In this document: piece after piece, positions 1 to 64,000 of the stretch
How the letters are laid out: each line of letters begins with the position of its first letter
Numbering within the stretch: the first letter of the stretch is position 1
IMG/VR virus record: IMGVR_UViG_3300024314_000002
Location: 38,535 to 102,534 of that record
DNA length: 64,000 bases
DNA from: a virus
Direction: 5' to 3' (one strand)
The notes under the pieces: model-generated
The model's input: only the letters and a program-made list of their open reading frames with translations
Told to the model about the DNA's origin: nothing
Database searches by the model: none
Program-made: the position numbers and the translations under genes

Positions 1-2
1 TG

Positions 3-935
3 AATCTTAAAAGATATGAAGAATGGAAAGATACTGATTTAATCTATACTGCAACTTACTTTTTAGATGGAGTTCTTCAGGAGTTTATTCATAGAGCGAA
101 ATATATGAGAGGCTTTGAAAATGCAGTAAGATCCGCTGAAAAAGGTAGAGCATTAGGTTTAGGAGTTCTCGGATGGCATACTTATTTACAAGATAGAAAT
201 ATTCCATTCGATTCTTTGACAGCTCAATTTGAAACTAGAAAGATATTTTCTCAAATCAAAGTAGAAAGTGAAAGAGCAAGTAGAGATTTAGCTACAGAAT
301 TTGGAGAACCTCTTTGGTGTGTAGGAACTGGAATGAGAAACACACACTTAAGAGCAATTGCTCCTACTGTTTCTAATTCTAAATTAGCAGGAAATGTTTC
401 ACCAGGCATTGAACCATGGGCAGCAAATGTATTTACTGAACAAACTGCAAAAGGAACTTTTATTAGAAAGAACCCTGCACTTGAAAATATGTTAACTAAG
501 ATCAAGCAAAATAAGAAAACAGTATGGGACAAAATACTAGAAGACGGTGGTTCAGTTCAAGGCGTTGATGTATTAGGAGAATATTGGGTAAAGGAAGGAA
601 GTAGTGATGCCCCGATTAAGCAAGCCACTTATGACAAATTAACAGATCACGAAAAGGATCTTTATATTTCTGTTAAAGATGTATTTAGAACCTTTAAAGA
701 AATTAATCAAATGGAATTAGTTAAACAAGCTGGTGTAAGACAACAATATATTGATCAAGCAGTTTCATTAAATTTAGCTTTTCCTACACAGGCTGAACCT
801 AAATATATTAATCAAGTTCATTTAGAAGCTTATAAGCAGGGAATAAAAACTCTTTATTATATGAGAACAGAATCTGTATTAAGAGGAGACATCGCACAGC
901 GAGCAATGGAAGATTGTTTAGCATGTGATGGATAA
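3..935 (+). CDS. nrdA: Ribonucleotide reductase large (alpha) subunit, C-terminal part
   Basis: The reading frame is open from the window edge, so the gene begins upstream and only about 310 C-terminal residues are visible. The segment carries class I reductase features: a 'GLGVLGWHTYLQ' helix, the 'GNVSPGIEPWAANVF' loop and a C-terminal CxxC pair ('CLACDG') that in this family relays electrons from thioredoxin or glutaredoxin to the active site. The enzyme reduces ribonucleotides to deoxyribonucleotides to supply phage DNA synthesis. A strong terminator follows directly. An ATG at 105 lies inside conserved sequence and is not the true start. Confidence 0.93.
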   Translation, partial: NLKRYEEWKDTDLIYTATYFLDGVLQEFIHRAKYMRGFENAVRSAEKGRALGLGVLGWHTYLQDRNIPFDSLTAQFETRKIFSQIKVESERASRDLATEFGEPLWCVGTGMRNTHLRAIAPTVSNSKLAGNVSPGIEPWAANVFTEQTAKGTFIRKNPALENMLTKIKQNKKTVWDKILEDGGSVQGVDVLGEYWVKEGSSDAPIKQATYDKLTDHEKDLYISVKDVFRTFKEINQMELVKQAGVRQQYIDQAVSLNLAFPTQAEPKYINQVHLEAYKQGIKTLYYMRTESVLRGDIAQRAMEDCLACDG

Positions 936-985
936 GATTAGTTGTGGTTAAGTCCACTTCTTAGGACCGAGATAGTTCTCGGATC

Positions 986-1024
986 GAGGCCAGGAGTTCG
1001 CTACTTCCTGGCCTCACTTTTTTT
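986..1024 (+). terminator. Rho-independent terminator after nrdA
   Basis: A perfect 10-bp stem (GAGGCCAGGA at 986-995 with TCCTGGCCTC at 1006-1015) is followed by a T-rich run at 1018-1024. It separates nrdA from the clamp operon. Confidence 0.9.
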
Positions 1025-1025
1025 A

Positions 1026-1055
1026 CTGAAACTATTTGTGATTTTTGTGTAGAAT
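1026..1055 (+). promoter_or_regulatory. Putative promoter of the clamp-polymerase operon
   Basis: CTGAAA (1026-1031), an 18-bp spacer and TAGAAT (1050-1055) lie just after the nrdA terminator and 26 bp before the clamp start. The same box-18-box arrangement recurs at 22340, 38686, 53948 and 62092. Confidence 0.5.
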
Positions 1056-1081
1056 AATAAACAAATAAAAATTATACATTC

Positions 1082-1837
1082 ATGAAAATTTCAATCAGTA
1101 AGGTCGATTCAAACAACTTCATCGGCTTCGTTAATAGACTTAAAGTAATTGATTCTTTTGTCTATTTTAAATTAAAAGATGGTGTCGTACAGGCATCCGC
1201 TTATTTACCACAAAGAGATGCTGTTAAGCATCACAGAATGCCGATTTCTCAAGTTTTTCAAATCGAAGATGGTGAAATCTCTACAGACAAAGAATTAAAG
1301 ATTGCATTCTTTGACGCTTCTAAAATAACAGATGCATTCAAACAATTTGACTATGATGCTATTTCAGCTGAAATCGAATTCGTTGAAAACGAAGAAGATT
1401 GTGTTGCAACTACATTCAAAATATTTAATGATGAATTAGAAATTACACTTGCATGTTCAGAGCCATCTTTAGGTTATAAAGATCTAACTGATGCACAGAT
1501 TCAAGGTATCTTTAACACCGAAGCTTCTACTTTTAAATTCGATTTAGATTACACTTCACTTGCAAAGGTAAGAAACCTATTCTCTTTAGATAAAGAAGAA
1601 ACGTTCTCAATAAATGCAAACGGAAATGGTGTAAAGCTTTTAGGAAAAACCTACAACATGTTAGTAACACCAGATTATGACGGTGAATCAGGAACTAACG
1701 TTACATTATTCAAAAAATATCTTAACCTTTTAGATAAAGAAGATTACACTGCCCATGTATTAGACAATAGAGTAGTTCTTAGATCTAATGATTCAGAAAC
1801 TTTGCTAACGATTGCAACTTGCCAAACAGCAGAGTAA
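1082..1837 (+). CDS. 45: Sliding clamp (T4 gp45-like)
   Basis: This 251-aa protein is close to the size of T4 gp45 (228 aa) and has the alternating strand pattern of a two-domain PCNA-fold monomer; clamps of this family form a trimeric ring that tethers polymerase to DNA and also activates late transcription. I see no short diagnostic motif, so the call rests on length, overall pattern ('KISISKVDSNNFIGFVNRL', acidic and without cysteine clusters) and on its place 3 bp upstream of DNA polymerase, as in the T4 replication cluster. The start at 1082 has the A-rich leader typical of this genome. Confidence 0.65.
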   Translation: MKISISKVDSNNFIGFVNRLKVIDSFVYFKLKDGVVQASAYLPQRDAVKHHRMPISQVFQIEDGEISTDKELKIAFFDASKITDAFKQFDYDAISAEIEFVENEEDCVATTFKIFNDELEITLACSEPSLGYKDLTDAQIQGIFNTEASTFKFDLDYTSLAKVRNLFSLDKEETFSINANGNGVKLLGKTYNMLVTPDYDGESGTNVTLFKKYLNLLDKEDYTAHVLDNRVVLRSNDSETLLTIATCQTAE

Positions 1838-1840
1838 TTT

Positions 1841-3040
1841 ATGGATATAAACACACTAATTAACAAGCCCGAAGACGACCTTACGCGGGATGAAATGCAA
1901 ACCTTGGCGGATCACTATCAAACAATGTCCGCCAAGTTTACTGCATACGAACAGGCCGTTAAAGTAACTCTTAACTCGATCTATGGTGCATTTGGTAATA
2001 AGTGGTTTCACTTTTTTAATATAGACATTGCAGAATCTATTACACTACAAGGACAGAATGCAATTCTATATTCTGAAAAGATTCTTAATAAATATTTTCA
2101 AGAGTTTTGGCCTAAAGATACTGTGGTCCATGAACATTTCAATATTTCTATTAAGAATAAATTAGTAAGACCTTCCGTGGTTTATATTGATACAGATTCA
2201 TGTTACGTTCAGTTTGAAGAAATGTATGAATCTATTGAATGGCTAGGAGATAATAAACTACCAATTGATAAGTTTATTATGGAATTATATACGTTCAGAA
2301 TCAAAGACTATATCACGAAATGTATGGCAAAGTATGCCGAAGTTACGAACACAGACAACTTTTTATATTTCGATTTAGAAACAATTGCATATTCAGGAAT
2401 ATGGTTAGCTAAAAAGAAATATTTACAAGACATTGCATGGGAAGATAAGCTCGAAGTAGACGATAGATACCCTTCTCTTAAGAAGATTAAGACGATTGGA
2501 TTTGATACTATTCAATCTTCTACTCCTACATTAGCAAGAAAGCATTTGACTGAAGCTCTTAAATTGATTTTATCTGAAAAGCCAACTGCAGAGATGTTAA
2601 GTAGATTAGTTTCTTTTTTGAAAACGGCAAAGAAAGAGTTTAAGATGTCTAATGTTGATGAAATAGCTTTCAATAAAAGAACTAATAATATTGAAAAATA
2701 CATTGTAGATGATACGATAGAATTTCAATATGGTTTAAAATGTCCTCCGAACGTCAAGGCAGCAGGATTCTATAACTTCTTAATGAATCAGAATCCAAAA
2801 TATAAAAACAAGTATAAAATGATTGGTAATGGCGAAAAGCTAAAATTATATCATTGTAAACATAATGTATGTGAAATGTATGCATATCAACCAGGTGCCC
2901 ATCCTTATGAAATTGCACCACAGGTAGATTATGAAACACAATTTGAAAAATCTGTAATAGATCCTATCAATAGAGTATTATCTTCAGTAGGTCTTCAGAG
3001 ACTAAACAGAAATCTAATATATTCATCTTCATTATTCTAA
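1841..3040 (+). CDS. 43: DNA polymerase family B, C-terminal half of a split enzyme (gp43B-like)
   Basis: Residues about 41-53 contain polymerase motif B ('KVTLNSIYGAFGN') and residues about 116-121 contain motif C ('YIDTDS') with the catalytic aspartates. The rest matches the palm/thumb part in length. The 3'-5' exonuclease domain and motif A (SLYPS) are absent, and only 3 bp separate the start from the upstream clamp gene, so this is a separate gene for the C-terminal half, not a cut at the window edge. The N-terminal half must be encoded elsewhere in the genome. Split gp43 genes are known in some T4-like phages. The C-terminus ends in 'SSSLF', which could be a clamp-binding tail. Confidence 0.92.
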   Translation: MDINTLINKPEDDLTRDEMQTLADHYQTMSAKFTAYEQAVKVTLNSIYGAFGNKWFHFFNIDIAESITLQGQNAILYSEKILNKYFQEFWPKDTVVHEHFNISIKNKLVRPSVVYIDTDSCYVQFEEMYESIEWLGDNKLPIDKFIMELYTFRIKDYITKCMAKYAEVTNTDNFLYFDLETIAYSGIWLAKKKYLQDIAWEDKLEVDDRYPSLKKIKTIGFDTIQSSTPTLARKHLTEALKLILSEKPTAEMLSRLVSFLKTAKKEFKMSNVDEIAFNKRTNNIEKYIVDDTIEFQYGLKCPPNVKAAGFYNFLMNQNPKYKNKYKMIGNGEKLKLYHCKHNVCEMYAYQPGAHPYEIAPQVDYETQFEKSVIDPINRVLSSVGLQRLNRNLIYSSSLF

Positions 3041-3051
3041 AAATAAACAAA

Positions 3052-3228
3052 ATGGATTTTAAAAGTAAAATAATAGAATTGGTTGAACAAACCCCTAATA
3101 ATTATGAATTAGGAGATAAGGTAAGAAAAATGATTTGGCCTTTAATTTTTAAAGAAAAAACAATTTCAAATGATCCTAAACAAATTAGTATCTTTGACGA
3201 AATAGAAGAAAGAAAAAACAATGCTTGA
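3052..3228 (+). CDS. Small hypothetical protein (58 aa)
   Basis: An ATG follows an A-rich leader (AAATAAACAAA) 11 bp after the polymerase stop. The 58-aa product begins 'MDFKSKIIELVEQ' and is charged and helical. Its last 8 bp overlap the next start. No family recognised; it sits in the polymerase-UvsX operon. Confidence 0.6.
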   Translation: MDFKSKIIELVEQTPNNYELGDKVRKMIWPLIFKEKTISNDPKQISIFDEIEERKNNA

Positions 3229-3409
3229 TCCAAATAATCTTACGGAAGAACAGAATGTATTTGTTGCAAAATACAAAACACTCTATAATAGGCTAGTTTC
3301 TCTTCAAGAAAAAATGGATTCTATGAAAAAGGAATCCGATGTTCTTATTAAAGAACTCGAAACACTAAGAAAACAAGAAAAAAACATATTTAAAAATGGC
3401 AAAAAATAA
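3221..3409 (+). CDS. Small coiled-coil protein (62 aa)
   Basis: This 62-aa product has a heptad-like helix from about residue 18 to 55 ('LVSLQEKMDSMKKESDVLI') and a lysine-rich end. It overlaps both neighbours and lies directly before uvsX, so it is translated with the recombination genes. It is in the size range of small recombination mediators, but no motif supports a function. Confidence 0.6.
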   Translation: MLDPNNLTEEQNVFVAKYKTLYNRLVSLQEKMDSMKKESDVLIKELETLRKQEKNIFKNGKK

Positions 3410-4505
3410 AGACTTTACATTCGACGATTTAAATAAGCAATTAGCTGATTTAAATCCATTAGGATCTATCATGGAAACTTCAAACTTTTCAAAGGTAACA
3501 GATTGGATTCACACAGGAAATTATCATTTGAACGCATGTGTATCAGGTTCATTATTTAAAGGATGGCCAAACAATAGATCATCATCTATCGCTGGTCCTT
3601 CAGGAACAGGTAAAACATTCTTAATGTTAAACACAGTTAGAGAAGCTATTGATAAAGGATATAGTGTAATTTATTATGATTCTGAAGCAGCCGTTGATAA
3701 GGAACAAATGGAAAAGTTTGGAATTGATACTTCCAAAGTAAATTACCAACCTACAAATACAGTTCAAGATTTTAGAACTTCTGTAACTACAATTACTAAG
3801 AAAATGCAAGATGCTAAAAGAGCAGGTGGTGAAGTTCCTAAAGTAATGATTATTTTAGATTCAGCCGGTAACTTAGCGACTGCGAAAGAAATAGCAGATG
3901 CAGCAAGTGGTTCTGACAAATCAGATATGACTAGATCTAAGGTTTTAAAATCTATCTTTAGAATTATAATGACTCCATTAGCAGATCTTAAAATACCTTT
4001 CTTATTTACAAACCATACATACCAATCTCAATCCTTTATTCCAATGCAAATCGCAGGTGGTGGAACAGGACCACAGTATGCAGCATCAATTGTACTGATG
4101 TTAAACAAGGCTCAATTAAAGGACGGAGCTGAAAAAGTAGGTATTATAGTTACGGCTAAACCTGATAAAAATAGATTTGCAAAGCCACATCCTATTAAGT
4201 TTCACTTAAACTTTACAGAAGGTATGAATCCTTATGTTGGATTAGAACAATATGCTACATGGGATATTTGTGGAATTACTAGAGGAAATATTGTAAAAGG
4301 AGAAAAGATTCCAAAGGCAACAGCAAGAACATGGATATGTAAACACCTAGATCATACTGTTGCGAATAAAGATTTCTTTTCTGAAATGGTATTTACACAA
4401 ACCGTACTAGAGCAAATCGAATCGCACATTCAACCTTTGTTTAATTACAACACTGAAATTTCTGAAATTGACGTAGAAGAAATGTTAGAAGATAGTGAAG
4501 CATAA
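3396..4505 (+). CDS. uvsX: UvsX, RecA-like recombinase
   Basis: This 369-aa protein has a P-loop at residues 67-74 (GPSGTGKT), a Walker B strand near residue 150 ('VMIILDSAGN') and the RecA-core order of T4 UvsX (391 aa). UvsX coats single-stranded DNA and catalyses strand exchange, which primes recombination-dependent replication in T4-like phages. 'NHTYQSQSFIPMQIAGGG' resembles the DNA-binding loop region. It overlaps the next gene by one base (TAATG), showing tight translational coupling. Confidence 0.93.
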   Translation: MAKNKDFTFDDLNKQLADLNPLGSIMETSNFSKVTDWIHTGNYHLNACVSGSLFKGWPNNRSSSIAGPSGTGKTFLMLNTVREAIDKGYSVIYYDSEAAVDKEQMEKFGIDTSKVNYQPTNTVQDFRTSVTTITKKMQDAKRAGGEVPKVMIILDSAGNLATAKEIADAASGSDKSDMTRSKVLKSIFRIIMTPLADLKIPFLFTNHTYQSQSFIPMQIAGGGTGPQYAASIVLMLNKAQLKDGAEKVGIIVTAKPDKNRFAKPHPIKFHLNFTEGMNPYVGLEQYATWDICGITRGNIVKGEKIPKATARTWICKHLDHTVANKDFFSEMVFTQTVLEQIESHIQPLFNYNTEISEIDVEEMLEDSEA

Positions 4506-4816
4506 TGAAGTTGAACATAAACAAGATAAACGAAGATAAGCTTCCAATTAAATATATTCTAGGAATACAAGAAGAATTAGAATCTTTTCCCGATGCATTT
4601 GACATTATGCATATATTTATAACTAGAGCAGTGAGACAGCCTGACAGACAAAAGGCGTCTTTCACCAAACATGCTCTCAATAAATATTTCGCAAAGGGGA
4701 AAAATGAAAATGTAGAATCCGGATTAAATGAAGCAATTGGTATGGGACTAATAGAACAAACCAATTCGAACGAAGGTAAAGAAGCTTATAAAATATTAAT
4801 TAACCCATTCCTATGA
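4505..4816 (+). CDS. Hypothetical protein (103 aa) between uvsX and an oxygenase
   Basis: The start shares a base with the uvsX stop. The 103-aa product is helical with a basic middle ('TRAVRQPDRQKASFTKHAL') and a C-terminal segment that could form a small winged-helix fold. No family recognised. Its position within the recombination operon suggests a DNA-related role, by inference only. Confidence 0.6.
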   Translation: MKLNINKINEDKLPIKYILGIQEELESFPDAFDIMHIFITRAVRQPDRQKASFTKHALNKYFAKGKNENVESGLNEAIGMGLIEQTNSNEGKEAYKILINPFL

Positions 4817-5406
4817 TAACAATTAGAGACAACTTTATTAAAGATGAAAAACTCCTCAGAGATATTGCAAATGATAACACATTTTTTGCAGATCCAGGTG
4901 TTTATTACTGGTGGAAAGGATGGTTCAACGAAGAACCAGGCCATGAACCTACAGTAAAACAAAGGCTTATATCAGCTATTTGGGCAAATGATTGCCCAAT
5001 ATCTGAAGTATGGGATATAGCAGGATTTGAATATTGGACAGGTATTCAGTCTGCTAATCCTACATTAGGACATAAGGACAATTTAGGATTTCATTTTGAT
5101 AAAGATGAATCTTGGTTCAAGAAAACCAACGGAGAAGAAATAGTAAGACCTGTAATAGGCACTGTATATTATCCGCCACAGCCTGAGTTTGAAGGAGGAG
5201 AATTAATAGTTCATACTGCAGGAAAGGATAAAGCGCCTGATGTAATTCAAACCCGACCTAATAGATTAATTATATTTAGAGCAGGTGATGATGTCCATGC
5301 AGTCGATACGGTTACTAAGGGAACTAGAAAGGCAATTGCAATTAATTTATGGTCAGATGTACCTTTTGCAAAAACAAATGGTGATTTAGTGGTAGAACAA
5401 GTATAA
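4813..5406 (+). CDS. 2-oxoglutarate/Fe(II)-dependent dioxygenase (prolyl-4-hydroxylase-like)
   Basis: The double-stranded beta-helix signature is visible: H94-x-D96 ('HFDKD'), distal H162 ('DDVHAV') and R172 ('TKGTRK'), which bind iron and 2-oxoglutarate. The 'YYPPQPEFEGGELIVH' strand is typical of P4H-type enzymes. The substrate is not predictable; enzymes of this family hydroxylate protein side chains, nucleobases or small molecules. It lies between uvsX and the helicase, overlapping the previous gene by 4 bp. A second member with the same signature lies at 56867. Confidence 0.85.
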   Translation: MITIRDNFIKDEKLLRDIANDNTFFADPGVYYWWKGWFNEEPGHEPTVKQRLISAIWANDCPISEVWDIAGFEYWTGIQSANPTLGHKDNLGFHFDKDESWFKKTNGEEIVRPVIGTVYYPPQPEFEGGELIVHTAGKDKAPDVIQTRPNRLIIFRAGDDVHAVDTVTKGTRKAIAINLWSDVPFAKTNGDLVVEQV

Positions 5407-5416
5407 AAACTATAAT

Positions 5417-6730
5417 ATGAAATTTGGACCTGATTTTGAAAAAATATTCTTTAAATTATCTTTACAGAAACCCAAGTATCTAGGAAATATTAAACGAGGA
5501 TTCTACACCTCAGAAGATATTGACTTAATACACTTCCTTGCTACTAAGTTCTATGATAAGTTTCATGAAACTCCTTCTAACGAGCAAATGAAACTGCTTA
5601 TTAAGAATGATAAGATTTCAGGAAAGGTTGAAGAGTCTATTATAGATATTGTATATAATGTAGACCTTGACCAATATGACGAAGAATGGTTAACTTCTAC
5701 AGCCGAAGCATGGATTAAATGGCGTAACTTTGATAATACTCTTATAGATACTATCGAGTATATTAAAACAACTGAAGTAACACCGGATAATGCAGACTCG
5801 ATCATCTCTAAGGTTAAAACTTTAATTAATGATAGAAACTCTATCGTATTTAACTCTGACCTAGGATTAGACTTCTTTAAACCAGAGGATCACTCTTTCG
5901 AAGATGCCGTTAAAGTATCTACAGGATATAACTTTTTAGATCGAGCCTTAAATGGTGGTTATGATAAAGATGGTTCTTTAGTTGTTTATGTAGGTGAACA
6001 GAATATCGGTAAATCAATTTACCTTGCTAACGATGCCGCTAATTTTGTAAAGATGGGAACAAACACTGCGGTAATCACTGCAGAAATGTCAGCTATTAAA
6101 TTTATGAAAAGAATCGGTTCTAATTTACTAAGCATAAATATTTCAGACTACGAAGAAAAATCTAAAAATTCTGATTTGATCAAAAGAAAATTAGAAACAG
6201 TAGGAGACGGCTTTACTCCCCCTGGTCAATTATTTGTAAAACAATTTCCAACATCACAGGCGACTGTTCCAGATATTGAAGCATACTTAAAGCAAATTGA
6301 AGAAGAAAGAAAAATAAAACTAGGTGCAGTAGTTATTGACTATATTAATATTCTTTCTAATTTTAGAAATCCTAATTCTGAAAACACATATCTTAAGATC
6401 AAGCAGATTGCAGAAGATCTTAGAGCAATGGGTGTAAGAAACGGATGGCTAATTGTAACAGCAACACAGATTACAAGAAACGGTTATAATTCAAGCGATA
6501 TCACAATGACAGATGTTGCAGAATCAGCAGGTCTATCACATACTGCAGATATTATGCTTGGTATTATACAAGACGATATGATGAGAGCTAGTTATGAATA
6601 CTGGCTTAAAATATTGAAAATACGAGACGGTGAAGGTAGAGGATCTAAATGTAAATTAGGAATTAACTATAATTACATGAGACTTACAGAGACCGATGAA
6701 GTTACTAATTCTAACATACACAGCTTATAA
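5417..6730 (+). CDS. 41: Replicative DNA helicase (T4 gp41 / DnaB family)
   Basis: The 437-aa protein has a P-loop at residues 193-200 (GEQNIGKS), a Walker B strand 'AVVIDYINIL' near residue 310, and the 'TATQITRNG' and 'DVAESAGLSHTADIMLGI' blocks of DnaB-type hexameric helicases. The N-terminal 150 residues form the helical DnaB-N-like part. It would unwind the fork 5'-3' and recruit primase; no primase gene was seen in this window. Its length is near that of T4 gp41 (475 aa). Confidence 0.92.
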   Translation: MKFGPDFEKIFFKLSLQKPKYLGNIKRGFYTSEDIDLIHFLATKFYDKFHETPSNEQMKLLIKNDKISGKVEESIIDIVYNVDLDQYDEEWLTSTAEAWIKWRNFDNTLIDTIEYIKTTEVTPDNADSIISKVKTLINDRNSIVFNSDLGLDFFKPEDHSFEDAVKVSTGYNFLDRALNGGYDKDGSLVVYVGEQNIGKSIYLANDAANFVKMGTNTAVITAEMSAIKFMKRIGSNLLSINISDYEEKSKNSDLIKRKLETVGDGFTPPGQLFVKQFPTSQATVPDIEAYLKQIEEERKIKLGAVVIDYINILSNFRNPNSENTYLKIKQIAEDLRAMGVRNGWLIVTATQITRNGYNSSDITMTDVAESAGLSHTADIMLGIIQDDMMRASYEYWLKILKIRDGEGRGSKCKLGINYNYMRLTETDEVTNSNIHSL

Positions 6731-6732
6731 TT

Positions 6733-7179
6733 ATGAGAACAAAAAGAGATAAAATATTTGACAACACTTTCGAAGACGGCGGAGACTTTGAACTAAATGG
6801 AACTATTTCATTTAACCTTAATCCACAATACACGGATAACAGAGACGAAGAAGATAAAATAGAAAGTGAACAAATCAGAAATAAGATTCATGAATTAATA
6901 GAGGCTTCAAGATTTAAGAAGTTTAATGAGGTAGATGAATTTCAGCAGATAACTAAATTAAGAAAATTAGACATAAATGAAGTGTATGGGTTTATGTATG
7001 ACGAACTAAGCACAAAGTTTTCTATAATAGATTTATTTTCAGAACTATGCGATTACTTTAATATCAATCCAACTAAATTTTATTCTTCACTAAGTAACAA
7101 ATATAAGGAAGCCCTTATTCAAGAACTTGACAAGAAAACAAACGTCTTAAAAAGAAAGAACATAAATAAACTTTTCTAA
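6733..7179 (+). CDS. Candidate late-transcription coactivator (gp33-like) or hypothetical protein
   Basis: This 148-aa acidic protein lies between helicase and gp47. The segment 'FMYDELSTKFSIIDLFSEL' followed by 'NPTKFYSSL' has the spacing of the T4 gp33 middle region as I recall it, and it ends in a hydrophobic tail 'NINKLF', like the clamp-binding tail of gp33. gp33 bridges RNA polymerase, gp55 and the sliding clamp. The similarity is weak and judged by eye, so the name is an inference; a plain hypothetical protein is the alternative. Confidence 0.35.
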   Translation: MRTKRDKIFDNTFEDGGDFELNGTISFNLNPQYTDNRDEEDKIESEQIRNKIHELIEASRFKKFNEVDEFQQITKLRKLDINEVYGFMYDELSTKFSIIDLFSELCDYFNINPTKFYSSLSNKYKEALIQELDKKTNVLKRKNINKLF

Positions 7180-7181
7180 AA

Positions 7182-8297
7182 ATGATAGAGCCAAAGGTAT
7201 TAGAGAAACCAGTAAATAGAATCTGGATTCTCGGAGATATGCACCTTGGAGTTCGTTCTAATTCTCTGGAATGGTTACAGACACAGAAAGATTTTTACGA
7301 AAACCAATTTATTCCAACACTAAAAAGAGATGTCAAAGAAGGCGACATTTTAGTTCAGGTTGGAGACGCATTCGATAATAGACAAAGTATAAACTTAAGA
7401 GTTCTGCACTATGCAGTAGATCTTTTTGAAAGATTAGGTGAAATTTTGCCAGTTCATGTTATATGCGGTAACCATGATATATGGGCTAAAAAATCCAATG
7501 ATGTAAGTTCAATAGATTCTTTAAAGTGGATTCCTAACGTTGCAGTATATAAGGAACCTAGGGAATTTAAATGGGGAGGAAAGAAAGTTCTCTTAATGCC
7601 ATGGAGAAGAGATTCCACACATGAAGCAGAAACACTTGCACAATTTCCAAATTCAGATATTGTATTTTGCCATTCTGAAGTTTCAGGAGTTTCTTTAAAT
7701 TCTAAAGTTAAAAACCACCATGGAACAGATACTATTTCTTATAAAAACTATGATGCAGTTTATTCAGGACATATTCATTATAGACAAACTAAAGGAAAGT
7801 TAAGATTAGTAGGAACTCCTTACGAATTAACAAGATCTGATTCGGGTAACACTAAGGGCTTTGATATGGTTGATCTAGGAACCATGGAAGAAACCTTTTA
7901 CGAAAATACTATATCACCTAAGTTCGTAAAGTTTTATCTTACAGGTCTTTACAATGTTTCTCTTGGTGAATTTAAAGATAAGATTAGAAATAATTATGTA
8001 GATTTATATGTTCCTTCTAATATTGCAACAACAAGTGCACTGTCAAGATTAATAAACAAAATACAAAAAATAGGTAGAAGAATAGAACCAAACATATATG
8101 AATTAGATTCTTTCTTAGATAAGGACTTATATGATATGGATGAAATAGAAGATCTCTATAAGAACTATAACATTCTACACCTATGTAATACGTTCGTTGA
8201 TGGTCTTCCACATGATGACGAAACTAGAGAAAGAGTTAAGACTAGTTTAAAAAACTTGCATGATAAATGTGCATATAATTACGATAACGAAGCATGA
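7182..8297 (+). CDS. 47: Recombination endonuclease subunit gp47 (SbcD/Mre11 family)
   Basis: Calcineurin-like metallophosphoesterase motifs appear in order: 'GDMHLG', 'VGDAFDNR', 'CGNHDIW', 'CHSEVSG' and 'SGHIHYRQ'. All metal ligands of Mre11-type nucleases are present. The 371-aa length fits T4 gp47 (339 aa). With gp46 it forms the Mre11-Rad50-type complex that resects DNA ends for recombination and degrades host DNA. It overlaps gp46 by 4 bp. Confidence 0.93.
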   Translation: MIEPKVLEKPVNRIWILGDMHLGVRSNSLEWLQTQKDFYENQFIPTLKRDVKEGDILVQVGDAFDNRQSINLRVLHYAVDLFERLGEILPVHVICGNHDIWAKKSNDVSSIDSLKWIPNVAVYKEPREFKWGGKKVLLMPWRRDSTHEAETLAQFPNSDIVFCHSEVSGVSLNSKVKNHHGTDTISYKNYDAVYSGHIHYRQTKGKLRLVGTPYELTRSDSGNTKGFDMVDLGTMEETFYENTISPKFVKFYLTGLYNVSLGEFKDKIRNNYVDLYVPSNIATTSALSRLINKIQKIGRRIEPNIYELDSFLDKDLYDMDEIEDLYKNYNILHLCNTFVDGLPHDDETRERVKTSLKNLHDKCAYNYDNEA

Positions 8298-9967
8298 AAA
8301 TCAAATCAATAGAATTTAAAAACTTTGCATCATACGGAAATTCAATTCAAAGGATAGAATTCGAAGATGATAAAGCGGAGTTGTTATTAACTCTTGGTAA
8401 AAATGGTCATGGTAAAACTACCATCGCCAATGCAATAGTATATGCGCTATACGGTAAAGTTGAAGGTGTTAAGATGGCGGACCTTCCTAATAGAATTAAT
8501 AAGGAATTATGGGTAAGAATAGAACTTCAATGTAAAGGAACTATAGTAGAAATCGAGAGAGGTTTGATGCCTAATAGATTTAAAGTTCTTTTAAATGGAA
8601 TTGAATTTGATAAAGCAGGTAAGAAATCAGTTCAGGATTATTTAGAAGAAGAGATATTCGGAATCCCATATCATGTATTTAAAAACATTATAATTTTATC
8701 TGTAAATGATTTTAAGTCGTTCTTAACAATGACAAATCATGATAAAAGACAAATCATCGATAAAATGTTTGGATTCTCCATCCTTAATGATATGCAAAAG
8801 CAGATTAAAGATGAAAGAAGAGATCTTAAAATAGAATTAGATTCTTATGAAAAAGAATTAAGCCAGCTTAGTGAAAATATAGTTTCAGTTAATATGAAAT
8901 TAAATCAATTACTAGCAGAAGCTGACACTAAAAACAAAGAAGAAATAGAATCTTTGAAAACTAGTCTTAAAAAATATGATTCTAATAGAATTAAATTAGA
9001 AGAGGCAAGCACCAAAGTATCTAAAATGATTACTTCTAATTCTTCTGACTTACAGGAAAAACAATCTAAATATACTTCACTTAAATATGAGTTAGTAGAA
9101 TTAAAGAAAAAGCTAGCGTTATATGAAACTGATAAATGTCCAACATGTGAAGGCGAACTAACCTCTTCTTTTCACCAAGAAAGAAAAAAAGAAATAGAGT
9201 CTAAGGCAGAATCTCTTCCTTCTGATATCTCAAAGGCAGAAACAAAGGTGAATGATATTAAATCTAATATTTCAGATTTAAGAATTAAGGACAAGGCAAT
9301 TAACGATAAAGTGTCTACTATTAATACTAACATTAGAAATTTAAAGAATGAATTAGTAAAGATAAAAGATTCTTTAAATTCTAATAATGATTTTTCACAC
9401 TTAAAGCAAATCATTGAAGAATTCGAAATACAAGAATCATCAAAGTCAAATTTAAAGGATGAAACTTCTGGTAACTATAATTTCTTAGAAATAATAGAAG
9501 AGGTTCTAGGTGAAGATGGCGTTAAGAACCTTGCAATTCAAACTATTTTACCAGGTCTTAATGCTAATATTGCCGCAATGGGTCAGACAATGCACTTACC
9601 TTTCCATATAAGATTCGATGAAAAGTTTAATTGTCTTATTAATCATTTAGGAGAAGAGATCAATCCACTTACATTATCTACAGGTGAAAGAAAGAAGGCA
9701 GACTTTATTATAATTATTGCTATCATTAAAATACTTAAGTTAAGATTTCCACAATTAAATCTTTTATTCTTAGACGAGTTATTATCTTCAGTAGATGCAG
9801 ATGGAGTCCATAATATTCTTAAAATTCTATCACAGGTTATTAAAGATAGTAAGATTAATACTTTCGTAATTAATCACACCGTTCTTCCCCATGAATTATT
9901 TGATAAAAAGATACAAATATATAGAGAAAATGGATTCTCTAAACTCGAGATAGAGGTTATAGAATAA
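8294..9967 (+). CDS. 46: Recombination endonuclease subunit gp46 (SbcC/Rad50 family)
   Basis: The P-loop is at residues 35-42 (GKNGHGKT). Two long coiled-coil arms flank a zinc-hook CPTC near residue 282, and the C-terminal lobe carries the ABC signature 'LSTGERKK' near residue 459 and Walker B 'LLFLDELLSS' near residue 490. The 557-aa length equals typical gp46. The ATPase drives and gates the gp47 nuclease. It is the last gene of the recombination operon before a late-type promoter motif. Confidence 0.94.
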   Translation: MKIKSIEFKNFASYGNSIQRIEFEDDKAELLLTLGKNGHGKTTIANAIVYALYGKVEGVKMADLPNRINKELWVRIELQCKGTIVEIERGLMPNRFKVLLNGIEFDKAGKKSVQDYLEEEIFGIPYHVFKNIIILSVNDFKSFLTMTNHDKRQIIDKMFGFSILNDMQKQIKDERRDLKIELDSYEKELSQLSENIVSVNMKLNQLLAEADTKNKEEIESLKTSLKKYDSNRIKLEEASTKVSKMITSNSSDLQEKQSKYTSLKYELVELKKKLALYETDKCPTCEGELTSSFHQERKKEIESKAESLPSDISKAETKVNDIKSNISDLRIKDKAINDKVSTINTNIRNLKNELVKIKDSLNSNNDFSHLKQIIEEFEIQESSKSNLKDETSGNYNFLEIIEEVLGEDGVKNLAIQTILPGLNANIAAMGQTMHLPFHIRFDEKFNCLINHLGEEINPLTLSTGERKKADFIIIIAIIKILKLRFPQLNLLFLDELLSSVDADGVHNILKILSQVIKDSKINTFVINHTVLPHELFDKKIQIYRENGFSKLEIEVIE

Positions 9968-9968
9968 A

Positions 9969-9976
9969 GATATATA
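9969..9976 (+). promoter_or_regulatory. Putative late promoter box GATATATA
   Basis: GATATATA followed by AAT, 27 bp before the AAA+ ATPase start. It marks the switch from recombination to late-type genes and resembles the T4 late box TATAAATA. Confidence 0.45.
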
Positions 9977-10003
9977 AATCAAATAAAAAGATTTCACTTA
10001 AAC

Positions 10004-11341
10004 ATGAATAATAAAATCTTAAAATACGATCAGTATTTAAATGAAGCTATGAAAACGGGTTCAATAGAACTTGTAAATCCTTCTCTAAATAAAGCAGCTA
10101 CGATAATCGCAAGATTTGTAAATAAGAAAACAAAGAAGGACTTTAAAAAGTTTCCATTTGAAATGATAACTGATATGGGTTCTGGAGTAATGTTTTACTC
10201 AAGTAAAGGTACAGAGGCATTTATGGTAACTCCCGCTGCTGCAAAAAACCCTGGTATTGTAGGTTCTATAATCTATTTCTCAGATGCAGCAGACGCTAAA
10301 TCTGATTTTTCTATTTCATCTGAAACATTCCCAATTGTTAAATTAGTTGGAGAATTCGTTAGATTAATGGATAAAAAATACGTTGCATCTATACAAGAGT
10401 CAATGTTATTAGAAAGAAGAACTAAAAGAGCATTCTCTAAAGAAGAAATTAAAATGATCGAGGCTAAATTAGCAGCTGGAATGGCCGTTAATAAAATAGC
10501 AGACGAATTAGAAGTTCCTTATTCTTCAATCATGAATATTAAGAAAGGACAGCAGGTTGTAGTAAAACCTACCGCAGCTGAAACACAAAATGATATGACA
10601 CTTAATGATAAGGTTAAATATCTTGAAGAAACAATGGAAGATATTTACGAAATATCAAGAAGAGTCGCTGCAGGTGCATTTAACTCTTTATTTATTTCAG
10701 GTAGAGCAGGTACTGGTAAAACATATAATGTAGAAAGAGCAATGAAAGATGAAGGTCTTGTTGACGAAGAAGATTACGTTATGGTTTCAGGTGCAGCATC
10801 TGTTATTATGATGTATAAGAAATTCTATCAATATAGAAATAAGACATTAATCTTTGATGACTGTGATGCAGTATTTAGAGATGAAAACGGTAGAAACTTA
10901 ATGAAAGCGGCATTAGATACAAAGAAAGTAAGAAAAATCTCTTATTTAAAAAAGACTAAAGCAGTATATGATCCTAAAGATGTGAGTCCTGAAGAAGCAT
11001 TCACATTAGAAGAAAATGGAATTGTTCCTAACTCATTTGAATTTGCAGGAAGAGTAATTTTTATTTCGAATTTAGCAAAAGAAAAGGCAGATCCAGATGG
11101 AGCTATTAGATCTAGATCTATTTTAGTAGATGTAAATCCTGATGATGCAACCTTAATGGAAAGAATGGAAAGGTTATTACCCCATTTAGAACCTACCGAG
11201 ATGCCACTTAAAGAAAAGGAAGAAATCTACGAATTTATGAAAAACGCAAACGATATTTCTATGAGAACATTCGTTAAAGCAGCTGGTTTAAAAATGTCAG
11301 GTTTACCAAACTGGCAAAGAGCAGCGACAAGATACCTATAA
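10004..11341 (+). CDS. AAA+ ATPase with helix-turn-helix and capsid-targeting-like N-terminus
   Basis: The 445-aa protein begins 'MNNKILKYDQYLNEAM', similar to the short N-terminal capsid-targeting peptides of T4 internal head proteins. Residues about 140-185 look like a helix-turn-helix ('MAVNKIADELEVPYSSIMNI'). The ATPase core follows, with a P-loop near residue 230 (GRAGTGKT), Walker B 'TLIFDDCDAV' and a sensor-like 'RVIFISNLA'. The role is unknown. A late-type promoter box upstream and head genes downstream suggest a late or virion-associated protein rather than a replication factor. Confidence 0.75.
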   Translation: MNNKILKYDQYLNEAMKTGSIELVNPSLNKAATIIARFVNKKTKKDFKKFPFEMITDMGSGVMFYSSKGTEAFMVTPAAAKNPGIVGSIIYFSDAADAKSDFSISSETFPIVKLVGEFVRLMDKKYVASIQESMLLERRTKRAFSKEEIKMIEAKLAAGMAVNKIADELEVPYSSIMNIKKGQQVVVKPTAAETQNDMTLNDKVKYLEETMEDIYEISRRVAAGAFNSLFISGRAGTGKTYNVERAMKDEGLVDEEDYVMVSGAASVIMMYKKFYQYRNKTLIFDDCDAVFRDENGRNLMKAALDTKKVRKISYLKKTKAVYDPKDVSPEEAFTLEENGIVPNSFEFAGRVIFISNLAKEKADPDGAIRSRSILVDVNPDDATLMERMERLLPHLEPTEMPLKEKEEIYEFMKNANDISMRTFVKAAGLKMSGLPNWQRAATRYL

Positions 11342-11344
11342 TAA

Positions 11345-12238
11345 ATGGCTACATATAATCTTAAATATAACACGGACGATTCTGTAATTAGGCATATAAT
11401 TATCGGTCTATTGGCAGACTTAAATAATAAAGTTTGGTTTCAAAGACAAGTAAGCGCTAATGAGAGAAAGGATATAGACGTTCCTTTTTATTATTCGATC
11501 ACAGGAGACGATCAATTTTTAAGAGATAATTTTCTATTTACAACAGCAAGTGGCGATGACTGCTACCCTGATCCTGGGTTTGCAGATGGAAATTACGATG
11601 TAATTCCAAGAGGAGTCGCTAGAATTTCTTCAATATCTATAGAATCTTCTAAACTAGTCAATAAAAGAATAATGGGAAATTATTCTAGACTTGATGAAGA
11701 AGGAGCTCTACAAGCATATTCTTCTGAATTTGAAATGATTCCAATTTTAATAAATTTTGACATAGAAGTTTTAGTATCTTCAATGTTAGATTCTTTAAAG
11801 ATTACTGAAATGATAGTAAAGAAATTATATAAATCTAATTACTTTAACATAGAAGTAGGACATCTAGAAGAAGGAACGTACAGATTACCTTCGTATTATT
11901 CTTTACCGGATGATTATACAGTGGAGGCTCCAATAGATTTTGGATTCGACGATAAAGACAAATATAAAATAACATTTCCAATAGAAGTAAATTCATTTAT
12001 ACCTTCTTTCTCAAACACGCCAGACGGAAATCCAGGTTCTGGATCATCTGGAGAATCTGGAGAATCTAGAGCATATAGATATGGTTCAGGTGGATCTTCT
12101 GAATTTCACGCTGGAAATAGGATGTTTGAAATAAAACAAAAATCAATTACATCTAATAAAGGAGAGGCAAAGGATGAGCAATCACAGGCACAACCTGACA
12201 ATCCTAACATAATTGATGAAAACGATACAGATATATAG
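11345..12238 (+). CDS. 15: Tail sheath stabilizer / tail completion protein (gp15-like)
   Basis: The 297-aa protein shows the T4 gp15 (272 aa) pattern: an N-terminal 'LADLNNKVWFQRQV' then 'VPFYYSITGDDQF', a central 'MIPILINFDIEVLVSSML', and a strand ending 'FPIEVNSFIPSF'. The match was made by eye against remembered gp15 sequence. gp15 caps the tail tube and sheath and contacts the neck. The C-terminal 80 residues are a glycine/serine-rich, probably disordered tail. In T4 the gene sits next to gp14 and gp16; here it has moved next to head genes. Confidence 0.6.
   Translation: MATYNLKYNTDDSVIRHIIIGLLADLNNKVWFQRQVSANERKDIDVPFYYSITGDDQFLRDNFLFTTASGDDCYPDPGFADGNYDVIPRGVARISSISIESSKLVNKRIMGNYSRLDEEGALQAYSSEFEMIPILINFDIEVLVSSMLDSLKITEMIVKKLYKSNYFNIEVGHLEEGTYRLPSYYSLPDDYTVEAPIDFGFDDKDKYKITFPIEVNSFIPSFSNTPDGNPGSGSSGESGESRAYRYGSGGSSEFHAGNRMFEIKQKSITSNKGEAKDEQSQAQPDNPNIIDENDTDI
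12230..12237 (+). promoter_or_regulatory. Putative late promoter box GATATATA
   Basis: The box overlaps the stop codon of the gp15-like gene (GAT-ATA-TAG) and lies 30 bp before the next start, the usual spacing in this window. Confidence 0.4.
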
Positions 12239-12267
12239 TTAAACAATAAAATTAAACGAATAATAAA

Positions 12268-13020
12268 ATGACAAACATGTTAGCACCTTTCGTAAAAATT
12301 GAAGAAAACGTTCAATTCTATTTAAATAATAGAGCTTACGAAATAAAAGAAAACAACATTGAAATTATCGAAAGACCAACTAATAAAGAATTTTTAAACG
12401 CAATTTCTGCTTTTGAAAACTTCGATATAGTAGGAAACGATATCAAATGGTATAACAAAGGTTCAAAATTTATTTACAACATTGAAGAAGGAAAGTTCTA
12501 CAATGGAACATCTGAAATTACTGAATCATTCTCAACATACGTATTAGCCAGCGGACTAGTTAGATATGACAACAAAAATAAAGCTGAATTATTTGAAAGC
12601 CTTTCTACTATTGTAGAAAATTTCATGTATTTAGACTTCGCTACCACGTATAAGAAGGGAGGTGTCACTGTTGATTTATTTAAATTAGATGAAAATCTAT
12701 TTATTTCAAGATTCAACAAAGACACCAAATTAAATAAATTCTTTTCAGCTACCGCTAACGAAGCAGTATCTTATATTAAAGCAGAAACTTCAGAAGACGC
12801 TTCAGCTGTAGTAATTGAAATGCTAGAAGGAGAAACTTTAGAACTTGCTAAGAAATCTGAAGAAATTTCAAAGTTTGAAGAAATGATTTCTTTCTTAAAA
12901 GATCAAAGAGGTTTATTAGCTGAAGCTGATAAATCAATTGAAGAAATTAAAGCTGCTGATGCTTTAATTAATTCAGAGATTAAAGTATGGGAAGATAAGA
13001 TCGAAGCTTTAAACGCATAA
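12268..13020 (+). CDS. Hypothetical, probably structural, protein (250 aa)
   Basis: No family recognised. The product is acidic with mixed strand/helix character in the first 190 residues and a coiled-coil C-terminus (about 190-250, 'LELAKKSEEISKFEEMISFL'). It has its own late-type box and its own terminator, so it is probably a single-gene late transcript, perhaps highly expressed. Codon use is rich in GCT/GAA, as in the capsid gene. Confidence 0.6.
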   Translation: MTNMLAPFVKIEENVQFYLNNRAYEIKENNIEIIERPTNKEFLNAISAFENFDIVGNDIKWYNKGSKFIYNIEEGKFYNGTSEITESFSTYVLASGLVRYDNKNKAELFESLSTIVENFMYLDFATTYKKGGVTVDLFKLDENLFISRFNKDTKLNKFFSATANEAVSYIKAETSEDASAVVIEMLEGETLELAKKSEEISKFEEMISFLKDQRGLLAEADKSIEEIKAADALINSEIKVWEDKIEALNA

Positions 13021-13043
13021 GACGTATCATCGTAAAATAGAGA

Positions 13044-13065
13044 AGGGACCATTGGTCCCTTTTTT
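13044..13065 (+). terminator. Rho-independent terminator
   Basis: AGGGACC (13044-13050), a 3-nt loop and GGTCCCT (13054-13060) are followed by a T run. Confidence 0.85.
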
Positions 13066-13103
13066 AGGTTAATAAACTTTTTAACATTTTTGAGTATAAT
13101 CTC

Positions 13104-13111
13104 TATAAATA
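13104..13111 (+). promoter_or_regulatory. TATAAATA, exact T4 late-promoter-like box before gp55
   Basis: TATAAATA lies 13 bp before the gp55 start, and a TATAAT hexamer lies at 13095-13100. Either could act as -10 for the sigma gene; the distance to the start codon is short for both. Confidence 0.3.
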
Positions 13112-13124
13112 AACCAACAACATT

Positions 13125-13508
13125 GTGGCTAAAAGAAGAAAATCAAAAAACTATTTAAATAACAGAGACCTCTTTGATCAAATGGTCCTTTCAAAAGAAC
13201 AGGATAAATTAACAAGAGATGCTGAAAAAATGCTAATTCTCTTGGCAGAAAAGGCGATCAATAGGATGAGGTATGTTAGTGAAGATGATAGGAACGATTG
13301 TCTACAATTCGCTATATTAGACCTTTTAAAATATTGGAGAAACTTCAATCCTAAATATCCAAATGCATTTGCTTATTTCACAGAGATAGCAAAGAGAGGA
13401 TACGCCAAAGGATGGAATAAGATTCACCCTCAAAAATACAAAGGAACTCTATCTATAGACAAAGGATCAGGCAACTCTGAAAATCAAACAGGAATTTATA
13501 GCATCTAA
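13125..13508 (+). CDS. 55: Late-transcription sigma factor (gp55-like)
   Basis: The 127-aa product starts with GTG at 13125; no ATG is available upstream in frame. The N-terminus 'NYLNNRDLFDQMV' matches the start of T4 gp55, and 'DDRNDCLQFAILDLLKYW' plus 'NAFAYFTEIAKRGYAKGWNKI' form the sigma region 2-like core that binds RNA polymerase and the late -10 box. It is shorter than T4 gp55 (185 aa) and lacks the clamp-binding 'EDFF' tail, so clamp contact may run through another protein. Confidence 0.75.
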   Translation: MAKRRKSKNYLNNRDLFDQMVLSKEQDKLTRDAEKMLILLAEKAINRMRYVSEDDRNDCLQFAILDLLKYWRNFNPKYPNAFAYFTEIAKRGYAKGWNKIHPQKYKGTLSIDKGSGNSENQTGIYSI

Positions 13509-13996
13509 TGTCAATAAAGAATGTCAAACCAACTAAAAATTCAGGATTTAATCAAGGTTATTATAAACCTAATAATCCTTCTAAATATGCAGGACCTACT
13601 CCTATCATATATAGAAGTTCCTGGGAACGTAAGTTTATGATGTGGTGTGACAAAAATGAAAAGGTAAGTATGTGGTCAAGCGAACCAGTTGAAATACCAT
13701 ATTGGTCTAGACAAGATTCTACCAAAAGGAAATATTACCCTGATTTTTATTTTAAGGCAATTCAGCCCGATAAAACTACTAAAGAATATCTAGTAGAAAT
13801 CAAACCAAAGCAACAGATAATAAAACCAGAGCCTCCTAGAGTAAATTCTAAGAAGGCTCTTAAGTCATATAAATTTTTAGCAGAGCAATATGTTAAAAAT
13901 ATGGATAAATATAATGCAGCTAAAGAATTCTGCTCTCAAAGAAATTGGAACTTCATAGTTCTAACAGAAGAAACTATAATAAATGGGCTACATTAA
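13508..13996 (+). CDS. 4: Head completion protein (gp4-like, nuclease fold)
   Basis: The 162-aa protein contains 'YRSSWERKFMMWCD', 'WSSEPVEIPY', 'KYYPDFYF' and 'YLVEIKPK', the conserved blocks of T4 gp4/gp50. The PDF...EIKPK pattern is a PD-(D/E)XK-type nuclease core. gp4 seals filled heads before tail joining. It overlaps the sigma gene by one base and the next gene by 14 bp. Confidence 0.85.
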   Translation: MSIKNVKPTKNSGFNQGYYKPNNPSKYAGPTPIIYRSSWERKFMMWCDKNEKVSMWSSEPVEIPYWSRQDSTKRKYYPDFYFKAIQPDKTTKEYLVEIKPKQQIIKPEPPRVNSKKALKSYKFLAEQYVKNMDKYNAAKEFCSQRNWNFIVLTEETIINGLH

Positions 13997-14579
13997 AGAG
14001 GAAATAAAAAAATTAATAAAGGGCAAGGGTAGGGCCAAGGCGGCCAACGAGGCTGAACAGTGGTTTCAAAAAAGTTTAAAGGATAAAAAGGAAAAGGCAG
14101 TGGGTTCTATTAGATCTAGATTTGTTCCAGGAAAAATGTATGTATTTGAATATACCCCAATAACAGAGGATATTAAATGGTATGATGATAATCCTGTTGT
14201 TCTAGCCTTAGATCCTTATGAAGGAGACGACATAGGAATTAATATAACAATGCTTCCTCCTAAATTTAGAGAAGAATTCTTAGACGAGATATATGGTAGA
14301 TACGAATCATCTATAAAATCCGCTTCTAAAAAGGAAGACGCTAAAAAACAAAAAGGTTTACCCAGATTTTCATATAAAGGTGCAAAAAGATATCTTGAAT
14401 CATTTGGATATGATTTTGCAATAAGAAGATATAAGCCTTCTAAAAAAACTAATCAAGCTGTAGTAGCTTATAAAGATTGGTGTAAGATGGCAATATGTGA
14501 CTTCGATTCTCTTCAGGGAATTGATAAACAGCAGCTTATTAGATTATTTGAAGATCATCGTAGAAAAAAGAATATATAA
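13983..14579 (+). CDS. Phage morphogenesis protein of unknown role (198 aa)
   Basis: The protein has a basic N-terminus ('KKLIKGKGRAKAANEAEQW'), then a compact domain with 'GKMYVFEYTP', 'NPVVLALDPY', 'GINITMLP' and 'FREEFLDEIYGRY', a pattern I associate with conserved head/DNA-end proteins in large phages, then a basic C-terminus. In T4 the gp4 neighbours are gp2 (DNA end protector) and gp53 (baseplate wedge); gp2-like is possible but not shown. Confidence 0.6.
   Translation: MGYIKEEIKKLIKGKGRAKAANEAEQWFQKSLKDKKEKAVGSIRSRFVPGKMYVFEYTPITEDIKWYDDNPVVLALDPYEGDDIGINITMLPPKFREEFLDEIYGRYESSIKSASKKEDAKKQKGLPRFSYKGAKRYLESFGYDFAIRRYKPSKKTNQAVVAYKDWCKMAICDFDSLQGIDKQQLIRLFEDHRRKKNI
14571..14578 (+). 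promoter_or_regulatory. Putative late promoter box AATATATA
   Basis: It overlaps the end of the preceding gene (last codons AAT-ATA-TAA) and lies 33 bp before the portal start. Confidence 0.35.
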
Positions 14580-14611
14580 AGAGAAGTATAATACAATTGT
14601 AATTTTAACAC

Positions 14612-16207
14612 ATGGCAGGATTTATAGAAAGAAACGGACCATTAAGTACTGGTAAAAGATCATTCACACTAAGTGATACATTAAAAAGACTCTCGTCTTT
14701 CGGAATGTATTACGATGATTTAGTCTTAAGACAATCTCAGGCAATAGGCCCTGTAGAAGATGAATTTGGTTACGGCCAAATGAATCAGATGGGTCTAGAT
14801 GACGATAACATGTATGGGGCATTTGCTGCATTATCGATGGCAGATACCAATATGAGAAAAAATATTCCTTTCTTTGACCAAGGTTATGAAGGTAAAAGAG
14901 AAGAATTAAGAAGATTTTCTACACATGATGAAATAGAAGATATATTAGATATCTTATGTGATGAATCTATCGTGTATGACAATAAGAACTTTATTGGAAA
15001 TCCAGAACTTATAGGAATGGATGTTTCAGAAGAAGTTACAAAGTACTTAAATAAATCATACAGAGATTTATATCAATATTTTGGATTTAATTCAGATCAA
15101 TCGGCATGGTACTTCTTTAGAAAATTCTTAATTGACGGATATCTTTCTTTTGAAATTATTTACAGCCCAGATCAAGATCAGATTATAGGATTTAAGGAAA
15201 TAGATCCTATTACACTAATGCCAGGTTATAATAAAGATGATGGTAAAAAAGTATGGGTTCAATTTAAGGACGATCCTGTTAAGGAGAGAGTCCTGTATGA
15301 TTCACAGATTATCTATCTTTCTTATTCTTCAATAACCACTGCCTCGAGAGTAAGTTACTTAGAAAGACTTATAAGATCATTTAACCTGATGAGAATAATG
15401 GAACATACTAGAGTTATCTGGGCGGTTACAAACTCATCATATAGAATGAAGTTTATTATTCCAGTTGGTGGTAAATCTAAAACAAGAGCTAAACAATCTC
15501 TTGCTCAATTAATGGGTAATTATAAAGAAGTTGTAGATTTTGATTGGGATTCAGCTACATTAGCAACTAATGGAAAACCAATGCTCCAATTTAACAAAGA
15601 ATATTGGTTACCATCTAAAGAAGGAGAATCTCCAGAGATTGAAACTTTAGGAGGAGACGGTCCCGAATTATCAGATACAGAAGCACTTAAATATTTTAAT
15701 GATAAATTAAAAATGGTTTCTAAAATACCATTCAATAGATTCATGTACGAAGACGGTGGAGGTGACTTTAACCTTGCAGCTGATGGTATGATTAGAGATG
15801 AAATTAAGTTTTCTAAATTTATCAAAAGATTACGTTCTTCTTTCCAAGAAATTTTAGTAAAACCCCTATGGTTACAAATGTGTCTTAAATTTCCTGAATT
15901 TAAAGATGATGCAGGTTTTAGAACTCAAATAGCTATTCAATTTAATGAAGAGAATATGTTTGCTGAATTAAAACAAATGGAAATCATGGAGAAACGATTA
16001 GACTTTATATCTACAATGCAAGATTCTCTAATGAAAACAGATCCAGTTACTATGGAAGAAATGCCTTACTTTGATATGGAATTCTTAGTAGACAGATATT
16101 TAAAATTATCCCCTGACGATAAAGCTGCAAACGAAGCTTATAAACAAAGACAAGCTTCTGAAGAAGCAGAAGAACCTGAGGTGGACCCTATGGACATGGG
16201 ATTCTAG
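14612..16207 (+). CDS. 20: Portal vertex protein (gp20-like)
   Basis: The 531-aa protein matches T4 gp20 (524 aa) in length and in features such as 'DEIEDILDILCDESIVYD', 'FFRKFLIDGYLSFEIIY', 'EIDPITLMPGYN' and 'MSLAQLMG'-like basic stem residues. It forms the dodecameric ring through which DNA is packaged and to which the neck attaches. It is followed by a small acidic core protein and the protease-scaffold, the T4 head order 20-67/68-21-22-23. Confidence 0.93.
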   Translation: MAGFIERNGPLSTGKRSFTLSDTLKRLSSFGMYYDDLVLRQSQAIGPVEDEFGYGQMNQMGLDDDNMYGAFAALSMADTNMRKNIPFFDQGYEGKREELRRFSTHDEIEDILDILCDESIVYDNKNFIGNPELIGMDVSEEVTKYLNKSYRDLYQYFGFNSDQSAWYFFRKFLIDGYLSFEIIYSPDQDQIIGFKEIDPITLMPGYNKDDGKKVWVQFKDDPVKERVLYDSQIIYLSYSSITTASRVSYLERLIRSFNLMRIMEHTRVIWAVTNSSYRMKFIIPVGGKSKTRAKQSLAQLMGNYKEVVDFDWDSATLATNGKPMLQFNKEYWLPSKEGESPEIETLGGDGPELSDTEALKYFNDKLKMVSKIPFNRFMYEDGGGDFNLAADGMIRDEIKFSKFIKRLRSSFQEILVKPLWLQMCLKFPEFKDDAGFRTQIAIQFNEENMFAELKQMEIMEKRLDFISTMQDSLMKTDPVTMEEMPYFDMEFLVDRYLKLSPDDKAANEAYKQRQASEEAEEPEVDPMDMGF

Positions 16208-16214
16208 AAAAAAG

Positions 16215-16222
16215 AATATATA
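16215..16222 (+). promoter_or_regulatory. AATATATA box close to a start codon
   Basis: The box lies only 7 bp before the ATG at 16230, closer than the other copies; a transcript from it would be nearly leaderless. Function uncertain. Confidence 0.2.
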
Positions 16223-16229
16223 ATTAGCA

Positions 16230-16598
16230 ATGAAACACTTAAAAACATTTAAAAACTACTCTAATTTAACAGAAGATGCACTAGAAGTCGGAGACGATTC
16301 AGATGTAATAGTAGATGATATTCTTTTAGATTCAGGTGAAAAGATTAAATCTGCTGAAATTATAGGAGTAATAAATACAAGTAAAACAGAGAAAGAATTC
16401 AAAGAATATTTTTATAAAGAATACGGTAATAACGCATTTACCGAAGAAGATATGCAAACTCTAGTCACTTATTATTTAGAAGTTGAAACAGAAGTAAAGG
16501 CTAAGGAAACTGAGGAGGAAGAAGCTGCTAAGAAGGAAGAAGGTGGCGAAGAAGGTGCTGGAGGCTTAGAAGATGAGCTAGGAGATTTAGAAATATAG
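16230..16598 (+). CDS. Small acidic prohead core-type protein (gp67/68 position)
   Basis: The 122-aa, very acidic product begins 'MKHLKTFKNYSNLTEDAL', similar to capsid-targeting peptides, and ends in a glutamate/glycine run ('EEEEAAKKEEGGEEGAGG'). Its place between portal and protease equals that of T4 gp67 and gp68, small acidic scaffold-core proteins processed in the prohead. No sequence match to gp67 was verified. Confidence 0.6.
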   Translation: MKHLKTFKNYSNLTEDALEVGDDSDVIVDDILLDSGEKIKSAEIIGVINTSKTEKEFKEYFYKEYGNNAFTEEDMQTLVTYYLEVETEVKAKETEEEEAAKKEEGGEEGAGGLEDELGDLEI

Positions 16599-16627
16599 AA
16601 AAAATGAAAAATCATTATTCTTCAAAA

Positions 16628-16635
16628 GATATATA
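16628..16635 (+). promoter_or_regulatory. Putative late promoter box GATATATA
   Basis: It lies 25 bp before the protease-scaffold start at 16661 and is followed by AAC. Confidence 0.45.
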
Positions 16636-16660
16636 AACAACAAACATAGTATTAAAATAT

Positions 16661-18721
16661 ATGAATACAAAAAACAATCTATTAATCCTAGAAAGATCTT
16701 CTAGTGAATTAGAATTCAAACAAGATGGTGATGGGGCTTATGTCCTTGAAGGTATATTTGGAGAAATTGACAAAAAGAATAGAAATAATAGAATCTATAC
16801 TGAGTCAGAATATGTTCCACAAATTGAAGCTCTTCAATCTAAAATAGGTTCTTCTAAACTTTTAGGAGAATTAGATCACCCACAAACATTTGATGTATCT
16901 TTAAAAAACGTATCTCACGTTATTGAAGAATTATCCTATGATAGCGAAACAAAACAAGTAAAAGGTAAAATCAGATTACTTGATACTGAAGCTGGTCGTC
17001 AGGCTAAAGCTTTGGTTGATGCTGGTGTTCCTTTACAAATTTCATCTAGAGCAGCTGGTACAGTTGAATCTAACGGGACTGTTAAAATTAAGCAATTATT
17101 CACTTATGATTTAGTTGCAGATCCTGGCTTTGAAAATGCTGAATTAAAAAGAGTTAACGAATCTTTCGGATTTGATAACGATTCTAGCATTCAAATTTAT
17201 GAAATTGGAAATACAAAAGAACTTTTAACAACCGAAAATAAAACTGAAAACAAAATGGCTGAATCAAAATTCGTAAGTACTGATGATTTTAATAAATATT
17301 CACAGTATTTATCAAGCGAAATAAAAACTATTAAAGAGGGAATGGAATCTTTAAATAGTGATGAATCTGTAAAGTCTGAAGTTGAAAGCGTTAAAGAATA
17401 TTCAAACTATCTTGCTGAGAAATTAGAAAAGACTATCGAGTATTCTGCATACCTTGCTGAAAACTTAGATAATACAATAACTACAAATAACGAAATATCT
17501 GAGAAATTAGATAATAGCGTTGCATATACTGAGCATGTTGCTGAAGGTGTTGAATCAATTAAAGACTATACTAATTATTTAGCAGAATCTTATAATGAAG
17601 GTGCAACAACTCATGAAGGCTTATTAAAGTATATTGAATACTTAAAAGAAAATTTAGAAAAAGTTACTGAATACGCAGAATACGTTGCAGAAACAGTTAA
17701 TTCTAACTTATTACTAGAAGATGAAGCTGGTAAAGAAGTTGAAGAAATTGAAGATGAAGACGATTCTACAGATGTTACTGAACCTACAGTTGATGCTGAA
17801 GATAATGAATTAGATCATGGTGCAGAAGTTGAAGACAAATCTGACGAGTTAGAAGACGAATTAGAAGACACAGTTGACGATGCAGGTGACGAAGAAATTT
17901 CTGAAGAAGAAGACGTTGAAGCAGTTGAAGAAACTGAAGAAGAAGACGTTGAAGAAGGAAATGCATTTGGTGCTGCAAGAGCAAAAGCAATCGCAGACGG
18001 AGAAAAAGAATTTACAGTAGACGGAGAAACTTATAAAGTTGAAGACGTTGATGCTGAAGATAAAGAAAATGCAGAAGAATTCGTAGAAGAAACTGAAGCA
18101 GTAGAAGAAACTGAAGAAGAAGAAACTGAAGCAGTAGAAGAAACTGAAGAAGAAGAAACTGAAGCAGTAGAAGAAACTGAAACAGTAGATACATTAGATG
18201 CTTACAAATCTGAAATTAGTTCTAAATTATCTGCTTTAATCGAAAAAGCAACTGTTAAAGAAAATACTAACCCTCATTTCTTTAGATTTATTTCTGAAGC
18301 TAAGAAAGCAGAATATAACGAATTAAATACTGAAGATCAATCTAAAGTATTAAAATCAATCGAAGGAAAAGGATTCTTAACTGAAGGACAAATTCTTACA
18401 TTATGGAACTCTTCATTAATAAATAGCGTTAAAACTAACGAACCTAATGTTATTGAAATGATGCCAGAAGAATATAAAGAAGCATGGTCTAACATGTCAG
18501 ATAACAAGAAAACAGCTCTTATAGCTCAATCTAAATACCATAAACTAGAAACTGCTTACCAAGTAAGAAACTTCTGGCAAACTAGAGATCTTAGAGATGT
18601 CAAAGTTGTTATGGAAAAAGTAGAATCAGTAAATGAAGCTGCTCCTGTTATTGAAGACAAAAAACCTTTATATGATTTAACTAATGTTAAGAAGTCTATT
18701 AACAAGAGATTCAACAAGTAA
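16661..18721 (+). CDS. 21-22: Prohead protease fused to scaffold (gp21-gp22-like fusion)
   Basis: Residues 1-165 match the T4 gp21/herpes-assemblin-type serine protease: 'VLEGIFGEIDKKNRNNRIYT', H73 in 'ELDHPQ', S128-S129 in 'ISSRAAG' and 'VADPGF'. Residues about 200-690 are helical scaffold: repeated 'YSNYLAEKLEKTIEYSAYLA' heptads, a very acidic repeat region and a conserved-looking C-terminal helical domain. In T4 protease and scaffold are separate genes. M199 (ATG 17255-17257) follows an A-rich leader like those of true starts here, so a scaffold-only 488-aa product may also be made. The protein directs capsid assembly and is then digested. Confidence 0.85.
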   Translation: MNTKNNLLILERSSSELEFKQDGDGAYVLEGIFGEIDKKNRNNRIYTESEYVPQIEALQSKIGSSKLLGELDHPQTFDVSLKNVSHVIEELSYDSETKQVKGKIRLLDTEAGRQAKALVDAGVPLQISSRAAGTVESNGTVKIKQLFTYDLVADPGFENAELKRVNESFGFDNDSSIQIYEIGNTKELLTTENKTENKMAESKFVSTDDFNKYSQYLSSEIKTIKEGMESLNSDESVKSEVESVKEYSNYLAEKLEKTIEYSAYLAENLDNTITTNNEISEKLDNSVAYTEHVAEGVESIKDYTNYLAESYNEGATTHEGLLKYIEYLKENLEKVTEYAEYVAETVNSNLLLEDEAGKEVEEIEDEDDSTDVTEPTVDAEDNELDHGAEVEDKSDELEDELEDTVDDAGDEEISEEEDVEAVEETEEEDVEEGNAFGAARAKAIADGEKEFTVDGETYKVEDVDAEDKENAEEFVEETEAVEETEEEETEAVEETEEEETEAVEETETVDTLDAYKSEISSKLSALIEKATVKENTNPHFFRFISEAKKAEYNELNTEDQSKVLKSIEGKGFLTEGQILTLWNSSLINSVKTNEPNVIEMMPEEYKEAWSNMSDNKKTALIAQSKYHKLETAYQVRNFWQTRDLRDVKVVMEKVESVNEAAPVIEDKKPLYDLTNVKKSINKRFNK
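18086..18184 (+). repeat. Three tandem 33-bp repeats in the scaffold gene
   Basis: Units at 18086, 18119 and 18152 encode 11-residue acidic repeats of the form EETEAVEETEE. The last unit differs near its end. They lie in the disordered acidic part of the scaffold and could vary in number by slippage. Confidence 0.85.
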
Positions 18722-18767
18722 TATCTTAATATTTTAGGAAAAACGTAAAAAACGTAAATATAATAAC

Positions 18768-18775
18768 AATATATA
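18768..18775 (+). promoter_or_regulatory. Putative late promoter box AATATATA of the capsid gene
   Basis: It lies about 100 bp before the capsid start, giving an unusually long leader for this genome. Confidence 0.4.
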
Positions 18776-18787
18776 GTATATCGATAA

Positions 18788-18839
18788 TCAGATAAGAAGA
18801 AAAAATCTGACAAACATCGAGAAGATCGTTCAATCGATC
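18788..18839 (+). other. Hairpin-rich 5' leader of the major capsid gene
   Basis: Two hairpins are visible: TCAGAT (18788-18793) with ATCTGA (18805-18810), and GATCG (18824-18828) with CGATC (18835-18839). The leader ends in an A-rich unstructured stretch before the ATG. It may stabilise a very abundant mRNA. Confidence 0.4.
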
Positions 18840-18876
18840 AAATTTAAACAACCATTAAAAAAAAACAAATAATAAA

Positions 18877-20316
18877 ATGGCAAATTTAATTAACTCTGCA
18901 GAAGTTAGAGAAACTTGGGCTCCGATCATCGAATCAGCTACAGGTATCAACGAAGCAGAAAAACTAGCGTGGATGTCAGAATACTGTCATAACCACAAAC
19001 TTTACGAAGATGCACACATCATGTCTTTAGGGACTGCTGGTAACATCTACGGTATGGGTAATGTATCTTTACCTTCTGCAACTGCAGACGGTTCAGGTGA
19101 TAAAGCTCCTACATTATTACCATTAGCAATGCAAGTTGCTGCACAAACTATAGGTTTAGACTTAGTACCAGTTGTACCAATGGCTGGACCAATGGGTCTT
19201 TTATCTTACTTAGACTTCGTTTACGAAGGTGGTAAATTAGCTGGAGATGTTGCTCCAACTTACATCAAAACTGACGCTGCTAAAGCTGAGGTAGATGGTA
19301 ACGAATCAGGTGGATTTACTTTCACTTGGATCGGTTCTTCTAGAATTGACAACATGGATATCTATAAAGTTGCTGAAGCAGCTTCTACTTCAGGTTCTGT
19401 TGCTGATGCAATCAACGCATTAGATACTGAAGTTGATGCAGATGATGCTACTATCGCTATTGTTAAATCAGTAGAATTAGTAAAAGGTTTAGAAGATCAT
19501 ATTAAAGGATTCGCTGCTGCTGACGAAGATGGTAACCCATTCTCAAGAGGTGCAGGTGAACAAACTCCTGACAAAGTTATGGGTCTTTCTTTATTCTCAA
19601 AAAGTGTTGCTGCTGAAACTTTCCAAGTTGCCGCTGCAGTTACTAGAGAACAAGTACAAGATCTTAAACAATTCGGTGTAGATGCTGTTGCTCAAGTTGA
19701 GTCAGTATTAACTAACGAATTAACTCAGTCAATCAACAACTTAATCTTAGCTAAACTTAATTCTTTAGGTAAAGATAACGTTACAGCTGCTGGTGTAAAT
19801 TTAGACTGTAATTTAGCATTAAATGCTGATTTCGGTGGTGAGACTATCGCTTCTAACCATAGAAGAATCTTAACTTCAATCCTTGCTGCTGCGAACTTTA
19901 TCGCAAACAGAGGTAGAAGAGGTGCTGGTAACTTTTGTGTTGTAGGTCCTAAAGTGGCTACAGCTTTACAATCAGTTGCTGGTTTCGTTGCTAACCCAAT
20001 GGCTAACACATTATCACAAGCAGCAGGTGCAATCTACCCAGTAGGTTCTGTAGCTGGTGTAAATGTATACACTGACCCAAGACAAGCATGGGGAGCTAAT
20101 GATTCTAATTACGAAGTAGTAGTTGGTAGAAAAGGTGACGGTAATGGTCCTGGATTAGTATTCATGCCTTACTTAATGGCTGAATCAGTACAAACAATCG
20201 CTGAAGGAACTATGGCTCCTAAAGTAGCTGTTAAATCTAGATTCGCATTAGTTGAAGCAGGTTTCCACCCAGAAACTCAATATGTTACATACGAAGTTAA
20301 AGGATTAGCTCTTTAA
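18877..20316 (+). CDS. 23: Major capsid protein (gp23-like)
   Basis: The 479-aa protein shows T4 gp23 landmarks: N-terminal 'RETWAPIIESATGI', the 'QVAAQTIGLDLVPVVPMAGPMGLLSYLDFVYEGG' region, 'AAVTREQVQDLKQFGVDAVAQVES' and 'ANRGRRGAGNFCVVGPKVA'. It builds the hexamers of the HK97-fold shell and is normally trimmed by the prohead protease. Codon use is strongly biased to GCT/GTT, as expected for the most abundant protein. It has its own long leader and its own terminator. Confidence 0.96.
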   Translation: MANLINSAEVRETWAPIIESATGINEAEKLAWMSEYCHNHKLYEDAHIMSLGTAGNIYGMGNVSLPSATADGSGDKAPTLLPLAMQVAAQTIGLDLVPVVPMAGPMGLLSYLDFVYEGGKLAGDVAPTYIKTDAAKAEVDGNESGGFTFTWIGSSRIDNMDIYKVAEAASTSGSVADAINALDTEVDADDATIAIVKSVELVKGLEDHIKGFAAADEDGNPFSRGAGEQTPDKVMGLSLFSKSVAAETFQVAAAVTREQVQDLKQFGVDAVAQVESVLTNELTQSINNLILAKLNSLGKDNVTAAGVNLDCNLALNADFGGETIASNHRRILTSILAAANFIANRGRRGAGNFCVVGPKVATALQSVAGFVANPMANTLSQAAGAIYPVGSVAGVNVYTDPRQAWGANDSNYEVVVGRKGDGNGPGLVFMPYLMAESVQTIAEGTMAPKVAVKSRFALVEAGFHPETQYVTYEVKGLAL

Positions 20317-20345
20317 TTAGAACTAACTTTTAGATTTTAATATTA

Positions 20346-20375
20346 AAGGTCCTCTATTTTAGAGGACCTTTTTTT
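20346..20375 (+). terminator. Rho-independent terminator after the capsid gene
   Basis: AAGGTCCTCT (20346-20355) pairs with AGAGGACCTT (20361-20370), followed by a T run to 20375. Confidence 0.92.
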
Positions 20376-20395
20376 GTTTCGTTGAAACTTAAACA

Positions 20396-20403
20396 GATAT
20401 ATA
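20396..20403 (+). promoter_or_regulatory. Putative late promoter box GATATATA
   Basis: It lies 33 bp before the start at 20437. A TTGAAA at 20382-20387 and TATAAG at 20407-20412 are also present. Confidence 0.4.
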
Positions 20404-20436
20404 GACTATAAGTTTATAAATAAATCAATATAAAAG

Positions 20437-21822
20437 ATGAAAACATTCGAACAATGGTATAATTCTACAAAAAAGGCTGATTCAATAGATGAAGCTTCTG
20501 AAGATAATATACCTGTAGCTAAATCATCAACTTCAATAGAATCAGACACAACTACTGCCATAGCCTCTCCGGAAGCAACGGGAGAAGAGGGTTATTCTAA
20601 AATGATGCAAGATTGTGATGATATTATCAATTCTCTAAAAACACTTTCTGATCAACTTACGGAATCAGAAGATCAACCATTAAATGAAGCAAATCCTATG
20701 GGACAGGTGCTTATGGAAGATCCTATTATTATGGGAGCAGTTCTAGGATTAACGGCAGTTATTGGTGCAGTTGGTTTAGGTGCAAAGGCTATAAAAGATG
20801 GTGCTAAAAATAAAAAGACCATTAAAGAAGCAGAAAAAGATTATTCTAAATTAAAGAAATTAAAAATGCAAACCGTTAAAATGGAAGTTGCAGTATTATC
20901 TTTAGAGGATAAAAGAAGAGAACTTTCAACTACTGAATCAATCGAAGAAGCTGGAGATGATGTAAAGGCGAAGGCAAGCGCAGCAAATAAGAAAAAAGCA
21001 CTTCAAAAAATGAAAGCCAAGTTAGATAATCAAATAGAATCTATGAGGCAGAAAAAAGATGGAATTAATTCAGCTGCTACAGAATATGGATCTTCATTAG
21101 AAGTTAAATACTCAAAGGTAAGTGGATTTGGATCTGGAAAAGTTAAAACGTTAATCGCTGATATGAGAGATCAAATCACGACAGAAGTTTCAGAATATAA
21201 GCTAGATGCATGGGGAGATAAGATGAGTGCCGAGACTAAGAAAGATTTAAAAGAAAGAATTACAAAATCTAAACAGGCTCAAAAGGAGAGAATGGATAAA
21301 ATAACAGCTGAGCAAGAGAAAAATGCTAAGAAGTTAGATGATGCAGCTAAAAATGACGAAAAGGTTAAAGCTGAGCTAGAGCAAATAAAGGCTGAAAAAG
21401 AAAAAGGAAAAGAAAAAGAAGAAGCTCCAGAGGAAACTCCAGAAGAAACTCCAGAAGAAACTCCAACGGAGACTCCGGAAGAAACTCCAGAAAAAGAAGA
21501 TGATTTCGATGCATTTGGAACGGATGGAGACGATGAAGAATCTCCTGAAGAAGAAACGGAAGAAGTCGATAAGACAGATAACTCAAAGGAAGGAATGACC
21601 AAAAGAGTTGATGCTGTTATTGCAAAGGCAGAAGAGAGTGGAGATGAAGCAAAGCTTAAAAAAGCAAAAGAACTTAAAGCTAAAATTCTTGCAAAAGAAT
21701 CTTGGCAATTAAATAATACTAAATTAGGGTTAATATTTGAATCCGATCTTAGAAAAATGGAAATGGAATCTTTAATACAAGAGTCTATTTCAGTTAAAGA
21801 TCGTTTCTCTAAACTAATCTAA
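20437..21822 (+). CDS. Putative internal head protein with membrane-like segment and acidic repeats
   Basis: This 461-aa protein begins 'MKTFEQWYNSTKKADSIDEA', again similar to a capsid-targeting leader. Residues about 100-118 are hydrophobic ('IIMGAVLGLTAVIGAVGLG'), then come long charged coiled coils, a run of ETPEETPE-type repeats (about 330-350), an acidic stretch and a helical C-terminus. Several L/I-x-E sites could be cut by the prohead protease. Placed after gp23 with its own late box, it is plausibly a core or ejected head protein. No homologue recognised. It overlaps the convergent - strand gene by 9 bp. Confidence 0.55.
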   Translation: MKTFEQWYNSTKKADSIDEASEDNIPVAKSSTSIESDTTTAIASPEATGEEGYSKMMQDCDDIINSLKTLSDQLTESEDQPLNEANPMGQVLMEDPIIMGAVLGLTAVIGAVGLGAKAIKDGAKNKKTIKEAEKDYSKLKKLKMQTVKMEVAVLSLEDKRRELSTTESIEEAGDDVKAKASAANKKKALQKMKAKLDNQIESMRQKKDGINSAATEYGSSLEVKYSKVSGFGSGKVKTLIADMRDQITTEVSEYKLDAWGDKMSAETKKDLKERITKSKQAQKERMDKITAEQEKNAKKLDDAAKNDEKVKAELEQIKAEKEKGKEKEEAPEETPEETPEETPTETPEETPEKEDDFDAFGTDGDDEESPEEETEEVDKTDNSKEGMTKRVDAVIAKAEESGDEAKLKKAKELKAKILAKESWQLNNTKLGLIFESDLRKMEMESLIQESISVKDRFSKLI

Positions 21823-22326
21823 ATTCTTTTTAGAATTTTTACGAGCTAAATTTAGAAACTCCTGTTGTTGATTCAATAGGAGTTTTTTTATGTGCTTACG
21901 GAACTCTATCGATGACTTAAGTATTCTAGCATCTACCATAGGAGCCAGTAATGCATCATGATACTCTGGATGAACAAAGTTTTCCAAGCTAAAGTTATCA
22001 GTCTTAGATCTGATAGGTTTACCAGATAGTGCACAGACCCAATCTATTGTGTTATAGTTTTCTTTAAGATCTTCCATCTTCACAAACGAATCAGTAGACC
22101 AATCATAATAATACTTATTTTTAGAGGAAGTATATCTATGTTGACATATATTGAATATGATATGAACGAACTGATCGCTTTCACACCTTTCACCTAAAAT
22201 AGGATTTTCTATTAATAGTCTCTTCTGCTGTCTTGCAAGATTTGATAACTTAATTCCAAATCTATTAGAATAAGGAGAATGAGGGGAAACCCTTTCCAAT
22301 TTGGGATATTTTTTATTATATGCCAT
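21814..22326 (-). CDS. Hypothetical protein (170 aa), minus strand
   Basis: One of only two - strand genes. The 170-aa product has a basic N-terminus ('AYNKKYPKLERVSPHSPYS'), possible metal ligands (C and H in 'FNICQHRYTSS' and 'WVCALSGKP') and a helical C-terminus rich in Q and K. On its strand the sequence just before the start reads AATAAATACTAT, like a T4 late -10 region. Its 3' end overlaps the preceding gene. Function unknown. Confidence 0.7.
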   Translation of the reverse strand: MAYNKKYPKLERVSPHSPYSNRFGIKLSNLARQQKRLLIENPILGERCESDQFVHIIFNICQHRYTSSKNKYYYDWSTDSFVKMEDLKENYNTIDWVCALSGKPIRSKTDNFSLENFVHPEYHDALLAPMVDARILKSSIEFRKHIKKLLLNQQQEFLNLARKNSKKNLD

Positions 22327-22339
22327 ATAGTATTTATTC

Positions 22340-22369
22340 GTGAAACAAAACAGCTATATTATGTATAAT
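22340..22369 (+). promoter_or_regulatory. Putative promoter of the clamp-loader gene
   Basis: GTGAAA (22340-22345), an 18-bp spacer and TATAAT (22364-22369), with the start codon 16 bp downstream. It sits between divergent genes, so it must serve gp44. Confidence 0.55.
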
Positions 22370-22385
22370 TATTAAACAAATTTAC

Positions 22386-23336
22386 ATGGTTCACACACTG
22401 TTCACAGAAAAATATCGTCCAAATAACTTAGACGAGTTGATTTTACCAGAAAGAGTAATGTCAAAATTTAAAGATGGTCTAACTCAAAATGTACTTTTGG
22501 CTGGAAGCCCTGGTACTGGTAAGACATCTACTGCGAAGGCGATTGTTAAGCAATTCGAACTTCCTTATATTTACATCAATGCATCAACTGATACTTCAGT
22601 AGATGTTATTAGAACCAGGATTATGGATTTCTGTTCTACTATGTCTATCTTAGATGATCAAGGTAAGATGAAAATAGTTATCCTCGATGAGGTAGATGGT
22701 GTATCTGATCAATTCTTTAAAGCTCTTCGTGCTACTATGGAACAATTTGCATCTAATTCAAGGTTTATTGCAACCTGTAATTATGTAAATAAAATTCCAG
22801 ATCCAATTCTTTCAAGGTTCGAAGTAATTAATTTCGACTTTGATAAAGAAGAAGAGAGCGAATTGACAAAGAAATATATTAGACGAGTATATGATATATG
22901 TGGAAAAGAAGAAATGACAATAGAAAAACCAGCATTGGTTGAATTTGTCCGTAGAAACTTCCCAGATCTTCGCTCGACACTTAATAAATTACAAGGATAT
23001 AAGTCAGAAGGAACGAGTAAGATTACATTAAATGATGTTAAAAAGTTTAACTCAGTCTATAAAGATGTTTTTGAATTAATCTTTAATGAAACAGACCCTG
23101 TTAAAAACTATAAGTATTTAGTAGGTGAATATTCAAATAGAACAGATGAAATACTTCAAACATTAGGAGAAGAGTTCATAGACTATATTCAATCAGAGAA
23201 AGGAAATAGCGCAAAGCATATTCCTCAAATTGCAGTAACTGTAGCAGAACATCAGGCACAAAGGGTTCACGTAATTGACCCAGCGATAACCATGCTAAGT
23301 TGTATATATAAGCTACAAGAAATAATTAGAAATTAA
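22386..23336 (+). CDS. 44: Clamp loader large subunit (gp44-like AAA+ ATPase)
   Basis: The 316-aa protein has P-loop GSPGTGKT at residues 40-47, Walker B 'IVILDEVDG' near residue 100, sensor 1 'FIATCNYVNKIP' and the arginine-finger SRC-like 'ILSRFE'. Length matches T4 gp44 (319 aa). It opens the sliding clamp and loads it onto primed DNA together with gp62; the small subunit is perhaps the gene at 24657. Confidence 0.93.
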   Translation: MVHTLFTEKYRPNNLDELILPERVMSKFKDGLTQNVLLAGSPGTGKTSTAKAIVKQFELPYIYINASTDTSVDVIRTRIMDFCSTMSILDDQGKMKIVILDEVDGVSDQFFKALRATMEQFASNSRFIATCNYVNKIPDPILSRFEVINFDFDKEEESELTKKYIRRVYDICGKEEMTIEKPALVEFVRRNFPDLRSTLNKLQGYKSEGTSKITLNDVKKFNSVYKDVFELIFNETDPVKNYKYLVGEYSNRTDEILQTLGEEFIDYIQSEKGNSAKHIPQIAVTVAEHQAQRVHVIDPAITMLSCIYKLQEIIRN

Positions 23337-23340
23337 TTGC

Positions 23341-23387
23341 TGAAATATTTTTTTATCTCAGAAATTTTGCTTATATTAGTAATATAA
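23341..23387 (+). repeat. Dispersed intergenic element, copy A
   Basis: It contains the blocks TTTTTTTATCTCAG and TTTTGCTTATATTAG directly before RNase H. It is the most shortened copy: the upstream GAAAATAAACAG part is missing. Confidence 0.8.
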
Positions 23388-23397
23388 AACAAAACAC

Positions 23398-24624
23398 ATG
23401 AAACTAGGAAAACATACATTGTTAATTGACGGTAACTATTTTTTACACAGTAGACTATTCGTTCTACCTAGGCCTAAAGGTAAACAATTATTAGGCGATA
23501 AAGAATCACAATCTCAACTTATGAGAAAGCTATGTATTGACTTCGCCTCAGAAGTTCGTAAAATGGCTCCTTTTGTAGACCAGATTGTTGTTGCAGTTGA
23601 TGCTAAATCATGGCGTAAAGATCTTTTTCCTGATGCACAATATAAAGGAACTAGAACACATGACGATTCTATTAATTGGAAAGCAGTCTTCGGTGTTTAT
23701 GCTGAATGGCAAAAAATACTAGAACAAAAGGGTATTATTATCCACCAGGTTCAAGGTGCAGAAGCAGATGATGTAATGTACGGCTGGTCTACTCAATTAA
23801 ATAGCGAAGGTAAAAATTGCATTGCATGGACAGGTGATAGAGATTTAATTCAACTCGTAAACTACAATCAAGCGACAGATGCATATACACTATGGTATTA
23901 TAATTCTAAGAAAAAGCTTATTGCCTTTGAAGGTTTCGAAGATGTAATGGCATCTAGAAAAACATCTACAATGACCAATGACGAATTGTTATTCAACATT
24001 GCCTCAGAAGAAGCAACGTACGACAAGCTAAAGGAAGACTTCCAGGCATGGATGGATAAGAACAGAGTAGAAGTTCAAGAAATTAACTGTGACGACTTTG
24101 TATTCGGTAAAATCCTACAAGGTGACAAATCAGATAATATTCCTTCAGTTATTACATGGACTAAAGCTGCATCTAATGGCAAGATCAGAAACTATTCACT
24201 TACAGAAAAACATTGTGTAAAGATCTTAGAACAATATAAGAAAGAAGAAAGCGAATTTACAATAGAACACTTTTTCAATAGAGGTCAAGTAAATAAGCTA
24301 GTAGATATTATTTATAGAGTTGTTGGTAAATCTGATCCTAAGGAAATCAGAATTAGATTTAATCAAAACTTAGATCTAGTTCTTCTTCACTATAATACTA
24401 TTCCCCTTGCAATTCAAAAAGGTATTTATAATAATATTGAAGCAGATAGAAATGTTTTACCAGAGTTCTCTAATATCACTCAGATGGAAAAGATCTTAGA
24501 AGGAACAGATTGGATGGCAAAGAAATCACAGGGTGCTCCTAAAAAGTATGATGCCTTCGCAGGATTAAAAGAAGATAGTAGCAAGGAAAGACCTTCTACT
24601 AAGAAATTGAACGAACTTTTTTAA
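23398..24624 (+). CDS. rnh: RNase H / 5'-3' exonuclease (T4 Rnh, FEN-like PIN nuclease)
   Basis: Acidic metal-binding motifs of the FEN/RNase H family occur in order: 'LLIDGNYFLH', 'VVAVDAKSWR', 'GAEADDVMYG', 'TGDRDLIQL' and 'LQGDKSDNIPS', the last starting the helix-hairpin-helix. The 408-aa protein is longer than T4 Rnh (305 aa), mainly in the C-terminal half. It removes RNA primers from lagging-strand fragments. The C-terminus 'KKLNELF' resembles a clamp-binding tail. Confidence 0.9.
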   Translation: MKLGKHTLLIDGNYFLHSRLFVLPRPKGKQLLGDKESQSQLMRKLCIDFASEVRKMAPFVDQIVVAVDAKSWRKDLFPDAQYKGTRTHDDSINWKAVFGVYAEWQKILEQKGIIIHQVQGAEADDVMYGWSTQLNSEGKNCIAWTGDRDLIQLVNYNQATDAYTLWYYNSKKKLIAFEGFEDVMASRKTSTMTNDELLFNIASEEATYDKLKEDFQAWMDKNRVEVQEINCDDFVFGKILQGDKSDNIPSVITWTKAASNGKIRNYSLTEKHCVKILEQYKKEESEFTIEHFFNRGQVNKLVDIIYRVVGKSDPKEIRIRFNQNLDLVLLHYNTIPLAIQKGIYNNIEADRNVLPEFSNITQMEKILEGTDWMAKKSQGAPKKYDAFAGLKEDSSKERPSTKKLNELF

Positions 24625-24656
24625 TAAACTTATAGCAAGTTTACAGTATAATTTAT

Positions 24657-25088
24657 ATGCTAGACGAAACAAAATTATTTGATTTTGTAAAGATCATGTT
24701 TACAAAACCTAATCAATACAAGAACGTAAAGAACTTTAATAAGAAGAGACACCACTTCATGATTAACAGATTTTTTGCTATTAAATATCCATCAAATGCA
24801 CAGTTATTTAATGTGAATGGAATTAATGGCAATGCAGTTATAGATAGTTGGCACATGGTATCTTCAAGATTTCGTTCAGTTCCAGGGTGGATCTATACTA
24901 AAACTAAGAAGGCAGCTCCAAAACCTAAAAAATCAAAAAAAGAATATATACCTAAAGAAGAAACAATTAAATTCTTTTTACAAAGAAATGAAATTGGAAT
25001 GAGAGAGTTCAATGATCTTAAGAAATTCAACCCGGTTGAATTAAATAATAATCTATTGGAATTAGAAAACACAATGCAGGTATATTAA
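24657..25088 (+). CDS. Hypothetical protein, possible clamp-loader small subunit position (143 aa)
   Basis: The product has an N-terminal helical domain ('KRHHFMINRFFAIKYPSNAQ', 'SWHMVSSRFRSVPGWIYTKT'), a basic linker and a helical C-terminus. Similar 'MINRFFSIKYP...GWIYTK' proteins occur in large phages, in my recollection among replication genes. Placement after gp44 and Rnh makes a gp62-like role possible, but no specific motif supports it. It overlaps none of its neighbours; its stop abuts the next ATG. Confidence 0.6.
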   Translation: MLDETKLFDFVKIMFTKPNQYKNVKNFNKKRHHFMINRFFAIKYPSNAQLFNVNGINGNAVIDSWHMVSSRFRSVPGWIYTKTKKAAPKPKKSKKEYIPKEETIKFFLQRNEIGMREFNDLKKFNPVELNNNLLELENTMQVY

Positions 25089-25742
25089 ATGATTAGTTAC
25101 TACGACTTTAATGATGTGGCTACGGTTGTTGACGCCACCCTATTCAAATATAATTACATCGACAATAAGATTCTTACACTAGTAAAGAATCAATTAGACT
25201 ATAGGGTCGTTAATGATGGATCTCTTCTAGTAAGTAAAGAGCAATTATCTTTGTTTTTAAAAGAAAACTTTCAATCCGATATTAATAGAATTAATGCAAC
25301 TGGTTTTGAACAATTTCATAAAGAAGCAACTACTATCTATTTTCTACATAAGATTTTAAATGATTTTACAAATCTAGAATATGTTAAACTGACTATCAAT
25401 AAGAATAAATCTTATAGTAGATTATCTGACATAGATGGAATTAAGACTCTTAGATTTAATTTTAAAGTATTGGCAGGAACATTAAGGCTATATGATATAT
25501 TTCAACAAGAAAAAGATTTACAAGAAATAAACTCTATTTTAATTTCACTAGGTCTTATGAAAAAGAATGTTCCTTACGCAAGGCACAATGCTTCTCATAT
25601 ATTTAATGCCTTAGATTCTTTTGTAAGATCGAGAGAAGGTTCAGATGGAAAAGAATTTGATACTGCATTAGATCTAATGGACTGCATAGAAGCTAAGATC
25701 CAAGATGATAATCCCAAAATAATGTTAATCACTGATTACTAG
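25089..25742 (+). CDS. Hypothetical protein (217 aa)
   Basis: The start directly follows the preceding stop. The 217-aa product is mixed alpha/beta with charged C-terminal helices ('DSFVRSREGSDGKEFDTAL'). No family recognised. It closes the gp44-Rnh operon before a late-type box. Confidence 0.6.
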   Translation: MISYYDFNDVATVVDATLFKYNYIDNKILTLVKNQLDYRVVNDGSLLVSKEQLSLFLKENFQSDINRINATGFEQFHKEATTIYFLHKILNDFTNLEYVKLTINKNKSYSRLSDIDGIKTLRFNFKVLAGTLRLYDIFQQEKDLQEINSILISLGLMKKNVPYARHNASHIFNALDSFVRSREGSDGKEFDTALDLMDCIEAKIQDDNPKIMLITDY

Positions 25743-25754
25743 CTTTCTTTAACG

Positions 25755-25762
25755 AATATATA
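25755..25762 (+). promoter_or_regulatory. Putative late promoter box AATATATA
   Basis: It lies 21 bp before the start at 25784 and marks the beginning of the packaging/tail block. Confidence 0.45.
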
Positions 25763-25783
25763 GACAAAAGAACTAGATATTAA

Positions 25784-27733
25784 ATGGTAACAGGATATAC
25801 TGCAAACGCAAACGGAGATCAACTCATAGCATCCCTACAAGATCCTTTTCAGAACGTAATAAAGATTACGGATTGGGAAATTATAGCAGGTTTAACAACA
25901 CCACAGACAAAGGGTGTAGTTATATTGAATGCAGGATCTCCAACAGTAATAGGAATGGGAACAGATTTTACATTTCTAGCCAATGGTGATGAAATTGTAT
26001 TAGGAAATAAGATATTTCAAATTAGTTCCGTACCAGACGCATACACCCTGGAATTAACAACGTCACCCCAGTTTTCAACACAACCATCTGGAATAGAATT
26101 TTTCTTAGTTCCTAATGAATTAAATAAATTTGATTATGAATTTAGATGGTCACAGACTGGTGGATCTTTTTCAGAATTTTCAGAATTAAATAAAACTTCA
26201 AACATCGGAGATTTATTCAGTTTAGATTTTAATAATACACTTCCACTTTACATTGACCTAAAAGCAGAAGTATCTTCATTATCCGGAGGTAACTCTTTAT
26301 CTCTTATTTCAATCACATATACTACACAGACTGAAGACGGTATTGTTGAAGCATGTCCTAACTTTTGTGTTGAGTGTTTAGATCCCTTTTCAATGGACGG
26401 ATGTGCAAACATTATCGTAGAAGAATGTAATGATAATTTATTTAATCCATATAATTTAAGTAAATCTACTAAATTTGTAAAACAAATCACAGGATTAGTA
26501 AGCAATATATTTGGCCATGAAGTAAACTATTTTAGAACTGAACCAGATATGAGAACAGAAGATGTTACTCTTATGGAATATAGTTTACATGATGTAGTAG
26601 ATAATAAAAACATAAAGATATTAGTCCCGGGAAATGAATTTCCTGAAGAAAGTATAACTTTCGATATATTCGGAATGGATTTTGCAGACTTTGAAATTCA
26701 CATTACTCAAGAAGAATTTGATAGAGCGTTTGGTGAAAGAGATTCTCAAGGAAATTTAATAAAAAGCAGATATCCTAGATCTAAGGATTACATGTATATT
26801 CCTATTATTAATAGAATGTATGAAGTTCATACCATAGCTTTAGCTGACGAGTTTAATAAGACCAATTCATACTGGAGAGTAATGCTGAAGAAATATCAAG
26901 AAAGAACTTCAGTTAATAAAAATACATTCAACGCCGCAACTGACACGTTAACCACTGGAATCGAAGAAGTTTTTGGAGAAAGACAAAGGGAAGAGCAGGA
27001 AAAGGTTTCGAATCCGCAGCAATTTCAAACAGTTATTTCTACACACAAGGATGGTATTAGAAATTTCTATAATAAAGATTTACAAATAATAGATTTTGAA
27101 TTAAAAAACAGATGGACAATTGTTAGTAAAAATTATTATGACTTATCTGGAGTAGCGGAAGGAGATTTATGTATCGAATATGATGCACCATCTAGTCTAG
27201 AAACAGGCAAAAACATGGCAATTTCCGGATGGTTTAATCCACAGTTTGAAATTGGAAGTGGAGATCATTTCATAATAGGAGATCCAACCGCGCTTACAGG
27301 ATTTAAAACTTATTTAAACGATTCAGAATTTAAAATAATGGTTAATGGAAATACAGTTACATTTAACCACGGCCTTTCTTTAGAAAAAAGATGGTATGGA
27401 TTTACTTTAAATATAAGTAATGAATTTTCCACAACTAGTTTAAGTATTTATAACTTAAATGAATCTGGATTACCTCAAAGCGCAACCTCTCAATTAACTG
27501 AAGTGTTTAATGAAGTTAAACCTTCGGGCTTAGTTTGGAACTCTAATTCTAATTTCCAAATAAGAGGAAATAGTATGTATATGACCAACATTAGAGTATT
27601 CGATCAAATGATAGAAGAAGAACAAAGATCTAATATATTAAATCAATATATAGTTAGAGATAATCAACTTGCTAAATTAATAGACAATGCAATACCTAGT
27701 ATTGGGTTTCAGAAATTTAGACACACTAGGTAA
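25784..27733 (+). CDS. Virion protein at the neck position with LamG-like C-terminal domain
   Basis: The 649-aa protein starts with phage-type beta repeats ('GVVILNAGSPTVIGMGTDF'), a cysteine-containing segment near residues 190-212, and a central domain with 'RTEDVTLMEYSLHDVV' and 'YMYIPIINRMYEVHTIAL' that recalls T4 neck protein gp14. The last 190 residues look like a concanavalin/LamG jelly roll ('MAISGWFNPQFEIGSGDHF', 'YMTNIRVFDQ'), a fold often used for glycan contact. T4 places gp13-gp15 just before gp16-gp17, as here. The gp14 link is an inference. Confidence 0.55.
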   Translation: MVTGYTANANGDQLIASLQDPFQNVIKITDWEIIAGLTTPQTKGVVILNAGSPTVIGMGTDFTFLANGDEIVLGNKIFQISSVPDAYTLELTTSPQFSTQPSGIEFFLVPNELNKFDYEFRWSQTGGSFSEFSELNKTSNIGDLFSLDFNNTLPLYIDLKAEVSSLSGGNSLSLISITYTTQTEDGIVEACPNFCVECLDPFSMDGCANIIVEECNDNLFNPYNLSKSTKFVKQITGLVSNIFGHEVNYFRTEPDMRTEDVTLMEYSLHDVVDNKNIKILVPGNEFPEESITFDIFGMDFADFEIHITQEEFDRAFGERDSQGNLIKSRYPRSKDYMYIPIINRMYEVHTIALADEFNKTNSYWRVMLKKYQERTSVNKNTFNAATDTLTTGIEEVFGERQREEQEKVSNPQQFQTVISTHKDGIRNFYNKDLQIIDFELKNRWTIVSKNYYDLSGVAEGDLCIEYDAPSSLETGKNMAISGWFNPQFEIGSGDHFIIGDPTALTGFKTYLNDSEFKIMVNGNTVTFNHGLSLEKRWYGFTLNISNEFSTTSLSIYNLNESGLPQSATSQLTEVFNEVKPSGLVWNSNSNFQIRGNSMYMTNIRVFDQMIEEEQRSNILNQYIVRDNQLAKLIDNAIPSIGFQKFRHTR

Positions 27734-27737
27734 TTAG

Positions 27738-27745
27738 GATATATA
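27738..27745 (+). promoter_or_regulatory. Putative late promoter box GATATATA
   Basis: It lies 20 bp before the small terminase start, in the short gap after the neck-like gene. Confidence 0.4.
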
Positions 27746-27765
27746 ATCCTATAAAACAATAACTT

Positions 27766-28416
27766 ATGTCAGAAGAAAAGAAGTCAATAAAAGACCAAGC
27801 AGAAGATATTAGAAAAGAGCTTGATGAACTTATTGGTGAAAGTGTAGATATAACAGAGGCTACGGATACTGATCCAGCGTTTCTTCCACTTCAACCAAAG
27901 GAAGTTCTTCCATCATTTGGAGAACTTAAAACAAGATCTACTAAAACAGCTAAGAAAACTATAACAGCCCTTATGAAATTTTATCTTGCAGAAGATATAA
28001 TTGAAAAGGATGAATATATCGCTGCTAAGAAAAAGATGGATGAGATGACAATGTCTTCTTTAGTTTATCAATTACAAGCAGGTGAAAGAGCTCTTACAAC
28101 ACTATTAGAAACTATCGAAGATGGCGAATTAGCTCCAAGAATGTTTGAAGTTCTTGCAACTTTACAGAAATCAATGCTAGATATTATTAAATCCCAAACA
28201 ATGTATTTAATGGCAACTGAAGAAAGTGCTAAACGAATTTCTAGAGATATAGAAATTTACAAGAAAAGAGATGATGTTAGGGAAATAGAAGAATCAGGAG
28301 GTTCCACTGGTGATTCTGCGGTTCAAAGAGGAACTAAAGATCTTATGAGAATGATTCGTTCTGGAATCGATTCAGAAACTCAAGATATCGAAGATGTAGA
28401 ACCTAACGAAGAATAA
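27766..28416 (+). CDS. 16: Small terminase subunit (gp16-like)
   Basis: This 216-aa helical protein lies 2 bp before the large terminase, as gp16 precedes gp17 in T4. The central region ('ALTTLLETIEDGELAPRMFEVLATL' in shorter blocks) has the antiparallel-helix oligomerisation pattern of gp16, with charged flexible ends. It recognises phage DNA and stimulates the gp17 motor. Confidence 0.75.
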   Translation: MSEEKKSIKDQAEDIRKELDELIGESVDITEATDTDPAFLPLQPKEVLPSFGELKTRSTKTAKKTITALMKFYLAEDIIEKDEYIAAKKKMDEMTMSSLVYQLQAGERALTTLLETIEDGELAPRMFEVLATLQKSMLDIIKSQTMYLMATEESAKRISRDIEIYKKRDDVREIEESGGSTGDSAVQRGTKDLMRMIRSGIDSETQDIEDVEPNEE

Positions 28417-28418
28417 CA

Positions 28419-30245
28419 ATGAGCGATTACGTAGGAGATAATATGTGGATTCCGAAAGGAGACAAAAGCGATCCTGGTCAAAAGCTGGTATGGTCGACTA
28501 AGAATGTTGATGATCTTTTAGTAGCACTAGATAAAGGATATCGCCCACAAGTTTCTATGCCCTTTTATGAGGGTAAGCAGTTTTTACGTAAGGGTAATAT
28601 TGTATTTGAATATACTGAAGAGGAAATTGCAGAGCTGGCTAAATGCGCAAATGATATTGTTTATTTTGCAGAAAAGTATGCAGTAGTAATGACAGATGAA
28701 GGTATTCAACAGGTGAAACTTAGAGAATATCAAAAAGAATTATTACATAACTTTCAAAACGAAAGATTTAATATTGTATTAGCGGCCAGACAAATGGGTA
28801 AAACTGTAACGGCTTCTATTTTTAATGCATGGTATGTTACATTTAACTATGATAAAACTACTCTTCTTTTAGCTAATAAATCAGATTCAACAAAAGAAAT
28901 TATAGATAAAGCAAAGGTAGTTATTGAAAACCTTCCTTTCTTTATGAAACCAGGTATTATTAAGTATGACGTTATGAATGTACGTTCAGATAATGGATGT
29001 AGATTAGTAGGTCAATCAACTACCGCAAAATCAGGTATTGGTTTTACTATTCATAACTTATATCTTGATGAGTTCGCACACATTCATCCAACTATAGTTG
29101 ATTCATTCTATGAAAATGTATATCCTACATTATCAGCTTCTAAGGTATCTAGAATTAATATTACTTCAACACCGAATGGATTTAATAAATTCTATGAAAT
29201 TTATGCAGGTGCTGAAAAAGGAGAAAATGAATATACACCAACGAGAGTTGATTGGTGGCAGCATCCGGATAGAGATGATGCATGGTATGAAAGAGAACTT
29301 GGAAACTTAGGTTCTGAAGAAGCCTTTAATAGACAATATGGAAATGAATTCGTAAGTTCTTCTAATCTATTATTAAGCCCAATGGTTATGAAAACCATGA
29401 GAAAGAATTCACATGAATTTATATGGCATGATTTAGAAGATTTCGAAAATATACAAATAGATACAAAGGGAGTTTTAGGATTTCATAAAGACTTCGATCC
29501 TGAAGGAGCAAAAGAATCTAATAGATTTTATTTGTTTTCAGTAGACATCGCAGAAGGCAACGGAGGTGATTACTCTGTAATTAATGTTTTCGAAGTAGAA
29601 CCAATGGAAGATAAGGACATTATTGATGCAGTGACACCCGGTGCAATGTATGACTTTTTTAGATTGAATCAAGTGGCAGTCTTTAGATCTAATGAACATG
29701 TTATTGAAGATTTTGCAAAGGTTCTATATACATTAGCTGTTGAGATATTTAATCCTGAAAATGTTAAGATGATTATAGAATTCAATACATACGGTTCTAT
29801 CTTATTGAAATATTTACAAACAGTTTATCCTTCAAGAAATGAATTTGAAGACGAGATGGTATTAAGGTTTAAACATAGACATGATTCAAGAGCCTTAAAA
29901 CCAGGTATAAAATTAAAAGCAGATAACAAATCAGTGTTTTGCCAAAATTTTAAAAAATTAATTGAAAATAATAGAATAAAAATAAATGACACAGAAACTG
30001 TAAATGAAGCAAGTCTTTTCGGTAGTCTTAAAAATGGAAGCTATGGTGCTCAAATGGGTAATGATGATATCATTATGACAGGAATCACTGCCACTGAATT
30101 TTTTAACACTACAGATTATGCAGATTACATCGAAGAATTGCTAGATTTTATAGATCCTGAAAAGTATAAATTAATGGAAACTACTCTATATCAACAAAAC
30201 GATTCAGCCGGAGATATGCAGTATGATATTTATGATCTTATATAG
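28419..30245 (+). CDS. 17: Large terminase subunit (gp17-like packaging ATPase/nuclease)
   Basis: The 608-aa protein equals T4 gp17 (610 aa) in length. The ATPase P-loop variant AARQMGKT is at residues 122-129, Walker B 'LYLDEFAHI' near residue 213, coupling motif 'ITSTPNG', and the RNase H-like nuclease begins at about residue 370 with 'FSVDIAEGNGGDYSVI' and ends with 'NDDIIMTGI'. It powers DNA translocation through the portal and cuts headful lengths. Confidence 0.96.
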   Translation: MSDYVGDNMWIPKGDKSDPGQKLVWSTKNVDDLLVALDKGYRPQVSMPFYEGKQFLRKGNIVFEYTEEEIAELAKCANDIVYFAEKYAVVMTDEGIQQVKLREYQKELLHNFQNERFNIVLAARQMGKTVTASIFNAWYVTFNYDKTTLLLANKSDSTKEIIDKAKVVIENLPFFMKPGIIKYDVMNVRSDNGCRLVGQSTTAKSGIGFTIHNLYLDEFAHIHPTIVDSFYENVYPTLSASKVSRINITSTPNGFNKFYEIYAGAEKGENEYTPTRVDWWQHPDRDDAWYERELGNLGSEEAFNRQYGNEFVSSSNLLLSPMVMKTMRKNSHEFIWHDLEDFENIQIDTKGVLGFHKDFDPEGAKESNRFYLFSVDIAEGNGGDYSVINVFEVEPMEDKDIIDAVTPGAMYDFFRLNQVAVFRSNEHVIEDFAKVLYTLAVEIFNPENVKMIIEFNTYGSILLKYLQTVYPSRNEFEDEMVLRFKHRHDSRALKPGIKLKADNKSVFCQNFKKLIENNRIKINDTETVNEASLFGSLKNGSYGAQMGNDDIIMTGITATEFFNTTDYADYIEELLDFIDPEKYKLMETTLYQQNDSAGDMQYDIYDLI

Positions 30246-30266
30246 ACTAAACTCCAGATTTACACG

Positions 30267-30274
30267 GATATATA
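30267..30274 (+). promoter_or_regulatory. Putative late promoter box GATATATA
   Basis: It lies 33 bp before the tail sheath start. Confidence 0.45.
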
Positions 30275-30307
30275 GATTAACAAATAAAAAAATAAAATTA
30301 AATAACT

Positions 30308-32974
30308 ATGGCACTAAGTCCTCAATTATTACAATTCAAGAGTTCAGGCGTTTACAGATTGGAATTTGATAAATCTCAAACTGCTAATATTGACGTTTCT
30401 ACTCTTAGGCTGGTTGTTGGTCACTCAAGAAAGGGACCTTATAATACACCAGTATTAATCGAAAACGTTGAAGCATTCATTCAAGTATATGGAAACATTG
30501 ACAAATCGTTAGAGAAAAAAGGAATGTTCTTCCACAGATCAGCTAAAGCTGCTCTTTCAAGAGGACCTATCCTAGCTCTTAACCTTGCTCAATTTGGAGT
30601 AAATGATTTAGCTTCAGCTGCACAAATTTCAACAAACGGATCATATGAATCTGATCCAGTATCGAATAGATATTCAGCGCCGCTTCCAACGGATGTAGCA
30701 TTTGAAGTAGGTGATCCTATTCCAGATACAGGATCTGTTCCAGTTGCAACTGCTATTACAGACGCTGCAGCAGCTACACTTTCAGTAGACGGTTTAACTT
30801 TAACACTAGCAGGTGTAGATTTAACATCTAGCCTAGCAGGTACTTTCTATTTACTTTCAGATGCAGGTAATGAACCTCATATTGCAGCAACAGCTGCGTT
30901 TGATGGTACAGATACTGTAATTACAGCTTTAGCTGCTATCAATACAGCTCACGGTGGTGGTTCAACAAGTTTTGATATTTATGACAGTGCAGCGACTATT
31001 GCTCCCGATCAGTATACTCTAGCACAAGTTGAAGCTGATACGTTTTATACTTATCCTTCACTAGGTCATCAGACTGGAGACTATACTTATTCAAGTTTCT
31101 TTGACACTGATAAATTTATGATTCCTTCTGATGAGAAATTATTACAAACATTAGGTGAAGATGCTAACCAAGTTTTAAACTTTGTTAATATTAAACAAAC
31201 ACCAATCACAGTTTTCACAAGAAAAGCGCAAGATACGGCTGGATTTGATGTTACTGCAAGAGAATGGTATGGAGAAGGAAATGTTCCAGCATATTTAAAT
31301 GACAAAGATTTAATGTCAGATTATATGATTGATGTATTTGTATTCAAAGGTCAATTTGATGCTGCAGCAATGGACACCGATCCAGTTTATGGATTTTACT
31401 TCGACAGTAAAGGTTTAAGAAAAGAGCTAATAGAACAATTTGCAAATTTAAGACAAGTTGAAATGATAGGTTCTTATTCTGGTTCAATGCTTCCAGGTTT
31501 TAAAGACTTAGAAGGAAGAAACGTATATATCGAAACAATGATTAACGCTGAAGCAAGAAGAACAGGTTTATTCTGTGCAATTGCTGAAGATTTAGTAACT
31601 GATGAATCTGGAGATACTCCAATTGATTTAGTTGGTCACACATTTGACGAAGACGGATCAGATCAAGTAGTATTATCTTACGATGTTGAAATGAGATCAA
31701 TAGCATTACCTAACGCTGATGTATATGCCGCGGAAGGAGAAGATGCAAAATTTACTTTTAACGATCCTAATCATCCAAAGCCAGAAATTACAAAAGGAAA
31801 CTATATTAGAGTAGGTGAAAGATTAGCTTTAGTTAAACAAGTATCAGTTGAAAAAACAGATTTAGTAACTATATGGACTGTTAAATTATCAGAAGCAGCT
31901 CCTTTAGTAGCTCCTTCAGTTTATGTTGAATCTTTAGAAGATGCAGCTGAGTCATATACTCCATTTGTATTAAATGGTGCTCAAATTGAAGCAGAAACTA
32001 TTTTCTCATGTTTAGAAGCTATTAAAGTAGGAACAGGATTAGCAACTGGTTTAGTAGATAAAGATGCAATCGAATTTAGATATATTGTTGATACATTTGG
32101 TTCTTTTGATAATCAATTAAGAGATAAAATCCAATTATCTCAATTAGCAAAAGAAAGACAAAATGCATCAGCTATATTAAATGCACCAATGGTAAAAGAT
32201 TTTAAAGCATCTACGGATCCTTCATTTATCAATGCATTTAGCCAGTCATTCCAAACTTCATACATTCCAGAAGGAGGTAACTTAGATTTAAATCCAACAT
32301 CCTTATACACATTACCAAGTATCGCAGATGGTGCAAATTACGCATTCTACTACGGTCCTGGTCTTATTGTAAGAGAAAATGGAAAAGACATCATGGTTCC
32401 ACCAGCTGCGTATGTATCTAATAACTATATTGATAAATACACAGATGCTTTACCATGGTCAATTGTTGCTGGTCCTAGAAGAGGAGTTGTTGCTGGCCCT
32501 AATGTTGTAGGTGCTGAATACTCTTTTGACAAAGCAGACAGAGACATTTTAGAGCCATTTGGTTATAATCCAATTGTATTCCAAAGAGGAGTTGGTTTAA
32601 CTATCTTAGGAAATAAAACTGCACAGCAGTCTATTAAATCATCACTATCTTCAGCTCACGTTAGAGAAGTGTTAATTTACATTCAAGATGCAATGGCAGA
32701 TATCCTTAAAGATTACGTATTCGAATTTAACAATGCACAAACTAGATTAGAAATCAAAACTCTAGCAGATTCATTAATGGAATCAGTTAGACAAGATGGT
32801 GGTGTATACGATTTCAAAAACGTAATGGATCAATCAAATAACACAGGTGAGGTAATTGACAACAACATAGGTATCATAGATACATTTGTTGAGCCAGTTA
32901 AAGGTTTAGAAATAGTTGTGCATAGAACAACAATTTTAAATACTGGTGAAATTTCAACCGGAAACTTTAGTTAA
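30308..32974 (+). CDS. 18: Contractile tail sheath protein (gp18-like)
   Basis: The 888-aa protein (T4 gp18 is 659 aa) starts with the sheath-type 'SSGVYRLEFDKSQ' and 'RLVVGHSRKGPYNTPVLIEN' and ends with the conserved sheath core ('YVFEFNNAQTRLEIKTLADSL', 'VVHRTTILNTGEI'). The excess length lies in insertions at about residues 110-220 (alanine/threonine-rich) and 430-560, likely surface domains. It contracts to drive the tube through the cell envelope. Confidence 0.94.
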   Translation: MALSPQLLQFKSSGVYRLEFDKSQTANIDVSTLRLVVGHSRKGPYNTPVLIENVEAFIQVYGNIDKSLEKKGMFFHRSAKAALSRGPILALNLAQFGVNDLASAAQISTNGSYESDPVSNRYSAPLPTDVAFEVGDPIPDTGSVPVATAITDAAAATLSVDGLTLTLAGVDLTSSLAGTFYLLSDAGNEPHIAATAAFDGTDTVITALAAINTAHGGGSTSFDIYDSAATIAPDQYTLAQVEADTFYTYPSLGHQTGDYTYSSFFDTDKFMIPSDEKLLQTLGEDANQVLNFVNIKQTPITVFTRKAQDTAGFDVTAREWYGEGNVPAYLNDKDLMSDYMIDVFVFKGQFDAAAMDTDPVYGFYFDSKGLRKELIEQFANLRQVEMIGSYSGSMLPGFKDLEGRNVYIETMINAEARRTGLFCAIAEDLVTDESGDTPIDLVGHTFDEDGSDQVVLSYDVEMRSIALPNADVYAAEGEDAKFTFNDPNHPKPEITKGNYIRVGERLALVKQVSVEKTDLVTIWTVKLSEAAPLVAPSVYVESLEDAAESYTPFVLNGAQIEAETIFSCLEAIKVGTGLATGLVDKDAIEFRYIVDTFGSFDNQLRDKIQLSQLAKERQNASAILNAPMVKDFKASTDPSFINAFSQSFQTSYIPEGGNLDLNPTSLYTLPSIADGANYAFYYGPGLIVRENGKDIMVPPAAYVSNNYIDKYTDALPWSIVAGPRRGVVAGPNVVGAEYSFDKADRDILEPFGYNPIVFQRGVGLTILGNKTAQQSIKSSLSSAHVREVLIYIQDAMADILKDYVFEFNNAQTRLEIKTLADSLMESVRQDGGVYDFKNVMDQSNNTGEVIDNNIGIIDTFVEPVKGLEIVVHRTTILNTGEISTGNFS

Positions 32975-32977
32975 GAA

Positions 32978-32985
32978 GATATATA
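32978..32985 (+). promoter_or_regulatory. Putative late promoter box GATATATA
   Basis: It lies 25 bp before the tail tube start. Confidence 0.45.
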
Positions 32986-33010
32986 ATAAAAAATAAAACA
33001 ATAAAGACTT

Positions 33011-33565
33011 ATGGCTTTACCACACTATTCACAAGATCAAACTAGTAAGGCGGGTAGACAATTCGAACCAGTACAAGGAAACTTATTTGAGGTAACTATT
33101 TTACCTCCAGCTGGCGTTTCTGATGCTCCACTATTACTACAACACGTTAACACTATTGGCGGGTTGGAATTATACAAAGATGCAGGTACCGTCGAACAGA
33201 AATACAAGTTCTCAAAAAGATCTTATGCTGGTATGCCAGATGATACTTCACTTACAGTGGCTATCAATTTCTCTTTGAACTTAAACGACGCTAACCAAGC
33301 TTATTTATATAAAACAATGAGACAATGGTATAACTTAGCTTACAATCCACAAACTGGAGAAATGGGCTTAAAGAAAGACTATACTGGAACAATAGTAATC
33401 GTTCAATTTAACAGAGCTGGAGATATTTTCAGAACTGTAACATTAGAAGATTGCTGGATTTCTTCTGGACTTCCATTCACTAACGACTTAAGTTATGAAT
33501 CTCCAGAAGCTGCTGCTTTAGACGTATCATGGAGATGTGATACCTTTAAAGAAGTATTAGCTTAA
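33011..33565 (+). CDS. 19: Tail tube protein (gp19-like)
   Basis: The 184-aa protein is close to T4 gp19 (163 aa). Blocks 'GNLFEVTILPPAG', 'KYKFSKRSYAGMPDDTSL' and 'AALDVSWRCDTFKEVL' fit the tube fold. It follows sheath directly, with its own late box and terminator, consistent with high expression. Confidence 0.9.
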   Translation: MALPHYSQDQTSKAGRQFEPVQGNLFEVTILPPAGVSDAPLLLQHVNTIGGLELYKDAGTVEQKYKFSKRSYAGMPDDTSLTVAINFSLNLNDANQAYLYKTMRQWYNLAYNPQTGEMGLKKDYTGTIVIVQFNRAGDIFRTVTLEDCWISSGLPFTNDLSYESPEAAALDVSWRCDTFKEVLA

Positions 33566-33576
33566 TTTATTAAAAG

Positions 33577-33608
33577 TAGGACGGCTTTAATTAGTTCGTC
33601 CTATTTTT
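33577..33608 (+). terminator. Rho-independent terminator after the tail tube gene
   Basis: TAGGACG (33577-33583) pairs with CGTCCTA (33597-33603), followed by TTTTT. Confidence 0.85.
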
Positions 33609-33642
33609 ATGAAACTAAAATATAATATAATGATATAATAAT

Positions 33643-33861
33643 ATGTCCAGTAAACTAACGAAGAAATTACAGGTATTACTCTCTGAAGAAGAAGTGTTTA
33701 TCATAAACAGGATTATACTAAACGAGGCGATTGAAAATGGAGAGAGACCGGTTTCAGTTTCGGCGTTTATCAGAGACTTAATAAGACAAGAAATAGATAA
33801 AAAAAGCGATCTTCAAAAGAGTTGGGATCGAAATAGAATTAAACAACTCAAATCTAAATAA
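33643..33861 (+). CDS. Small ribbon-helix-helix-like protein (72 aa)
   Basis: The 72-aa product is highly charged. 'KLQVLLSEEEVFIINRIIL' followed by 'RPVSVSAFIRDLIRQEI' looks like the strand-helix-helix of a ribbon-helix-helix DNA-binding protein. It lies between the tail tube terminator and the gp26-like gene. A role in controlling tail genes is possible but not shown. Confidence 0.55.
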   Translation: MSSKLTKKLQVLLSEEEVFIINRIILNEAIENGERPVSVSAFIRDLIRQEIDKKSDLQKSWDRNRIKQLKSK

Positions 33862-33867
33862 TAAAAC

Positions 33868-34839
33868 ATGAGCAAAGACAAAAACAAAAAAGAAGAAGAA
33901 ATCAATTTAGACGATCAATACAAAGCTATTGTTGAAGCTAATGAGAACGAATCTTCAGTAGAATCAGAAGAGCCTAAGAATTTAGGTAAAGTTGATATGT
34001 CTAGATTTCAACCAGCTGAAGCAAAGGAAGCTGATTTTCATTTAGGATATCATTCAGTTAAAATAGATTCACTACCGTCAGGTGGAATGTTCTATACTCC
34101 AGATACTGAAATTTCTATTAGATCTGCAAAGGTTGCAGAGATTAGACATTTCTCTACCATGGACGAAACCAACATTCTAGATGTAGATGAAAAATTAAAT
34201 GCTATAGTAGAGTCATGTCTTAGAATAACTTCTAAGAAAAAAAGACTTTCATATAAGGATATTTTAGAAGAAGATAGATTTTGGTTAATTTTAGCAATCA
34301 GAGATTTAACTTTCCCTGAGCCTGAAAATGCATTAACTGTTAAGTATCAAGATAAGAGAGGTGTTTCTCACGATGCATCAATTGATAAGAAATATTTTCA
34401 ATACTTTTCTATTCCAGAAGAATTAGATAAATATTACGATCAAGATAAAAGAACCTTTATTATTGAGACAAAATCATTTGGTAACATTGAAATGAGACCT
34501 CCTACAATTGGTCTAATGCAAAAGGTTACTAAGTATATTAAAGAAAAGCAAGAAAAGGGATTACAGGCTGATCAGTCTTTAATTCAATTAATTCCATATC
34601 TATATACAGATTGGAGAGGCTTTGATGATAAATCAATCTTTAATTTTGAAGTAGAATTAAACGGATGGAACAATAGAAAATATGCTTTAGTATATAAACT
34701 CGCTGAAAAAATGAAAGTCGGAATTCAACCTGAGATGTTGGTAACGCATGAGGATGACGAGGTCCTCGTTCCGATTGGGTTTCGTGACGGAATCAAATCT
34801 ATTTTCCTTGTTCAGGATATCGCTGGAGAACTTCTTTAA
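33868..34839 (+). CDS. 26: Baseplate/tail assembly protein (T4 gp26-like), frame-1 product
   Basis: The 323-aa protein has a disordered charged N-terminus (about 60 residues), then 'KIDSLPSGGMFYTPDTEISIRSAKVAEI' (quoted in part: 'LPSGGMFY', 'ISIRSAKVAEI') and 'DEKLNAIVESCLRI', the pattern of the T4 gp26 baseplate family. It lies before the tape-measure gene, where tail assembly chaperones are coded. The frame ends at CTT-TAA (34834-34839), a possible +1 slip site that would extend the protein (see the next entry). Confidence 0.6.
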   Translation: MSKDKNKKEEEINLDDQYKAIVEANENESSVESEEPKNLGKVDMSRFQPAEAKEADFHLGYHSVKIDSLPSGGMFYTPDTEISIRSAKVAEIRHFSTMDETNILDVDEKLNAIVESCLRITSKKKRLSYKDILEEDRFWLILAIRDLTFPEPENALTVKYQDKRGVSHDASIDKKYFQYFSIPEELDKYYDQDKRTFIIETKSFGNIEMRPPTIGLMQKVTKYIKEKQEKGLQADQSLIQLIPYLYTDWRGFDDKSIFNFEVELNGWNNRKYALVYKLAEKMKVGIQPEMLVTHEDDEVLVPIGFRDGIKSIFLVQDIAGELL

Positions 34840-35056
34840 AACTAAGTTCTACCTTTATAAGCATCTTTCAATACAACCCTCTGAACTTGAAAACATGGAA
34901 TATTATGAATTCCATTATATTGTCAAGGAGTTAATTGAAATGATTAAAGCTGAAAACGAAGCGAACAAAGGGCAAAATGATCAAACTAACGAGATGATGG
35001 GAAGTATGAAAATGCCTTCTTTCAAAATGCCAAGTTTCAACATGCCTAAAATGTAA
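34838..35056 (+). CDS. +1-frame extension of the gp26-like protein (probable frameshift product)
   Basis: In the +1 frame the sequence continues from 34838 as K-T-K-F-Y-L-Y-K-H-L, then 'LENMEYYEFHYIVKELIEMI' and a repeated 'KMPSF' tail, about 72 residues. The only ATG ahead of it in this frame (34748) lies inside the gp26-like gene with no A-rich leader, and the residues from it look like out-of-frame noise. The next ATG (34895) would drop the conserved-looking start. A +1 slip at CTT-T, as in the prfB site, would fuse the two. This mirrors G/GT-type tail chaperones before tape measures. Confidence 0.55.
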   Translation, partial: KTKFYLYKHLSIQPSELENMEYYEFHYIVKELIEMIKAENEANKGQNDQTNEMMGSMKMPSFKMPSFNMPKM

Positions 35057-35061
35057 TAGAA

Positions 35062-35090
35062 AAAGGAGGTCCTAGATTGGACCTCCTTTT
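35062..35090 (+). terminator. Rho-independent terminator
   Basis: AAAGGAGGTCC pairs with GGACCTCCTTT around a 6-nt loop, followed by T residues, directly after the frameshift ORF. Confidence 0.88.
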
Positions 35091-35095
35091 ATTTA

Positions 35096-35103
35096 GATAT
35101 ATA
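35096..35103 (+). promoter_or_regulatory. Putative late promoter box GATATATA
   Basis: It directly follows a terminator and lies 25 bp before the start at 35129, so it should start a new transcript. Confidence 0.5.
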
Positions 35104-35128
35104 CTAAAAGAAAATAACATATATTGCG

Positions 35129-35575
35129 ATGAAAAAAGTAAAATCATATAATAATTTCGTAAACGAATCTTTAATTACTGAAATTATAGATCCTATCACC
35201 TTAACATTTGCTATAGCAGGAATAGGTATAGCGTTTGGACCTGAAATCATGAAAGCATATAGATCGAGAAAAATATCTAATGCAGATCTTAAAGATCTTA
35301 CGAAGATGTTATCTAAGGCTAAAGCTAAGGCAAAGAAATATGAAAGACAAGGTCTAGATCATGATTCTGCAGAAGCACAGTCTGAAGTAGATCATATTGA
35401 AGCAAGAATAGATGATCTTCGAGGTGAAATGAGTAACCATGATGAAATTATTAAAGATTTTGAAAAGGATAAAAAGACACATAAGGAACTAGAACAGGAA
35501 CTTAAAGATGTTGATCCTGAAGTTTTAAGAAAGGCATTAAGAGATGCAAAGAAAGAAGCTTCTAAATTAAAATAA
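35129..35575 (+). CDS. Membrane-anchored coiled-coil protein with capsid-targeting-like N-terminus (148 aa)
   Basis: It begins 'MKKVKSYNNFVNESLITE', has one hydrophobic segment at about residues 22-40 ('PITLTFAIAGIGIAFGPEI') and then charged coiled coils. The architecture is a short version of the 461-aa protein at 20437. A late box lies just upstream. It may be an internal virion protein; no family recognised. Confidence 0.6.
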   Translation: MKKVKSYNNFVNESLITEIIDPITLTFAIAGIGIAFGPEIMKAYRSRKISNADLKDLTKMLSKAKAKAKKYERQGLDHDSAEAQSEVDHIEARIDDLRGEMSNHDEIIKDFEKDKKTHKELEQELKDVDPEVLRKALRDAKKEASKLK

Positions 35576-35592
35576 AAGCCCGCAATACCTAA

Positions 35593-38500
35593 ATGGCAAA
35601 CACCAACTCCGAAAAGGCGTTAATGGGATTCGCAATGAGTTCCAACTCGCTTCTGCAGAAAATAGAGGCTATAGAGAATCAAACCAGAGATACTTTATTT
35701 AGAATAGAGAGTATCATGGTTACGAGTTTCTCTGTTACACAGGGTATTGCCGCAAGTCTTACTGAAAACAACAAAATACTTAAAGAAATAAAGGAAATCA
35801 TTTCCAGAAAAAGCGAGGCTGAAAAGGCTCAATTTGGAGGTGGTGGAGGAATAAGTAAACTTCTAGGACTAGGAGGGTTTATCGCACTTACAGGAATAGG
35901 AATGTTCGGTCTAGCGATGGCATTTCAAGAAGCAGGTAAGGTAAGTCCTACGGCTATAGTTTCGGGTGTTGCTTTATTCGCAGCAATGTTCCCTATTGCA
36001 AAAATCCTAGGAGCTATAATGGCAGATCCTAGTAGTGGTGGAGTTTTTGGTCAAATCAAGGTAATGAAAAAACTAGTTTTAACAATGGGTATGTCTATGT
36101 TAATGTTAGTTGCTATGTCATTGGCATTAAACTCAATGGCACCTGTAAGTGGTGATAAATTAGTGGCCGCTCTGGCAATCGGTGCAGTTATCTATATAAT
36201 GGGTCAAACTTTCGTTCAATTAATTAAGGCATGGGAATTTTCAGGTATTATGAATTTTATGCTTAATAAGAATAACACCGATGATATTATGAGGGCCATG
36301 TTCCTTATGACTATTCAAATGGTTGTTTTAGCAGCTGCAATGAATTTAATGCCATCTGTTAAAATGGATGATGCATTTAATTTTGTAATAATATCAGCAG
36401 CAATGATACCTCTTGCAGTTGCCCTAGTTGCAATGAGATTTGCACTTCCAGCTATTGAAAAGATAAAGGTAGGCACTATTGCTAAAGCAGGTTTAGCGGT
36501 TGCAATGCTAGGATTAGCTCTAGTTCCTGTTGCGATGGCAGCGAGGCTAGTTGGTAAGGTAGGAATATCGGAACAGGAAATTTCTAGATTAGTAAGTATT
36601 ACAATGGCACTTGCACCTTTAATAGCTGTAATAGGAGTTATCACTGCAATTATTAATTTTGCAAAAGAAGGTAGAGTTAATAAATCTGCAAGTGGAGGTA
36701 ATTCTCTACTTAAACAAGATAATTCTAGAAAGAGAAATCAGAAAATGAATTTAAAAGGAATTGCAATATTTGGTCTACAAGCCGTTGTTATTCTCGGAGT
36801 ATTAGCCCTTACTGCAGTTGCCTTCAAATTTGGAGCGCCAATGATAGCAGCGGGTGCACAAGCCGCTAGGCAAATTGACATGATAGGTGTAATGAAATTA
36901 ATGTTTACATTAGGAGGATTATTATTAATAGGAGGTCTTGTAATAGGGATGACAATTAAAATGATGAAGGGTAAGCAAAAATCACAAAAAACTGGACTTA
37001 TACCAGGAATGGGATCTAGTTCAGAAAAACCAGGAGCATTATCAAAGCAAGATTTAATAGCATCCATGGTAATATTACCAATTATAGTATTATCAATGGC
37101 AGCAGCAGTTATGGCATTTAAATTAATGCCATCTATTCCTAAAATAGAAGATGGATTCTTATCGTTTGTATTTATTACAGGTATTGCAATATTTATATAC
37201 GGATTTGCAATGGCAAAGGTGTTTAGCGCATTAGCAGGTAAGTCTAAAGGTCCAGGTGCAGGAATGTTTGGTTTTGGAGGTTCATCTAAAAGAGGAAAAT
37301 TAGGTATTAAAGATATATTACTAGCGGCACTTATGGTTCCTATAGTAGCATTAGCTATTGTCGGAGCAGCTTATGTATTTCAAATGATGCCAGCTACTTC
37401 TGCGGAGATGGCACCTGATTTGATGTGGGCTTTAAAATCATCAATCGCATTAATGATATTTGGTGGAGCGATGATAATAATTGGAAAGCTTGCTAAGAAT
37501 ATGGATTTTAAAGCAGCAGCTAAAGCAATGTTAGTAGTTGCTCTTGCAGCACTAACTATATTATTGGTTGCATTTGCATTTAGTCTCGCTGGAGACATAT
37601 CTTACGGAGAAGCGCCACCACTTCCATGGTCAGTTGGTGTAGGAATAGCTCTATTTATATTAGGTGGTGTAATTTTAGCCCTTGGTGCAATTGCGACAGT
37701 AGTAACTCCTGTAGGGATATTATTAGGTGCTCTTACCGTATTAGTAGGTGCAGCTGTATTGTATGCTGTTGCATGGATATTTACACAAATTGGTAAAATT
37801 GACGGTCTTAAAGAAGCTGCTCAAACAATAACCGATGTTTTATTTATGCCATTTAATGCAATGGTAGATTTATTTAAAAGATTTAAAGATGAGATAGGAA
37901 TAGAAAACATGGGAGGACTTGCAGCTGGTATAGGCCAAATAGCACTTGCATGGATAGGTCTTTCTATGGCACTTGCTGGTTCTGCAGCATCTGGATTATT
38001 TTCTAAGCTAGCAGGAGTTGGAGGAGCAATATTAGATGGTATAACATCCTTTCTAGGAGGAGATGTAGAAATGACACCATCTCAATTATTAAAATATTTA
38101 GTTAGAAATGCTGAAAAATTAGTAGTTACTGGAAATGCAATACAAATGGTATCAAAGGCATACACTAATGTAGCGGGTATGAGTGAGGCATTTATTGCTG
38201 GAATAGCTCCATTTGGAGAATTCGTAAACAGGTTGGGAAGTTATACCGGTACTCTTGCTAGCGAAAATATGAAAGGTCTTTCTAAAGCTTATGGACAATA
38301 TGCTAAAGCTAACAATTCCTTAGACGTAACTAAAGTTGAAGCAACTACAAAGATGTTTAACGCACTTGCAGATCTTGCTAAAAATAATGGTGAAAATGCA
38401 ATGAAAGTTCTTGCTGATCAATTATTAAACGCAGTAGCACAATTATCGGATGCTGTTGCAGATCTAGATAGAGCAGTTGCTAAGCAAGGTAAATCTACTG

Positions 38501-38685
38501 GCGGATTTGGAGATGCAGTTTCTGGAGCTATTGATAAATTTAAAGAAGTAGTTACTGGAAATACCAAAAAGGTAGAAGCAATGACTCCAAAGGCCGGAAG
38601 CAATGCAGATATCATAGAAGCGATTCAAGATTTAGAAGATACATTAGTGGCTTCAGGAATCAAGATCAAGCAATCTGCATATTAA
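35593..38685 (+). CDS. Tape-measure-like protein with many hydrophobic segments (1030 aa)
   Basis: The 1030-aa protein has a coiled-coil N-terminus (about 1-80), then about a dozen hydrophobic stretches of 18-25 residues (for example 'IALTGIGMFGLAMAFQEAG', 'MLMLVAMSLALNSM') split by basic loops, then a helical amphipathic C-terminus. Length, position after the tail chaperone-like genes and helical repeats fit a tape measure, which sets tail length and can insert in the host membrane. T4 gp29 is only 590 aa and far less hydrophobic. A membrane channel of another kind is the alternative. Confidence 0.6.
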   Translation: MANTNSEKALMGFAMSSNSLLQKIEAIENQTRDTLFRIESIMVTSFSVTQGIAASLTENNKILKEIKEIISRKSEAEKAQFGGGGGISKLLGLGGFIALTGIGMFGLAMAFQEAGKVSPTAIVSGVALFAAMFPIAKILGAIMADPSSGGVFGQIKVMKKLVLTMGMSMLMLVAMSLALNSMAPVSGDKLVAALAIGAVIYIMGQTFVQLIKAWEFSGIMNFMLNKNNTDDIMRAMFLMTIQMVVLAAAMNLMPSVKMDDAFNFVIISAAMIPLAVALVAMRFALPAIEKIKVGTIAKAGLAVAMLGLALVPVAMAARLVGKVGISEQEISRLVSITMALAPLIAVIGVITAIINFAKEGRVNKSASGGNSLLKQDNSRKRNQKMNLKGIAIFGLQAVVILGVLALTAVAFKFGAPMIAAGAQAARQIDMIGVMKLMFTLGGLLLIGGLVIGMTIKMMKGKQKSQKTGLIPGMGSSSEKPGALSKQDLIASMVILPIIVLSMAAAVMAFKLMPSIPKIEDGFLSFVFITGIAIFIYGFAMAKVFSALAGKSKGPGAGMFGFGGSSKRGKLGIKDILLAALMVPIVALAIVGAAYVFQMMPATSAEMAPDLMWALKSSIALMIFGGAMIIIGKLAKNMDFKAAAKAMLVVALAALTILLVAFAFSLAGDISYGEAPPLPWSVGVGIALFILGGVILALGAIATVVTPVGILLGALTVLVGAAVLYAVAWIFTQIGKIDGLKEAAQTITDVLFMPFNAMVDLFKRFKDEIGIENMGGLAAGIGQIALAWIGLSMALAGSAASGLFSKLAGVGGAILDGITSFLGGDVEMTPSQLLKYLVRNAEKLVVTGNAIQMVSKAYTNVAGMSEAFIAGIAPFGEFVNRLGSYTGTLASENMKGLSKAYGQYAKANNSLDVTKVEATTKMFNALADLAKNNGENAMKVLADQLLNAVAQLSDAVADLDRAVAKQGKSTGGFGDAVSGAIDKFKEVVTGNTKKVEAMTPKAGSNADIIEAIQDLEDTLVASGIKIKQSAY

Positions 38686-38715
38686 CTGAAACAACCCCCT
38701 CTTATTTAGTATAAT
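38686..38715 (+). promoter_or_regulatory. Putative promoter before the accessory region
   Basis: CTGAAA (38686-38691), an 18-bp spacer and TATAAT (38710-38715). The -35-like box lies right at the end of the tape-measure gene. Confidence 0.55.
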
Positions 38716-38758
38716 TAATAGTTCTTTGACAGCTATACTTAAAAATAAACACAAGTAT

Positions 38759-39088
38759 ATGGAAACAACTATTATTACATTCGGTCTGGGTGTGGTGCTA
38801 ACTCTAATTATTTTAGGCGCAGTGTCATTGTTCAGGTCAACTAAAAAAATCAGTGAATTAGATTCGTTGATTAATCACATCGAAAGCGATATTCAAAGTA
38901 GAATAGATTCAGTCGAAAACTATTTAGATAATTGCATAGATGATCTAGATAGAAGATTAGATTCTAGAGTAGATAGAGCAATTTCTCAATTTGAGAAAGA
39001 AATAGAAGTAATGGATTTAAGATTAGATAAAATTATTGATAGTTTTAATCTTCAAAAATCCAAAGAAAAGGAAAACATTCCTAATTAA
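38759..39088 (+). CDS. Single-pass membrane coiled-coil protein (109 aa)
   Basis: The ATG at 38759 follows an A-rich leader and is preferred over a TTG at 38726. Residues about 4-25 form a transmembrane helix ('TIITFGLGVVLTLIILGAV'), followed by a long coiled coil rich in D, R and I. The layout resembles spanin-like or membrane-tethered phage proteins. No family recognised. Confidence 0.6.
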   Translation: METTIITFGLGVVLTLIILGAVSLFRSTKKISELDSLINHIESDIQSRIDSVENYLDNCIDDLDRRLDSRVDRAISQFEKEIEVMDLRLDKIIDSFNLQKSKEKENIPN

Positions 39089-39128
39089 TTTAAATAAATA
39101 AACATTAACCCATAGTTGTTGAAGAATA

Positions 39129-39213
39129 GGAGAAGTGGCAGAGTGGTCGAATGCACTGGTCTTGAAAACCAGCGAACTTCACGGTTCCAGGGGTTCGAAT
39201 CCCTTCTTCTCCG
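39129..39213 (+). tRNA. tRNA-Ser (anticodon TGA)
   Basis: Acceptor GGAGAAG pairs with CTTCTCC, the anticodon stem CTGGT/ACCAG encloses loop CTTGAAA, and a long variable arm and GTTCGAAT T-loop are present. No CCA is encoded. It reads UCA, a common codon in this genome. Confidence 0.95.
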
Positions 39214-39218
39214 CAATT

Positions 39219-39295
39219 GGTCTGGTAGTTCAGTTGGTTAGAATACATGCCTGTCACGCATGGGGTCGCGAGTTCGAGTCTCGTCCAGACCGCCA
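39219..39295 (+). tRNA. tRNA-Asp (anticodon GTC)
   Basis: Acceptor GGTCTGG pairs with CCAGACC, anticodon stem CATGC/GCATG encloses loop CTGTCAC, and GCCA follows the acceptor stem, so CCA is encoded. It lies 5 bp after tRNA-Ser. Confidence 0.95.
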
Positions 39296-39302
39296 CTTAG
39301 AG

Positions 39303-39327
39303 AAGCACATGAAACATTGTGCTTTTT
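39303..39327 (+). terminator. Probable terminator after the tRNA pair
   Basis: AAGCACA pairs with TGTGCTT around an 8-nt loop and is followed by TTT. Confidence 0.6.
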
Positions 39328-39359
39328 GGGGGTATAACTAATATAGAAAACAATTTAAA

Positions 39360-39596
39360 ATGAGAAAAGTACACAGAGGTAGTCGAGGAATGGTTGCTGG
39401 AGTATGTGATGGTTTAGGATATTATTTTGGAATTGATCCATTAATATTTAGACTTTTATTCACATTAGCATTCTTTACACCTACAATTCCAGCAATATTA
39501 ATATACATTATATTTTGGATAGTAATACCAGCAAATAAAAAAACAAAAACAAATGACAAGAGCGCAAATAGTTCAAAAGCTACTAGACGAAAATAA
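39360..39596 (+). CDS. PspC-domain membrane protein (78 aa)
   Basis: The product carries the PspC signature: 'RGMVAGVCDGLGYYFGIDPL', then 'FRLLFTLAFFTPTIPAILIY' and 'IIFWIVIP', with two hydrophobic segments. PspC proteins sense or stabilise the inner membrane under stress. A phage copy might protect the membrane during infection; that is inference. A lysine-rich tail ends the protein, and its 3' end overlaps the next small gene. Confidence 0.85.
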   Translation: MRKVHRGSRGMVAGVCDGLGYYFGIDPLIFRLLFTLAFFTPTIPAILIYIIFWIVIPANKKTKTNDKSANSSKATRRK

Positions 39597-39732
39597 GATA
39601 ACAACAGCAGAAGCTGTAGTTCTTCTTACACCAGAGGATTCATACACTCGTCCTACAACTTATTTACCTTACCAACCACAACGAGGAACAGATCCTTATT
39701 GGTTTACAACATCGACACATGATAACGCCTAA
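39553..39732 (+). CDS. Small hypothetical protein (59 aa) overlapping the PspC and nuclease genes
   Basis: The ATG at 39553 follows AAAACAAAAACAA. The product begins 'MTRAQIVQKLLDENKITTAE' and contains 'YLPYQPQRGTDPYWF', a proline-aromatic motif. It overlaps PspC by 44 bp and the nuclease by 14 bp. No function recognised, but the sequence looks protein-like. Confidence 0.6.
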   Translation: MTRAQIVQKLLDENKITTAEAVVLLTPEDSYTRPTTYLPYQPQRGTDPYWFTTSTHDNA

Positions 39733-40117
39733 CTACACCTTTAACGCAAAATTAATTAGAGTAGTAGACGGAGATACTGTATGGGCACATGTAGATTTAG
39801 GATTTGATATTTGGAAAAAGGTAAACGTTAGACTACATGGAATCGATACTCCTGAAACTAGGACTAGAGATCTAGTAGAAAAAAGAGCAGGTCTTAAATC
39901 TAAAGAAAGACTAGTGCAATTACTAGAACAAGGAAACAATGAATTCGTATTGGTTTCTAAAGAAGTGGATAAATATGGAAGAGCGCTAGGAGAACTATAT
40001 AATGGTTATCATGAAGTTCATGTCCATGAAGGTGAAACTAGACCTATATCAATTAGTATAAATCAAGTATTATTAAACGAAGGTTTAGCAAAACCTTATA
40101 ATGGAGGAAAAAGATAA
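39719..40117 (+). CDS. Staphylococcal nuclease-like (SNase/thermonuclease) protein
   Basis: The 132-aa protein has the TNase core: 'VVDGDTVWAHVDLGF' (Ca-binding D), 'VRLHGIDTPE' (catalytic R and E) and 'VSKEVDKYGRALGEL' (second catalytic R). 'LLNEGLAKPYNG' closes the fold. No signal peptide is seen, so it acts in the cytoplasm or virion; possible roles are host DNA/RNA degradation. Key residues are intact. Confidence 0.9.
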   Translation: MITPNYTFNAKLIRVVDGDTVWAHVDLGFDIWKKVNVRLHGIDTPETRTRDLVEKRAGLKSKERLVQLLEQGNNEFVLVSKEVDKYGRALGELYNGYHEVHVHEGETRPISISINQVLLNEGLAKPYNGGKR

Positions 40118-40120
40118 AAT

Positions 40121-40699
40121 ATGAAATCAAGAAAATTTAGCATTTCAGGATTATTAGAATTAAGACCTGGAAAATTTGAAGATGAAAGAGGAGAGTTTAT
40201 AGAAACATTCAAATCTTCAAAACTTAAAGAACTTGGAATTACAGAAGAATTTCTACAAGATAATCAATCTGTTTCTAAGAAAGGAGTATTTAGAGGAATA
40301 CATTTACAAACCGGAGATAGTGCTCAAGGAAAATTAGTAAGAGTTTCTAAAGGAGCTGTTGTAGATTTCGCAGTAGATCTTAGACCTGGTTCCCCATCCT
40401 ATGGAGAATGGACTTATGTATTATTAAGTGCGCACGTAGGAAATCAATTTTGGATTCCGGCCGGATTTGGCCATGCGTTTCTTGCCCTTGAGGATGATAC
40501 AATCTTTTCATATAAATGTACTAAAGAATATGATAAGAGTGCAGAGGAGTGTCTCCTATGGACCGACAAGGATATAGATCTGACTATAGATAAGAGTATA
40601 CTTACACAATTCAATATATCAGACATCTTAGTCTCCGAAAAGGATAAAGAAGGTATTACGCTAAAGGAATATACTAAAAAATATGGCGTACTGGTTTAA
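40121..40699 (+). CDS. rfbC: dTDP-4-dehydrorhamnose 3,5-epimerase (RmlC/RfbC family)
   Basis: The 192-aa cupin enzyme shows 'DERGEFIETFK', 'DNQSVSKKGVFRGIHLQ' (catalytic H), 'GKLVRVSKGAVVDFAVDLR' and 'FWIPAGFGHAFLAL'. It epimerises the dTDP-4-keto sugar on the route to dTDP-rhamnose. RmlD-like (60290) and a dehydratase-like SDR (45543) also occur in this window, so the phage may build or alter a host surface sugar. It overlaps the next gene by 17 bp. Confidence 0.9.
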   Translation: MKSRKFSISGLLELRPGKFEDERGEFIETFKSSKLKELGITEEFLQDNQSVSKKGVFRGIHLQTGDSAQGKLVRVSKGAVVDFAVDLRPGSPSYGEWTYVLLSAHVGNQFWIPAGFGHAFLALEDDTIFSYKCTKEYDKSAEECLLWTDKDIDLTIDKSILTQFNISDILVSEKDKEGITLKEYTKKYGVLV

Positions 40700-41168
40700 A
40701 AGAAAATACAGACAAATTAAAAGAGTCTTAGATTACTTGCCAATTATTTGGAAAGGTTATGATTTTGATTATAGATACGCAATTGATTTATTTAAACATC
40801 AATTAATACGTACTTCTAATTTTATGGAATCAGATAGAGCGTATGCCATCGATTCCGATATGAGAGCTAAGAGAATTAAAACCGCTATCGAACTTCTTGA
40901 TAAAGTTTACGATGAAGAATATGGAATGGAATACCAAGATCAGATGAAAAAGATTTATGGCGATAACGTATTAGATTGGAACTTTGAAGATACTGGAAGG
41001 GGAGATGGAACTTCATATATTAATTATGAATACGAGAAGTGGGAAAACAAAGATAAAGTTAAAGAAACCTTTGATAAACTATTTAAACAGTCTAAAGAAA
41101 AGCAAATTAAAGCAGAGAAATTAGTATGGAAATTTATATCCCATAACATCCGAGGATGGTGGGATTAA
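40683..41168 (+). CDS. Conserved phage-type hypothetical protein (161 aa)
   Basis: The product is rich in aromatic and charged residues: 'DYLPIIWKGYDFDYRYAIDL', 'YEYEKWENKDKVKETF', ending 'FISHNIRGWWD'. I recall similar proteins in many large myoviruses but no function. It overlaps rfbC. Confidence 0.65.
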   Translation: MAYWFKRKYRQIKRVLDYLPIIWKGYDFDYRYAIDLFKHQLIRTSNFMESDRAYAIDSDMRAKRIKTAIELLDKVYDEEYGMEYQDQMKKIYGDNVLDWNFEDTGRGDGTSYINYEYEKWENKDKVKETFDKLFKQSKEKQIKAEKLVWKFISHNIRGWWD

Positions 41169-41174
41169 AATAAT

Positions 41175-41240
41175 TTGAAAATAATTGCCTAAATATTTTT
41201 TTATCTCAGATATTTTGCTTATATTAGTATAGTAATAATC
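41175..41240 (+). repeat. Dispersed intergenic element, copy B
   Basis: Starts at TTGAAAATAAT, then TTTTTTTATCTCAG, TTTTGCTTATATTAG and TATAGTAATAAT; the downstream start codon is 15 bp after the element. Confidence 0.85.
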
Positions 41241-41255
41241 AATAAAGCAAAAGAT

Positions 41256-41483
41256 ATGTCACTTAATTTAAACTTAGAAAAAGCTTGGGTAACCTTCTTA
41301 AATGATGGTTGGGAAAGCGTTTGGCATCCAGTAACAGACGTTCTTGGAAACCATTTAGACTGGTCAGACGAAATCATGGACCATTGTAGAAAACAATTTA
41401 ATGACTCTGACAATTGGGTTAGTTTTGGAATCGCTCCTACTTCTCAAATGTTAATTAAAAACTCAGTAAGAGATAACCTTTAA
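41256..41483 (+). CDS. Small hypothetical protein (75 aa)
   Basis: The tryptophan-rich 75-aa product ('AWVTFLNDGWESVWHPV', 'DNWVSFGIAPTSQML') is first in a run of small genes controlled by repeat copy B. No family recognised. Confidence 0.6.
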   Translation: MSLNLNLEKAWVTFLNDGWESVWHPVTDVLGNHLDWSDEIMDHCRKQFNDSDNWVSFGIAPTSQMLIKNSVRDNL

Positions 41484-41493
41484 AAATATAAAA

Positions 41494-41952
41494 ATGAAAA
41501 CAGTAATTTTCGATTTAGATGGAACTCTCGCTCTTATCGACGATAGGAGAGCTATTTCCACAAAAGATAATGGTAAAATGGATTGGGACACTTTCTTCGA
41601 TCCAGCAAACATTCAATTAGATAAACCGAATTGGCCAGTTATTCACATGGCACGACTTCTTAAAAAAGATGGACATCGTGTTGTAATTTTCAGTGGAAGA
41701 TCTAAAGCTACTAAAGACGCAACGAAAGATTGGTTAAACGATCTTGATATTCCATTTGATGTTTTAAAGATGCGACCAACTGCTGGAGGTTTTAAGTTTA
41801 TGAAAGATGATGTATTAAAGAAAAAGTGGCTTGATGATTTATTTCCAAACACTGACGATATTACATGTGTCTTTGACGATAGAGATAAAGTAGTTCAAAT
41901 GTGGAGAGATAATGGTATCACTTGCTTTCAAGTAGCTGACGGTAATTTTTAA
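41494..41952 (+). CDS. Stand-alone polynucleotide 3'-phosphatase-type HAD protein (T4 PseT C-domain-like)
   Basis: The 152-aa HAD hydrolase has 'FDLDGTLA' (nucleophile and acid D), 'VIFSGRSKATKD' (motif II), K in 'KDDVLKKKWLD' and 'CVFDDRDKVVQMWRDNGI' (motif IV), very like the C-terminal phosphatase domain of T4 polynucleotide kinase. The kinase domain of PseT is missing and no neighbour supplies it. It may remove 3' phosphates during RNA repair or act as a nucleotidase. Confidence 0.8.
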   Translation: MKTVIFDLDGTLALIDDRRAISTKDNGKMDWDTFFDPANIQLDKPNWPVIHMARLLKKDGHRVVIFSGRSKATKDATKDWLNDLDIPFDVLKMRPTAGGFKFMKDDVLKKKWLDDLFPNTDDITCVFDDRDKVVQMWRDNGITCFQVADGNF

Positions 41953-41962
41953 AATAAAAGAT

Positions 41963-42247
41963 ATGAAATTCAAAGATTTAACATTTAACAAACAAACACA
42001 CGGTGGTGTAGGAGCTACTGCAAAATTCAAAGAAGTTACAGTGAGTATTCAGGCTGGTAAGTTTGTTTACAGTAATCCTCGAGAGGATGGCTTAGACTCT
42101 ACACAATACTCTTCATTCGAAGTTGCTATATGGGAGAACTCCAAAGACGGAAGTTTTGTCACTTCTAAATTTATAGATACTGAAGACGAAGTTGCAGGAT
42201 GGACTTCTAAAAAAGATATTGATAATCTTTTACAAAAATTGAAATAA
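41963..42247 (+). CDS. Hypothetical protein (94 aa)
   Basis: The 94-aa product is beta-rich ('VTVSIQAGKFVYSNPREDG', 'SSFEVAIWENSKDGSFVTS') with a helical end. No family recognised. It overlaps the next gene by one base. Confidence 0.6.
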   Translation: MKFKDLTFNKQTHGGVGATAKFKEVTVSIQAGKFVYSNPREDGLDSTQYSSFEVAIWENSKDGSFVTSKFIDTEDEVAGWTSKKDIDNLLQKLK

Positions 42248-42474
42248 TGGGAATAGAAGGATTATTTTTAACAATTTTTTTAGGAGCATTTGCATTCGTA
42301 ATGGGATGGATGAAAGGATGTGAAGACGAGCAATCGAGAATTAGAGAAGCTTTCAGGTCAGAAGAATATGACTATGAAGGCTTCTTTAACGTTCTTGAAA
42401 AATACGAAGAGGAGAAGGAAGCGGCTAAGCAATGGGCTAAGTTTAATAAAAAAAGAAAAAAAAATCAAAAATAA
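42247..42474 (+). CDS. Single-pass membrane protein (75 aa)
   Basis: Residues 4-20 are hydrophobic ('EGLFLTIFLGAFAFVMGWM'), followed by a charged tail rich in E and K ending in a basic run. No function recognised. Confidence 0.55.
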   Translation: MGIEGLFLTIFLGAFAFVMGWMKGCEDEQSRIREAFRSEEYDYEGFFNVLEKYEEEKEAAKQWAKFNKKRKKNQK

Positions 42475-42533
42475 ACAGCCTAGAATTTTTTTATCTCAGA
42501 TTTTTTGCTTATATTAGTAGAGTAATAATTAAT
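42468..42533 (+). repeat. Dispersed intergenic element, copy C
   Basis: AAAATAAACAGCC, T run, ATCTCAG, TTTTTTGCTTATATTAG and TAGAGTAATAATT. Its left edge overlaps the end of the preceding gene; the next start is 13 bp downstream. Confidence 0.85.
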
Positions 42534-42546
42534 AAAAGAAACCATT

Positions 42547-42747
42547 ATGGCAGAATTAAAAAACAAACAATATATGTTCACCTTTGAAGGTGGCGGTTGG
42601 AACACAGTGTGGGCCAAAACTAAACGCGGTGCAATTAAAGCCGCTCTTAAAGAATACTCAGATTCAAATACTTTGAATCCACGTATTGATTCTTTTCATA
42701 AAGCTACCGAAGAAGGTCTTCGAAATGCAATGTCTCTTTTCTACTAA
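42547..42747 (+). CDS. Small hypothetical protein (66 aa)
   Basis: The 66-aa product ('YMFTFEGGGWNTVWAKTKRG') looks like a small alpha/beta fold of the type in which a strand pair precedes 'RGAIKAALKEY'. No family recognised. Confidence 0.55.
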   Translation: MAELKNKQYMFTFEGGGWNTVWAKTKRGAIKAALKEYSDSNTLNPRIDSFHKATEEGLRNAMSLFY

Positions 42748-42757
42748 AAAAATAAAA

Positions 42758-43102
42758 ATGAATAAACTACAATCACTTAAATGCGTTGAAGTAACTTCAC
42801 AGACGCAAGCCGACAATGGAACTATTTGTTACCATGACCCTATCACGAATACTGACTATCTTTCTTATGAAAGTGGATATATTCGTAGAGCATATACCCG
42901 TAATTACGAAAATTACAAAGGATATGAATGGTCTCATCGAACGATCTATCAATTAAATCCTACTAAGAAATCAATGCATGAATGGAATGGAACCACATGG
43001 CCTTCAACTGAAAGGATTATGATCGAAGATCCAAGCGAGCGTTTAGACAGACTTGCAAAGGCTGTAGTTAATTATAGAAAAACTCTTAGTAAGAATGCGT
43101 AA
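42758..43102 (+). CDS. Hypothetical protein (114 aa)
   Basis: The start at 42758 is chosen because it follows AAAAAAATAAAA; an in-frame ATG at 42686 lies inside the preceding gene. The product contains 'YHDPITNTDYLSYESGYIRR' and 'YQLNPTKKSMHEWNG', likely beta. No family recognised. Its end overlaps the next small gene by 8 bp. Confidence 0.55.
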   Translation: MNKLQSLKCVEVTSQTQADNGTICYHDPITNTDYLSYESGYIRRAYTRNYENYKGYEWSHRTIYQLNPTKKSMHEWNGTTWPSTERIMIEDPSERLDRLAKAVVNYRKTLSKNA

Positions 43103-43211
43103 ACTAAAACATACACTTAAGCAGATTGATAGCGTAGACATCGTCCTAATTACTGCATTTGGACTTTATATGATTCTACTTGTTTCTAACCTTTTAAAAA
43201 TGGTAAACTAA
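43095..43211 (+). CDS. Very small membrane protein (38 aa)
   Basis: An ATG overlaps the preceding stop and the stop codon overlaps the following ATG (TAATG). The 38-aa product has a basic N-terminus and one hydrophobic helix ('VDIVLITAFGLYMILLVSNL'). Coupling on both sides supports translation. Confidence 0.5.
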   Translation: MRKLKHTLKQIDSVDIVLITAFGLYMILLVSNLLKMVN

Positions 43212-43444
43212 TGAGATATACAGTAACATTTGAAGTATACATTGATGCAGATAACGATAAACATGCTCTTTCAAAGGGTGAACTTATCGCTGACAATCAA
43301 GAAAATAAGTACGGCCAATCATGGGATGTAACTGAATTACACCAAACTCCTTTCGCTTCTTTTAATACAAAAAAAGTAGATATTCAAAAACTTAGAACGG
43401 AGCAAATGATTAAATCAATAGAAGAAGATCCATTACCGTTTTAA
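43211..43444 (+). CDS. Small hypothetical protein (77 aa)
   Basis: Begins 'MRYTVTFEVYIDADNDKHAL', a strand-loop-helix pattern seen in many small phage proteins. No function recognised. Confidence 0.55.
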   Translation: MRYTVTFEVYIDADNDKHALSKGELIADNQENKYGQSWDVTELHQTPFASFNTKKVDIQKLRTEQMIKSIEEDPLPF

Positions 43445-43445
43445 T

Positions 43446-43637
43446 ATGATAACTTATCTATTTATTGGGGTAATTTATTCTTTTATTATGCACCTTTCAT
43501 GGGATCATCATAGAAGAAATGATAAAAACTTTGGATTAGAAAAGTGGACACTTAAAGAATCTTTGGTATTAACGGTAATTTGGCCACTATACCTTCTATA
43601 TTTCATTTATTCTTTTTTTAAAGGATTAGGAGATTAA
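43446..43637 (+). CDS. Small two-helix membrane protein (63 aa)
   Basis: Two hydrophobic helices ('TYLFIGVIYSFIMHLSW' and 'LVLTVIWPLYLLYFIYSFF') are joined by a charged loop with histidines. The layout would fit a small holin or envelope protein, without direct support. Confidence 0.5.
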   Translation: MITYLFIGVIYSFIMHLSWDHHRRNDKNFGLEKWTLKESLVLTVIWPLYLLYFIYSFFKGLGD

Positions 43638-43666
43638 ACTTTTTATAAAACTCATATATAATCAAT

Positions 43667-44500
43667 ATGCCAGAATTAGCAGAATTAAAATTTACAGCAG
43701 ATTACGTTAACCAAATGTCGGAAGGCATGAAATATGTTAACGTAGTAAAAAACCCAGAACATAAGTGTGAAGATCTAAATATACCCTTTAAGTTTTTTAA
43801 AATTAAAGCAGAATCTAGGGGTAAGGAAATGGTTCTTCTTATTTTAGATAATGATTCTGATAAAATTATTCCAATTCGAATGACAATGGGAATGAGCGGG
43901 TATTTTAAATTGACTAATACTGGCGACGAAGCAAAACATTCACACCTTAAATTTCATCGCAAAGACGGAACAACCCTTTCATTTGTAGATATGCGTAGAT
44001 TTGGCAAGTGGAAGCAGGGTTTATGGTGGAATGATACACGAGGGGAGGATCCAACGACCTCCTTTGATTCTTTTTGGAAAGATATAATGACTAATCTAAC
44101 GTCACGCGCTTTCAGGAAACCACTCTATGAAGTCCTGATGAACCAAAAATATTTTAATGGAATAGGAAATTACCTAAGAGCGGAGATTATTTATAGAGCC
44201 AAAGATGTAGATCCGTTTCTTCCAGCTGGAATGCAACTAGCAAAATACCCTAAAATACTAGAACTATGTAAAGATATTCCAATGCTAGCATACGCAAAAG
44301 GAGGAGGAAGCATTAAAGATTGGGATAATCCATTCGGAACAGATGCTATTCAAGAAAAATTCATGCTATGTTATGGAAATCCTGTTATGTCGAAAAGAAA
44401 AGATTCGAATGGAAGAACATTTTGGTATGATTCTAAATGGGACAATGTTCCTACAAGTAGAGACGATTTAAAAGAATATTTCCATGGCGATAGAAGCTAA
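43667..44500 (+). CDS. DNA glycosylase/AP lyase of the Fpg/Nei family
   Basis: The 277-aa protein starts MPELAE with the catalytic P2 and E3, K53 in 'SRGKEMVLL', 'MGMSGYF', 'FVDMRRFGKW' and the H2TH segment 'YFNGIGNYLRAEIIYRAKDV'. The C-terminal finger region ('FMLCYGNPV...GRTFWYDS') keeps the hairpin-like GRTFW but lacks the four zinc cysteines, like zincless Nei-like enzymes. It would remove oxidised bases from phage DNA. Confidence 0.87.
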   Translation: MPELAELKFTADYVNQMSEGMKYVNVVKNPEHKCEDLNIPFKFFKIKAESRGKEMVLLILDNDSDKIIPIRMTMGMSGYFKLTNTGDEAKHSHLKFHRKDGTTLSFVDMRRFGKWKQGLWWNDTRGEDPTTSFDSFWKDIMTNLTSRAFRKPLYEVLMNQKYFNGIGNYLRAEIIYRAKDVDPFLPAGMQLAKYPKILELCKDIPMLAYAKGGGSIKDWDNPFGTDAIQEKFMLCYGNPVMSKRKDSNGRTFWYDSKWDNVPTSRDDLKEYFHGDRS

Positions 44501-44669
44501 GAAGTGGCTTAACGAAAACGAATGGCCAGATAATAATATAGACAGTGATGCATTTTCTCATTACACTAAAATGAGCAGTATCATGGAACAATATGCCAGA
44601 GAATATCATGCTAAGAAATTAGAAGAAGCTCGAAAAAAAGAAGTAACACAATTTAAAAAGTTCTTATGA
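44484..44669 (+). CDS. Small hypothetical protein (61 aa)
   Basis: The charged helical 61-aa product overlaps the glycosylase by 17 bp and the next gene by 4 bp. Residues 30-60 form an amphipathic helix ('MEQYAREYHAKKLEEARKKE'). Function unknown. Confidence 0.55.
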   Translation: MAIEAKKWLNENEWPDNNIDSDAFSHYTKMSSIMEQYAREYHAKKLEEARKKEVTQFKKFL

Positions 44670-45298
44670 AGAAACTAGAACGCATGCAAAACTTAATCGT
44701 AGTTGGACATCCTGATAAAAAATCATTTTGTTATAACGGAATTTTTAAAACAATCCAAGAATCTCTATTAGATAGTGATTACCTAAATGAAATACAGGTA
44801 ATAGATTTATATAGAGATGATTTTTCTCAACCAAGAAAAGATCTTATTAAGGAATATCAAGATGCTGTAACATGGGCGGATAGAATTTACTTCGTATCTC
44901 CTGTTTGGTGGTTTAGATTAACACCTAGAATGGAAATATTCTTTGACGAAGTATTTACCCCAGGTTTTGCGTATAAGTTTGTTCCCCTTTTCGGAGCATA
45001 CGCGTATCCAAAGCCATTCTTAAGTGATAAAAAGGTAAGGACATATATAACCCATGGAGCTCCTTCATTACCCGTAAGAACTCTATATTTAAACTCAGTT
45101 AAATTACGTTTAGTGATGGGAGTATTTACATTTGTATTTGGATGGAATATTTCAAGATGGTTAAAGACAAAACAATTTTGGTCAGTTCCCTTCGTGAGCG
45201 ATGCAAAAAGAAAGAAATATTTAGACAGAGTTAAAAAAGATATTAAGAGAGATCTTAAAAAACATCAAACATTACCTATGCAACATGAAAGTATATAG
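44666..45298 (+). CDS. NAD(P)H:quinone oxidoreductase-like flavodoxin-fold protein
   Basis: The 210-aa protein matches the NQO/MdaB/KefF family: 'LIVVGHPDKKSFCYNGIF' (phosphate loop), 'ADRIYFVSPVWWFRLTPRME' (flavin site) and 'YITHGAPSLPVRT'. The family reduces quinones with FMN/FAD. 'VFTPGFAYKFVPLFG' and the 'RWLKTKQFW' end are typical. A smaller relative lies at 58012. A role in redox protection or in building a cofactor is unclear. Confidence 0.82.
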   Translation: MKKLERMQNLIVVGHPDKKSFCYNGIFKTIQESLLDSDYLNEIQVIDLYRDDFSQPRKDLIKEYQDAVTWADRIYFVSPVWWFRLTPRMEIFFDEVFTPGFAYKFVPLFGAYAYPKPFLSDKKVRTYITHGAPSLPVRTLYLNSVKLRLVMGVFTFVFGWNISRWLKTKQFWSVPFVSDAKRKKYLDRVKKDIKRDLKKHQTLPMQHESI

Positions 45299-45536
45299 AC
45301 CCACAAAAGAAATGAGAATTAATCCACTTTCCTTACAGGAGGGAGGATCTACAGTAACGGTGATTTACGATAATTACGCCGTTGAATTTACAAACATTAA
45401 ATCTCCTTATTCGTATATTTCTTCTATTCGCTTTGCTAAACGCAATGATATTTCTCTTAGAGGTTTTTTAATAAACGGTGAAGTATATGACATGTGTAGT
45501 GGTAATAAAGAAACAAAAATAAATAAATCAGTATAA
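45285..45536 (+). CDS. Small hypothetical protein (83 aa)
   Basis: It overlaps the oxidoreductase gene by 14 bp. The 83-aa product is beta-rich ('GGSTVTVIYDNYAVEFTNI') with a basic end. No family recognised. Confidence 0.55.
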   Translation: MKVYRPTKEMRINPLSLQEGGSTVTVIYDNYAVEFTNIKSPYSYISSIRFAKRNDISLRGFLINGEVYDMCSGNKETKINKSV

Positions 45537-45542
45537 TATTAT

Positions 45543-46436
45543 ATGAAAAACGTATTAGTCACAGGTGGTGCAGGATTTGTCGGAAGCAACCTCATTAAAC
45601 ACCTACAGGAAACCTACCCAAAAATTAAAATAACTTCATTAGATAATTACTTCACGGGAAAAGAAGAAAATCATGTTCCTGGCGTAACCTATTATAGAGG
45701 ACATACTTGGGAAGCAGATACTATTTTTGAAAAATTAACAGAAGAAAATTACTTTGACACTGTATTTCACTTTGGAGAATATAGTAGAATTGTTCAATCG
45801 TTTGAAGATATTGATTTTGTTCATAGGTCTATTCTATCTGGAACACCTGTTATATTAGAACTATGTAGAAAATGGAATTCAAAGTTAATTTATTCTGCAT
45901 CTAGTTCTAAATTCGGTAACAACGGTGAAGATGAGAATCTTTCTCCTTATGCTTGGATGAAATCTAAGATGGTAGAATTAATCAAAAACTATAATACATG
46001 GTATGATCTTCAATATGAGATCTGTTATTTCTTTAATGTATATGGACCTGGCCAAATTACATCAGGTGATTATGCAACAGTTGTCGGTATTTTTGAAAGA
46101 CAATTTAAAGCAGGTGAAAAGTGTTCAGTAGTTTCTCCTGGAAATCAAAGCAGAGACTTCACACACGTTGAAGACGTAGTTACAGCTCTTGGATTAGCAG
46201 CACAGAGAAAAGACAATCACGAATGGCACCTGAGAAGCGGAGTTAATACTACAATGATAGAATTAGCAGAAATGTATGGTGATTGGGTAATGATTCCTGA
46301 AAGAAGAGGCGAAAGGTTTACAAGCGAAGACTTCCCATCAGACACTGAAGAAAAATTAGGCTGGAAACCAACTTGGAAATTACAAGATTGGGTAAATTTA
46401 GTAACATCATCAAAACAAGAAAAAATTAATGCATAA
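45543..46436 (+). CDS. NAD-dependent nucleotide-sugar epimerase/dehydratase (extended SDR)
   Basis: The 297-aa protein has the Rossmann motif GGAGFVG (residues 8-14), 'FHFGEYSRIVQSFED', 'YSASSSKFGNN' (active-site S/T region) and the catalytic YxxxK in 'SPYAWMKSKMVEL'. 'NVYGPGQ' and 'RDFTHVEDVV' follow, as in UDP-glucose 4-epimerase and dTDP-glucose 4,6-dehydratase. The exact sugar is not readable. It overlaps the kinase by 8 bp. Confidence 0.88.
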   Translation: MKNVLVTGGAGFVGSNLIKHLQETYPKIKITSLDNYFTGKEENHVPGVTYYRGHTWEADTIFEKLTEENYFDTVFHFGEYSRIVQSFEDIDFVHRSILSGTPVILELCRKWNSKLIYSASSSKFGNNGEDENLSPYAWMKSKMVELIKNYNTWYDLQYEICYFFNVYGPGQITSGDYATVVGIFERQFKAGEKCSVVSPGNQSRDFTHVEDVVTALGLAAQRKDNHEWHLRSGVNTTMIELAEMYGDWVMIPERRGERFTSEDFPSDTEEKLGWKPTWKLQDWVNLVTSSKQEKINA

Positions 46437-46920
46437 AAAAGGTAAAATAGTATTAGTAGGAAAGGCAGCCGCTGGAAAAGATTATTTAAGAACTAGATAT
46501 GAAAATAGAGGTTTCGTTTTTGGAGTCTCTTATACTACTCGTCCTCCTCGTAAGAAGGCAAACGAACAAGAAGGAGTAGACTACTATTTTGTAAACGAAG
46601 ATAGCTTTAAAAACATGATCGATAATGATGAATTCGTTGAGTATCAAAAATTTAACGGATGGTATTACGGAATCACAAAGGAAGAATTTGAAAGATGTGA
46701 CGTAATGATTTTAAATGCGGAAGCAGTCGATTTATTAAATGAAGAATATCGAAGCAGATGCTTTGTAACTTATATAGATATACCAATTGACGTAAGAAGA
46801 TCAAGGATCATAGAAAGAAACGACCCAGATGACAATTTTGAAAGAAGAATTCAGGCTGATGAAGATCAATTTAGAAACTTTTTCAATTATGATTGTAGAA
46901 TAACTAACCACAACTTTTAA
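46429..46920 (+). CDS. Guanylate kinase-like nucleoside monophosphate kinase
   Basis: The 163-aa protein has a P-loop variant 'VGKAAAGKDYL', 'GVSYTTRPPRKKANEQEGVD' (GMP-binding S/R/P and Y) and 'YYFVNEDSF', the guanylate kinase signature. Family members convert (d)GMP to (d)GDP with ATP. T4 uses the unrelated gp1 for monophosphate kinase, so this enzyme probably feeds phage dNTP synthesis. The C-terminus is slightly short. Confidence 0.87.
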   Translation: MHKKGKIVLVGKAAAGKDYLRTRYENRGFVFGVSYTTRPPRKKANEQEGVDYYFVNEDSFKNMIDNDEFVEYQKFNGWYYGITKEEFERCDVMILNAEAVDLLNEEYRSRCFVTYIDIPIDVRRSRIIERNDPDDNFERRIQADEDQFRNFFNYDCRITNHNF

Positions 46921-46942
46921 AACAACAATAAATAATAATAAG

Positions 46943-47455
46943 ATGGCAGATTTAAAGATGAACTTATCACAACTAGAAACAAAGAGAGACGAACTTATCA
47001 AAGAAATTGATGCGACTTCAAAGGATATGACTAATAAAACCTATGATGTTGATTTCGTAAGTAACGCTAATATTAACAAAACATTATCTCATCTAGATAA
47101 AAATTACAAATGGACAGTTAAGAATGCTGCTCTTTTAATTAATCTTCACGAAGCTCTAAAGGCTGAAAAAACTAGAATTTCAAAAGAAGGTGGCGATGCA
47201 ATAGTAGCCCTAAAAACAGTTCCACTTAATACACTATACAGTGCTCTGACAACACTTGAAGGAACAGGCGTATCTCAGGCAAAAGCATTTACAACTCTTC
47301 TTACACAGGTAGGTTTCAATATTAGTGAAGCCATGAAAACTATGCAGGAATCAAATAAAGAAATACAAACTCTTCATGTTTCTTTAGCTGAAGTTGAAAA
47401 AGAAATAGAAGAGAATAACGTAGAAACAGTAACACCGGATGAAGTTAGCAAGTAA
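46943..47455 (+). CDS. Coiled-coil hypothetical protein (170 aa)
   Basis: The helical 170-aa product has charged coiled coils at both ends ('LETKRDELIKEIDATSKDM', 'ESNKEIQTLHVSLAEVEKEI') and a compact middle. It overlaps the next gene by 17 bp. No family recognised. Confidence 0.6.
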   Translation: MADLKMNLSQLETKRDELIKEIDATSKDMTNKTYDVDFVSNANINKTLSHLDKNYKWTVKNAALLINLHEALKAEKTRISKEGGDAIVALKTVPLNTLYSALTTLEGTGVSQAKAFTTLLTQVGFNISEAMKTMQESNKEIQTLHVSLAEVEKEIEENNVETVTPDEVSK

Positions 47456-47954
47456 ATCTAAAAACAGATTAGAACTCTTAGACGTAATTCAAGAAGGAAT
47501 TACGGTCGAAGATACGACTCTATCTGTTGAAAAGATTAAGCAATTAGCCTATCCTAGCCTTTTAGAAAAGGTAAGTGGATGGGTTACTGAAAAGAAAGGT
47601 TTTAGCGGAGGTCTTGCAAAAGAGAAAGCTAAAACAATGATTAAATTTGATAGTAGTAAAACAACGGGTGCAAGAAGCATGCATTTTATGGGAACTACTA
47701 ACAAGCCCACTCTCACCGTAGAGAGTGCTGGAATTAAGGTTGCTATAGAATTTATTAAAGGAGATAGAGGCTCAGATTTAAGAGAAGCCATCGGACAATC
47801 GATGATATACTCAACAGCGTATGATTTTGTAATGTGTGTATTTTTAGATTCAACTGATGATAAAAGAATTAAAGGAGGATCTTCTTCAATCACAGAACAT
47901 TATTTTTTAAACAACCTTTGGGATAATTTTAACGTAAAGTTTACATTAGTATAA
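47439..47954 (+). CDS. Possible PD-(D/E)XK-fold protein (171 aa)
   Basis: The segment 'IKVAIEFIKGDRGSDLREAIG' followed by 'QSMIYSTAYDFVMCVFLD' has the strand-helix-strand pattern of restriction-nuclease-like proteins, in which an ExK motif precedes a Q-containing helix. Here the motif reads E-F-I-K, one residue too long, so catalysis is doubtful. N-terminal 60 residues are basic. Alternative: an unrelated alpha/beta protein. Confidence 0.5.
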   Translation: MKLASKSKNRLELLDVIQEGITVEDTTLSVEKIKQLAYPSLLEKVSGWVTEKKGFSGGLAKEKAKTMIKFDSSKTTGARSMHFMGTTNKPTLTVESAGIKVAIEFIKGDRGSDLREAIGQSMIYSTAYDFVMCVFLDSTDDKRIKGGSSSITEHYFLNNLWDNFNVKFTLV

Positions 47955-47964
47955 CAAACCATAT

Positions 47965-48495
47965 ATGCAAATATTCGTAACATCAAACCAACAGTTTGGG
48001 AGACCTGGGGCTATCAAGAAGTATGATAGGCCCTTTTCTTCGCTAGAAGAAATGAATGAAACATTAATAGAAAACTGGAACCTTACAGTTTCACCCGAAG
48101 ATGTAGTATATGTTTTAGGTAATTTTGGATGGGATCCGACCACCGTAGAGAACTGTATTAATACATTAAATGGCCATATATATTTTATAGAAGGAGAATT
48201 TGATAAAGCGACTGTTGACGTTTCTATGCTTCCTAACGCAGATAAGAAGATGGAAGAAATAGGACAAATAGACTTTTTACCAGAAATGGACGCATGTATG
48301 TCTTATTGGCCTCTTTCAATTTGGCCTGGTAAATACTTATTAAGCGGTCATCCTTCTAAGAAAATTAAAACAAGTCCTTCTAAAAAGATAATTAACGTAT
48401 CATGTGACCAATGGTCTTATAAACCAGTTAACATAAAATCACTGATAGGGTTGTTCGAGGAAAATAATTTGAAAAAAAGTGAAAATAAACAGTAA
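47965..48495 (+). CDS. Metallophosphoesterase-like protein with degenerate active site
   Basis: The 176-aa sequence aligns along its length with small calcineurin-like phosphoesterases: 'RPFSSLEEMNETLIENWN', 'VSPEDVVYVLGNFG', 'LNGHIYFIEGEFD', 'CMSYWPLSIWPGK' and 'LLSGHPSKK'. The metal ligands are replaced: SD-x-H by SNQQ (7-10), GD by GN (52-53), GNHD by GEFD (77-80), and the final GH-x-H by GHPS (128-131). It is probably a non-catalytic binding protein or inhibitor. The last codons lie inside repeat copy D. Confidence 0.72.
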   Translation: MQIFVTSNQQFGRPGAIKKYDRPFSSLEEMNETLIENWNLTVSPEDVVYVLGNFGWDPTTVENCINTLNGHIYFIEGEFDKATVDVSMLPNADKKMEEIGQIDFLPEMDACMSYWPLSIWPGKYLLSGHPSKKIKTSPSKKIINVSCDQWSYKPVNIKSLIGLFEENNLKKSENKQ

Positions 48496-48545
48496 AAAGT
48501 TTTTTTATCTCAGATATTTTGCTTATATTAGTATAGTAATTAATT
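48481..48545 (+). repeat. Dispersed intergenic element, copy D
   Basis: GAAAATAAACAGTAAAAAG (which includes the stop of the preceding gene), T run, ATCTCAG, TTTTGCTTATATTAG and TATAGTAATTAATT. It precedes the ECF sigma gene by 20 bp. Confidence 0.87.
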
Positions 48546-48565
48546 AAAAACCAAAAATATAACGT

Positions 48566-49165
48566 ATGGCTACCTACAAACAACTAACTCAAAACTTTCT
48601 AGAAACAGGATCAGATCAAGACTTCGCAGCTCTTTACAACAAGATAAAGCCAGGTCTAACTTCGTACATTTACAAAATAGTTAAAGATCGTGAAATGGCA
48701 GAAGACATTGCAGTAAACACATTAACTAAGATGTGGACCAAAATAGAACAATATAACCCAAGTTACGGAATTACTACTTGGTTATATAGAATCGCATTTA
48801 ACGACTCTTTAGGTTATATTAAAAAAAGAAATCAAACTACGTCTTTGAGTAAATTATCAGAATATGGTGTAGAAGTAAGTGGCACTGGATCAGTTTCAAA
48901 TACTCTAAAAGATTTAGTCTTAGATCATGAAGAAAAAACTGAACAAGATTATCTAGAAGAAGATGACGCTCTTCAAGACAAATACATTAAAACTCTAGAA
49001 GCTATGCAAAATCTAAAAGAAATGTATAGAGATATTCTAGTAGACAGAATGGTAAATCATATGAAATATGACCAACTAGCAACTAAATATAAACTTCCAC
49101 TGCAGACTATTAAAAATAGAATTCGTAGAGGTAAAGCTTTAATCGTTGAAGCTGTAGAAAAATAA
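48566..49165 (+). CDS. ECF-type RNA polymerase sigma factor
   Basis: The 199-aa protein has sigma region 2 (about 15-90: 'DFAALYNKIKPGLTSYIYKI', 'REMAEDIAVNTLTKMWTKI', 'TWLYRIAFNDSLGYIKK') and region 4 (about 140-195: 'YRDILVDRMVNHMKYDQLAT', 'LPLQTIKNRIRRGKALI') joined by an acidic linker. This is the two-domain ECF layout typical of bacterial sigma factors, distinct from the gp55-like protein at 13125. It could direct host RNA polymerase to a phage promoter class. It is itself preceded by repeat copy D. Confidence 0.9.
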   Translation: MATYKQLTQNFLETGSDQDFAALYNKIKPGLTSYIYKIVKDREMAEDIAVNTLTKMWTKIEQYNPSYGITTWLYRIAFNDSLGYIKKRNQTTSLSKLSEYGVEVSGTGSVSNTLKDLVLDHEEKTEQDYLEEDDALQDKYIKTLEAMQNLKEMYRDILVDRMVNHMKYDQLATKYKLPLQTIKNRIRRGKALIVEAVEK

Positions 49166-49184
49166 ATATGAAAGGAAGCACAAC

Positions 49185-49385
49185 ATGCAAGAAGGAAAGA
49201 AGAATGACCCAGAGTTTGTGTTCTGTTATTGGGACGAATTTAAACCTAACGTAGAAAAAGATGATAGTAGTAGTTTACAAGAAGAGCAAGACGGCAAAGA
49301 AATTATACATGACGGTATTCGAAAACGAAGCAACACCGGACAGGATAATAAATGCGAAAGCAAGAAAGCCTCTGATTCCGAATGA
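49185..49385 (+). CDS. Small acidic hypothetical protein (66 aa)
   Basis: Starts 'MQEGKKNDPEFVFCYWDEF' after an AACATG context and is followed in another frame by the gene at 49309. The first 45 residues look protein-like; the last 20 overlap the next reading frame and may be an accident of the overlap. Confidence 0.4.
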   Translation: MQEGKKNDPEFVFCYWDEFKPNVEKDDSSSLQEEQDGKEIIHDGIRKRSNTGQDNKCESKKASDSE

Positions 49386-49473
49386 ATATGAAATCGTAGA
49401 GTTAGGAATGGGATCAAGTTTTATTAAGTGGTATAAAGATAAGCATAAAATTAAAAAACATGAATTGGCGTAA
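49309..49473 (+). CDS. Small hypothetical protein (54 aa) overlapping the previous gene
   Basis: From the ATG at 49309 the product reads 'MTVFENEATPDRIINAKARK' then 'EYEIVELGMGSSFIKWYKD', which looks like a genuine small protein. It overlaps the 49185 gene by 77 bp in the +1 frame relation, so a fusion by frameshift is possible. Its end overlaps the next start. Confidence 0.45.
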   Translation: MTVFENEATPDRIINAKARKPLIPNEYEIVELGMGSSFIKWYKDKHKIKKHELA

Positions 49474-49600
49474 TCAAATTGACGAATGGGACGAAGAATT
49501 TTACGAAGATCGTCCTAGGAAGGGTAAATTGCCTAAAATGAAAGACGTTGAAAAATCGCTAGCAAGCAAAAAAAGAAAAGATATTGAAAATAAACAGTAA
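49460..49600 (+). CDS. Very small hypothetical protein (46 aa)
   Basis: Begins 'MNWRNQIDEWDEEFYEDRPR' and ends in K-rich sequence then ENKQ, where the coding region runs into repeat copy E. Overlap with the preceding gene supports coupled translation. Confidence 0.45.
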   Translation: MNWRNQIDEWDEEFYEDRPRKGKLPKMKDVEKSLASKKRKDIENKQ

Positions 49601-49650
49601 AAAGTTTTTTTATCTCAGAAATTTTGCTTATATTAGATAAGTAATTAATT
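49585..49650 (+). repeat. Dispersed intergenic element, copy E
   Basis: TTGAAAATAAACAGTAAAAAG, T run, ATCTCAG, AAATTTTGCTTATATTAG and ATAAGTAATTAATT. It precedes the nucleotidase start by 9 bp. Confidence 0.87.
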
Positions 49651-49659
49651 AAACAAGTA

Positions 49660-50217
49660 ATGAATCATCAAGAAACATCAATAGAAAAATTAGAATCAGC
49701 TCCTCAAAGTACAACTGAGAAAGCAATCGATACTCTATTTTCTGTACTATGTTCTTCTTCTAAAAAAAGCAAGAAGATAGTTTACGTGGATATGGATGGC
49801 GTCTTAGTAGATTTACATGCAAAACTCAGAGAATATCCTGAAGACGTTGTAAAATCTCTAGGAAACGATATTGATAAATTACCTGCTCTTTTCCTCGATC
49901 CTCCTCCAATGGAAGGTGCGATTGAAGCCTTTAACATTCTTTGTTCTTTATTCGATGTGTATATTCTATCAACTGCACCTTGGGATAATCCTGAAGCTTT
50001 AATGCACAAAAGACTATGGGTTGAAAAGCATCTAGGAAAAAATGCATATAAAAGATTAATTCTTTCTCACAACAAACATTTAAATGTTGGAGACTTTTTA
50101 ATCGATGATAGAACTGCAAACGGAGCTGGTCAATTTACAGGAGAACATATTCATTTTGGAACAGAAAAATGGCCAGATTGGAAGGCTACTTTAGACTATC
50201 TTATACCTCACGCTTAA
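49660..50217 (+). CDS. 5'(3')-deoxyribonucleotidase-like HAD phosphatase
   Basis: The 185-aa protein has 'VYVDMDGVLVDL' (two catalytic D near residue 45), 'YILSTAPWDNPEALMHKRLW', 'LILSHNKHLNVGDFLIDDRT' and 'WKATLDYLI', the pattern of cytosolic 5'-nucleotidase type C. The family dephosphorylates dNMPs and may adjust pyrimidine nucleotide pools. The first 40 residues are an extra disordered leader. Its end overlaps the convergent - strand gene by 17 bp. Confidence 0.85.
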   Translation: MNHQETSIEKLESAPQSTTEKAIDTLFSVLCSSSKKSKKIVYVDMDGVLVDLHAKLREYPEDVVKSLGNDIDKLPALFLDPPPMEGAIEAFNILCSLFDVYILSTAPWDNPEALMHKRLWVEKHLGKNAYKRLILSHNKHLNVGDFLIDDRTANGAGQFTGEHIHFGTEKWPDWKATLDYLIPHA

Positions 50218-50578
50218 ATATAAGCTTAATCCAGTTATATCTTTTTCTGGATTCTAAGTATTTATAATTCTTTTCATTGGCATACGCTTCTCTTTCAAAT
50301 GAGATGTTACGGTATGCTCCGGTTCCATAGATGAACAATTTTATAAACCATTCAGTAACATATAGAATATAGAAAGGAATCACTAAAAGTTCTTCCTGCT
50401 GCTTTATATGTATAGATTCATGATTAATAATCCTCTTCGCTCTTCCTCTCCACCATTTACCAGAATCATACTTTTCTCTTAGAACGATAAAGGGCCAAAG
50501 GGTAATTCCTCCAATTGACATAAACCAGCTTACTGCGTTTAAAAATCTGTCACTATATTTAATAATCGGTGTTTTCAT
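50201..50578 (-). CDS. Membrane protein with HExxH metallopeptidase-like motif, minus strand
   Basis: The start at 50578 is preferred over one 11 codons upstream because it gives 'MKTPIIKYSDRFLNAVSWFM' and follows a GATATATA box read on this strand. Residues contain 'INHESIHIKQQEELL' (H-E-S-I-H) and a downstream 'FEREAYANE' glutamate, a zincin-like layout, with hydrophobic stretches 'FMSIGGITLWPFIVL' and 'VIPFYILYVTEWFIKLF'. Similar short proteins occur in Bacteroidetes. A peptidase activity is a guess. Confidence 0.65.
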   Translation of the reverse strand: MKTPIIKYSDRFLNAVSWFMSIGGITLWPFIVLREKYDSGKWWRGRAKRIINHESIHIKQQEELLVIPFYILYVTEWFIKLFIYGTGAYRNISFEREAYANEKNYKYLESRKRYNWIKLIFKREV

Positions 50579-50582
50579 ATAG

Positions 50583-50590
50583 TATATATC
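50583..50590 (-). promoter_or_regulatory. GATATATA box on the minus strand
   Basis: Read on the - strand, this box lies just before the ATG of the HExxH protein. A second copy facing the + strand is adjacent, making a back-to-back pair. Confidence 0.3.
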
Positions 50591-50591
50591 A

Positions 50592-50599
50592 GATATATA
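50592..50599 (+). promoter_or_regulatory. GATATATA box on the plus strand
   Basis: It lies 70 bp before the secreted protein at 50670 and could be its late promoter. Confidence 0.35.
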
Positions 50600-50669
50600 A
50601 CCTAAGCCCACGTCAGAACGCTGACATTTAACTTCTTGGGCAGAAATCTATTAAACACTTTTTTTACAA

Positions 50670-51947
50670 ATGCTGAAATACTCAATGATAGCCTTTCTGG
50701 GGCTTTTCCTAGTTACTAGCGCCTATGCGCAAACCTGTGATTTAACACTCATAAGTCAAACACCACCTGCCACAACAGAAGATGACCATTCTTTTGTAAT
50801 TGAATTTGTTAATGCAGAAAATTGTGGATGTAATGAATTTACTCAATACGATGGAAATACTTGCGATGGCAATGGGTCTAGTTCCGTAAATAATAATGAA
50901 AATGTATCTCATCTTGTTTTTGGTATTCATTATGTAAATGAAATCACTGGAGAAGACTTAGGAGAAAACACAGATTGTACTTCTACAACATTTCATCCAG
51001 GTTGGTCATATACTAATGTTACAAATTGGGGTGGTTGGGAAACTGGCGATGTTGTTACTATTAATATAAATCCACCATTTGCTTGGGAATGTATTTTAGC
51101 CACACCTCTTGAGGGATATTGTTGGGAAGTAGTAATTTGGCAAATTAATTTATCACAAACGGCAGGTTATGATGATTTTCCAGATAATGGATGGACTGTT
51201 GGCAATAGTTTTAATCAGACACAGACATATCCTGATATTAATATAGATGATAATAGAATAGCTGTTTGCTACGATCCTTGTGTACCTGACACTATAATCG
51301 AATACATTACTGATACGATTTACATAGAAACTATCGATACCCTTTATGTAACTAATACTATTATTGAATATGTAGACAATTTTATTACTGATACTCTTTA
51401 TGTAGAAACCATTGACACGGTATACGTTGATGTTGAAGTTTTCGTTGAGGTTTTTATCACCGATACTATTACTGAAATTGAGTACATTACAGAATATGTT
51501 ACTGACACTCTTTTTATTACAACTGTCGATACAGTTGAAGTTATTGTATATGAATTCTTAACAGATACGGTTTATGAGTATATTTCTATTGATTGTGAAA
51601 CTGGATTAGAATGTATTGATGATCCTGGATTAACTTGCCCAGATTGGACTTCAGTTTATCTTCCAAATACATTTACACCAAATAATGATGGTTTAAATGA
51701 TACATGGCAAATGGTTTATGATTTAGAATGTTGGGTCGATGTAGAATTTAAAATATTTAATAGATGGGGTGACATGATCTATTCAGGTATGGGTGATTAT
51801 TACGATTCATATCCTTATTGGGATGGAAGTGTAAATGGTGGTAATCACTATGCATCTGATGGCGTTTACACATATACGTTCTACGCAAGAAAATTAAACT
51901 CAACCGAAATCTTTCAAAGACACGGACATATAACAATATTTAGATAA
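50670..51947 (+). CDS. Secreted surface protein with CHU_C / type IX secretion sorting domain
   Basis: The 425-aa protein has a signal peptide ('MLKYSMIAFLGLFLVTSAYA' then Q), a cysteine-bearing beta domain (about 22-205), a threonine/aspartate-rich repeat zone (about 208-308, units like 'TDTLYVETIDTVYV'), and a C-terminal domain (about 329-425) with 'YLPNTFTPNNDGLNDTW', 'FKIFNRWGDMIYSG' and 'YTFYARKL', the gliding-motility-associated CHU_C (T9SS type B) signature. Bacteroidetes use it to export surface proteins. A phage copy would display a protein on the infected cell, perhaps to block other phages or change adhesion. Confidence 0.88.
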   Translation: MLKYSMIAFLGLFLVTSAYAQTCDLTLISQTPPATTEDDHSFVIEFVNAENCGCNEFTQYDGNTCDGNGSSSVNNNENVSHLVFGIHYVNEITGEDLGENTDCTSTTFHPGWSYTNVTNWGGWETGDVVTININPPFAWECILATPLEGYCWEVVIWQINLSQTAGYDDFPDNGWTVGNSFNQTQTYPDINIDDNRIAVCYDPCVPDTIIEYITDTIYIETIDTLYVTNTIIEYVDNFITDTLYVETIDTVYVDVEVFVEVFITDTITEIEYITEYVTDTLFITTVDTVEVIVYEFLTDTVYEYISIDCETGLECIDDPGLTCPDWTSVYLPNTFTPNNDGLNDTWQMVYDLECWVDVEFKIFNRWGDMIYSGMGDYYDSYPYWDGSVNGGNHYASDGVYTYTFYARKLNSTEIFQRHGHITIFR

Positions 51948-51948
51948 C

Positions 51949-52314
51949 ATGAAATCATTACTTATTTCCTTATTATTTCTTTTACCATTTTACACAGTAG
52001 CACAATGCAATCAACATGTTTTTTCCTCAGTCGGAGCTGAGAAATGGACTAACTTCCAATATCAAGACTGTGATGGATGGAATCATTACTTTGGTCTTCC
52101 CGCTGGAGGATATACTATAATCTTTTGTGCAGATATTGGCACCGCTTTTGTTTTAAATGGGGATGGATTTGTATTTCCTTTGGCGAATGAACACCCCAAT
52201 TACGCTTCCTGTATTCAACCAGAAACTGAATGTGAAGGTGATTTTGATGGAGATGGAATAGTAGGAGCAGAGGATCTTCTTACCTTTTTATCAAACTACG
52301 GTATGTGTGAATAA
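51949..52314 (+). CDS. Secreted protein with dockerin/EF-hand-like C-terminus (121 aa)
   Basis: A signal peptide (residues 1-19, 'SLLISLLFLLPFYTVAQ') is followed by a cysteine-rich domain and a calcium-binding type I repeat at about 98-111 ('DFDGDGIVGAEDLL') near the C-terminus. Such 'GDFDGDG...DLLTFLSNYG' ends are common on Bacteroidetes secreted proteins. It starts 2 bp after the CHU_C protein, so the two are made together and may interact on the cell surface. Confidence 0.78.
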   Translation: MKSLLISLLFLLPFYTVAQCNQHVFSSVGAEKWTNFQYQDCDGWNHYFGLPAGGYTIIFCADIGTAFVLNGDGFVFPLANEHPNYASCIQPETECEGDFDGDGIVGAEDLLTFLSNYGMCE

Positions 52315-52327
52315 ATTTCATTTTTTT

Positions 52328-52395
52328 TGAAAATAAACAGCTAAAAGTTTTTTTATCTCAGAATTTTTGCTTATATTAGTAGAGTAATAATTAAT
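52328..52395 (+). repeat. Dispersed intergenic element, copy F
   Basis: TTGAAAATAAACAGCTAAAAG, T run, ATCTCAG, ATTTTTGCTTATATTAG and TAGAGTAATAATT, nearly identical to copies C and G. Confidence 0.87.
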
Positions 52396-52409
52396 AAAAG
52401 AAACAAACC

Positions 52410-52697
52410 ATGTACACAGAACTTTCAAACAGAAACAAAGAATTACTTTTAAACGGAGCAAAAACAATAGGATCCTTTACAGAAGGATATTACTATATTG
52501 AAGAAAGCCTATATAGCGATGAAGCTAATGAGCTTTATTCTTTTTGTGAATGGATCGACAATATTATTGGAGGTGCAGGCCCTGCAAACATTGAAACTCT
52601 ATGGTTAGGATTTAAATATCCTGAAGTAGATGCATTTTCTGAATCTTGTGTCTATATAAAAAAGCAGATGGACAGAATTAAAGCATACTCTATATAA
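52410..52697 (+). CDS. Hypothetical protein (95 aa)
   Basis: The mostly helical, acidic 95-aa product ('EEELYSDEANELYSFCEWID'-like middle, 'ESCVYIKKQMDRIKAYSI' end) has no recognised family. It shares a base with the next start and is driven by repeat copy F. Confidence 0.55.
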   Translation: MYTELSNRNKELLLNGAKTIGSFTEGYYYIEESLYSDEANELYSFCEWIDNIIGGAGPANIETLWLGFKYPEVDAFSESCVYIKKQMDRIKAYSI

Positions 52698-53056
52698 TGA
52701 AAACATATAAAATCCAAAGACAACCTCCATTCCGAGATTTTGCGATAGTTAAAACCTTAAGTGGAACTTATGTGTGCCCTGGATGGCATCCCGTTGAACC
52801 TGGAACTACACGAGAGCAGATAATCTTAGTAGAACCTGAAGACGCTCCAGTTATTAACAAACCTGTTAAAAAGTTAGTCACAAATCAAGTGAAACAAACT
52901 AAAACCTTTAAGGTATTATCTAGTAACGGTAAGTCATATTACAATGTTCAATTTAATGGTAAAGATTGGAGTTGTGATTGTCCCGCAAGTAATTTCTTTC
53001 GAGGTCCTTGTAAACACATTAAGGCAAAGAAAGAAGAATTAATAATTTCTAAATAA
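52697..53056 (+). CDS. SWIM zinc-finger protein (119 aa)
   Basis: C93-x-C95 and C105-x-H107 ('WSCDCPASNFFRGPCKHIKA') form a SWIM zinc finger, a small DNA- or protein-binding module. The N-terminal half ('RQPPFRDFAIVKTLSGTYVC') is a separate small domain. No ATPase or nuclease is fused, so it could be an adapter or regulator. Confidence 0.82.
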   Translation: MKTYKIQRQPPFRDFAIVKTLSGTYVCPGWHPVEPGTTREQIILVEPEDAPVINKPVKKLVTNQVKQTKTFKVLSSNGKSYYNVQFNGKDWSCDCPASNFFRGPCKHIKAKKEELIISK

Positions 53057-53061
53057 TTTAT

Positions 53062-53241
53062 ATGAAAAAAGTTTTAAGTATTTTAAAAAGCATTGTAAGA
53101 GGATTGTCAAACCAATATTTCAGATTAATGGGATTTTTATGGATTTTTGCATCTTTTGCCTATATTGGAGACCCTGAATTCTGGACAGTTTTAGGGTTTG
53201 GGACTGTATTTACAGGTATTCAAAGTATTATTGAAAAATAG
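53062..53241 (+). CDS. Small membrane protein (59 aa)
   Basis: The 59-aa product has a basic amphipathic N-terminus ('MKKVLSILKSIVRGLSNQYF') and two hydrophobic segments ('LMGFLWIFASFAYIG', 'WTVLGFGTVFTGI'). It begins 5 bp after the SWIM stop. Function unknown. Confidence 0.55.
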   Translation: MKKVLSILKSIVRGLSNQYFRLMGFLWIFASFAYIGDPEFWTVLGFGTVFTGIQSIIEK

Positions 53242-53328
53242 TAAGATAATAATCAATAAATGGTAATTATCCAAGAGTAAAACAGATAAATACTCTATAA
53301 CAATTTTAAAAAAATCATAATTTTTAAT

Positions 53329-53877
53329 ATGGCATTACAAATAGGTGGGCAAATTAGCCTTTCAAATATTACCGCAGAAATGGGACAAATTAATTCAAAC
53401 GTTAGTTTGGGTGGTTTATCAACTCATTCAACTCTAAATGATCAGAGTCCAAGTAAACCGAATGAATCACAGCCACATGCTATGTCTGAGTTCTTTGCTT
53501 ATGACCATTCCTACTCAAGTCTTAAAAATCTTATGGGAAGTTCAGAAGTTTCCACACGTGTTAAATGGTTTGATGTATGTTTAGAAGATATGAAATTCTT
53601 CTACTTCCATAATGGAACCGGTAAATTACCGTTAGTTGGAAATTATATTTACACAAATCAATCCGGCTCGTTGACCGGGACTGCTCACATTAAAATACAA
53701 GGTGTTGAAGATTTCGATAAAGCAGAAATTGTTATAGCAACAGTTTCAGGTGGAAGAGTTACATCGATTAATTCATGTGAAGGTATTGGAGAAGGACCGA
53801 ACGATCCAGGTTTGAATCCAGGACCAAGTGAACCAAGCGAACCAGGCTCAGGCGACGAAGATCCATTCAGAAGATAG
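53329..53877 (+). CDS. Putative virion/tail structural protein (182 aa)
   Basis: The start 'MALQIGGQISLSNITAEMG' and the block 'PHAMSEFFAYDHS' resemble small structural proteins of marine and flavobacterial phages. The C-terminal 35 residues are a low-complexity G/P/S/E tail. The leader contains GATAAATAC, a T4-late-like box, about 35 bp before the start. It has its own strong terminator. The precise virion role is unknown. Confidence 0.5.
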   Translation: MALQIGGQISLSNITAEMGQINSNVSLGGLSTHSTLNDQSPSKPNESQPHAMSEFFAYDHSYSSLKNLMGSSEVSTRVKWFDVCLEDMKFFYFHNGTGKLPLVGNYIYTNQSGSLTGTAHIKIQGVEDFDKAEIVIATVSGGRVTSINSCEGIGEGPNDPGLNPGPSEPSEPGSGDEDPFRR

Positions 53878-53910
53878 GACAAATAATATAGCTATTATTT
53901 AACATTAAAG

Positions 53911-53939
53911 AAAGTGAGATTTATTCTCACTTTTTTTTT
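53911..53939 (+). terminator. Rho-independent terminator
   Basis: AAAGTGAGA pairs with TCTCACTTT around a short loop, followed by nine T residues. Confidence 0.92.
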
Positions 53940-53947
53940 GCTAAACA

Positions 53948-53977
53948 GTGAAACAAACACACCCTCCCTGATATAAA
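53948..53977 (+). promoter_or_regulatory. Putative promoter of the tRNA cluster
   Basis: GTGAAA (53948-53953), an 18-bp spacer and TATAAA (53972-53977, within TATAAATAC), between the terminator and the small ORF that precedes tRNA-Leu. Confidence 0.5.
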
Positions 53978-53986
53978 TACAGTAAC

Positions 53987-54088
53987 ATGAACAAATTGAA
54001 AATCAAATTGAAAATGTGGATTATAGAAAAAACTATTCCAATTTGGTTTAGAGGTTTAAAGAAGCCTCGTTTGTGGAACGTTCTTTGA
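53987..54088 (+). CDS. Very small basic protein (33 aa) before the tRNA cluster
   Basis: The ATG at 53987 follows CAGTAAC. The product begins 'MNKLKIKLKMWIIEKTIPIW' and is basic and amphipathic. It may be a leader peptide or a genuine small protein. Confidence 0.35.
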   Translation: MNKLKIKLKMWIIEKTIPIWFRGLKKPRLWNVL

Positions 54089-54111
54089 ATTATAGGTTGT
54101 AAGTACTAAAT

Positions 54112-54197
54112 GCTCGAGTGGTGGAATTGGTAGACACGATGGACTTAAAATCCATTGAGCAGTAATGTTCGTGCGGGTTCAAGTCCCGCCTCGAGTA
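54112..54197 (+). tRNA. tRNA-Leu (anticodon TAA)
   Basis: Acceptor GCTCGAG pairs with CTCGAGT (one G-U), anticodon stem ATGGA/TCCAT encloses loop CTTAAAA, and a long variable arm is present. It reads UUA, the commonest leucine codon here. Confidence 0.93.
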
Positions 54198-54351
54198 CAA
54201 CATAGAAAAGCAAGAGATAAAGGTAAACTCCATATACACTATGGTCCGGCCGAAACAGCGTATCAAATTCTAACAAGGAGACTGACGAGTCTCGCGCTTA
54301 AGGGTAGCTTCTTTTCTTTATAATTCACAAATCAAATTAAACTTAACGAAT
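54198..54351 (+). other. Structured 150-nt spacer inside the tRNA cluster
   Basis: No ORF or tRNA is evident. Hairpins are visible: CCATA-TATGG near 54232-54246, and GAGACT-GACG-AGTCTC near 54281-54296. GC content is higher than in nearby spacers. AAGC..GAGA near its start can also pair with TCTC..GCTT near 54291-54300. It may be a small RNA or a decayed tRNA; no known family recognised. Confidence 0.35.
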
Positions 54352-54425
54352 GGACTAGTAGCTCAGCTGGATAGAGCATCGCCCTTCTAAGGCGACGGTC
54401 GTAGGTTCGAATCCTACCTGGTTCA
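54352..54425 (+). tRNA. tRNA-Arg (anticodon TCT)
   Basis: Acceptor GGACTAG pairs with CTGGTTC (two G-U), anticodon stem TCGCC/GGCGA encloses loop CTTCTAA. It reads AGA, the dominant arginine codon in these genes. Confidence 0.95.
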
Positions 54426-54429
54426 CAAT

Positions 54430-54502
54430 GATCTCTTAGCTCAGTTGGTAGAGCATCACACTTTTAATGTGAGGGTCCAGGGTTCGAGCCCCTGAGGGAT
54501 CA
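54430..54502 (+). tRNA. tRNA-Lys (anticodon TTT)
   Basis: Acceptor GATCTCT pairs with AGGGATC, anticodon stem TCACA/TGTGA encloses loop CTTTTAA. It lies 4 bp after tRNA-Arg. Confidence 0.95.
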
Positions 54503-54511
54503 CGAATATAT

Positions 54512-54585
54512 ACTCTTGTAGCTCAATCGGTTAGAGCAGGATCCTTATACGGTCAAGGTTACGGGTTCAAGTCCCGTCGAGAGTA
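54512..54585 (+). tRNA. tRNA-Ile (anticodon TAT)
   Basis: Acceptor ACTCTTG pairs with CGAGAGT; the anticodon loop CTTATAC gives TAT. The anticodon stem GGATC/GGTCA has a G-A mismatch at its outer pair and one G-U. It would read AUA, frequent in this genome. Confidence 0.85.
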
Positions 54586-54594
54586 CCCTTTAAT

Positions 54595-54837
54595 ATGAAA
54601 GAATTTAATAAAGAAGAAATTAACAGAATAATAGAAATGGCATGGGAAGACAGAACTCCATTTAGCGCCATAGAATTTCAATTTGGTATTAAAGAAAATG
54701 ATGTTAGAAAAATAATGAGATCTAACATGAAAGAATCTTCATTTAAGATGTGGAGAAAAAGAGTTAAGGGTAGAAAAACCAAACACAACTTCTCTCCTTC
54801 TGATTTTAGATTTAAATCAAGCAACCAAAAAAATTAA
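54595..54837 (+). CDS. Small conserved protein of the TIGR03643 type (80 aa)
   Basis: The block 'IIEMAWEDRTPFSAIEFQFG' then 'VRKIMRSNMKESSFKMWRKR' and 'GRKTKH' matches the TIGR03643 family of small uncharacterised proteins of aquatic bacteria. It looks like a helix-turn-helix with a basic tail and could bind nucleic acid. It starts 9 bp after tRNA-Ile. Confidence 0.8.
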   Translation: MKEFNKEEINRIIEMAWEDRTPFSAIEFQFGIKENDVRKIMRSNMKESSFKMWRKRVKGRKTKHNFSPSDFRFKSSNQKN

Positions 54838-54845
54838 ATCTAAGA

Positions 54846-55178
54846 ATGTACAAGAAGGAAATAATAAAATTATGGAATCATTTTAAAAGGTGGTTTATTT
54901 CTAAAGTCTTAAAAAAGAAGATAACATTTACAAGTGACGATTGGACAGGAGAAGTAGAAGTGTACTATTATAAAGGTGAAACTAGAATGACATGGTCTAG
55001 GGGAAATAACGCAATGCCAGATGGTGTTAGAAATAGAGCGTTTATCTTTTGCCATTCAGATACTGCACGTCATATACCTGAAGGATATTGCAAGTTCTTA
55101 TACACTATAATAATACCAGAAGGATGGACAAACTCTGGAGAACAGTTTACGGTAACTAGGTATATTAAACATTCTTAA
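54846..55178 (+). CDS. Hypothetical protein (110 aa)
   Basis: The product has a basic N-terminal helix and a beta-rich middle ('SDDWTGEVEVYYYKGETRMT'). No family recognised. Confidence 0.55.
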   Translation: MYKKEIIKLWNHFKRWFISKVLKKKITFTSDDWTGEVEVYYYKGETRMTWSRGNNAMPDGVRNRAFIFCHSDTARHIPEGYCKFLYTIIIPEGWTNSGEQFTVTRYIKHS

Positions 55179-55197
55179 AATTTGGAGTATAAATACC

Positions 55198-55422
55198 ATG
55201 ACAGGAACAGAATACATGGATTTATCCATAGAAAATACATTTAACGTACTAACAGGAGCTCAAACCTTCGAAGAGATATTACTCAACGCAACAGAACCGC
55301 CTATATTCTTTATAGAACCTGGTGAAGGCCTAGATAACGATCAAATAGACGTAATGATAGAACATTATGAATATTTTGAACAGTATGAGAAGTGTGGTCT
55401 TCTACTTAAAATGAAATCTTAA
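55198..55422 (+). CDS. Small acidic hypothetical protein (74 aa)
   Basis: An acidic helical 74-aa product ('MDLSIENTFNVLTGAQTFEE', 'IDVMIEHYEYFEQYEKCGLL'). No family recognised. Confidence 0.5.
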   Translation: MTGTEYMDLSIENTFNVLTGAQTFEEILLNATEPPIFFIEPGEGLDNDQIDVMIEHYEYFEQYEKCGLLLKMKS

Positions 55423-55475
55423 TACTATATCATTCTACTCTTTTACGTAAAATGACTCTTATGGAGCTACTTATG

Positions 55476-55483
55476 AATATATA
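55476..55483 (+). promoter_or_regulatory. Putative late promoter box AATATATA
   Basis: It lies 47 bp before the holin-like start, with a short ORF (MNAQRVHS) in between. Confidence 0.35.
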
Positions 55484-55530
55484 AGTTATATGAATGCACA
55501 ACGCGTTCATTCTTAAAAATAGTGAAAGTC

Positions 55531-55809
55531 ATGAAAAAACTTATAAGTTGGATTAGCCAAATCTTACGAGACGAAAGAGGCAATCCATCATCAAAAAGAG
55601 TTGTTGGCGTACTAGCTGGTCTTAGTTTATGTGTTACATTAATAATGAACCAATTTACTGATATAGCAATAGCGCCCTCAGACACACTAGTTAATGCAGT
55701 TGCTGCCCTTGCTTTCGGAGCCTTGGGTTTATCTTCAGCTGATAAGATTTGGGGTAAACTCCAAGGAAAAGAAGAAGCTAAAGAAGAAGCTAAAGAGGAA
55801 GAACTTTAA
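55531..55809 (+). CDS. Holin-like membrane protein (92 aa)
   Basis: The ATG at 55531 is chosen over an in-frame GTG 9 bp upstream. The product has an amphipathic N-terminus, 'ERGNPSSKRVVGVLAGLSLC', two transmembrane helices ('VVGVLAGLSLCVTLIMNQF', 'LVNAVAALAFGALGLSSA') and a charged KEEAKEE tail. Small two-helix proteins of this layout act as holins in many phages. Late box and terminator flank it as a single gene. No endolysin is seen beside it. Confidence 0.5.
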   Translation: MKKLISWISQILRDERGNPSSKRVVGVLAGLSLCVTLIMNQFTDIAIAPSDTLVNAVAALAFGALGLSSADKIWGKLQGKEEAKEEAKEEEL

Positions 55810-55842
55810 GAAAGAAGCGTAAGCGATTAGCATAATCTAAAT

Positions 55843-55870
55843 AAAGGGACAGAGAAATCTGTCCCTTTTT
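55843..55870 (+). terminator. Rho-independent terminator
   Basis: AAAGGGACAGA pairs with TCTGTCCCTTT around GAAA, followed by T residues. Confidence 0.93.
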
Positions 55871-55922
55871 ACATTATATTCATTAAGATATAATTATTCG
55901 TATATGAAACATTTATATTTAG

Positions 55923-56744
55923 ATGAATATAATTAGTAACAAAACTAATAAGATGATAGCACACGTATTCGACGTAGATGGGACACTAACCCCAAGCAGG
56001 CTTTCAATGGATCCTAAATTTAAAAAATACTTTTTAAAATGGATGAAAGGTAAAACTGTAATATTCGTAACAGGATCAGATAAAGATAAAACAATCGAAC
56101 AAATAGGATTAGATGTATGGAATGAAGCAACTGCATGCATGCAGTCTTGTGGAAATCATATATTTGTTAAAGGAGAAGAGGTTTCTAGAAATTCTTGGAA
56201 AGCCGATGAAGGATTGATTTCTTTACTTGAACAATTTTTGGTAATTTCTAAATATAGAAAAAGAACATCAAACCACATTGAACACAGAATAGGACTTTGT
56301 AATTTTTCAGTAATTGGAAGAGATTGTTCTCAAAGAGAAAGAGAAGACTATGCAGAATGGGATGATTTCAATAAGGAACGATTAGATATGGCACAACTCA
56401 TTAATGAAAACTTCCCTGAATTAGAGGCTTCGGTCGGTGGTCAAATCTCAATAGACATACACCCTAAAGGAGCAAACAAGAGTCAAGCTAAGAAATGGAT
56501 CTTAGAAAATATAGGAGAAGATACGGTTATTAGATTCTATGGAGATAAAACTGAAAAAGGAGGAAATGACTATGACCTTGCTAATGTTTTAAAATTACCT
56601 CATGAAGTATTTCAGGTTAAAGATTGGGAACATACTTATAGAATATTAAAGGACAGTAAGAAAAGAGATAAATGGCTCGTAGACCAATATAATAGAAATA
56701 GATCTTCAGCAGATCAGATTAATAACATTGATGACATAAAATAA
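55923..56744 (+). CDS. Eukaryotic-type phosphomannomutase-like HAD protein
   Basis: The 273-aa protein matches the PMM1/PMM2 family: D17 in 'FDVDGTLTPSR', 'VIFVTGSDKDKTIEQIG', 'GRDCSQREREDYAEWDDF', 'FPELEASVGGQISIDIHPKG' and 'RFYGDKTEKGGNDYDLANVL'. Key catalytic D (DVDGT) and the substrate loop are intact. It interconverts mannose-6- and mannose-1-phosphate for GDP-mannose synthesis. This family is mainly eukaryotic; bacteria generally use unrelated mutases. Two possible starts exist (55923 and 55953). Confidence 0.88.
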   Translation: MNIISNKTNKMIAHVFDVDGTLTPSRLSMDPKFKKYFLKWMKGKTVIFVTGSDKDKTIEQIGLDVWNEATACMQSCGNHIFVKGEEVSRNSWKADEGLISLLEQFLVISKYRKRTSNHIEHRIGLCNFSVIGRDCSQREREDYAEWDDFNKERLDMAQLINENFPELEASVGGQISIDIHPKGANKSQAKKWILENIGEDTVIRFYGDKTEKGGNDYDLANVLKLPHEVFQVKDWEHTYRILKDSKKRDKWLVDQYNRNRSSADQINNIDDIK

Positions 56745-56863
56745 TGGTTATAAAAATAATATTAGGTGCATTTGTAATATCATGGGTTGGAATAATCTAT
56801 TCAATGATAACCGCCCCTCTAGTTGATGAAAACGGCAATATCATTAAAGAAGAGGATAAATAG
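56744..56863 (+). CDS. Very small membrane protein (39 aa)
   Basis: The start shares a base with the preceding stop (TAATG). The 39-aa product is one hydrophobic helix ('IILGAFVISWVGIIYSMI') with an acidic tail, and ends 3 bp before the next start. Confidence 0.5.
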   Translation: MVIKIILGAFVISWVGIIYSMITAPLVDENGNIIKEEDK

Positions 56864-56866
56864 AAT

Positions 56867-57460
56867 ATGAAAGCACATACCTTTAAAACACCTGAAAATC
56901 ATGCAACTGATTTCTATTATTTTGATAATGGATTCGATTCAGCAGAATTAGAGAAAATATCTAAAATGGTAGGAGAACTCCCGTTTTATAATGCAACTAC
57001 AGCTGCTGGTGAAATAGACTCAAGAAAATCTAAATTAAAATGGATTCCACAAACTAAAGAGTGGGATTGGCTTTATGAAAAATTAATGATGTTTGCAGAA
57101 ACAGCAAATAATGAAATGTGGAATTTTGATTTAATATCTGCACCTGAAAATATACAATACACAGAATATCATGGAACTAATATGGGTGAATATGGATGGC
57201 ATCAAGATATTGGACCAAATGAATTATCTGTTAGAAAAGTTTCTATAACAGTTCAATTGTCAGACGATACTGAATATGAAGGAGGAGAACTATTATTTTG
57301 GATGGGTGGAAACAGCCTTGAAAATAATAATTTAATAGCACCGAGAGGAAAAGGAACCGTTGTCCTATTTCCAAGCTATATGGTCCATGCAGTTAAGCCA
57401 GTAACTAAAGGAATAAGAAAGTCATTCGTCCTGTGGTTAGGAGGAGGACATTATAAATAA
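56867..57460 (+). CDS. 2-oxoglutarate/Fe(II)-dependent dioxygenase (PKHD/P4H-like)
   Basis: H112-x-D114 ('GWHQDIG'), H174 ('YMVHAV') and R184 ('TKGIRKSF') form the iron and 2-oxoglutarate site; 'EYEGGELLFWMGG' is the typical strand. At 197 aa it is the same length as the oxygenase at 4813 and shares the 'VTKG-[IT]-RK' end, so the two could be distant paralogues. Target unknown. Confidence 0.87.
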   Translation: MKAHTFKTPENHATDFYYFDNGFDSAELEKISKMVGELPFYNATTAAGEIDSRKSKLKWIPQTKEWDWLYEKLMMFAETANNEMWNFDLISAPENIQYTEYHGTNMGEYGWHQDIGPNELSVRKVSITVQLSDDTEYEGGELLFWMGGNSLENNNLIAPRGKGTVVLFPSYMVHAVKPVTKGIRKSFVLWLGGGHYK

Positions 57461-57464
57461 ACAA

Positions 57465-57569
57465 ATGACAGATCCTGAAGACGAATACGACGACATTGAA
57501 AATACCGAATATGATGGTATATCAATAAACAAACCCACTGAATATAACGATGACGATTATGACTACTGA
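57465..57569 (+). CDS. Very small acidic protein (34 aa)
   Basis: The product is almost only D, E, Y, N and T ('MTDPEDEYDDIENTEYDGIS'). It overlaps the next start by 20 bp. Probably translated but of unknown function. Confidence 0.35.
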   Translation: MTDPEDEYDDIENTEYDGISINKPTEYNDDDYDY

Positions 57570-57969
57570 TATGGAATTAATATCAACACATCCAGTAAAA
57601 AAATCAGACCTGGGTTTTCACGGAAATCTTTTTGGAGGTAAATTATTAGCATGGGTAGATGCAGCTGGAGCTTCTTATGCTTCACAAGTATGTGATACTC
57701 CTCGAATGGTAACCGTTCTTATAGATGAATGTGTTTTTAAAAAACCAGCAAAGGAAGGACATCTACTAAAAATATATGGAGATGTAAAGAGCATAGGAAG
57801 AACGTCAGTCACTCTTTCTATTGAAGCAAGATCACATAATGTATATGACGGAAGACAAGCTATTATTCTAGCAACCAATATTAAATTTGTTAGAATAGAT
57901 GAACAAGGAGAAGCTATTCCAGTAGGTCAAAAAGTTAAAGATAAATTTAAAAAATCAGAACAAAATTAA
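57550..57969 (+). CDS. Acyl-CoA thioesterase, hotdog fold (YciA-like)
   Basis: The 139-aa protein has the hotdog signature 'HPVKKSDLGFHGNLFGGKLL' with 'WVDAAGASYA', 'VTVLIDECVFKKPAKEGHLL' and 'ATNIKFVRIDEQGEAIPVG'. The family hydrolyses acyl-CoA esters. In a phage it may adjust lipid supply or membrane composition. Alternative starts are at 57559 and 57571. Confidence 0.85.
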   Translation: MTIMTTDMELISTHPVKKSDLGFHGNLFGGKLLAWVDAAGASYASQVCDTPRMVTVLIDECVFKKPAKEGHLLKIYGDVKSIGRTSVTLSIEARSHNVYDGRQAIILATNIKFVRIDEQGEAIPVGQKVKDKFKKSEQN

Positions 57970-57978
57970 AGACACTCT

Positions 57979-57986
57979 GATATATA
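57979..57986 (+). promoter_or_regulatory. Putative late promoter box GATATATA
   Basis: It lies 25 bp before the flavodoxin-like gene, suggesting that this gene is late. Confidence 0.4.
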
Positions 57987-58011
57987 CCCTAAACAAAATT
58001 ATAACCAAAGA

Positions 58012-58500
58012 ATGAGAGCACTTATCGTAATTGCACAACCAAATATGAATAGTTTCGAACAGACTACAATGTTAAGAACTATTGCAAGAGTATTTGACGT
58101 ATTAGAAATAAAACATGAAGTATTAGATCTTTATGTAAACGGAAAAGTAGGTCCTGAGGCTAAGCCAAAAAACTTTAATTTAAGAGTTAAAAATGCAACA
58201 CATGTGTATATCATCGCAAATTCTGCATGGTTACCTTTAGTTGATTTATTCTTAGAACCATTTGATTTTGAAGGAAAGCATATTGAAGCTATGATTTCTC
58301 ATAACAGATCTAAAAGTATTTGGAGATGGTTAAGTGCAGAATCTAGATTAGCACAATCTGCGTTTGGTTCTTCTATTAAAAAATTATTTAAGATTAAGGC
58401 AAGTCACCTATGGGATGTAGATGAACTTACTAGACTTGAGAAGACAAATTATATTAAACAGATTAGAGAAGAAATCTTAAATGATTTCGATGCAAAGTAA
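58012..58500 (+). CDS. Flavodoxin-fold protein (small relative of NQO family)
   Basis: The 162-aa protein starts 'MRALIVIAQPNMNSFEQTTM', equivalent to the phosphate loop of the 44666 protein, and has 'ATHVYIIANSAWLPLVDLFL' in the flavin-site position. It is shorter, lacks the 'HGAPS' loop and has a basic 'KSIWRWLSAESR' region. It may be a redox protein or a degraded paralogue. A late box precedes it. Confidence 0.65.
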   Translation: MRALIVIAQPNMNSFEQTTMLRTIARVFDVLEIKHEVLDLYVNGKVGPEAKPKNFNLRVKNATHVYIIANSAWLPLVDLFLEPFDFEGKHIEAMISHNRSKSIWRWLSAESRLAQSAFGSSIKKLFKIKASHLWDVDELTRLEKTNYIKQIREEILNDFDAK

Positions 58501-58522
58501 TCTATTTTATAGTATATCAGAA

Positions 58523-58546
58523 GGGAATAAAGCAATTTATTCCTTT
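58523..58546 (+). terminator. Rho-independent terminator
   Basis: GGGAATAAA pairs with TTTATTCC around a 4-nt loop, followed by TTTTT. Confidence 0.85.
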
Positions 58547-58569
58547 TTGGGGACTAAATTGAAAATAAA

Positions 58570-58634
58570 TTGAAAATAAACAGCTAAAAGTTTTTTTATC
58601 TCAGATTTTTTGCTTATATTAGTATAGTAATAAT
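58570..58634 (+). repeat. Dispersed intergenic element, copy G
   Basis: TTGAAAATAAACAGCTAAAAG, T run, ATCTCAG, TTTTTTGCTTATATTAG and TATAGTAATAATC. Its left edge is partly duplicated (TTGAAAATAAATTGAAAATAAAC). It follows a terminator, which supports promoter function. Confidence 0.88.
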
Positions 58635-58648
58635 CAAACAAACAAAAT

Positions 58649-58972
58649 ATGTCAAACATCCTAACATTCGTACTTAGAAACTCTATGGGAGATTCAACAA
58701 ACAATGGTCTATCTTCAAGAGAAGACTCTATTATTCTGCACTATGGCCCTGATGCCGATTTAGCAGATTTAACCTTAATTCCAGATGATGAATTGGTTTT
58801 AGTAGAAAGACAGCTATTCGGAAAGGAAGCATGGTATGCAGTTCCTGCCGGATTATACAAGAACAATAAACACACAATGTTTGGCGGCAATTTTATTCAC
58901 ACTTCAGACTCAAGATTTCCATCTTCTGCACCAATTGCAGTTCATGACAGAGTAGAATCTAATAACTATTAA
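58649..58972 (+). CDS. Hypothetical protein (107 aa) upstream of DNA ligase
   Basis: The 107-aa product ('TFVLRNSMGDSTNNGLSSRE', 'SIILHYGPDADLADL') is beta-rich. Nothing links it to a known family. It is co-transcribed with ligase (2-bp gap). Confidence 0.6.
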   Translation: MSNILTFVLRNSMGDSTNNGLSSREDSIILHYGPDADLADLTLIPDDELVLVERQLFGKEAWYAVPAGLYKNNKHTMFGGNFIHTSDSRFPSSAPIAVHDRVESNNY

Positions 58973-58973
58973 T

Positions 58974-60266
58974 ATGAAAGAATTAAAACTTACACAAGAA
59001 TTTGTAAACGAATCTAATTCAACAAATTCAAACACGGACAAGATTAACGTAATTAAGAAGTATTCTAATCAACCAGATGTTCTTAAAGTGCTGCAGTATA
59101 CATACGACACGTTTAAACAGTATTATGTTACTTCAAAAAACTGTAAGAAGAGAAGTGATCTAGTGCTTCCTTTCGGATCTTATACTGATATCTTCTCTTT
59201 GTTAGATGCATTGAGTTCTCGACAAATAACTGGTCATTCTGCGATTGAAGCGGTAAATACATTTGTAGAAGAGAATAAAGAATACTCTGATCTTATTTGG
59301 AATATCATTGACGGAAACCTAAAAACTAGGTCAACTATTTCTATGATTAATAAAGTTGTACCGGGTTTAATTCCAACCTTTGACGTAGCACTCGCTCAAG
59401 CGTATGACGAAAAGACTAAAAAGAAAGTAGATTGGAATGACGGATGGTATGTTAGTCGTAAACTAGATGGTGTTAGATGTCTAGCAATTATTGATGATAA
59501 AGGAGATGTTAATTTCTATAGTAGAGCAGGAAAAGAATTTACAACACTAGATTCTTTGAAACCTTCTATCCAAAGATTAGGTCTTACGAATATGGTGTTT
59601 GATGGTGAAGTTTGTATGGTAGATGAAAATGGAAATGAAGATTTCCAAGGTATCATTAAGCAAATTAAAAGAAAAGATCATACTATTACAAATCCATTTT
59701 ATCATATCTTTGATTTATTGACCATTAAAGAATTTAACGATAAAGAATCTATTACCTCTTTTAGTGAAAGACAATCTAACCTTAGAGCGTATGTTCTAGA
59801 TGGCGATCAATTTATTAGCCACCTTGTTCAAATGTTAGGAGATGATCTTGTAATGGAAAGAATGATGGAACTATCGAAAGAAGGAGGATGGGAAGGACTA
59901 ATGCTTCGTAAGAATACAACATACCAAGGAAAACGTTCTAGTGATGTTCTTAAGGTTAAGAAATTCTATGATGATGAATATTATGTAGTTGATTTAGAGA
60001 ATGCTCTTAATAGAGTTATCGTTGACGGGAAAGAAGTTGAAGAAATGATGCTTAAGAATGTTGTAGTTGAACATAAAGGAAGTAGAGTTCAGGTTGGTTC
60101 TGGTTTTTCACATGAACAAAAAAGATTTTATTTTAAAAATCCTGATAAAATTCTAGGAAAGCAAATCACTGTTCAATATTTTGAAGAAACTACAAATCAA
60201 CATGGAGAACATTCACTTAGGTTCCCTGTGATCAAAGCGGTTTATGAAACAGAGCGTACCTTTTAA
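58974..60266 (+). CDS. 30: ATP-dependent DNA ligase (T4 gp30-like)
   Basis: The 430-aa protein has the adenylation motif KLDGVR with K163, motif III 'VFDGEVC', 'GGWEGLMLRK' (motif IV) and 'DVLKVKKF' (motif V). N-terminal helical residues align with the T4 gp30 N-domain ('KINVIKKYSNQPDVLKVLQY'). Length is a little under T4 ligase (487 aa). It seals nicks between lagging-strand fragments. Confidence 0.94.
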   Translation: MKELKLTQEFVNESNSTNSNTDKINVIKKYSNQPDVLKVLQYTYDTFKQYYVTSKNCKKRSDLVLPFGSYTDIFSLLDALSSRQITGHSAIEAVNTFVEENKEYSDLIWNIIDGNLKTRSTISMINKVVPGLIPTFDVALAQAYDEKTKKKVDWNDGWYVSRKLDGVRCLAIIDDKGDVNFYSRAGKEFTTLDSLKPSIQRLGLTNMVFDGEVCMVDENGNEDFQGIIKQIKRKDHTITNPFYHIFDLLTIKEFNDKESITSFSERQSNLRAYVLDGDQFISHLVQMLGDDLVMERMMELSKEGGWEGLMLRKNTTYQGKRSSDVLKVKKFYDDEYYVVDLENALNRVIVDGKEVEEMMLKNVVVEHKGSRVQVGSGFSHEQKRFYFKNPDKILGKQITVQYFEETTNQHGEHSLRFPVIKAVYETERTF

Positions 60267-60289
60267 ATATAATTAATTAAATCCCATAT

Positions 60290-60982
60290 ATGACAATAGT
60301 TTTAGGAGACGGTTTATTAGCATCAGAACTTATAGGACAAACAGGATGGTCTTATATTTCAAGAAAACAGGACTTTTTAAATTTTAATAGTCTTAGTAGT
60401 GTTATTAATTTAATTCCAAAGGACTGCACTACGATAGTCAATTGCATTGCATACACAGACACCTATTCTGATGATAAATCTAAAATGCTTCAAACTAATT
60501 ATCATTCAGTTGCAAACTTGGCTGAATTCTGTAATCATAGAGGAATAAAACTAATTCACTATTCTACAGATTACGTATATGCTGGTTCAAATCCAAATGC
60601 AAGCGAAGAAGATATTCCTATTCCTGATAAAACATGGTATGCATATTCTAAATTATTAGCAGACGAGCATATCATTAGACATTCAGATGATTATCTAATC
60701 GTAAGAGGGAGTCACAGAATTAATCCATTTCCTTATGCAACTGCATGGAACGATCAGATAGGAAATTTCGATGATGTAGATGTATTAGTAAATCAGTGGA
60801 TCAAGCTAATTAAAGCAGAGCAGAAAGGTGTATGGAATATAGGAACACCTTCGAAGAGCGTATATGAATATGCATCTAGAGAAAAAGATGTTGATTCAGC
60901 ACCTGCCCCTGATCATTTCCCAAAGGATACGACAATGGATCTTACGAAACTTAATGTATTTTTAAAAAATTATGAAATATAA
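60290..60982 (+). CDS. dTDP-4-dehydrorhamnose reductase-like SDR (RmlD type)
   Basis: The 230-aa protein has a shortened Rossmann start ('MTIVLGDGLLASELIG'), 'TTIVNCIAYTDTYSDD', 'KLIHYSTDYVYAG' and the catalytic 'WYAYSKLLADEHI' (YxxxK), as in RmlD. The C-terminal part is shorter than in RmlD (about 290 aa). With RfbC it could complete dTDP-rhamnose synthesis, provided host or other phage enzymes make the intermediate. Confidence 0.83.
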   Translation: MTIVLGDGLLASELIGQTGWSYISRKQDFLNFNSLSSVINLIPKDCTTIVNCIAYTDTYSDDKSKMLQTNYHSVANLAEFCNHRGIKLIHYSTDYVYAGSNPNASEEDIPIPDKTWYAYSKLLADEHIIRHSDDYLIVRGSHRINPFPYATAWNDQIGNFDDVDVLVNQWIKLIKAEQKGVWNIGTPSKSVYEYASREKDVDSAPAPDHFPKDTTMDLTKLNVFLKNYEI

Positions 60983-61118
60983 ATCAATAACAGATCATAT
61001 ATGGCGATGTGGATGTGGCTCAATGAATTCTCCTTATTTAGAAAAATGTGGATTCTGCGGCACTGATAATAAAAATCACAATGCGTTTATAGAAACAAAT
61101 TCTCAAAAAGAAGTATAA
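60972..61118 (+). CDS. Small zinc-ribbon-like protein (48 aa)
   Basis: The ATG at 60972 overlaps the RmlD-like gene by 11 bp. The 48-aa product has CxC (residues 13, 15) and CxxC (26, 29), a possible zinc site ('WRCGCGSMNSPYLEKCGFCG'). Confidence 0.55.
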   Translation: MKYKSITDHIWRCGCGSMNSPYLEKCGFCGTDNKNHNAFIETNSQKEV

Positions 61119-61123
61119 ACTAC

Positions 61124-61408
61124 ATGGCAAGAGAAATAAAGTTAACAGTATGCTCGGGTTGTATCGAAGATTTTCCAGATGGAGATTTATATACAGTAAC
61201 GAGATACATGAATAGATCACTACCCGATAAGACTAATATGTATTCTACGCCATATTGTGAAACTTGTATCAAAAAAGACAAAGACGGTTATGTAGATATT
61301 AAACTTGAACCTAAAAACGTTTTAAAGGAAAGAGCAAAGAAAGAAAAAGAAGCACTTAAGGCAAAGGAAGCAAAAAAGAAAGCAGCACTCAAAAAGAAAA
61401 AGAAATGA
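61124..61408 (+). CDS. Small protein with two Cys pairs and a basic tail (94 aa)
   Basis: Residues 10-13 (CSGC) and about 46-49 (CETC) could bind zinc; the last 35 residues are lysine/alanine-rich ('KEALKAKEAKKKAALKKKKK'), a likely nucleic acid-binding tail. No family recognised. Confidence 0.6.
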   Translation: MAREIKLTVCSGCIEDFPDGDLYTVTRYMNRSLPDKTNMYSTPYCETCIKKDKDGYVDIKLEPKNVLKERAKKEKEALKAKEAKKKAALKKKKK

Positions 61409-61638
61409 TAACAACACAAACTAACTTATACGACTCTTCGACTATTGTATCGTCTTCATATATTTATAAGACAAAGGAATTATATGTTGGATTTAAACAT
61501 GGAACTTATTTATATAAAGAAGTAGAAGAAAACGACTACCATGCCTTTAGAGATGCAACATCACAGGGAATTGCCCTTAATAATATAATTAAAGGTGTGT
61601 ATAAATACGAGAAAATAGAAGAAGAACATGCAAAATAA
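61405..61638 (+). CDS. KTSC-domain-like small protein (77 aa)
   Basis: The pattern 'SSTIVSSSYIYKTKELYVGF' then 'GTYLYKEVEENDYHAFRDAT' and 'SQGIALNNIIKGVYKYE' fits the KTSC domain, named for a Lys-tRNA-synthetase-associated module of unknown role. It overlaps both neighbours by a few bases. Confidence 0.7.
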   Translation: MITTQTNLYDSSTIVSSSYIYKTKELYVGFKHGTYLYKEVEENDYHAFRDATSQGIALNNIIKGVYKYEKIEEEHAK

Positions 61639-62095
61639 GAGAACCGGAATTACATGCTCTACATTTGATCTGTTTCATGCAGGTCATGTAAAGATGCTAG
61701 AGGAAGCTAAGAAAGAGTGCGATTATCTAATAGTTGCTTTACAAACAGATCCCTCAATTGATCGACCTGATTCCAAGAACCCTCCTATCCAGTCTTTAGT
61801 CGAAAGATACATTCAAGTTAAGGCTTGTAGATATGTAGATGAAATAGTCCCTTACCAAACTGAAAAGGATCTCGAAGATATTTTCGCAAGTTTCGATATT
61901 GATTGTAGAGTAATAGGTATCGAATATAAAGATAAGAATTTTACAGGAAAAGATACATGTGTAAAGAGAGGAATCGAGATCATATATAATAAAAGAGATC
62001 ATGGTTTTTCAAGCACAGAACTCAGAAATAGAGTATGGGAAGTAGAGCATGTAAAAAGTTTAGAATTAATTGAAAAAAAATTCAATAAAAGTTGA
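61628..62095 (+). CDS. Cytidylyltransferase-like protein (TagD/RfaE-C type)
   Basis: The 155-aa protein has 'GITCSTFDLFHAGHVKMLEE' (the HxGH nucleotide-binding motif), 'SLVERYIQVKACRYVDEIVP' and the terminal 'HGFSSTELRNRV'. Glycerol-3-phosphate or related cytidylyltransferases have this order. The product may be a CDP-alcohol or CDP-sugar for surface glycan or lipid synthesis. The exact substrate is uncertain. Confidence 0.82.
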   Translation: MQNKRTGITCSTFDLFHAGHVKMLEEAKKECDYLIVALQTDPSIDRPDSKNPPIQSLVERYIQVKACRYVDEIVPYQTEKDLEDIFASFDIDCRVIGIEYKDKNFTGKDTCVKRGIEIIYNKRDHGFSSTELRNRVWEVEHVKSLELIEKKFNKS

Positions 62096-62121
62096 AACTA
62101 AATTAAAGATATTGGTATAAT
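62092..62121 (+). promoter_or_regulatory. Putative promoter of the histone-like gene and downstream RNA
   Basis: TTGAAA (62092-62097), an 18-bp spacer and TATAAT (62116-62121): the best match to a consensus promoter in the window. Confidence 0.6.
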
Positions 62122-62157
62122 TACCGAATAACAATTAAATATTAAAAATTCAAAGAA

Positions 62158-62340
62158 ATGACAAATTTATTATCACAAATCCAAGAAACCCTGGATTCAA
62201 TTCAGGACGACGCTACTAAGTTTAACGAAAAAGGAAACAAAGCAGCAGGAACAAGAGTAAGAAAAGGAATGCAAGCTATCAAAGCGTTAGCGCAAGATGT
62301 AAGAGTTGCAGTTTCTGAAGCAAATAAAGCAAAAGTCTAA
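62158..62340 (+). CDS. Histone H1/Hc1-like small basic protein (60 aa)
   Basis: The 60-aa product contains 'KFNEKGNKAAGTRVRKGMQA' and 'IKALAQDVRVAVSEANKA', matching the Hc1-type histone-H1-like proteins widespread in Bacteroidetes. These bind and compact DNA. It has a strong consensus-type promoter and is followed immediately by the structured non-coding stretch. Confidence 0.78.
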   Translation: MTNLLSQIQETLDSIQDDATKFNEKGNKAAGTRVRKGMQAIKALAQDVRVAVSEANKAKV

Positions 62341-62840
62341 GGTTATATACTAACCAAGGAAAACGTTCTTTAACATATTGTAGAAGGCACATTACCAGAT
62401 TGATCATCTAGAATGTGAGTGTATTGCCGAAAAAATCCTAATGGAAAGAGGGATTAAGGCACACTAAGACACCGAACAAGTTTCGGCTCGATTGCAGAAG
62501 TGAGTAATTGAGACTCGACAGAGTAGATAGTGGTAGATCGGAAAAGATAAATCTAAACTGATTTTTCCGAGAGCATTGCAAGCAGCCGAAAGGAACCCTT
62601 GCCGTAAACTGACTGAATAATCCTATCTTATAGGGGATAAAGTACAACTAAAGCCATTGTGGCGCTATAACGAGATTAACCATCTTGAGTAGAACTTGAA
62701 ATAATAGTAAAGTTAGTTGGTATGCAGTATATCATACAATAAGACGATCTTCTAAGGCTAGTATACCTTAGTACACGATCCTTCTATGTTATAACCCAGA
62801 ACCTAGTGAAAGCTAGGTTCTTAGGGGGTAAGTAATGATA
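62341..62840 (+). ncRNA. Candidate large structured non-coding RNA (about 500 nt)
   Basis: The 672 bp between the histone-like gene and MarC contain no ORF above 47 codons, and the first 500 bp have higher GC than other spacers. Hairpins include GGTTA/TAACC (62341-62355, directly after the stop), CCGAA/TTCGG (62472-62486), TCGGAAAA/TTTTCCGA (62538-62570), and an 8-bp perfect stem GAACCTAG/CTAGGTTC (62799-62820). No tRNA-like end, RNase P or tmRNA signature was found. It may belong to the class of large ornate phage RNAs (for example GOLLD or ROOL) or be new. Confidence 0.5.
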
Positions 62841-62855
62841 AAAACAGTTTAAATC

Positions 62856-62999
62856 ATGAACAGTGAACAGTCAAACAACGGAAACACTCAGATAAACCAC
62901 GAAAGAGCAAGTCTGAATAGTAGAGTTTCTAGGTTTAGAATTCTTGGTCAAACCAAGAAAGTACAATGGGACGGTAGAAGAAGAAACCGAACTATTTAA
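62856..62999 (+). CDS. Possible small basic protein (47 aa) at the 3' end of the RNA region
   Basis: The ORF reads 'MNSEQSNNGNTQINHERASL' and ends 'KKVQWDGRRRNRTI', polar then basic. It contains the perfect stem TTCTTGGT/ACCAAGAA (62941-62959), so it could instead be part of the RNA. ATG lies in AAATC context, weaker than in most genes here. Confidence 0.35.
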   Translation: MNSEQSNNGNTQINHERASLNSRVSRFRILGQTKKVQWDGRRRNRTI

Positions 63000-63012
63000 A
63001 TATTATTAAAAG

Positions 63013-63615
63013 ATGGAACTAATCTTAAACGTTCTTACGGTTTTTTTAACCCTGTTTGCGGTTATCGATATGCCAGGTAATGTACCACTAATCATCAAGC
63101 TTAGAAAGGAGAATGGTGAAATAGAATCGGCGAAGGCTACGTTAATCGCAATATGCATTATGATATCTTTCCTATTTGTAGGTAAAACCCTCTTCATGTT
63201 ATTAGGTATTGAAACATTCCACTTTGCATTAGCAGGTGCAATGCTTCTTCTTTATTTTGGTGTAAAGATGGTTTTAGGAATCGAATCCAGCGCCGAGACA
63301 GAACCTATGCCAGCAACTATATTTCCAATAGCATTTCCAATTATAGCAGGACCAGGAACCTTATCAACTATCATGTCCTTAACACAAGATCTTTCAGATT
63401 TGGTAATTATTATAGGAATAGTTTTAAACGCAATAGTAATTTACGTATTTTTAAAATCTGCAGACTGGATTCAACGTAAAGTTGGTGTAATAGGAATTAC
63501 AATAATGGAAAGAGTTTTTGGTATTATTCTTATCGCAATAGGTATGAAAATCTTAATCACTTCCCTAGTTTTAAGCATTAATGACGTTAATGCCTCCTTA
63601 GTCACCAATATCTAG
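63013..63615 (+). CDS. MarC-family integral membrane protein
   Basis: The 200-aa protein has six hydrophobic segments and the family blocks 'FAVIDMPGNVPLI', 'FALAGAMLLLYFGVKMVLG' and 'IAFPIIAGPGTLSTIMSLTQ'. MarC proteins are inner-membrane proteins of unclear transport role, once linked to multiple drug resistance. Length matches the family (about 200-220 aa). Phage copies are unusual. Confidence 0.88.
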   Translation: MELILNVLTVFLTLFAVIDMPGNVPLIIKLRKENGEIESAKATLIAICIMISFLFVGKTLFMLLGIETFHFALAGAMLLLYFGVKMVLGIESSAETEPMPATIFPIAFPIIAGPGTLSTIMSLTQDLSDLVIIIGIVLNAIVIYVFLKSADWIQRKVGVIGITIMERVFGIILIAIGMKILITSLVLSINDVNASLVTNI

Positions 63616-63622
63616 ATATATA
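63615..63622 (+). promoter_or_regulatory. Putative late promoter box GATATATA
   Basis: It overlaps the MarC stop and lies 25 bp before the lipoprotein start. Confidence 0.4.
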
Positions 63623-63647
63623 AATAAATAAAATAAACGACTTAACA

Positions 63648-63842
63648 ATGAAAAAGAAAATGATTGCATTGTCGTTAAGTTTAATTTTATTATCTAGCTG
63701 TGGATCAAGCAAATCTACTTCTGACTCTCAATATGAATCTGAGCCAATTACTGAACAGGAGCATCATGAGAAGGTTCTAAATGGACTCTTATTTACGATT
63801 ATAGTTTTTGCTATATTTAGTGCAATAGGAAATAAACCTTAA
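63648..63842 (+). CDS. Small lipoprotein with C-terminal membrane segment (64 aa)
   Basis: A signal peptide ends in lipobox LLSSC (C18), followed by a short serine/acidic linker and a hydrophobic segment 'VLNGLLFTIIVFAIFSAI'. It could be a spanin-like or superinfection-exclusion lipoprotein; the late box before it fits a lysis-time role. Confidence 0.6.
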   Translation: MKKKMIALSLSLILLSSCGSSKSTSDSQYESEPITEQEHHEKVLNGLLFTIIVFAIFSAIGNKP

Positions 63843-63853
63843 CTACAATTTAT

Positions 63854-63920
63854 TTGAAAATAAACTGCCCGAAATTTTTTTATTTCGGGTTTTTTAGTTA
63901 TATTAGTATAGTAATTAAAT
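63854..63920 (+). repeat. Dispersed intergenic element, copy H (diverged)
   Basis: TTGAAAATAAACTGCC, then an exact inverted repeat CCCGAAAT/ATTTCGGG around a T run, then TTTTTTAGTTATATTAG and TATAGTAATTAAAT. The ATCTCAG block is replaced by ATTTCGGG, so this copy looks like a fused terminator and promoter. Confidence 0.8.
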
Positions 63921-63928
63921 AAACTAAT

Positions 63929-64000
63929 ATGAAAATAACTAAGAAGATCAAATCAAAACTGTTAACGTATCTATTTAACGATTGGGTAACCACTGAAGAA
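63929..64000 (+). CDS. Start of a hypothetical protein, cut by window end
   Basis: ATG after repeat copy H opens a frame (first residues 'MKITKKIKSKLLTYLFNDWV') that continues past the window. Too short to identify. Confidence 0.55.
   Translation, partial: MKITKKIKSKLLTYLFNDWVTTEE

Follow-up and report, generated by a model that had tools for sequence, protein, structure and literature searches.

The window, a stretch of 64,000 nucleotides that was analysed as a whole, covers positions 38535-102534 of the 102,534-base virus record IMGVR_UViG_3300024314_000002. It contains genes for a portal, a head maturation protease, a major head protein, a large terminase and a tail sheath, which indicate that the record is a phage, and it also matches tail tube and baseplate-type families. 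The named head and tail genes are found at 14612-35053; apart from them lie two adjoining genes, cargo and partner, here termed the cassette, whose features are collected in Table 1. The first codes for a protein resembling type B cargo of the type IX secretion system (T9SS), with a head and a C-terminal sorting domain (CTD), and the second for a small protein with a start of the same kind. Directly upstream of the cassette, the minus strand carries a gene (50201-50611) whose 136-aa product matches phrog_15610 'protease'; ORF 35593-38685 reads by eye like a tape measure protein and has no PHROG match.

Table 1. Features of the cargo and partner genes, in positions of the window
Feature	Position	Strand	Basis
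T9SS type B cargo-like protein gene, 425 aa	50670..51947	+	ORF from ATG to stop; domain searches
Signal-peptide-like start, residues 1-20 (putative cleavage after ..AYA, before Q)	50670..50729	+	rule-based scan; cleavage site by eye
Segment without DNA match in L016, L021 and L092	50679..51354	+	codon 4 to about 229; right edge 51387 in L092
Head (N) domain, residues 21-204	50730..51281	+	alignment A3; model
DT/VY-rich repeat linker, residues 205-306	51282..51587	+	motif count; pLDDT <50 over 202-303
Conserved IDCxTGxxC motif, residues 307-315	51588..51614	+	alignment
CHU_C / T9SS type B sorting domain, residues 331-425	51660..51944	+	PF13585, TIGR04131, CTD-like fold
Partner gene, 121 aa, 1 base past the cargo stop codon	51949..52314	+	ORF; recurrence at loci
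Partner signal-peptide-like start, residues 1-18	51949..52002	+	rule-based; cleavage site by eye
Partner dockerin-like tail with a single Ca loop, residues 95-119	52231..52305	+	profile A1 vs PDB

The original prediction had placed a CHU_C domain at the C-terminus and proposed an HMM search as a check; both profiles lie well above their cut-offs, since residues 331-408 match PF13585 (CHU_C) with an E value of 1.2e-13 and 51.4 bits against a curated cut-off of 27, and residues 331-423 match TIGR04131 (E 8.3e-11, 41.9 bits, cut-off 35). The domain is at the very end of the protein, the TIGR04131 match ending at residue 423 of 425, and it occurs a single time across the whole 102,534-base record; a CHU_C search of 14 control genomes gave no matches. 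Its assignment to T9SS sorting is also supported, the domain being conserved as in T9SS type B cargo: the CTD motifs PN-(T/S)PN-D and NRWG are present in 47/47 aligned sequences, the one of the window included, and PN-(T/S)PN-D..ND together with NRWG is retained in all 68 distinct full-length proteins found in the survey described below, while a third motif, GxYxY, is found in 36 of the 47 and a motif similar to IDCxTGxxC in 58 of the 68. The invariance of the first two motifs in the 47 sequences and the low dN/dS values reported below indicate that the features of this gene are not due to chance.

CHU_C is the only Pfam family matched at E up to 1, with no Por_Secre_tail (PF18962), and no PHROG family, structural ones included, is matched at E up to 0.01. 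The N domain, which has neither a Pfam nor a PHROG match, is Cys-rich, mostly beta in the model, and bears the motifs ENCGCNEFT and WQINLS. A repeat-rich middle had also been predicted, and a regular repeat is indeed present, with DT at residues 207, 215, 223, 241, 249, 265, 279, 287 and 299 and five of the eight steps equal to 8 or 16 residues; the adhesin-like character ascribed to it is putative, the repeat being a low-confidence stretch of the model, and effects of the protein on adhesion, exclusion or motility are likewise putative.

Signal peptides were called with simple rules of our own, not with SignalP. When the stricter rule was applied to the whole record, five ORFs of at least 70 aa passed, the cargo and the adjoining partner among them; a slightly looser rule was passed by 56/62 distinct CHU proteins and 43/44 partner proteins, versus 58/812 other ORFs.

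The full-length cargo model is poor (mean pLDDT 56.9), the N domain lying between 37 and 85 by blocks, the CTD between 68 and 84 and the repeat below 50; for the partner a fair model was obtained, with a mean of 82.2 against 51-63 for its four other models. The modelled CTD aligns with the T9SS CTDs of NucA (8glk_D; Z 7.4, rmsd 2.1, 74/75 aligned) and RemA (8gl6_D; Z 6.4, rmsd 2.5, 75/76 aligned), values that are not proof, because a Z below 8 can mean a common arrangement according to the tool's own note; the entries ranked above these two are mostly other beta-sandwich proteins. The matched CTDs include a type A one (RemA), and for type B CTDs no structure has been solved according to the available text of PMC12618676. 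The head model aligns weakly with the agarose-binding module 8wac (Z 6.8, rmsd 4.4, 112 aligned). Profile A2 matched no solved structure at E up to 0.1, Foldseek gave no match at E 0.001 or better for the cargo and partner models, and the partner model matched none of 996 chains (VIA) at a Z of at least 5; such absent matches do not show a new fold.

The partner gene had escaped the original prediction, which likewise went without the exchange of heads, the spread over unrelated phages and the earlier reports of phage T9SS cargo. Searched with profile A1 against the PDB, residues 95-119 of the partner match the dockerin 2y3n_B over 25 residues (E 4.9e-5); by eye this tail has one Ca loop and not two, no Pfam dockerin family is matched at E up to 1, and Pfam returns only sub-cut-off EF-hand matches. 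An alignment of 25 partner sequences contains 20 invariant positions, six of which are cysteines. When used to scan viral contigs, the alignment retrieved 61 loci, while a scan of 84,980 species genomes, performed with exact short patterns that distant host relatives could escape, gave one confirmed locus, L141 (WLWP01000006.1), in a metagenome-assembled genome (MAG) named Pseudomonadales. This locus belongs to a phage contig, because the podophage locus L077 has matches to 16 of the 39 ORFs, those of the cassette among them; its place in a Pseudomonadales MAG is likely due to mis-binning.

The presence of the partner tends to follow the type of head. It lies within 3 kb and on the same strand for 45/56 distinct N-domain proteins, a fraction biased upward by the fact that loci were fetched with either the cargo or the partner protein, versus 0/5 proteins without N domain; no partner is found within 3 kb of the remaining 11/56, five of which have little flank. 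At loci fetched with the cargo protein, the partner is found within six genes in 36 of 57, a set that includes two huge phages and the record of the window itself and from which near-duplicates were left out. In the relative G018 exactly the partner gene is absent (376 bases in the window vs 3), and the N domain is gone too. We infer from this co-occurrence a joint function of partner and N domain, to which 11 proteins remain exceptions. The order of the genes is variable: in the window phage and its near relatives the cargo comes first and the partner second, and in the podophage lineage the partner precedes the cargo. Further genes can be found amid the two, such as that for an 829-aa DUF285/BspA-type leucine-rich repeat protein in L130 (6297-8786), its 429-aa relative with 57% identity in L141 (10297-11586), and a DUF5675 protein that separates partner from cargo in some podophages (L031, 7709-8188).

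Relatives of the cassette were searched in viral contigs. The scan with the window protein gave 92 confirmed loci and that with the head-domain alignment 94, 80 being kept in each case; together with the loci from the partner scan, the record itself and L141, they provided 68 distinct full-length proteins, grouped in 56 clusters at 90% and 20 at 70% identity. CHU_C exceeds the cut-off in 48 of the 50 records searched (from 82 loci), and 46 of them, up to 178,737 bases long, contain just one; the exceptions are the 642-kb W01, with three, G011, with a second, sub-cut-off match, and G006 and G021, which end inside the gene. A bacterial origin of the contigs was considered and rejected in view of the 46/50 records with a single CHU_C and of the hallmark phage genes in long records; for many short contigs the viral status is given by the IMG/VR classification and synteny alone.

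The carriers belong to distinct lineages. By its major head protein, the window phage is nearest to an uncultured 462-kb phage (52% identity), followed by Prevotella Lak phages (about 38%), and a relative of this protein is found in 10/50 records, with identities from 100% down to 28%. A second lineage is characterized by a terminase (phrog_6681) and a portal (phrog_6547) downstream of the cassette, one representative of each having been scanned; the terminase is nearest to that of an uncultured Podoviridae record (70%), then to those of Flavobacterium, Cellulophaga, Tenacibaculum and Maribacter phages. Thus, cassette relatives are found both in contractile-tailed phages, as the window phage is, and in podophages near Flavobacterium/Cellulophaga phages, and in many of the latter the cassette lies just upstream of the terminase and portal genes. 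Conversely, in 28 further records with a relative of the major head protein, picked mostly for length among the best 80 matches listed, none reaches the CHU_C cut-off (0/28); this is a lower bound, since the contigs may be pieces and at least one of the 28, L165, shares its sample number with L016 and may be a further part of a carrier genome. In one of the 28 records a sub-cut-off CHU_C match of 22.7 bits lies in an 861-aa frame (G085:C1:31530-31694). The two lineages, the differing gene order and the 0/28 count make the cassette look accessory and mobile.

As to the hosts, the plasmid matches of the cargo CTD fall in Bacteroidota in 9/9 records. Among INPHARED phages, the window protein has only matches of its CHU_C end, in two huge uncultured phages, and a podophage member retrieves the same two records, while the partner and a type A cargo protein retrieve none; an isolate usable as a named example was therefore not found. 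Both huge phages encode a CHU_C-type protein, of 1670 aa in LR756502.1 (L082, 642 kb) and of 832 aa in LR745206.1 (L083, 635 kb), and type A domains are present in these phages as well.

Different heads are found on the same backbone. The N domain is present in 63/68 distinct proteins and the other five carry a second domain only, as counted with our own profile and short motif patterns; in three distinct proteins a HEMGH-bearing region plus the N domain precede the same backbone, and L065, the one of the three that was scanned, matches Peptidase_M43 (PF05572) with 64 bits against a cut-off of 23. Among the 80 loci kept of the 94 from the head-domain scan, 75 N-domain ORFs have CHU_C and the other five are cut by the contig end. 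The names 'CARDB-like', for the second domain, and 'GCxD repeat' are working labels for which no family is claimed; in L016 and L048 Pfam matches CHU_C alone.

Comparison of closely related contigs locates the change precisely. The window and L016 are collinear at 96% identity as far as 50678, the ninth base of the gene, with similarity resuming at 51355 at 97%; the corresponding values are 85% up to 50678 and 79% from 51355 for L021, and 93% up to 50678 and 88% from 51387 for L092. Amid these edges, the signal peptide included, no blastn match is found and the lengths differ. In two of the three comparisons no unmatched stretch is longer than the head, and in the third only one is; smaller unmatched stretches occur elsewhere in all three, so that the head is not the sole variable place. 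By profile, the N domain is still recognisable in the heads of L016 and L092 (E 2.5e-71 and 1e-69), which are far diverged and followed by a further domain, but not in that of L021. In L005 the pattern is reversed, with 99.7% identity from 50591 onward and a different left flank. Rates inside the gene are discordant, as expected for a mosaic: dS is 0.32 for the head and 1.28 for the CTD in L008, and 2.28 and 0, respectively, in L016. Moreover, in seven contigs of the window phage group, with lengths from 32,886 to 169,565 bases, the sequence breaks off within the cargo gene: four times at base 51003, once at 50907, and twice, with different heads, at 51628. Such breaks are expected when coexisting alleles are assembled, the ends being non-independent because the samples are related. 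These genome comparisons show that phages exchange heads and that the sorting unit stays. In the same three comparisons a search for an exchanged receptor-binding gene linked to the head exchange gave none; for G013 the longest stretch lacking a match, 35016-38395, covers the tape-measure-like ORF, with flanks about 86 and 95% identical, and G018 and G052 have no gap at this ORF. As judged from dN/dS in L006 (head 0.022, whole cargo gene 0.072, partner 0.057), the head is under purifying selection.

Type B CTDs require PorP/SprF shuttles, which are specific, and surface anchoring is possible; CTD and shuttle determine whether the cargo joins the gliding machinery or is statically anchored (PMC12618676), and PorP-like proteins bind type B cargo at the surface (PMC9143113). 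In Flavobacterium johnsoniae a PorP/SprF gene is found near 9/12 type B cargo genes; this arrangement is not universal, and three orphan cargos share an unlinked shuttle (PMC12618676). A PorP/SprF search of 47 phage records, which may be fragments, came back empty, with no control giving a match, and so did one of nine phage records (eight among the 47) in which the control matched in 2/3 Bacteroidota plasmids, one of these having a CHU_C gene that adjoins the PorP/SprF gene; the record of the window also had none. Together, the searches cover 49 phage records, many of them fragmentary. The phage protein would therefore need a host shuttle, like the orphan type B cargos; if the phage supplies none, its export might be poor, shuttles being specific (PMC12618676). 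The sorting signal of type B cargo is not always confined to the conserved domain and may be as long as 235 aa, and secretion of SprB depends on five motifs, A-E (PMC12618676); the last ~197 residues, kept as a unit in the exchanges, fit a sorting signal longer than CHU_C.

To the reading that we prefer a probability of roughly 0.5 is given: the two genes would form a modular cassette for surface display, which the host T9SS would export during infection, with receptor masking or superinfection exclusion as its likeliest purpose. An infected cell would then probably show phage-chosen proteins on its surface. Cargo and partner likely exit the cytoplasm via the host Sec machinery, judging from their starts, after which, by CHU_C homology, the host T9SS likely moves the cargo across the outer membrane, where a PorP/SprF-like shuttle of the host would receive it; this sequence of Sec exit and T9SS export with a host shuttle is held with high confidence. 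Somewhat less firm, and still rather probable, is the step at the surface: from work on type B CTDs, the cargo is predicted to be anchored with its head outward on the DT-rich linker, and the 121-aa partner would act with N-type heads, perhaps as a Ca-stabilised secreted adaptor. Recombination swaps the head from the start codon to the repeat, leaving the linker end and the sorting domain, as the contig comparisons show. The displayed head would then mask or alter a surface receptor, or displace receptor adhesins from the T9SS; other phages could then no longer enter the infected cell, and phage progeny would be kept from sticking to debris. This purpose, drawn by analogy, is favoured and speculative, and we hold it tentatively; it is preferred since gliding and T9SS proteins have a role in the adsorption of certain phages infecting Cellulophaga and its relatives, and SprB and RemA have been named as possible phage receptors (PMC13288928).

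The displayed or released proteins could instead serve as an extracellular tool that binds or cuts outside material (glycans, neighbours, particles), aiding dispersal or virion retention, with head variants fitting different surfaces. The HEMGH region of three proteins, with the Peptidase_M43 match of 64 bits in L065, the weak alignment of the head to 8wac, and type A T9SS domains (PF18962) in 11/47 records, one of them on a podophage 680-aa protein, all speak for this reading; the fold match is weak, however, and the peptidase motif is absent in 65/68 distinct proteins, which leaves it unlikely, if worth keeping in mind.

Decidedly improbable is that the protein belongs to the virion, in which case CHU_C would be an Ig-like fold taken over to decorate the particle or to bind parts of the host T9SS, and the hydrophobic start would not work as a signal peptide. 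Ig-like domains are common on virions, and the cargo may be in the virion, given that many podophage relatives have the cassette directly upstream of terminase and portal; the enrichment of signal-peptide-like starts in both families, the two invariant C-terminal motifs and the distance of the cassette from the named head and tail genes in the window phage stand against it. The original statement that this is not an ordinary virion part thus agrees with the layout of the window phage and less well with that of the podophages.

An equally small chance is given to a jamming of the T9SS, in which the cargo would occupy SprA or the PorP/SprF shuttle and keep receptor adhesins such as SprB off the surface, the head being secondary. 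The sorting domain is the part common to all relatives, the phages would compete for the host shuttle since none of their own was found, and SprB and RemA are the possible receptors named above (PMC13288928); conversely, the strong purifying selection on the head (dN/dS 0.022 in L006) is contrary to expectation, the head is exchanged as a unit, and the partner is left unexplained. That the gene is a host surface gene acquired by phages to no benefit of theirs agrees with its patchy presence (0/28 head-protein relatives at the cut-off) and is nevertheless very hard to believe, given the low dN/dS, the same partner across unrelated phages, and the finding of this partner in one species genome only, itself a phage contig.

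The surface-display reading can be compared with known systems. That phages encode T9SS cargo is already published (PMC7468147, PMC6949934). Cryophage, a 76-kb phage, has three variable type A T9SS cargo genes, which differ among variants of this one phage and for which superinfection exclusion or inter-strain competition was proposed; there, type A domains are found on an endoglucanase, a GH39 and a PA14 protein (PMC7468147), whereas here a type B CHU_C is part of a recurrent two-gene cassette with a kept sorting unit, found in unrelated phage lineages. Gut BACON phages, with presumed Bacteroidota hosts, also encode T9SS-tagged proteins near head genes, mentioned in passing with BACON domains; the available part of that paper describes neither a partner nor an exchange of heads (PMC6949934). 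Type B cargo of F. johnsoniae, e.g. SprB, has the same architecture of a Sec start and a C-terminal TIGR04131/CHU_C (PMC12618676, PMC9143113); the present protein differs in being phage-encoded, with no PorP/SprF found alongside, a small head and a 121-aa partner. An analogy, by inference, is offered by Llp of phage T5, an exported phage protein that shuts a receptor in the host envelope (PMC9586334); it is a periplasmic lipoprotein, and the likeness is functional, with no homology claimed.

In the open-access literature, subscription papers and preprints aside, no report of a phage type B cargo, of the partner or of the head exchange was found, and type B sorting, the partner and the exchange of heads on a fixed sorting unit appear to be new. 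It is conceivable, with a chance a little short of even, that they represent a general platform for repainting the host surface, made up of an invariable type B sorting unit, a secreted partner that recurs with one class of heads, and a set of exchangeable heads (N domain, second domain, M43 peptidase and combinations) that unrelated Bacteroidota phages share through recombination, and running entirely on host Sec, T9SS and shuttle proteins. If true, phage competition would be linked to gliding and to the T9SS adhesins implicated in flavobacterial phage adsorption (PMC13288928), the exchangeable head would provide a natural allele set for testing what is recognised, and the sorting unit would amount to a T9SS tag evolved by phages and working without its own shuttle.

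The type A T9SS domains (PF18962) are spread over several lineages. In podophage relatives they are found on proteins of 680-744 aa with a signal-peptide-like start (L047:17097-19139, L053:18903-21134, L030:4458-6596), that of L047, 680 aa long, matching Por_Secre_tail with 42.3 bits against a cut-off of 27. Close to their type A cargo genes, L047 (19339-20376) and L030 (2189-3232) encode proteins of 345-347 aa, also with a signal-peptide-like start, which by eye are outer-membrane barrel-like, the L047 copy being without Pfam match. Finally, minus-strand type A T9SS domains lie a few kb left of the cassette in the records of L005 (G004:C1:25023-25238) and L094 (G053:C1:2439-2654), which are the two with the alternative left flank.
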